A stretch of DNA of 13,339 nucleotides from Clostridia bacterium (GTDB taxonomy: Bacteria > Bacillota_A > Clostridia > Oscillospirales > CAG-272), in assembly GCA_017472105.1 (NCBI GenBank), contig JAFUQY010000415.1:1-13339 (forward strand), in the 5' to 3' direction. Under the pieces are notes generated by a model. The model ran no database searches and had not been told where the DNA came from. It worked only from the letters and a program-made list of their open reading frames with translations. The stretch's first letter is position 1. Each line of letters begins with the position of its first letter. The position numbers and the translations under genes are program-made. Of this stretch, positions 1 to 13,339 are shown one piece after another.

Positions 1-1
1 C

Positions 2-112
2 ACGGAACAGGTTTACTCCGGCGCGTTCCTGATGAATGCCGGTCTGAACCTGTCGAAATACCCTCGCAGCACCGGCGACAGCTTCACGCTGCATTTCTAC
101 GAAGTGAAGTAA
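2..112 (+). CDS. C-terminal fragment of a probable GH36 alpha-galactosidase
   Basis: Only the last 36 codons are inside the window; the frame is open from base 2 to a TAA at 110-112. The tail reads VYSGAFLMNAGLNL, then about eight residues, then GDSFTLHFYEVK. This resembles the C-terminal beta-sandwich of family 36 alpha-galactosidases, which typically ends with a 'SG..LM..GL.L....GD..S..../L..V' pattern. If correct, the enzyme removes terminal alpha-1,6-galactose from raffinose-type oligosaccharides or galactomannan. The gene downstream on the same strand is another glycosidase (GH127), which fits a glycan-use locus. The fragment is short, so the family call is a resemblance only. Immediately after the stop lies an imperfect hairpin (114-150). 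Confidence 0.5.
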   Translation, partial: TEQVYSGAFLMNAGLNLSKYPRSTGDSFTLHFYEVK

Positions 113-113
113 G

Positions 114-150
114 AACGTGCGGTTCAATGCAGAATGAATCGCCGGATGTT
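114..150 (+). terminator. Imperfect hairpin after the GH36-like gene, possible decayed terminator
   Basis: AACGTGCGG at 114-122 can pair with CCGGATGTT at 142-150, with one mismatch and one G-U pair. A small inner TTCA/TGAA pairing is also possible. The left arm is the same 10-mer (AACGTGCGGT) that forms the arms of the family B terminators at 7000-7047 and 7706-7754. No T-run follows, so termination may be weak or lost; the right arm runs into the start of repeat A. Confidence 0.35.
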
Positions 151-467
151 CCGTCAGCAGAAGCAAAGTAACTCCAAACGCGCCGTAGGCTGAGTTTACC
201 CAGGTAATCCAGTGACGCTAGCGCGACTGTTAGTGCCCGAAATACCCACATCTCGCCGCCGCAAGGCTGAGTTTACCGAGGGAAATGAGTGTCCCTTACA
301 ATAAAGGAAGATCGCTCCACCCAAAAACTGTACGGGTATGGCGCCCGCGGCGGGCATTTTCAAGGGGAACGCTTGAACGGCCGAGATCCCTAAGAGCCCG
401 GACGCGGAGGGTTCTTAGGCGCCCCCGCGAGGGTATAAATTAAATCTGAAAAGCGGAGCTTTTCTAC
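148..467 (+). repeat. Interspersed repeat family A, copy 1 (full length)
   Basis: This non-coding stretch fills most of the gap between the GH36-like fragment and the GH127 gene. It matches the reverse complement of 4672-4980 along its length and matches 13168-13339 over its first half. In order it holds: a first AGGCTGAGTTTACC block (187-200), an imperfect palindrome CAGTGACGC..GCGACTG (210-229), a second near-identical AGGCTGAGTTTACC block (264-277), a GGAAGATCGCTC block (306-317), a hairpin TTCAAG/CTTGAA (359-377), a hairpin CCTAAGAGCCC/GGGTTCTTAGG (389-419) and a terminal hairpin GAAAAGC-GGA-GCTTTTC (448-464). No open frame is credible. The left boundary is uncertain by about 30 bases. 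It could be a structured ncRNA gene, a long leader of the GH127 gene, or a non-autonomous mobile repeat. Confidence 0.85.
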
Positions 468-506
468 CAAACCCATCAAACTGAAACTTTAACCCCAACG
501 AAATAC

Positions 507-513
507 AAGGAGG
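507..513 (+). promoter_or_regulatory. Ribosome binding site of the GH127 gene
   Basis: AAGGAGG lies 11 bases before the ATG at 525 and fixes this start. No convincing -35/-10 pair is seen between the end of repeat A and this site, so the gene may be transcribed from upstream, through the repeat. Confidence 0.75.
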
Positions 514-524
514 TCAGACATCCC

Positions 525-2345
525 ATGTTTATTTCCGACTACCGCAATGTCACCCTCACTTCCGGCTTCTGGAAGATGAAGGAAGATCTCAACCGTGACG
601 TTACCATCGACGCCGTCTATAACCGCTTCGACGAAACCGGACGCATCAAGGCGTTCAAGTGCGACTGGAAGGAAGGCGATCCTCAGCAGCCCCACTTCTT
701 CTGGGACTCCGACGTCGCAAAGTGGCTGGAAGGCGCCGCTTATATCCTCAAGTCCAATGACCGCCCTGACCTGACCGAAAAGGCGGAGTGGATCATCGAT
801 CAGATCGAAAAGAATCAGGGCGAGGACGGATACTTCAATATCTTCTTCACCGTTGTACAGCCCGAAAACCGCTTCAAGACCCGTGACTGGCACGAGCTCT
901 ACTGCGCAGGTCACCTCATGGAAGCCGCATGTGCGTACTATGAAGCAACCGGCCGTGACAGAATGCTCAAGCTCATGGAAAAGTACGCTGACTATATCTG
1001 GCAGGTATTTGTTGAAGAAAAGTCCGCGAACTTTACCACGCCCGGTCACGAGGAAATCGAGCTCGCGCTGTACCGCATGTACCAGACCACCGGCAAGAAG
1101 AAGTACCTCGATCTGTGCGAATTCTTCCTTGAAAACCGCGGTCAGCCCGACAACAACGAAGCGCAGATTTTCGAAGCCGCTCACTACGCGCAGAGCCATG
1201 CTCCCATCCGCGATCAGCATGAAGCGTTCGGTCACTCCGTGCGTGCAACCTATCTCTACTCCGGTATGGCGGATCTCGCAGGCGAAAAGCACGACGAAGC
1301 TCTCCTTGCCGCATGCCGTGACCTCTTCGACGATATCGCGCTCCGCAAGATGTACGTCACCGGCGGTATCGGCTCCACGAACATCGGCGAAGCGTTCACG
1401 ATTCCCTACGACCTGCCCAACGCACATGCATACACCGAAACCTGCGCCTCCATCGGCATGATGTTCTTCGGCAGCCGCATGTTCCGCATCGACCCCGAGC
1501 ATCCGTCCAAGTACCACGACGTCGTTGAACTGGAAATGTACAACGGCGCGCTGTCCGGTCTGTCCCTGTCCGGTGAGGAATTCTTCTACGAAAATCCGCT
1601 GGAGATCAATCTCGTCGAACGCACCCGCATCACTGCAACCAAGCACCGCGAGCACTGGCCGATCACGCAGAGAGTCAAGGTCTTCGGATGCTCCTGCTGC
1701 CCGCCGAACATCAACCGCGTTCTCTCCTCCATGGGCAATTACTTCTACGCGTACGACGACGAGTCCGGTGCGGTTTATGTGAACCAGTTCGGCTCCTCTG
1801 TTTTCGAAAAGGACGGCGTGAAGGTCACTGTGGAAACCGATTACCCGAACGACGGCACGGTGAAGATCACCTCCAATGCCCCCGTTTACGTGAGAATCCC
1901 CGGTTGGTGCCGCAACTTCAAGACCGACAAGCCCCACGTCATGGTCAACGGCTACGCGAAGTTTGACGCGGGCGAAATCACTGTCGAGTTCGAAATGAAG
2001 ACTGAGCTGATTGCAGGCTCCGTGAAGATTGTGAAGAATCTCGGCAAGTGCGCTGTCCGCCGCGGTCCCGTTGTTTACTGCGCGGAAGGCTGCGACAACG
2101 ACGGCGACGTACATACCCTGTACATTGACCGCGGTACCGTTGCTCAGGCGAAGGCGGAAACCTGTGACAAGTGCGGTCTGAAGGTGCTCACCCTCGACGG
2201 CTTCAGACGCGTTGACGTCGACACCGACAGCCTGTACACGCCTCTCGAGGAAAACTACGTTCCCGCCGTTGTGAAGATGATCCCGTATCATGCATTCGCA
2301 AACCGCGGCGAAACCGACATGCTCGTCTGGATGAATTACAGATGA
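525..2345 (+). CDS. GH127 (DUF1680) beta-L-arabinofuranosidase
   Basis: A complete 606-residue protein with no signal peptide or membrane segment, so probably cytoplasmic. Family 127 enzymes release beta-L-arabinofuranose from short arabino-oligosaccharides using a zinc-bound cysteine nucleophile. The key residues of the characterised bifidobacterial enzyme HypBA1 are recognisable: the acid/base Glu in GSTNIGEAF (E289), the zinc ligands in YTETCASIG (E305 and C307), and the GCSCCPPNINRV motif carrying the presumed nucleophile C391 and ligand C392. The N-terminal (alpha/alpha)6 barrel includes the GEDGYFN and DWHELYCAGH stretches; the C-terminal part is predicted beta-rich. The neighbour upstream looks like an alpha-galactosidase, so an intracellular step in plant cell-wall glycan breakdown is likely. 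The closely related family GH146 cannot be fully excluded. A bidirectional terminator follows 43 bases after the stop. Confidence 0.92.
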   Translation: MFISDYRNVTLTSGFWKMKEDLNRDVTIDAVYNRFDETGRIKAFKCDWKEGDPQQPHFFWDSDVAKWLEGAAYILKSNDRPDLTEKAEWIIDQIEKNQGEDGYFNIFFTVVQPENRFKTRDWHELYCAGHLMEAACAYYEATGRDRMLKLMEKYADYIWQVFVEEKSANFTTPGHEEIELALYRMYQTTGKKKYLDLCEFFLENRGQPDNNEAQIFEAAHYAQSHAPIRDQHEAFGHSVRATYLYSGMADLAGEKHDEALLAACRDLFDDIALRKMYVTGGIGSTNIGEAFTIPYDLPNAHAYTETCASIGMMFFGSRMFRIDPEHPSKYHDVVELEMYNGALSGLSLSGEEFFYENPLEINLVERTRITATKHREHWPITQRVKVFGCSCCPPNINRVLSSMGNYFYAYDDESGAVYVNQFGSSVFEKDGVKVTVETDYPNDGTVKITSNAPVYVRIPGWCRNFKTDKPHVMVNGYAKFDAGEITVEFEMKTELIAGSVKIVKNLGKCAVRRGPVVYCAEGCDNDGDVHTLYIDRGTVAQAKAETCDKCGLKVLTLDGFRRVDVDTDSLYTPLEENYVPAVVKMIPYHAFANRGETDMLVWMNYR

Positions 2346-2387
2346 TTGCGGGATAGTACTCCCTGAGTTCAGCAATAAACAAATAAC

Positions 2388-2428
2388 AAAACACCGTGAT
2401 TTCCGCACTGGATTTCACGGTGTTTTTT
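2388..2428. terminator. Bidirectional intrinsic terminator
   Basis: AAAACACCGTGA (2388-2399) pairs perfectly over 12 bp with TCACGGTGTTTT (2415-2426) around a 15-base loop and is followed by more T on the plus strand. The A-rich left arm gives a T-run on the minus strand as well. It sits between the converging GH127 gene and the small minus-strand gene at 2435-2725 and can serve both. Confidence 0.92.
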
Positions 2429-2434
2429 GCTGGT

Positions 2435-2725
2435 TTATTCGGTTTTTCCGTCAAGGAGTTCGTGCACATATTCCACGAGCATGTCGTACCAGTAATCCTC
2501 GGGTGAGAAATACCGTGCGGTGCCGTGGTAGTAGACGTTGAATTCCTCGCCGAACTCCACGTAAACGGCTTCTTCATCGGACTCCGGGCATGCGGGAGAT
2601 CGGATAATCACATCCCGCGAATCCGCTTCCATGTCAAACTCCTGCACCTCGGGCGAATATTCTTTGAATTCCTCCAGAAAATGGTTGATCTTCTTCCCGA
2701 TATATACCGTTAACTGAGCATTCAT
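2435..2725 (-). CDS. Small acidic protein of unknown function (96 aa)
   Basis: I do not recognise the family. The start at 2725 is supported by a GAGGTG ribosome site 7 bases upstream, and the gene ends at a strong terminator, so I take it as real. The protein is very acidic (runs such as PESDEEAVYVEFGEEF) and rich in Tyr and Phe, with no membrane segment, no signal peptide and only one Cys. The final part (YFSPEDYWYDMLVEYVHELLDG) could be an amphipathic helix. The composition suggests a small cytosolic, perhaps protein-binding, domain, but no function can be assigned. It lies downstream of rny on the same strand but is separated from it by a terminator, so it is probably transcribed on its own; no clear promoter is visible in the short gap. 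Confidence 0.75.
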   Translation of the reverse strand: MNAQLTVYIGKKINHFLEEFKEYSPEVQEFDMEADSRDVIIRSPACPESDEEAVYVEFGEEFNVYYHGTARYFSPEDYWYDMLVEYVHELLDGKTE

Positions 2726-2763
2726 GACGCTTCACCTCGATTCCATAACTATGATCTCTTCTC

Positions 2764-2797
2764 TATAACAATAAAGGCACCGCCGGAACGATGCCTT
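2764..2797 (-). terminator. Intrinsic terminator of rny
   Basis: On the minus strand AAGGCATCG pairs with CGGTGCCTT (arms at 2789-2797 and 2774-2782; 9 bp, one G-U pair) around a 6-base loop, followed by the T-rich tail TATTGTTATAG. It starts 14 bases after the rny stop codon. Confidence 0.8.
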
Positions 2798-2810
2798 GTT
2801 GTTTTCGGAT

Positions 2811-4361
2811 TTACTTCGCGTAGTCGATTGCGCGGCTTTCGCGAATGATGTGGACCTTGATCTGTCCGGGGTATCCGTCCATGTCGTTTTCGATCTTCTT
2901 GGCAATATCGCGGGCCATGATGGTCATCAGGTCGTCGTTTACTACATCCGGTTTTACCATGATGCGGATTTCGCGGCCTGCCTGAATTGCGAAGGACTTT
3001 TCTACGCCGTCAAAGCCGTTTGCGATTTCTTCCAGCTTGGTGAGGCGCTTGATGTAGTTTTCAAGATTTTCGCGTCTTGCACCGGGACGAGCTGCGGAGA
3101 TGGCATCGGCAGCCTGAACGATGAGAGCCGTAATGGACTGCGCTTCCACGTCGCCGTGGTGAGCTTCGATGGAATTGATGATTTCTTTGGATTCCTTGTA
3201 CTTCTTCGCGATTTCGACGCCGAGCTGTACATGGGAGCCTTCGACTTCCTGCGTGAGAGCCTTACCGATGTCATGGAGAAGGCCGGCACGCTTTGCAACG
3301 GTGCTGTCAACACCGAGCTCGTCCGCGAGGGCACCTGCGAGGAGGGCAACTTCAACGGAGTGAGCGAGGACGTTCTGACCCATGGAGGTACGGAACTTGA
3401 GTCGGCCGAGGAGCTTGACGAGTTCGGGATTGATTCCGTGGATACCGGTATCGAAGGTAGCTCGTTCACCTGCCTGCTTGATGGTAGCTTCGACTTCGCG
3501 GCGGGCTTTTTCGACCATTTCTTCGATTCTCGCGGGATGGATGCGTCCGTCGGAGATGAGCTTTTCGAGAGCGAGACGGGCAACCTCGCGGCGAACGGGA
3601 TCGAAGCAGGAGACTGCGATGGTTTCGGGCGTATCGTCGATGATGAGGTCAACGCCGGTGAGGGTTTCGATGGTGCGGATGTTGCGGCCTTCACGACCGA
3701 TGATGCGTCCCTTCATTTCCTCGCTGGGGAGGGTAACGACGGAGACGGTGATTTCGGAGACGTGGTCTGCGGCGCATCTCTGAACGGCAAGAGCGATGAT
3801 TTCGCGAGCCTTATCGTCAGCGACGTCCTTGAACTGCGCTTCGAGTTCGGTGATCTTCTGCGCCTGTTCGTGCTTGATTTCGGATTCGAGCTGGCTGACG
3901 AGCTTGCTCACGGCTTCTTCCGCGGTCATGCCGGCAACCTTCTGGAGGGTTTCGTACTGTTCGTCCTTGAGCTTTGCGATCTGTTCGTTGAGCTCGGTGG
4001 TTTCCTTGAGCTTCTTGGTGAGGGATTCGTCCTTCTTTTCAAGAGCTTCGGTTTTGCGGTCGAGGATGTCTTCCTTGGAGGCAACGCGGCGTTCCTGACG
4101 GGTCAGTTCACTGCGTCTTTCATTCAGTTCGAGCTCAAAAGCGTTTTTCGTCTGAAGAATTTCTTCTTTTGCTTCGAGCATTGCTTCTTTTTTCTTGGTT
4201 TCGGCAGACTTGATGCCGTCTTCGAGGATCTTGCGTGCCTGCGCTTCCGCGGAGCCGATTTCAGCTTCAGCGGTCTTCTTGCGATGCATATAACCGACGA
4301 CGCCGCCTGCTACGAGGCAAACGATACCGGTGATTACTGCTGTGATAATGGTGGTAGTCAT
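2811..4361 (-). CDS. rny: Ribonuclease Y (membrane-anchored endoribonuclease)
   Basis: RNase Y starts bulk mRNA decay in many Firmicutes by endonucleolytic cutting and is anchored to the membrane by its N-terminus. All its domains are here in order: one N-terminal membrane helix ([23 protein letters not shown]), a long charged coiled coil (about residues 30-190), a KH RNA-binding domain with [10 protein letters not shown] (218-227) and an HD domain with LLHDIGK (H363, D364) and the downstream EAHHGD motif. With the ATG at 4361 the protein has 516 residues, close to the family norm. An in-frame ATG at 4400 would add 13 polar residues ([13 protein letters not shown]) before the anchor and also has an AAGGA-like site, so it remains possible. 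The gene has its own promoter (4538-4566) with a leader of about 170 bases and its own terminator, so it is monocistronic. Confidence 0.97.
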
Positions 4362-4438
4362 CCCGCACCCCCTTTTGTCTGTGGTGATTTTTTTCTGCAT
4401 TGGTTTTTTCCTTTTTCCTTTTTCGCGTTTGCGTGTTG

Positions 4439-4463
4439 GGCACCGTCGGTTTTCCGGGGCGCC
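4439..4463 (-). other. Hairpin in the rny leader
   Basis: On the minus strand GGCGCC pairs with GGTGCC (one G-U), enclosing an inner CGG-AAAA-CCG stem. It lies between the rny promoter and its start codon. RNase Y mRNA is a plausible target of self-control, but the sequence shows only the possible fold. Confidence 0.4.
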
Positions 4464-4537
4464 TTTATATGGAATTTTGATGTGATATGTCGCCGATATC
4501 GTCCTTGCGGTGGGATATGAAAAACATACTACTTTAT

Positions 4538-4566
4538 ATTATATCGCTTTTTGGGTGTAAAGTCAA
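4538..4566 (-). promoter_or_regulatory. SigA-type promoter of rny
   Basis: On the minus strand TTGACT (4561-4566), a 17-base spacer and a perfect TATAAT (4538-4543). Transcription should start near 4531, giving a leader of about 170 bases to the ATG at 4361. Repeat A copy 2 lies entirely upstream of this promoter, so it is not part of this transcript. Confidence 0.85.
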
Positions 4567-4671
4567 GATACTACGAAAAAGTTACGGGGGTATGGGGTGG
4601 TTTTTGTGAGGGTTTTGGGGTTCGTCTTACAGACGGTTGGAGGTTGACCTAAAGCGTTAGGAATCTGTATT

Positions 4672-4980
4672 GTAGAAAAGCTCCGCTTTTCGAATCTTAT
4701 TTGTAACGCCTGCGCGGCGGGCGCGAGAACCCTCCGTTGCCGGGCTCTCGATTCGGCAACCAGGAGTGCCTGGACCCAATGCCTCCGGCGGGCGGGGGAT
4801 TTGACAACGTGAAGCTGTGATTCTAAGCGATCATATCTTATCGCAAGGGACACTCATTTCCCTCGGTAAGCTCAGCCTGCCGGCGGCGAGACGAAATCGC
4901 ATGTGGCTCTGACAGTCGCGACGCGTCACTGGATTGCCCGGGTAAATTTCAGCCTGCGGCGCAAACTGAGATTTCCTTCC
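4672..4980 (-). repeat. Interspersed repeat family A, copy 2 (inverted, full length)
   Basis: The reverse complement aligns with 148-467 in the same block order: GCGCCGCAGGCTGAAATTTA, CAGTGACGCG..CGCGACTG, the second CAGGCTGAGCTTACCGAGG block, GAAATGAGTGTCCCTT, then a more diverged middle, a hairpin CCAGG/CCTGG (4760-4773), a hairpin CGAGAGCCC/GGGTTCTCG (4724-4750) and the identical terminal hairpin GAAAAGC..GCTTTTC (4675-4691). The two hairpins that differ from copy 1 in sequence keep their pairing. It sits in the long gap between the TSUP permease gene and rny, pointing the same way as rny. The part from 4980 to 5000 may still be related to copy 1. Confidence 0.85.
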
Positions 4981-5009
4981 GGCGATGCTCCGGGACGCCA
5001 CCCTTAACA

Positions 5010-5104
5010 AGCCTTCCCCGTGCAGTCGCTTGAAATTTCAACTGCACAAACGCAGCCGGGGAAGGGGGACCGCGTGATTTTCCTAAGAAAATCGCGTGGT
5101 GGAT
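5010..5104. repeat. Two-hairpin palindromic element
   Basis: The first structure pairs CCTTCCCC (5012-5019) with GGGGAAGG (5059-5066) and, nested inside, GTGCAGT (5020-5026) with ACTGCAC (5041-5047); between these arms is a perfect 12-base palindrome TTGAAATTTCAA (5030-5041). Directly after it, ACCGCGTGATTTTC pairs with GAAAATCGCGTGGT (5069-5100; 14 bp, two G-U pairs) around the 4-base loop CTAA. The CCTTCCCC/GGGGAAGG pair followed by a second hairpin and GGATGAGG resembles abundant interspersed elements I associate with gut Clostridia; that link is from memory. It lies 3' of the TSUP gene but has no T-run, so a terminator role is uncertain. Confidence 0.65.
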
Positions 5105-5181
5105 GAGGCGTGAACCAACTCTGCTGCGGCACAAACTCCCGTTTTCACACAAATTTCCGCCCCTTCATTCTGAATTCTGCA
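5105..5181. other. Rest of the 4401-5181 gap, no feature seen
   Basis: Between the two-hairpin element and the stop of the TSUP gene nothing coding was found. A TTCATTCTGAATTCTGCATTA stretch is low complexity and similar in style to short sequences beside other genes in this window (for example 11655-11690). Confidence 0.5.
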
Positions 5182-5925
5182 TTACGCATGAACGAGCTTC
5201 CACGCGTTCAGCACCACAATCACCGCGCCGACGATGGCAATCAGCGGTTTTACGGGGATTTTCCGGCAGAGCCATGCGGCAATGGGAGATGCTGCGACGC
5301 CGCCGAGGATGAGCCCCACGGTTGCGGGAAGTGCATCTCCGAGGGAGCCGATGGTGAGAAAGAATGCGGCGCTTTCGGCGAGGGTGACGAAAAATTCCGC
5401 GGTATTCACGGAGCCGATGGTGGTTCTCACGTCACAGTCCGCGGCTACGAGGGTGGAGGTGACAACGGGACCCCATCCGCCGCCGCCGATGGAATCGCTG
5501 AATCCGCCGATGAGGGCGAGCGGGTAGACGGCTTTCCCGATTTTCCGGGGCTGTTTTTTCGGTTTTTTGAAGGCTTTTGCGAAGATGACGGCGCCCATGA
5601 TGATGAGATACACGCTGACGACGGGGGATATCACGCTGTCGTCGAGGCCGGTGAGGAGGTATGCGCCCGTGACACCGCCGATGACTCCGGGGACGATGAG
5701 GCGGATGAGGAGGCTTCTGTCGATGTTTTTCATCGTGAAGTGCGACACCCCGGACGCGAGCGTGGTGAAAATCTCAGCGGTATGGGTACAGAAGGACGCC
5801 ATCGCTGAGGACTGACCCATGGCGCGGAGCAGGGTGCTCGATGACACGCCGTACGCCATACCGAGGGTGCCGTCGATGAGCTGGGCGAGAAATCCGCAGA
5901 GAACGCAGATGAGAAAGGTCTTCAT
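5182..5925 (-). CDS. TauE/SafE (TSUP) family membrane permease
   Basis: A 247-residue, strongly hydrophobic protein with about seven or eight predicted membrane helices and the internal duplication of the family: the first half begins with FLAQLIDGTLGMAYGVSS and the second with IGGFSDSIGGGGWGPVV, which are the paired Gly/Asp signature loops. A short basic loop (KAFKKPKKQPRKIGK) joins the halves. TSUP proteins export or import small organic or inorganic anions such as sulfite, sulfoacetate or related compounds; substrate cannot be told from sequence. The length matches the family. The ATG at 5925 has an AAGGA site 10 bases upstream and a promoter at 5964-5993. It is divergent from the DUF3737 gene, and no sulfur-metabolism genes are nearby. 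No clear terminator was found after the stop. Confidence 0.9.
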   Translation of the reverse strand: MKTFLICVLCGFLAQLIDGTLGMAYGVSSSTLLRAMGQSSAMASFCTHTAEIFTTLASGVSHFTMKNIDRSLLIRLIVPGVIGGVTGAYLLTGLDDSVISPVVSVYLIIMGAVIFAKAFKKPKKQPRKIGKAVYPLALIGGFSDSIGGGGWGPVVTSTLVAADCDVRTTIGSVNTAEFFVTLAESAAFFLTIGSLGDALPATVGLILGGVAASPIAAWLCRKIPVKPLIAIVGAVIVVLNAWKLVHA

Positions 5926-5963
5926 TATACGGTTATCCTTATGAAAACGATAAGTGATACTGT

Positions 5964-5993
5964 ATTATAGCATTCTGCCGCGCACAATTGCAA
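5964..5993 (-). promoter_or_regulatory. Promoter of the TSUP permease gene
   Basis: On the minus strand TTGCAA (5988-5993), an 18-base spacer and TATAAT (5964-5969), about 40 bases before the start codon. It lies back to back with the promoter of the DUF3737 gene. Confidence 0.7.
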
Positions 5994-6040
5994 CGGATTT
6001 TCGCAGAACAGGTCGGAATGATACAAATTTTTATCGGAAA

Positions 6041-6072
6041 TTTCACACAACGGGCGGAAAATGTGGTATAAT
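6041..6072 (+). promoter_or_regulatory. Extended -10 promoter of the DUF3737 gene
   Basis: TGGTATAAT (6064-6072) is an extended -10 element. The best -35 candidate, TTTCAC or TTCACA at 6041-6047, is poor and too far upstream (19-20 bases), consistent with dependence on the extended -10. Confidence 0.55.
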
Positions 6073-6111
6073 TAAATTTCAGATTGTTTATTTAAGAAAC
6101 TGAGGCTTGAC

Positions 6112-6948
6112 ATGGAAATTATCAGATATCAGAATTTCGACGAAGAGCGCGCGCTGTACGGGGTACGGGATGTGACGGTGGCGGAATGCACCTTTGACGG
6201 ACCCGCCGACGGGGAATCCGCGCTCAAGGAAGCGGCGCATGTGACCGTGGAGGACTGCACGTTCCGTCTGCGCTACCCGTTCTGGCACACGCGGGATTTC
6301 GTTCTGCGCCGGAGCACGATGACGGACACCTGCCGGGCACCGCTCTGGTACGCGGAAAACGGCGTGATCGAGGACTGCACCGTGGAAGGTGTGAAGTGCC
6401 TGCGCGAATGTGACGGGATGACGCTGCGCCGGATGACGGTGAAATCCGAGGAGTTCGGCTGGCGGTGCCGCGGGCTCACGATTGAAGAATCGGACATGGA
6501 AGCGGTGTACTTTCTGTTCGAATGCCGGGATGTCACGGTGAAGAACCTCACGATGCGCGGGAAATACTCCTTCCAGTATGTGGAAAACATGACGATTGAG
6601 GACTCCGTGCTCGACACCAAGGACGCATTCTGGCACGCAAAGAACGTGACGGTGAAGAATTCCGTCGTGAAGGGCGAATATCTCGGCTGGTACTCGGAGA
6701 ACCTGACGCTCATCAACTGCAAAATCAGCGGAACCCAGCCGTTCTGTTACTGCAAGAACCTGACCCTCATCGACTGCGAAACGGACGGCTGCGACCTCGC
6801 CTTCGAGCGCTCCACGGTAAACGCATCGGTGAACGGTCACATCGTCTCGGTCAAGAACCCCATCAGCGGCAGAATCACAGCGGACTCGATCGGGGAAGTG
6901 ATAAGAGAGTTTGCGTCGGACTGCGTTGTTGAAGTGAGAGAAGAGTGA
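6112..6948 (+). CDS. DUF3737 family right-handed beta-helix protein
   Basis: A 278-residue protein made almost wholly of repeated turns of about 20 residues in the style 'a.nvtvedctf.g', for example AAHVTVEDCTFR, CDGMTLRRMTVK, CRDVTVKNLTMRG, VENMTIEDSVLD and AKNVTVKNSVVKG. The pattern recurs roughly a dozen times, as in parallel beta-helix folds, and the whole length fits DUF3737. There is no signal peptide, so it should be cytoplasmic. The biochemical role of the family is not known to me; the fold is shared with carbohydrate-active and scaffold proteins, but no catalytic residues can be identified. Many Cys residues fall at equivalent positions in the turns and probably stack inside the helix. 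The start has a GAGG site 6 bases upstream and the gene has its own promoter and a downstream terminator. Confidence 0.85.
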   Translation: MEIIRYQNFDEERALYGVRDVTVAECTFDGPADGESALKEAAHVTVEDCTFRLRYPFWHTRDFVLRRSTMTDTCRAPLWYAENGVIEDCTVEGVKCLRECDGMTLRRMTVKSEEFGWRCRGLTIEESDMEAVYFLFECRDVTVKNLTMRGKYSFQYVENMTIEDSVLDTKDAFWHAKNVTVKNSVVKGEYLGWYSENLTLINCKISGTQPFCYCKNLTLIDCETDGCDLAFERSTVNASVNGHIVSVKNPISGRITADSIGEVIREFASDCVVEVREE

Positions 6949-7050
6949 AGAGAGAAAAGTGAAGAGAAAAGGAAAATTTACTTCGGAAATTGAATGATCA
7001 AAACGTGCGGTTTTAGGCTGAAGTTCAGCTTTCGACCGCACGTTTTTTGA
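6935..7050 (+). repeat. Repeat family B, copy 1
   Basis: A purine-rich tract (GAAGAG, GAAAAG and similar), then ATTTACTTCGGAAATTGAAT, then a long hairpin (7000-7046). The same blocks in the same order occur on the minus strand at 7706-7825, so the two copies form a large inverted repeat around the acetyltransferase gene. The first bases of this copy overlap the last codons of the DUF3737 gene. Confidence 0.8.
7000..7048. terminator. Bidirectional terminator between DUF3737 and GNAT genes
   Basis: AAAACGTGCGGT (7000-7011) pairs perfectly with ACCGCACGTTTT (7035-7046) and is followed by TT. The loop contains GCTGAA-G-TTCAGC, itself an inverted repeat. The A-rich left arm supplies a T-run for the minus-strand acetyltransferase gene, whose stop is at 7051. 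Confidence 0.88.
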
Positions 7051-7575
7051 TTATTTGACGTAATAGCCGCTGCGGAAGCCGGGGTAGGGATGGAATCCGC
7101 ATTTCTCGGCGGCGATGATCCGTTCGGGGGCATCAGGTGAGACGCGTGTGACGATTTTTTCGCAGTCGAACGGGGCGAAGAGGGTGTCCGTGAGCATCAT
7201 CAGCTCGGTAAGGATGTCGGTGGTTTCGTATTCCCGGCGAAGATCAATCCGCAGAACGCCGTGGATGGGCATGTTTTCCGGCTTGAATCCCGGGAAGACC
7301 TCGATGGTACCGATGGCTCCGGATGTTTCACGGTCGGTGACGGTATAGCGTATGAAGCAGCGTTCGCGGTATTCTTCAAGCCACCGTTCGATTGCGCCGC
7401 GTATTTCGTCCCCGGTCTGCATCCCGTAGCCGTAATCGCAGTTGTCAGAGTTGTATATCGTCGATTGTGTGGGTTCCCGGTAACACGCCAGCAGATCCGC
7501 CGCATCGCCGGGAGTCACAAGGCGCAGGGTGAATCGCACGGTTTCGTAAGTCGGGCAGTTGTCAAATGGATTCAT
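7051..7575 (-). CDS. GNAT family N-acetyltransferase
   Basis: The 174-residue protein starts at the ATG at 7575, fixed by GGAGGT 5 bases upstream and a promoter at 7607-7635; upstream in-frame ATGs lie before the promoter and are not used. The layout is that of the RimJ-like GNAT group: an N-terminal TVRFTLRLVTPGDAADLLACY strand-helix, central strands FIRYTVTDRETSGAIGTIEV, a strand near VLRIDLRREY, and the C-terminal KIVTRVSPDAPERIIAAEKCGF, which fits the acetyl-CoA-binding and 'N..A....EK.GF' region of the fold. Such enzymes transfer an acetyl group to an amine of a protein or small molecule; the substrate is not predictable. It is a single-gene unit with its own promoter and terminator, framed by inverted copies of repeat B, and could be a mobile or recently gained cassette. 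Confidence 0.85.
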   Translation of the reverse strand: MNPFDNCPTYETVRFTLRLVTPGDAADLLACYREPTQSTIYNSDNCDYGYGMQTGDEIRGAIERWLEEYRERCFIRYTVTDRETSGAIGTIEVFPGFKPENMPIHGVLRIDLRREYETTDILTELMMLTDTLFAPFDCEKIVTRVSPDAPERIIAAEKCGFHPYPGFRSGYYVK

Positions 7576-7580
7576 GCGGT

Positions 7581-7586
7581 ACCTCC
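7581..7586 (-). promoter_or_regulatory. Ribosome binding site of the GNAT gene
   Basis: GGAGGT on the minus strand, 5 bases before the ATG at 7575, decides the start and rules out the longer open frame reaching 7764. Confidence 0.85.
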
Positions 7587-7606
7587 GTTTGTGTGGTGTT
7601 GAGGTG

Positions 7607-7635
7607 ATTATACCACAGTCAGAACAAAAATTCAA
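7607..7635 (-). promoter_or_regulatory. Promoter of the GNAT gene
   Basis: On the minus strand TTGAAT (7630-7635), a 17-base spacer and TATAAT (7607-7612) with an upstream TGG giving an extended -10. The leader is about 25 bases. Confidence 0.8.
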
Positions 7636-7705
7636 TACAGGAAACAAAAATTCGATAAAATCCTGTAAAAAAGATATCGTGCAGGTATTTTCTGACGGAG
7701 ACAAA

Positions 7706-7754
7706 TCAAAACGTGCGGTCGAAAGCTGAACTCCAGCCTCAAACCGCACGTTTT
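7706..7754 (-). terminator. Terminator of the carboxypeptidase gene
   Basis: AAAACGTGCGGT (7708-7719) pairs with ACCGCACGTTTT (7743-7754), with smaller GCTG/CAGC arms in the loop. On the minus strand TTTTGATTTG follows the stem. It ends the ribF-carboxypeptidase unit. Confidence 0.8.
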
Positions 7755-7825
7755 CCTGATTCAATTTCCGAAGGAAATTTACCTTACTTCTTCCTTTTTC
7801 CCTCTTCCTTCTTACTTCTACTTAT
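7706..7825 (-). repeat. Repeat family B, copy 2 (inverted)
   Basis: Read on the minus strand it gives a purine-rich tract, AAATTTCCTTCGGAAATTGAAT and a hairpin with arms AAACGTGCGG and CCGCACGTTT, matching 6935-7050 block for block. Its purine-rich start covers the final codons of the carboxypeptidase gene, as copy 1 does with the end of the DUF3737 gene. Confidence 0.8.
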
Positions 7826-9176
7826 ACCGATACCTGTTCCCGGCGTGGCGTATCTTCTTCTCCCGTCTGCCAGCCTGAATCAGGACGTACAGCACCGACA
7901 GCACCACAACAGCGATGACGGTGCCGCGGAAGAATCTGCCCTCGGAGAACGCCTGCACGCGCGAGAGGAAGTAGAGGAATTCGCTCCGCGTGATGCTTGA
8001 GGTCGTGATGAGTGAACAGCTGCCCAGAATCTCGTCGCCGTAGAGGACGGTGATCTGTCCGCATTCCATGCCGGCTTCGACGGGGGCGTTCAGGCTTTCG
8101 TCATAGGTGTTGTAGCTGTACCGGATGTCCTTTGAGATATCCACCGATGTGGGCAGGTACACGCTCATGCTCTCGGACGGCACAAGGGTCACGTAGTCGA
8201 TCGTGGAGGACAGCGCGACGGGGATTTCGCAGATCATCCTGTTCTGGGACAGCACCTGTGTGTAGTCGTACGCTTCGAATGCCCAGTCGAACATGGAGAT
8301 CGCGTTGACGTAGTTGTAGAGCTCGTCGTCATCGGAGTCCGCACCCAGCACCACGGAAAGGTAGGTCAGCCCGCGTTCACCGTCCTCTGCAACCGCCGCG
8401 ATGCAGTAGCCGCCCTGCGTTGTCGAGCCTGCGTTCATGCCGACTGCCTGGCTGTACTTGTAGTCCACGCGGTAGTAGTTGGAGATGAGACAGTTGCGGT
8501 TGTAAATGGTGCGGTAGTCGCTGATGTTGGTGCCCTCCATGACGTACTTCGGGGTCGATGTCATGTCGATGAAGCCCGGGAGGGAGTAGGCGTACTGTGC
8601 GATCAGGGCGGTATCCCGTGCGGTTGTCACCTGCGCGTCGTTGTGCATGCCCGTGGGGTTCATGTAGTAGGTATTGTACGCGCCGAGCCATGCCGCTTTC
8701 TCGTTCATCATGGCAACAAACGCCTGCGTGGAGCCTGCGGTGCCGTGCGCGAGGATGATGGCGGCGTCGTTCGCGGAATTGACGAGCATGCAGTAGAGCA
8801 TCTGCTCAACGGTGACGCTCTCGCCGAGGTAGAAGCCGATCCGGTTGCCCGCGACCTCGTCCAGCATCGCCTGTGTGACGGTGATTTTCGAGTCGAGCTT
8901 GCCTTCAAACGCTTCCATTGCCACAATCGCGGTCATGATTTTCACCGTGGACGTGGGATAGACCCGCTCGGCGGCGTTGTATTCGAAGAGGATGCGGTCG
9001 TTTTCGAAATTGTACAGCAGTGCCGCGTCACAGTTCGAAATCGGCGGCGTATCCGGAAGCGGTTCATCGTCGGCTGTGACCGGGACTGCGAGGGTGCAGA
9101 GGGTCAGCAGGGTGAGAAATGCCGCCGTGATCCGGTGGAAAAGGGTTGTTTTCATGTGAAGTTTCATGGATTTCAT
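7818..9176 (-). CDS. D-alanyl-D-alanine carboxypeptidase family (S11) protein with altered third motif
   Basis: A 452-residue secreted protein: basic start and hydrophobic segment up to about residue 35 (signal peptide ending near VTA-DDE), a peptidase S11 domain, and a C-terminal membrane helix (FFRGTVIAVVVLSVLYVLIQ) with a basic tail. S11 enzymes (DacA/DacF type) trim the terminal D-Ala from peptidoglycan stem peptides. The SxxK box is present as STVK (S76, K79) and SxN as SAN (134-136). The third box, normally KTG, reads NAG (248-250, in GMNAGSTTQGGYC), so the conserved Lys is missing. The protein may be a low-activity or non-catalytic homologue. The ATG overlaps the ribF stop as ATGA and has GGAGG 11 bases upstream inside ribF, so translation is probably coupled. 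In-frame ATGs at 9167 and 9155 have no good ribosome site. Confidence 0.9.
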   Translation of the reverse strand: MKSMKLHMKTTLFHRITAAFLTLLTLCTLAVPVTADDEPLPDTPPISNCDAALLYNFENDRILFEYNAAERVYPTSTVKIMTAIVAMEAFEGKLDSKITVTQAMLDEVAGNRIGFYLGESVTVEQMLYCMLVNSANDAAIILAHGTAGSTQAFVAMMNEKAAWLGAYNTYYMNPTGMHNDAQVTTARDTALIAQYAYSLPGFIDMTSTPKYVMEGTNISDYRTIYNRNCLISNYYRVDYKYSQAVGMNAGSTTQGGYCIAAVAEDGERGLTYLSVVLGADSDDDELYNYVNAISMFDWAFEAYDYTQVLSQNRMICEIPVALSSTIDYVTLVPSESMSVYLPTSVDISKDIRYSYNTYDESLNAPVEAGMECGQITVLYGDEILGSCSLITTSSITRSEFLYFLSRVQAFSEGRFFRGTVIAVVVLSVLYVLIQAGRREKKIRHAGNRYRYK

Positions 9177-10129
9177 TCTGTTGCCGCCCTCCGTGTCGTA
9201 TGTTCGATGCGGGCATCACGGATTCGGGCAAGACTGGCACGGGCTGTGTCCTCGTCCGCTTCAATCTGGCGCCGCAGCTCGTCCACGGAGTCGAATTTCC
9301 GCTCGGGACGGATCATTTCGCACAGCGATGTGGTCAGCGTTCTGCCGTAAAGGTCGCCGGAGAAGTCGAAGAGGTAGGTTTCCAGCGTCACGTCGTTTGT
9401 GTCGTCGTTCACGGTCGGACGGGAGCCGAGGTTGCAGACGCCGCCCTTTGTCACGGTTACGCCGTCCTCATCAAACGTCACGGTGCAGCTGTAAACGCCG
9501 TAGGGCGGAATCAGTCTCCCGGACGGGATGCGCTGGTTGACGGTGGGATGGCTGATGGTGCGCCCGATCTGCCTGCCGTGGAGGATTTCGGATGTGTACG
9601 AGAGCGGTCTGCCGAGCAGTTTTTCCGCCAGCGGGAGATCCCCGGCTTTGACAGCGTTTCGGATTGCCGTGGAGGACACCGTCATGCCGTCAATGGTCAG
9701 CGGCGGAACCACGGAGCAGAGAATGCCGTTTTTCTCAGCCATGGTGCGCATGTCTTCCGCGGATGACGACGCTCTCACGCCGAACCTGAAATTGAATCCG
9801 CAGACGACGGCGTGTGGATGCAGGGACATGACGCAGTCCCGGAAAAACTCCTCGCCGGTGAGGGAGCGGATGGCTTCAAAGTTCTCGGTGAGGAGCAGAT
9901 CCGCCCCGGCTGATGCAAAAGCGGCGCATTTTTCGGGGAGGGATGTGATGGTGTCGGATGTGCGCCGGTCGATGACCCATACCACGACGGGGCGGTCTTT
10001 TGCGATGGCGCGTGCTTCTTTGAGGAGGGAGAGATGCCCCGGATGCACGCCGTCGAAGCATCCGAAGAGGATCACGGAGCCGTGCGGGACAGTATGATAT
10101 TGTGCGTTGGTGAGAGGATACAGTTCCAT
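9173..10129 (-). CDS. ribF: Bifunctional riboflavin kinase / FAD synthetase
   Basis: A complete 318-residue protein that converts riboflavin to FMN and FMN to FAD in the cytoplasm. The N-terminal nucleotidyltransferase half has the GCFDGVHPGH motif (HxGH at 29-32), CGFNFRFG and the SSTAIR signature. The C-terminal flavokinase half has the G..IG..I.HPTVNQR loop, PPYGVYSCTV and CNLGSRPTVNDD followed by the LETYLFDF strand with the expected catalytic Glu. The start has AGGAG 5 bases upstream. Its stop overlaps the start of the carboxypeptidase gene. Upstream, 26 bases away, lie the family C tandem repeats; no clear promoter was seen, so either read-through or an unrecognised promoter drives it. 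In many Firmicutes ribF sits beside truB, rbfA or rpsO, so this context is different. Confidence 0.95.
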   Translation of the reverse strand: MELYPLTNAQYHTVPHGSVILFGCFDGVHPGHLSLLKEARAIAKDRPVVVWVIDRRTSDTITSLPEKCAAFASAGADLLLTENFEAIRSLTGEEFFRDCVMSLHPHAVVCGFNFRFGVRASSSAEDMRTMAEKNGILCSVVPPLTIDGMTVSSTAIRNAVKAGDLPLAEKLLGRPLSYTSEILHGRQIGRTISHPTVNQRIPSGRLIPPYGVYSCTVTFDEDGVTVTKGGVCNLGSRPTVNDDTNDVTLETYLFDFSGDLYGRTLTTSLCEMIRPERKFDSVDELRRQIEADEDTARASLARIRDARIEHTTRRAATE

Positions 10130-10155
10130 GATGGCTCCTGATAATTCAATAAACT

Positions 10156-10284
10156 CAATAAACTTTCAGTGCAGAAAACGCGGTTTTCGCTTCAGATTTT
10201 TTGTTTTCAATAAACCTTCAATGCAGAAAACGCGGTTTTCGCTTCAGATTTTTTTGTCTTTAATAAACTTTCAGTGCGAAAACC
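10156..10284. repeat. Family C tandem repeat, about 52 bp x 2 plus a partial third
   Basis: Units start at 10156, 10208 and 10260 with AATAAACTTTCAGTGC (small variations in unit 2). The first two continue with GAAAACGCGGTTTTCGC, a perfect 6-bp hairpin GAAAAC/GTTTTC, and TTCAGATTTTTT. The third, partial unit is the very end of the aldo/keto reductase gene and contains its last codons and stop. The array therefore looks like duplication of a gene end with its following hairpin. On the plus strand the hairpins with trailing T-runs look terminator-like, although the flanking genes are on the minus strand. Confidence 0.85.
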
Positions 10285-11318
10285 GGGCATACCTTCGTGC
10301 AGTAGCCGCAGCGGACGCATTTTGCGTCATCGGGAACGGCGCGGAGCTTCGGTTTTTCTTCCGTGATTCCGGCATCCGCGGCAAAGTCTCCGGCGAAGTC
10401 GTAGTGCGCTTCCTCGTCGTCATCGGTGACGGGCATGAGCGTGAGTGCACCTTCGCCGCAGCGCTTGACACAGGCTCCGCAGCCTTCGCAGTATTCTTCG
10501 ACATGGAGGGTGCGGTGCTTGCTGCTGAGGCGTTCGCGCATGCCGTCGGAGAAGCTGCCGTTTTTCAGCAGGGCGATGTTTGCGTCCACTTCGTCGAACG
10601 ACTGCATTCCGACCGCGGCGGCATCGATGTACGGCTTGTCCAGAACGAACCGGAGCGCGTCTTCGGCATTTCCGCTGAGATGTCCGCCGCCGAGGGCTTT
10701 CATCGCGAAGATGCCGATGCCCATGCCGTGCGCGTCAGCGAGAACGGATGCCATATCGGATTCCGTCCCGTCCGCGATGCCGATGCCCGCCATGTTGTAC
10801 AGGGGATGGCATACGTCGGGATCAAAGCCGTTGTTTTTCAGCCGGATCAGCCCTTTGACGAGCGCGCAGTGATGCGTGGATGCCCCGACAGCGCGGATGA
10901 TGCCCTTCTCGCGGCATTCAAACAGGTACTCGAGGGCGTCCCAGTGTCCGCGCAGGGTGTCGTAGGACTCCTGTTCGTGGAGCATGAACACATCAATCAC
11001 GTCGCGGTCAAGGGCGGTGCGTGCTTCCTCAACGGCTGATACGGCAAGCTCACGGCTCCACGCGTAGGTTTTCGTCGAGACCATGACGTCGTCGGGAGAC
11101 TTGCAGCGGTCCAGCGCGGCTTTGATGATGTGGTAGTTTTCGTAGTACTGTGCTGTGTCGATGAAATTGAGCCCGGAGTCGAACGCATACGCGAGGACGG
11201 CGGCACCTTCGTCAACAGGCAGATTCGCCTGCATCGGCGAGACCGTCAGCGAACCGACGGCGATCTTCGATACAGGCGGGAGACGGGGTGTGAGGACACT
11301 TGTCGGGATGCCCATCAC
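10260..11318 (-). CDS. Aldo/keto reductase with C-terminal 2x[4Fe-4S] ferredoxin domain
   Basis: The N-terminal 260 residues are an aldo/keto reductase barrel with the conserved catalytic residues visible: Asp in NFIDTAQYY (D54, then Tyr), Lys in STKT (K83) and His in FMLHEQ (H114). The C-terminus carries two bacterial ferredoxin clusters, CEGCGACVKRC (277-287) and CVRCGYCTKVC (334-344), each with the CxxCxxCxxxC spacing; about 46 acidic residues separate them, which is longer than in a compact ferredoxin. The fusion is common in anaerobes and may link a carbonyl or alcohol oxidoreductase to ferredoxin electrons; substrate unknown. The frame can begin at GTG 11318 or at ATG 11315; the ireB stop TGA overlaps both, so translation is likely coupled. 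Its 3' end forms the last unit of the family C array. Confidence 0.92.
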   Translation of the reverse strand: MMGIPTSVLTPRLPPVSKIAVGSLTVSPMQANLPVDEGAAVLAYAFDSGLNFIDTAQYYENYHIIKAALDRCKSPDDVMVSTKTYAWSRELAVSAVEEARTALDRDVIDVFMLHEQESYDTLRGHWDALEYLFECREKGIIRAVGASTHHCALVKGLIRLKNNGFDPDVCHPLYNMAGIGIADGTESDMASVLADAHGMGIGIFAMKALGGGHLSGNAEDALRFVLDKPYIDAAAVGMQSFDEVDANIALLKNGSFSDGMRERLSSKHRTLHVEEYCEGCGACVKRCGEGALTLMPVTDDDEEAHYDFAGDFAADAGITEEKPKLRAVPDDAKCVRCGYCTKVCPVFALKVY

Positions 11319-11560
11319 AGACCCAGATATTCCTTGAGCATGGCTGCCATCAGCTCTTCCCGGTCAATTCTCCGGATCAGGCCGCGGGCATTGTTGTGTC
11401 TGGGGATATAGGTGGGTTCTTCGGTGAGAATGTAGCCCACGAGCTGGTTGATGGGGTTATACCCCTTTTCGCACAGCGCATCGTAAATTTCGCGGAGAAG
11501 CATTTTTCTCTCGCGGTCGCGTTCTTCTTCACGGATGGAGAAGGTGATTGTTTTATCCAT
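11315..11560 (-). CDS. ireB: IreB family regulatory phosphoprotein (UPF0297)
   Basis: An 81-residue protein matching the family over its whole length. The hallmark stretches are IYDALCEKGYNPINQLVGY and PTYIPRHNNARGLIRRIDR. In Enterococcus faecalis, IreB is phosphorylated by the Ser/Thr kinase IreK and influences cephalosporin tolerance and cell-wall homeostasis. The N-terminus has Thr4 and Thr6 (MDKTITF), where phosphorylation has been reported for the family. The ATG at 11560 has GGAGGT 6 bases upstream. In most Firmicutes this gene precedes ruvX (yqgF) and yrzB; here it lies between glyA and an aldo/keto reductase, with which it overlaps at the stop codon. It has no obvious promoter and is probably read from glyA. 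Confidence 0.93.
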   Translation of the reverse strand: MDKTITFSIREEERDRERKMLLREIYDALCEKGYNPINQLVGYILTEEPTYIPRHNNARGLIRRIDREELMAAMLKEYLGL

Positions 11561-11694
11561 GGGGTTACCTCCAAATAGTAATTAAAGAATAAAGAAGAAA
11601 GAATAAATAAGAAAGAAGAAATGGGTGCGGGCTGTATGTTATTCTTCCCGACTTTTATGCATTTCCGCATGCATTCTTCCTTATGCATTCTGTA
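11561..11694 (-). other. glyA-ireB intercistronic spacer
   Basis: On the minus strand this 134-base spacer holds three ATGCAT motifs within about 35 bases (11655-11685), two of which form a weak hairpin, followed by a 50-base pyrimidine tract (CTTCTTT-rich) and the ireB ribosome site. No T-run follows the hairpin and no promoter is apparent, so glyA transcripts may continue into ireB. Confidence 0.5.
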
Positions 11695-12942
11695 TCAGCC
11701 GACGTACAGGGGATATTTTTCGCAGAGCTTGGTGACTTCTGCGCGGATATAGTCGCGGCTGGCGTCGAAGTCCTTTGCTGCGAGACCGATCAGGTGGGCG
11801 AGGGTTTTCATGTCCTCTTCGACGAGACCGCGGCTGGTCACTGCGGGAGTGCCGATGCGGACGCCGCTGGTGATGAACGGGGACTGGGGATCGTTGGGGA
11901 TGGCGTTCTTGTTCACGGTGATGAGAACGTCGTCAAGGCGATGCTCGAATTCCTTGCCGGTGAGATCAAACGGTCTGAGGTCGCAGAGCATGAGGTGGTT
12001 GTCCGTGCCGCCGGAGACGAGATTGAAGCCTTCCGCGAGGAGACCATCGGCGAGAGCCTTGGCGTTCTTCACGATCTGCTCCTGATATGCCTTGAATCCG
12101 GGAGTCAGCGCTTCGCCGAAGGAAACTGCCTTTGCCGCAATCACGTGCATGAGCGGGCCGCCCTGTGTTCCGGGGAAGATCGCCTTGTCAATTGCCTTCG
12201 CGAACTCTTCCCTGCACAGAATCATGCCGCCTCTCGGACCGCGGAGGGTCTTGTGGGTGGTCGTGGTTACGATGTCCGCATACGGAACGGGAGAGGGATG
12301 GAGACCTGCCGCAACCAGACCCGCGATGTGAGCCATGTCAACCATGAACAGCGCGCCGTTTTCGTGAGCGATTCCGGAGATTCTTTCAAAGTCAATGACG
12401 CGGGGATATGCGGATGCGCCGGCGACGATGAGCTTGGGATGGTGTTCCTTCGTGAGGCGTTCCAGCTCGTCGTAGTCGAGGATGCCGTTGTCGTCCACGC
12501 CGTAGGGGATGAAGTTGTAGTTCTTGCCGGACATGTTCACGGGGCTGCCGTGGGTGAGATGTCCGCCGCACGCAAGGCTCATGCCGAGAACGGTGTCGCC
12601 GGTGTTCAGAAGGGCAAAGTAAACTGCCATATTCGCCTGTGCGCCGCTGTGGGGCTGAACATTCACGTGATCCGCACCGAAGAGCTTCTTTGCTCGCTCG
12701 ATTGCGATGGTTTCCGCCTTGTCGACGACGGCACATCCGCCGTAGTAACGCTTTGCGGGATAGCCTTCCGCGTATTTATTGGTAAGCGGGCTGCCCATTG
12801 CGAGAAGAACCGCCTCGGATACGACGTTTTCGGAAGCGATGAGCTCGAGCCCGCCGCGCTGACGTGCAAGTTCCTCGGCAACAACCGCGCCGATTTCGGG
12901 ATCAAAAGTAGCAAGGGTCCTGACCATTTCGTTGACTGCCAT
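11695..12942 (-). CDS. glyA: Serine hydroxymethyltransferase
   Basis: This PLP enzyme interconverts serine and glycine while charging tetrahydrofolate with a one-carbon unit in the cytoplasm. The start at 12942 (MAVNEMVRT) is fixed by GGAGGT 8 bases upstream; the frame stays open to 12966 but those codons include the ribosome site. The 415 residues match the family. Visible signatures are [53 protein letters not shown] and [14 protein letters not shown], whose Lys (about residue 231) binds the cofactor. A good promoter lies at 13008-13036 with a short leader of about 60 bases and no riboswitch. ireB and the aldo/keto reductase gene follow on the same strand. Confidence 0.98.
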
Positions 12943-12950
12943 AATGAAAA

Positions 12951-12956
12951 ACCTCC
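12951..12956 (-). promoter_or_regulatory. Ribosome binding site of glyA
   Basis: GGAGGT on the minus strand, 8 bases before the ATG at 12942. It decides that start over the upstream in-frame ATG at 12966. Confidence 0.9.
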
Positions 12957-13007
12957 GTAGGGGCAATGGAATACGTAGTTGAGCAGAGGAAAATTTCCCT
13001 ATATAAT

Positions 13008-13036
13008 ATTATAGCAGTTATTTTGTGAAAAATCAA
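13008..13036 (-). promoter_or_regulatory. SigA-type promoter of the glyA unit
   Basis: On the minus strand TTGATT (13031-13036), a 17-base spacer and a perfect TATAAT (13008-13013). Confidence 0.85.
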
Positions 13037-13167
13037 TAGGGCAGAGGCTGTACGGACGTAATTTAATGAAAATTTGTTCTGCGGGGTCATCGGCAGGTTC
13101 AACGCCGGAGGTGCGGTTTGGATTTTTTCGGCGGTTACCCGCAAGGGGCAACCCTACAAAAGTGCAC
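13037..13167. other. Spacer between the glyA promoter and repeat A copy 3, no gene seen
   Basis: No supported coding region. A GGTTACCCGCAAGGGGCAAC stretch followed by CCTACAAAA (13132-13162) looks like a remnant of GC-rich intergenic repeats familiar from gut Clostridia; this is an impression from memory. Confidence 0.4.
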
Positions 13168-13339
13168 GTTCCGTCAACAGAACCAGAGAAAACCAAACCG
13201 CGCCGCAGGCTGAATTTTATGTGGCAAATCCAGTGACGCGTCGTGACTGTCAGAGCCCGAAATGTCACAATCTCTCCGCCGCAGGCTGAGCTTACCGAGG
13301 GAAATGGGTGTCAGAAGCCCTGAAGGAAGATCGCTCACC
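13168..13339 (+). repeat. Interspersed repeat family A, copy 3 (cut by window end)
   Basis: Matches the first half of copy 1: GTTCCGTCA, CGCGCCGCAGGCTGA, ATCCAGTGACGCG, GACTGTCAGAGCCCGAAAT, then CCGCCGCAGGCTGAGCTTAC, CGAGGGAAATGGGTGTC and GAAGGAAGATCGCTC. The two GGCTGA blocks are 76 bases apart, against 77 in copy 1. The half with the covarying hairpins lies beyond the window. Confidence 0.85.

Follow-up and report, generated by a model that had tools for sequence, protein, structure and literature searches.

A family of structured, inverted-arm repeats, probably mobile and nearly confined to one genus of uncultured Clostridia

The window, the whole 13,339-nt stretch of clostridial DNA analyzed here, carries three diverged copies of one element that belongs to a large repeat family. 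The family is real, abundant and structured, it is probably mobile and, as far as sampled, it is nearly confined to one genus. Its arms covary, pair in inverted orientation, occur in high copy number in intergenic DNA, vary in presence at orthologous sites and enclose cores that are largely unrelated between species. We consider it reasonably likely that the family is an interspersed mobile element, non-autonomous and vertically persistent, of a single uncultured genus of Clostridia, with a layout like that of REPINs.

The copies occupy positions 148-467 (+), 4672-4980 (-) and 13168-13339 (+), here A1, A2 and A3, the last ending where the window ends. They share ungapped blocks in a common order (66 nt at 86% identity between A1 and A2, 58 nt at 88% between A2 and A3), and gapped alignment gives identities of 216/332 (65%) for A1-A2, 137/189 (72%) for A1-A3 and 120/178 (67%) for A2-A3. 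Both full copies, A1 and A2, close with an identical hairpin, GAAAAGCGGAGCTTTTC, followed by TAC (448-467 and 4691-4672). An earlier note on this DNA had described the three copies, their coordinates, their block order and the identical terminal hairpin, and was right on each count. A1 is flanked by a frame ending at 112, read by eye from the sequence, and by a GH127 gene; A2 sits between two genes; A3 begins beyond the start of the SHMT gene and has its other flank outside the window. A Pfam check of ten window frames found nine ordinary genes (GH127 glycosidase, RNase Y, TauE-like exporter, DUF3737, GNAT, D-Ala-D-Ala carboxypeptidase, RibF, aldo/keto reductase and SHMT) and one frame without a match. 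A 96-aa frame runs over A2 and an 89-aa frame, on the other strand, over A3, with no counterpart listed over A1.

Each copy opens with a head of two tandem, diverged modules of ~77 nt. The repeat is seen in A1 between 187-240 and 264-317 (61%, 77 nt apart), and likewise by alignment in A2 and A3. With approximate ends, the A1 modules lie at 148-222 (+), recognized from the internal repeat and by eye from likeness to heads in G849, the closest relative, and at 223-300 (+), recognized from the internal repeat and a match to the profile of the G849 core. Alignment and profiles assign two head modules to A3 (13168-13339, +), any arm of which would lie past the window end. The last ~145 nt of A1 and of A2, by contrast with the heads, form one arm of four hairpins, H1 to H4. 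The covariance model of the arm, R1, whose training set includes both copies, places the A1 arm at 325-468 (+; 103.1 bits, E 1.5e-25) and the A2 arm at 4671-4817 (-; 65.6 bits, E 2.4e-15). On the forward strand A1 shows H1 (TTCAAG..CTTGAA, 359-377), H2 (CCTAAGAGCCC..GGGTTCTTAGG, 389-419), a small H3 (CCC..GGG, 422-434) and the terminal H4 (448-464) followed by TAC, the reverse complement of which reads GTAG plus palindrome. On the reverse strand A2 has H2 (CGAGAGCCC..GGGTTCTCG) at 4724-4750 and H4 at 4675-4691, the latter terminator-like on the other strand in a scan. The hairpins are read from the sequence; alignment also supports H1, and covariation H2, H3 and, in A1, H4.

Relatives were reached by RNase Y identity, descending from class through order and family to a genus of 25 genomes in which the RNase Y of G849 is 93% identical. 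The RibF of the window shows 100% identity to a protein that NCBI assigns to a 'Clostridia bacterium' MAG. With A1 DNA as the query, G849 gave 19 places at E<=1, the best at 2.5e-25 and so beyond chance, and G848 gave 4 (best E 3.8e-5). Iterated profiles covered 30 stretches in the window and 16 loci of relatives. A search of the genus with R1 yielded at least 1002 arm matches at E<=0.1 in 20 of the 25 genomes, 18 of which have 8-102 matches (102 in G848, 100 in G850); as at most 121 candidates were scored per genome, the rich genomes are probably undercounted. Hence the abundance suspected in the earlier note holds for the genus of relatives, and the covariance-model search proposed there found homologues well beyond three copies. 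Among 295 family genomes, with 10 candidates scored in each, nine matched at E<=1e-5 and eight of these belong to this genus; the ninth, G747, has a single match, and its genus, a sister genus with one match in one of five genomes, is treated as marginal. Judged by RNase Y, four of the five match-free genomes of the genus rank among its most distant (76-79%), the fifth having no match to that protein; yet the distant G843 (78%), G845 (76%) and G789 (77%) have 30, 8 and 7 matches, respectively. A DNA search of 196 family genomes, with 3 candidates scored per listed genome, gave nothing at E<=1e-3; the same query did match in the genus, where more candidates were scored. Phage and plasmid records held no match at E<=1e-5, and an exact-pattern scan of IMG/VR viral contigs none. 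The one match in an exact-pattern scan of genome contigs was judged to be chance, element DNA reaching a best E of 0.11 in that genome.

The architecture of the family becomes apparent in the relatives. About 1 Mb fetched from G849, G848 and G854 gave 163 R1 arm matches in 63 sources. These assemble into 105 elements, of which 58 are inverted pairs and 47 are singles, the latter including some at contig ends. A pair runs arm, core, arm, with the terminal hairpins outside; the share of pairs among the elements is 24/35 in G848, 24/33 in G854 and 10/35 in G849. The comparison of cores and spacers used 150 of the 163 matches plus 35 others. Core length is mostly fixed within a species, at 106-109 nt in 18 of 20 G848 pairs, 204-206 nt in 12 of 20 G854 pairs and 169-174 nt in 4 of 5 G847 pairs, and is looser in G849 (220-277 nt, 9 pairs) and G842 (34-151 nt, 6 pairs). 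Inverted doublets with a conserved spacer length, a criterion for a REPIN, were thus found, clustering being less tight in G849 and G842. By blastn, the arms of each sampled genome match arms of at least three others, with G849 matched by 54 of the 55 arms of G848; core matches are limited to G847 with G854 and a single G848-G854 case.

The core profile of G849 also matches two stretches of element sequence in the window (best E 2.1e-11). The heads thus belong to a core of the G849 type, and on sequence comparison A1 and A2 look like half-elements, which is why no terminal inverted repeat is seen in the window. The absence of obvious terminal inverted repeats asserted in the earlier note therefore stands for the window copies only and fails in the relatives, where long arms stand as inverted pairs in 58 of 105 elements. 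These pairs, the tandem head modules and the four-hairpin arm had all been missed.

An arm of ~150 nt comprises at least four consecutive hairpins. When 18 arms were scored on a 29-pair structure, 91.6% of pair cells held a standard pair; shuffles gave 75.8%, and sliding the structure lowered the figure to 58.1% or less. Both sides had changed in 22 of the 29 pairs (13.7 in shuffles), and the covariation score was 0.454 (0.190 in shuffles); for a weaker measure, further pair types, the value of 42 against 37.1 was attained by 14 of 500 shuffles. These counts are not independent, since the copies share ancestry. Variants of H2 across copies include CACAAGAGG..CCTCTTGTG, CTTAAGAGG..CCTCTTAAG and CCAAAGAGG..CCTCTTTGG, and an A4+..T4+ pattern stands near the end of 133 of 150 arms. 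Taken as single sequences, A1 and A2 fold with ordinary energy (z -1.2 and -1.3); the evidence for structure is therefore the covariation, which strongly supports the structured nucleic acid proposed from the window. Small extra hairpins with C-GNA-G tips are nested in arms and heads at several G849 and G848 loci (CTTTCGCAGAAAG, TTCATCGGAGATGAA).

Wobble pairs add a direction to this structure. Under scoring that treats both alike, G.T outnumbers A.C by 60 to 2 on the outward strand of distinct H1 and H2 hairpins; for H3 and H4 together the count is 4 to 5. With more genomes the counts are 67 against 7 for H1 plus H2 and 2 against 6 for H3 plus H4; by distinct contexts they are 28 against 6 (p=0.0002) and 2 against 6. 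In the covariance-model alignment the G.T:A.C ratio is 61:4 for H2, left and right arms leaning alike, and 29:24 for H1. The bias is consistent with H1-H2 acting in a single strand that is read outward, and with H4 folding in either strand; it would be so for RNA and DNA alike. Quasi-palindrome correction may be a source of the compensatory changes, but it leaves the G.T strand bias in H1-H2 unexplained.

Genes in the relatives were called by a purpose-written script, which leaves out two loci that hold 7 of the 105 elements; among the other 98, one shares more than 60 nt with a called gene. The genes on either side of classified pairs are tandem, divergent or convergent in a ratio of 34:9:7, compared with 402:89:82 for all gaps of at least 40 nt in the three genomes. 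Singles between tandem genes are co-directional 15:2 in G849 (p=0.002; from all 163 matches, 15:3 with 150 matches), 4:3 in G848 and 2:2 in G854, or 22:7 overall with A2 of the window included (p=0.008). Free insertion does not predict the G849 bias, which counts against the mobile reading. Between some gene ends and elements of G849 (L099, L102, L112 and L116) an A-rich motif such as AAGAATAGAGAATAGATAA follows the stop codon; similar A-rich stretches stand after some arms and are perhaps a further interspersed repeat.

Where an arm is separated by at least 60 nt from a gene start that it faces, a promoter-like site (at least 10/12) stands in between in 36 of 70 cases; at the same threshold this is so for 3 of the 18 arms that face a gene end. 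Such sites occur in none of 150 arms and in 3 of 150 regions of 200 nt upstream of an arm, with means no better than shuffles; arms are without an evident promoter of their own. In the window, the promoter-like TTGACT-17-TATAAT (4538-4566, -, 11/12) stands between the A2 arm and the RNase Y gene, and it is kept in G849, where A2 is absent. The position of these sites argues against the arms being 5' leaders or riboswitches: with a promoter-like site downstream of the arm, at least those 36, and A2 likewise, are not 5' leaders.

Indeed, the RNase Y locus provides the empty site that the earlier note had suggested looking for in relatives. As alignment and gene-neighbor comparison show, A2 (4672-4980, -) is missing between the orthologous genes of G849; by script gene calls the gap measures 820 nt in the window and 238 nt without the element, and the promoter region is conserved between the two. 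Across 120 comparisons of conserved neighboring genes among G849, G848, G854 and the window, an element was present on at least one side in 24, in one genome only in 17 and in both in 7. This 17:7 result, in which one site may count in more than one genome pair, involves 15 distinct occupied gaps and is unchanged with all 163 matches. The pattern could in part reflect loss. Insertion ends are not fixed to single-base precision, and beside 53 pairs there was no direct repeat of at least 10 nt, shared words being no longer than between mismatched flanks, so that a target duplication, if any, is short. Insertion into palindrome centers, suggested by one or two cases seen by eye, was rejected, as mean inverted complementarity across the flanks of 46 pairs was 16.3 against 15.9 for mismatched flanks. 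One G854 pair (L140, ~12200-12960) is enclosed by a ~22-nt inverted repeat (GGCTTACAGCCGGGGGAGATGGG), as if inserted into a palindrome; this is not general.

The GTAG-like arm end led us to test mobilization by IS200/605 or RAYT enzymes. PF01797 is found in 8 of the 25 genus genomes; because this Pfam search missed RAYT-like genes a protein-query search was added, which gave RAYT-like proteins in 10 of the 25. Neither a Y1 nor a RAYT-like match is present in 12 of the 20 carrier genomes, while 3 of the 5 element-free genomes have one, in assemblies (MAGs) that may be incomplete. No arm lies near any of 11 Y1 and 19 RAYT-like matches (some of the latter being pieces of one gene) within ~1.5 kb on each side where the contig allows, and either mode of mobilization is thus without support. 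The arm-end CTAC, the complement of GTAG, is found in both window arms and in 14 of 43 arms in G849, 2 of 50 in G854 and 2 of 55 in G848; in G848 and G854 the tag is mostly CTTC or CCAC. GTAGGG-type palindromes, unlike the arms, stand downstream of 4 of the 10 RAYT-like genes inspected by eye; such palindromes follow RAYT-like genes at L213, L218, L221 and L222, some as inverted pairs, and seem to belong to a distinct, conventional REP system of this genus. One RAYT-like protein of G854 (L165, 1459-1959, -) scored 68.9 bits against NF047646, the NCBIfam RAYT model with a cut-off of 80, and its gene lies between murD-like and peptidase-like frames (names by reading). Within the fetched loci of about 1 Mb, no gene with at least two paralogues among those loci lies within 400 nt of an arm. 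A candidate autonomous copy in G698, with the order arm-gene-arm, encloses a sugar-kinase-like gene rather than a transposase, located between gyrA- and gyrB-like frames (names by reading), and was set aside. What was examined contained neither an excision product nor a mobilizer, in keeping with the non-autonomous, transposase-free element of the earlier note. The mobilizing enzyme is probably not a RAYT.

No Rfam family matched the window copies at E<=1, and at gathering scores five loci of relatives matched only a tRNA. A described family was not found in open-licence full texts either, and the lack of a named family remarked upon earlier is borne out to that extent. Bacterial MITEs are non-autonomous, intergenic elements with inverted ends, and they leave empty sites. 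The present family is similarly non-coding, with inverted ends and sites that are occupied in one genome and empty in another; unlike MITEs, it has no parent transposase or target duplication that we could find, and its ends are hairpin arrays whose sequence varies while pairing is kept. With REPINs and GTAG-tagged REPs (PMC3116915, PMC3733652), the likeness extends to high copy number, intergenic position, inverted doublets of set spacer length with singlets beside them, compensatory stem changes, G.T pairs in stems and, in the window arms, a GTAG-type end. REPINs, however, are built on one palindrome of 20-40 bp, whereas here arms of ~150 nt carry at least four hairpins and whole pairs span ~370-580 nt; the tag is not kept in relatives, no RAYT-like neighbor was found, and the spacer, of up to 277 nt, is largely unrelated between species. 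The family thus behaves as a REPIN would, yet does not show the RAYT association by which REPINs are defined. Among Firmicutes elements, BOX of Streptococcus pneumoniae (125 copies, boxA-B-C modules, target duplications) and SPRITE (AAAA/TTTT ends, terminator-like stem) are described as likewise modular and structured, with copy numbers of about 100 as here (PMC3049150). Compared by layout description only, BOX differs in that inverted arm pairs with differing cores are found here and target duplications were not seen (PMC3049150).

These comparisons bear on how the family should be explained. Were it a multi-copy structured non-coding RNA, transcripts running outward from the core would carry H1 and H2 as functional hairpins and terminate at H4, in agreement with the arm covariation, the outward G.T excess, especially in H2, and the A-tract/T-tract pattern near most arm ends. 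We regard this as unlikely, for H1 shows no clear bias in the model alignment, neither the arms nor their upstream regions have an excess of promoter-like sites, the cores are largely unrelated between species, and both full window copies fold with ordinary energy; furthermore, a folded DNA strand would give the G.T bias too, in copies that share ancestry. A host-useful terminator or insulator, kept between a gene end and the next promoter, would suit the promoter-like sites between arm and gene and the co-directional singles of G849, and H4 does resemble a bidirectional A-tract/T-tract terminator. This function is in our view quite improbable as the basis of the family: in 17 of 24 comparisons of orthologous sites the element occurs in one genome only, 9 of the 50 pairs with a classified gene context lie between divergent genes, termination needs neither core nor H1-H3, co-direction is not seen in the few G848 and G854 singles, and the one G854 pair put through a terminator scan yielded no entry. 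Least probable of all is a true REP/REPIN family mobilized in trans by a RAYT since lost or missing from many MAGs. The inverted doublets, set spacer length and compensatory changes are as in REPINs (PMC3116915), the complement of both window arm ends reads GTAG plus palindrome, and RAYT-like matches occur in the genus; against this weigh the arm-free surroundings of the Y1 and RAYT-like matches, the many carriers with neither, the element-free genomes that do have one, the changed tag of G848 and G854, and the different palindromes that follow RAYT-like genes.

We therefore return to the non-autonomous mobile element as the favored reading. In such an element the arms would be the ends, recognized as folded single strands by a mobilizing enzyme; the core would be a passenger or spacer, and one-arm copies such as A1 and A2 would be halves of pairs. 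H4, with its A-tract and T-tract, might double as a terminator and so make copies tolerable between genes. It is tempting to go further and to propose a new kind of mobile unit, in which folded multi-hairpin arms (H1-H2 on the outward strand, H4 on both) are recognized by a non-RAYT enzyme and enclose interchangeable cores, each species having its own; this we put forward as a tentative possibility. With this family, the Clostridia would possess a repeat class with REP-like copy numbers and units an order of magnitude larger. With arms held by structure and cores that differ, a search for a new mobilizing enzyme becomes possible, as does testing whether such repeats serve as terminators or RNAs. 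There is also a practical warning: several arm matches lie at contig ends, these repeats being places where MAG assemblies break.

The window contains two further repeats. A 106-nt inverted repeat (6941-7046 and 7708-7813, 86% complementary) flanks the GNAT acetyltransferase gene; part of each of its arms is itself palindromic (AAAACGTGCGGT..ACCGCACGTTTT), and a related 24-nt stretch lies at 111-134, just before A1. At 10155-10285, between RibF and the end of the aldo/keto reductase gene, are three tandem units of ~52 nt, a 24-nt part of which is 88-92% alike.
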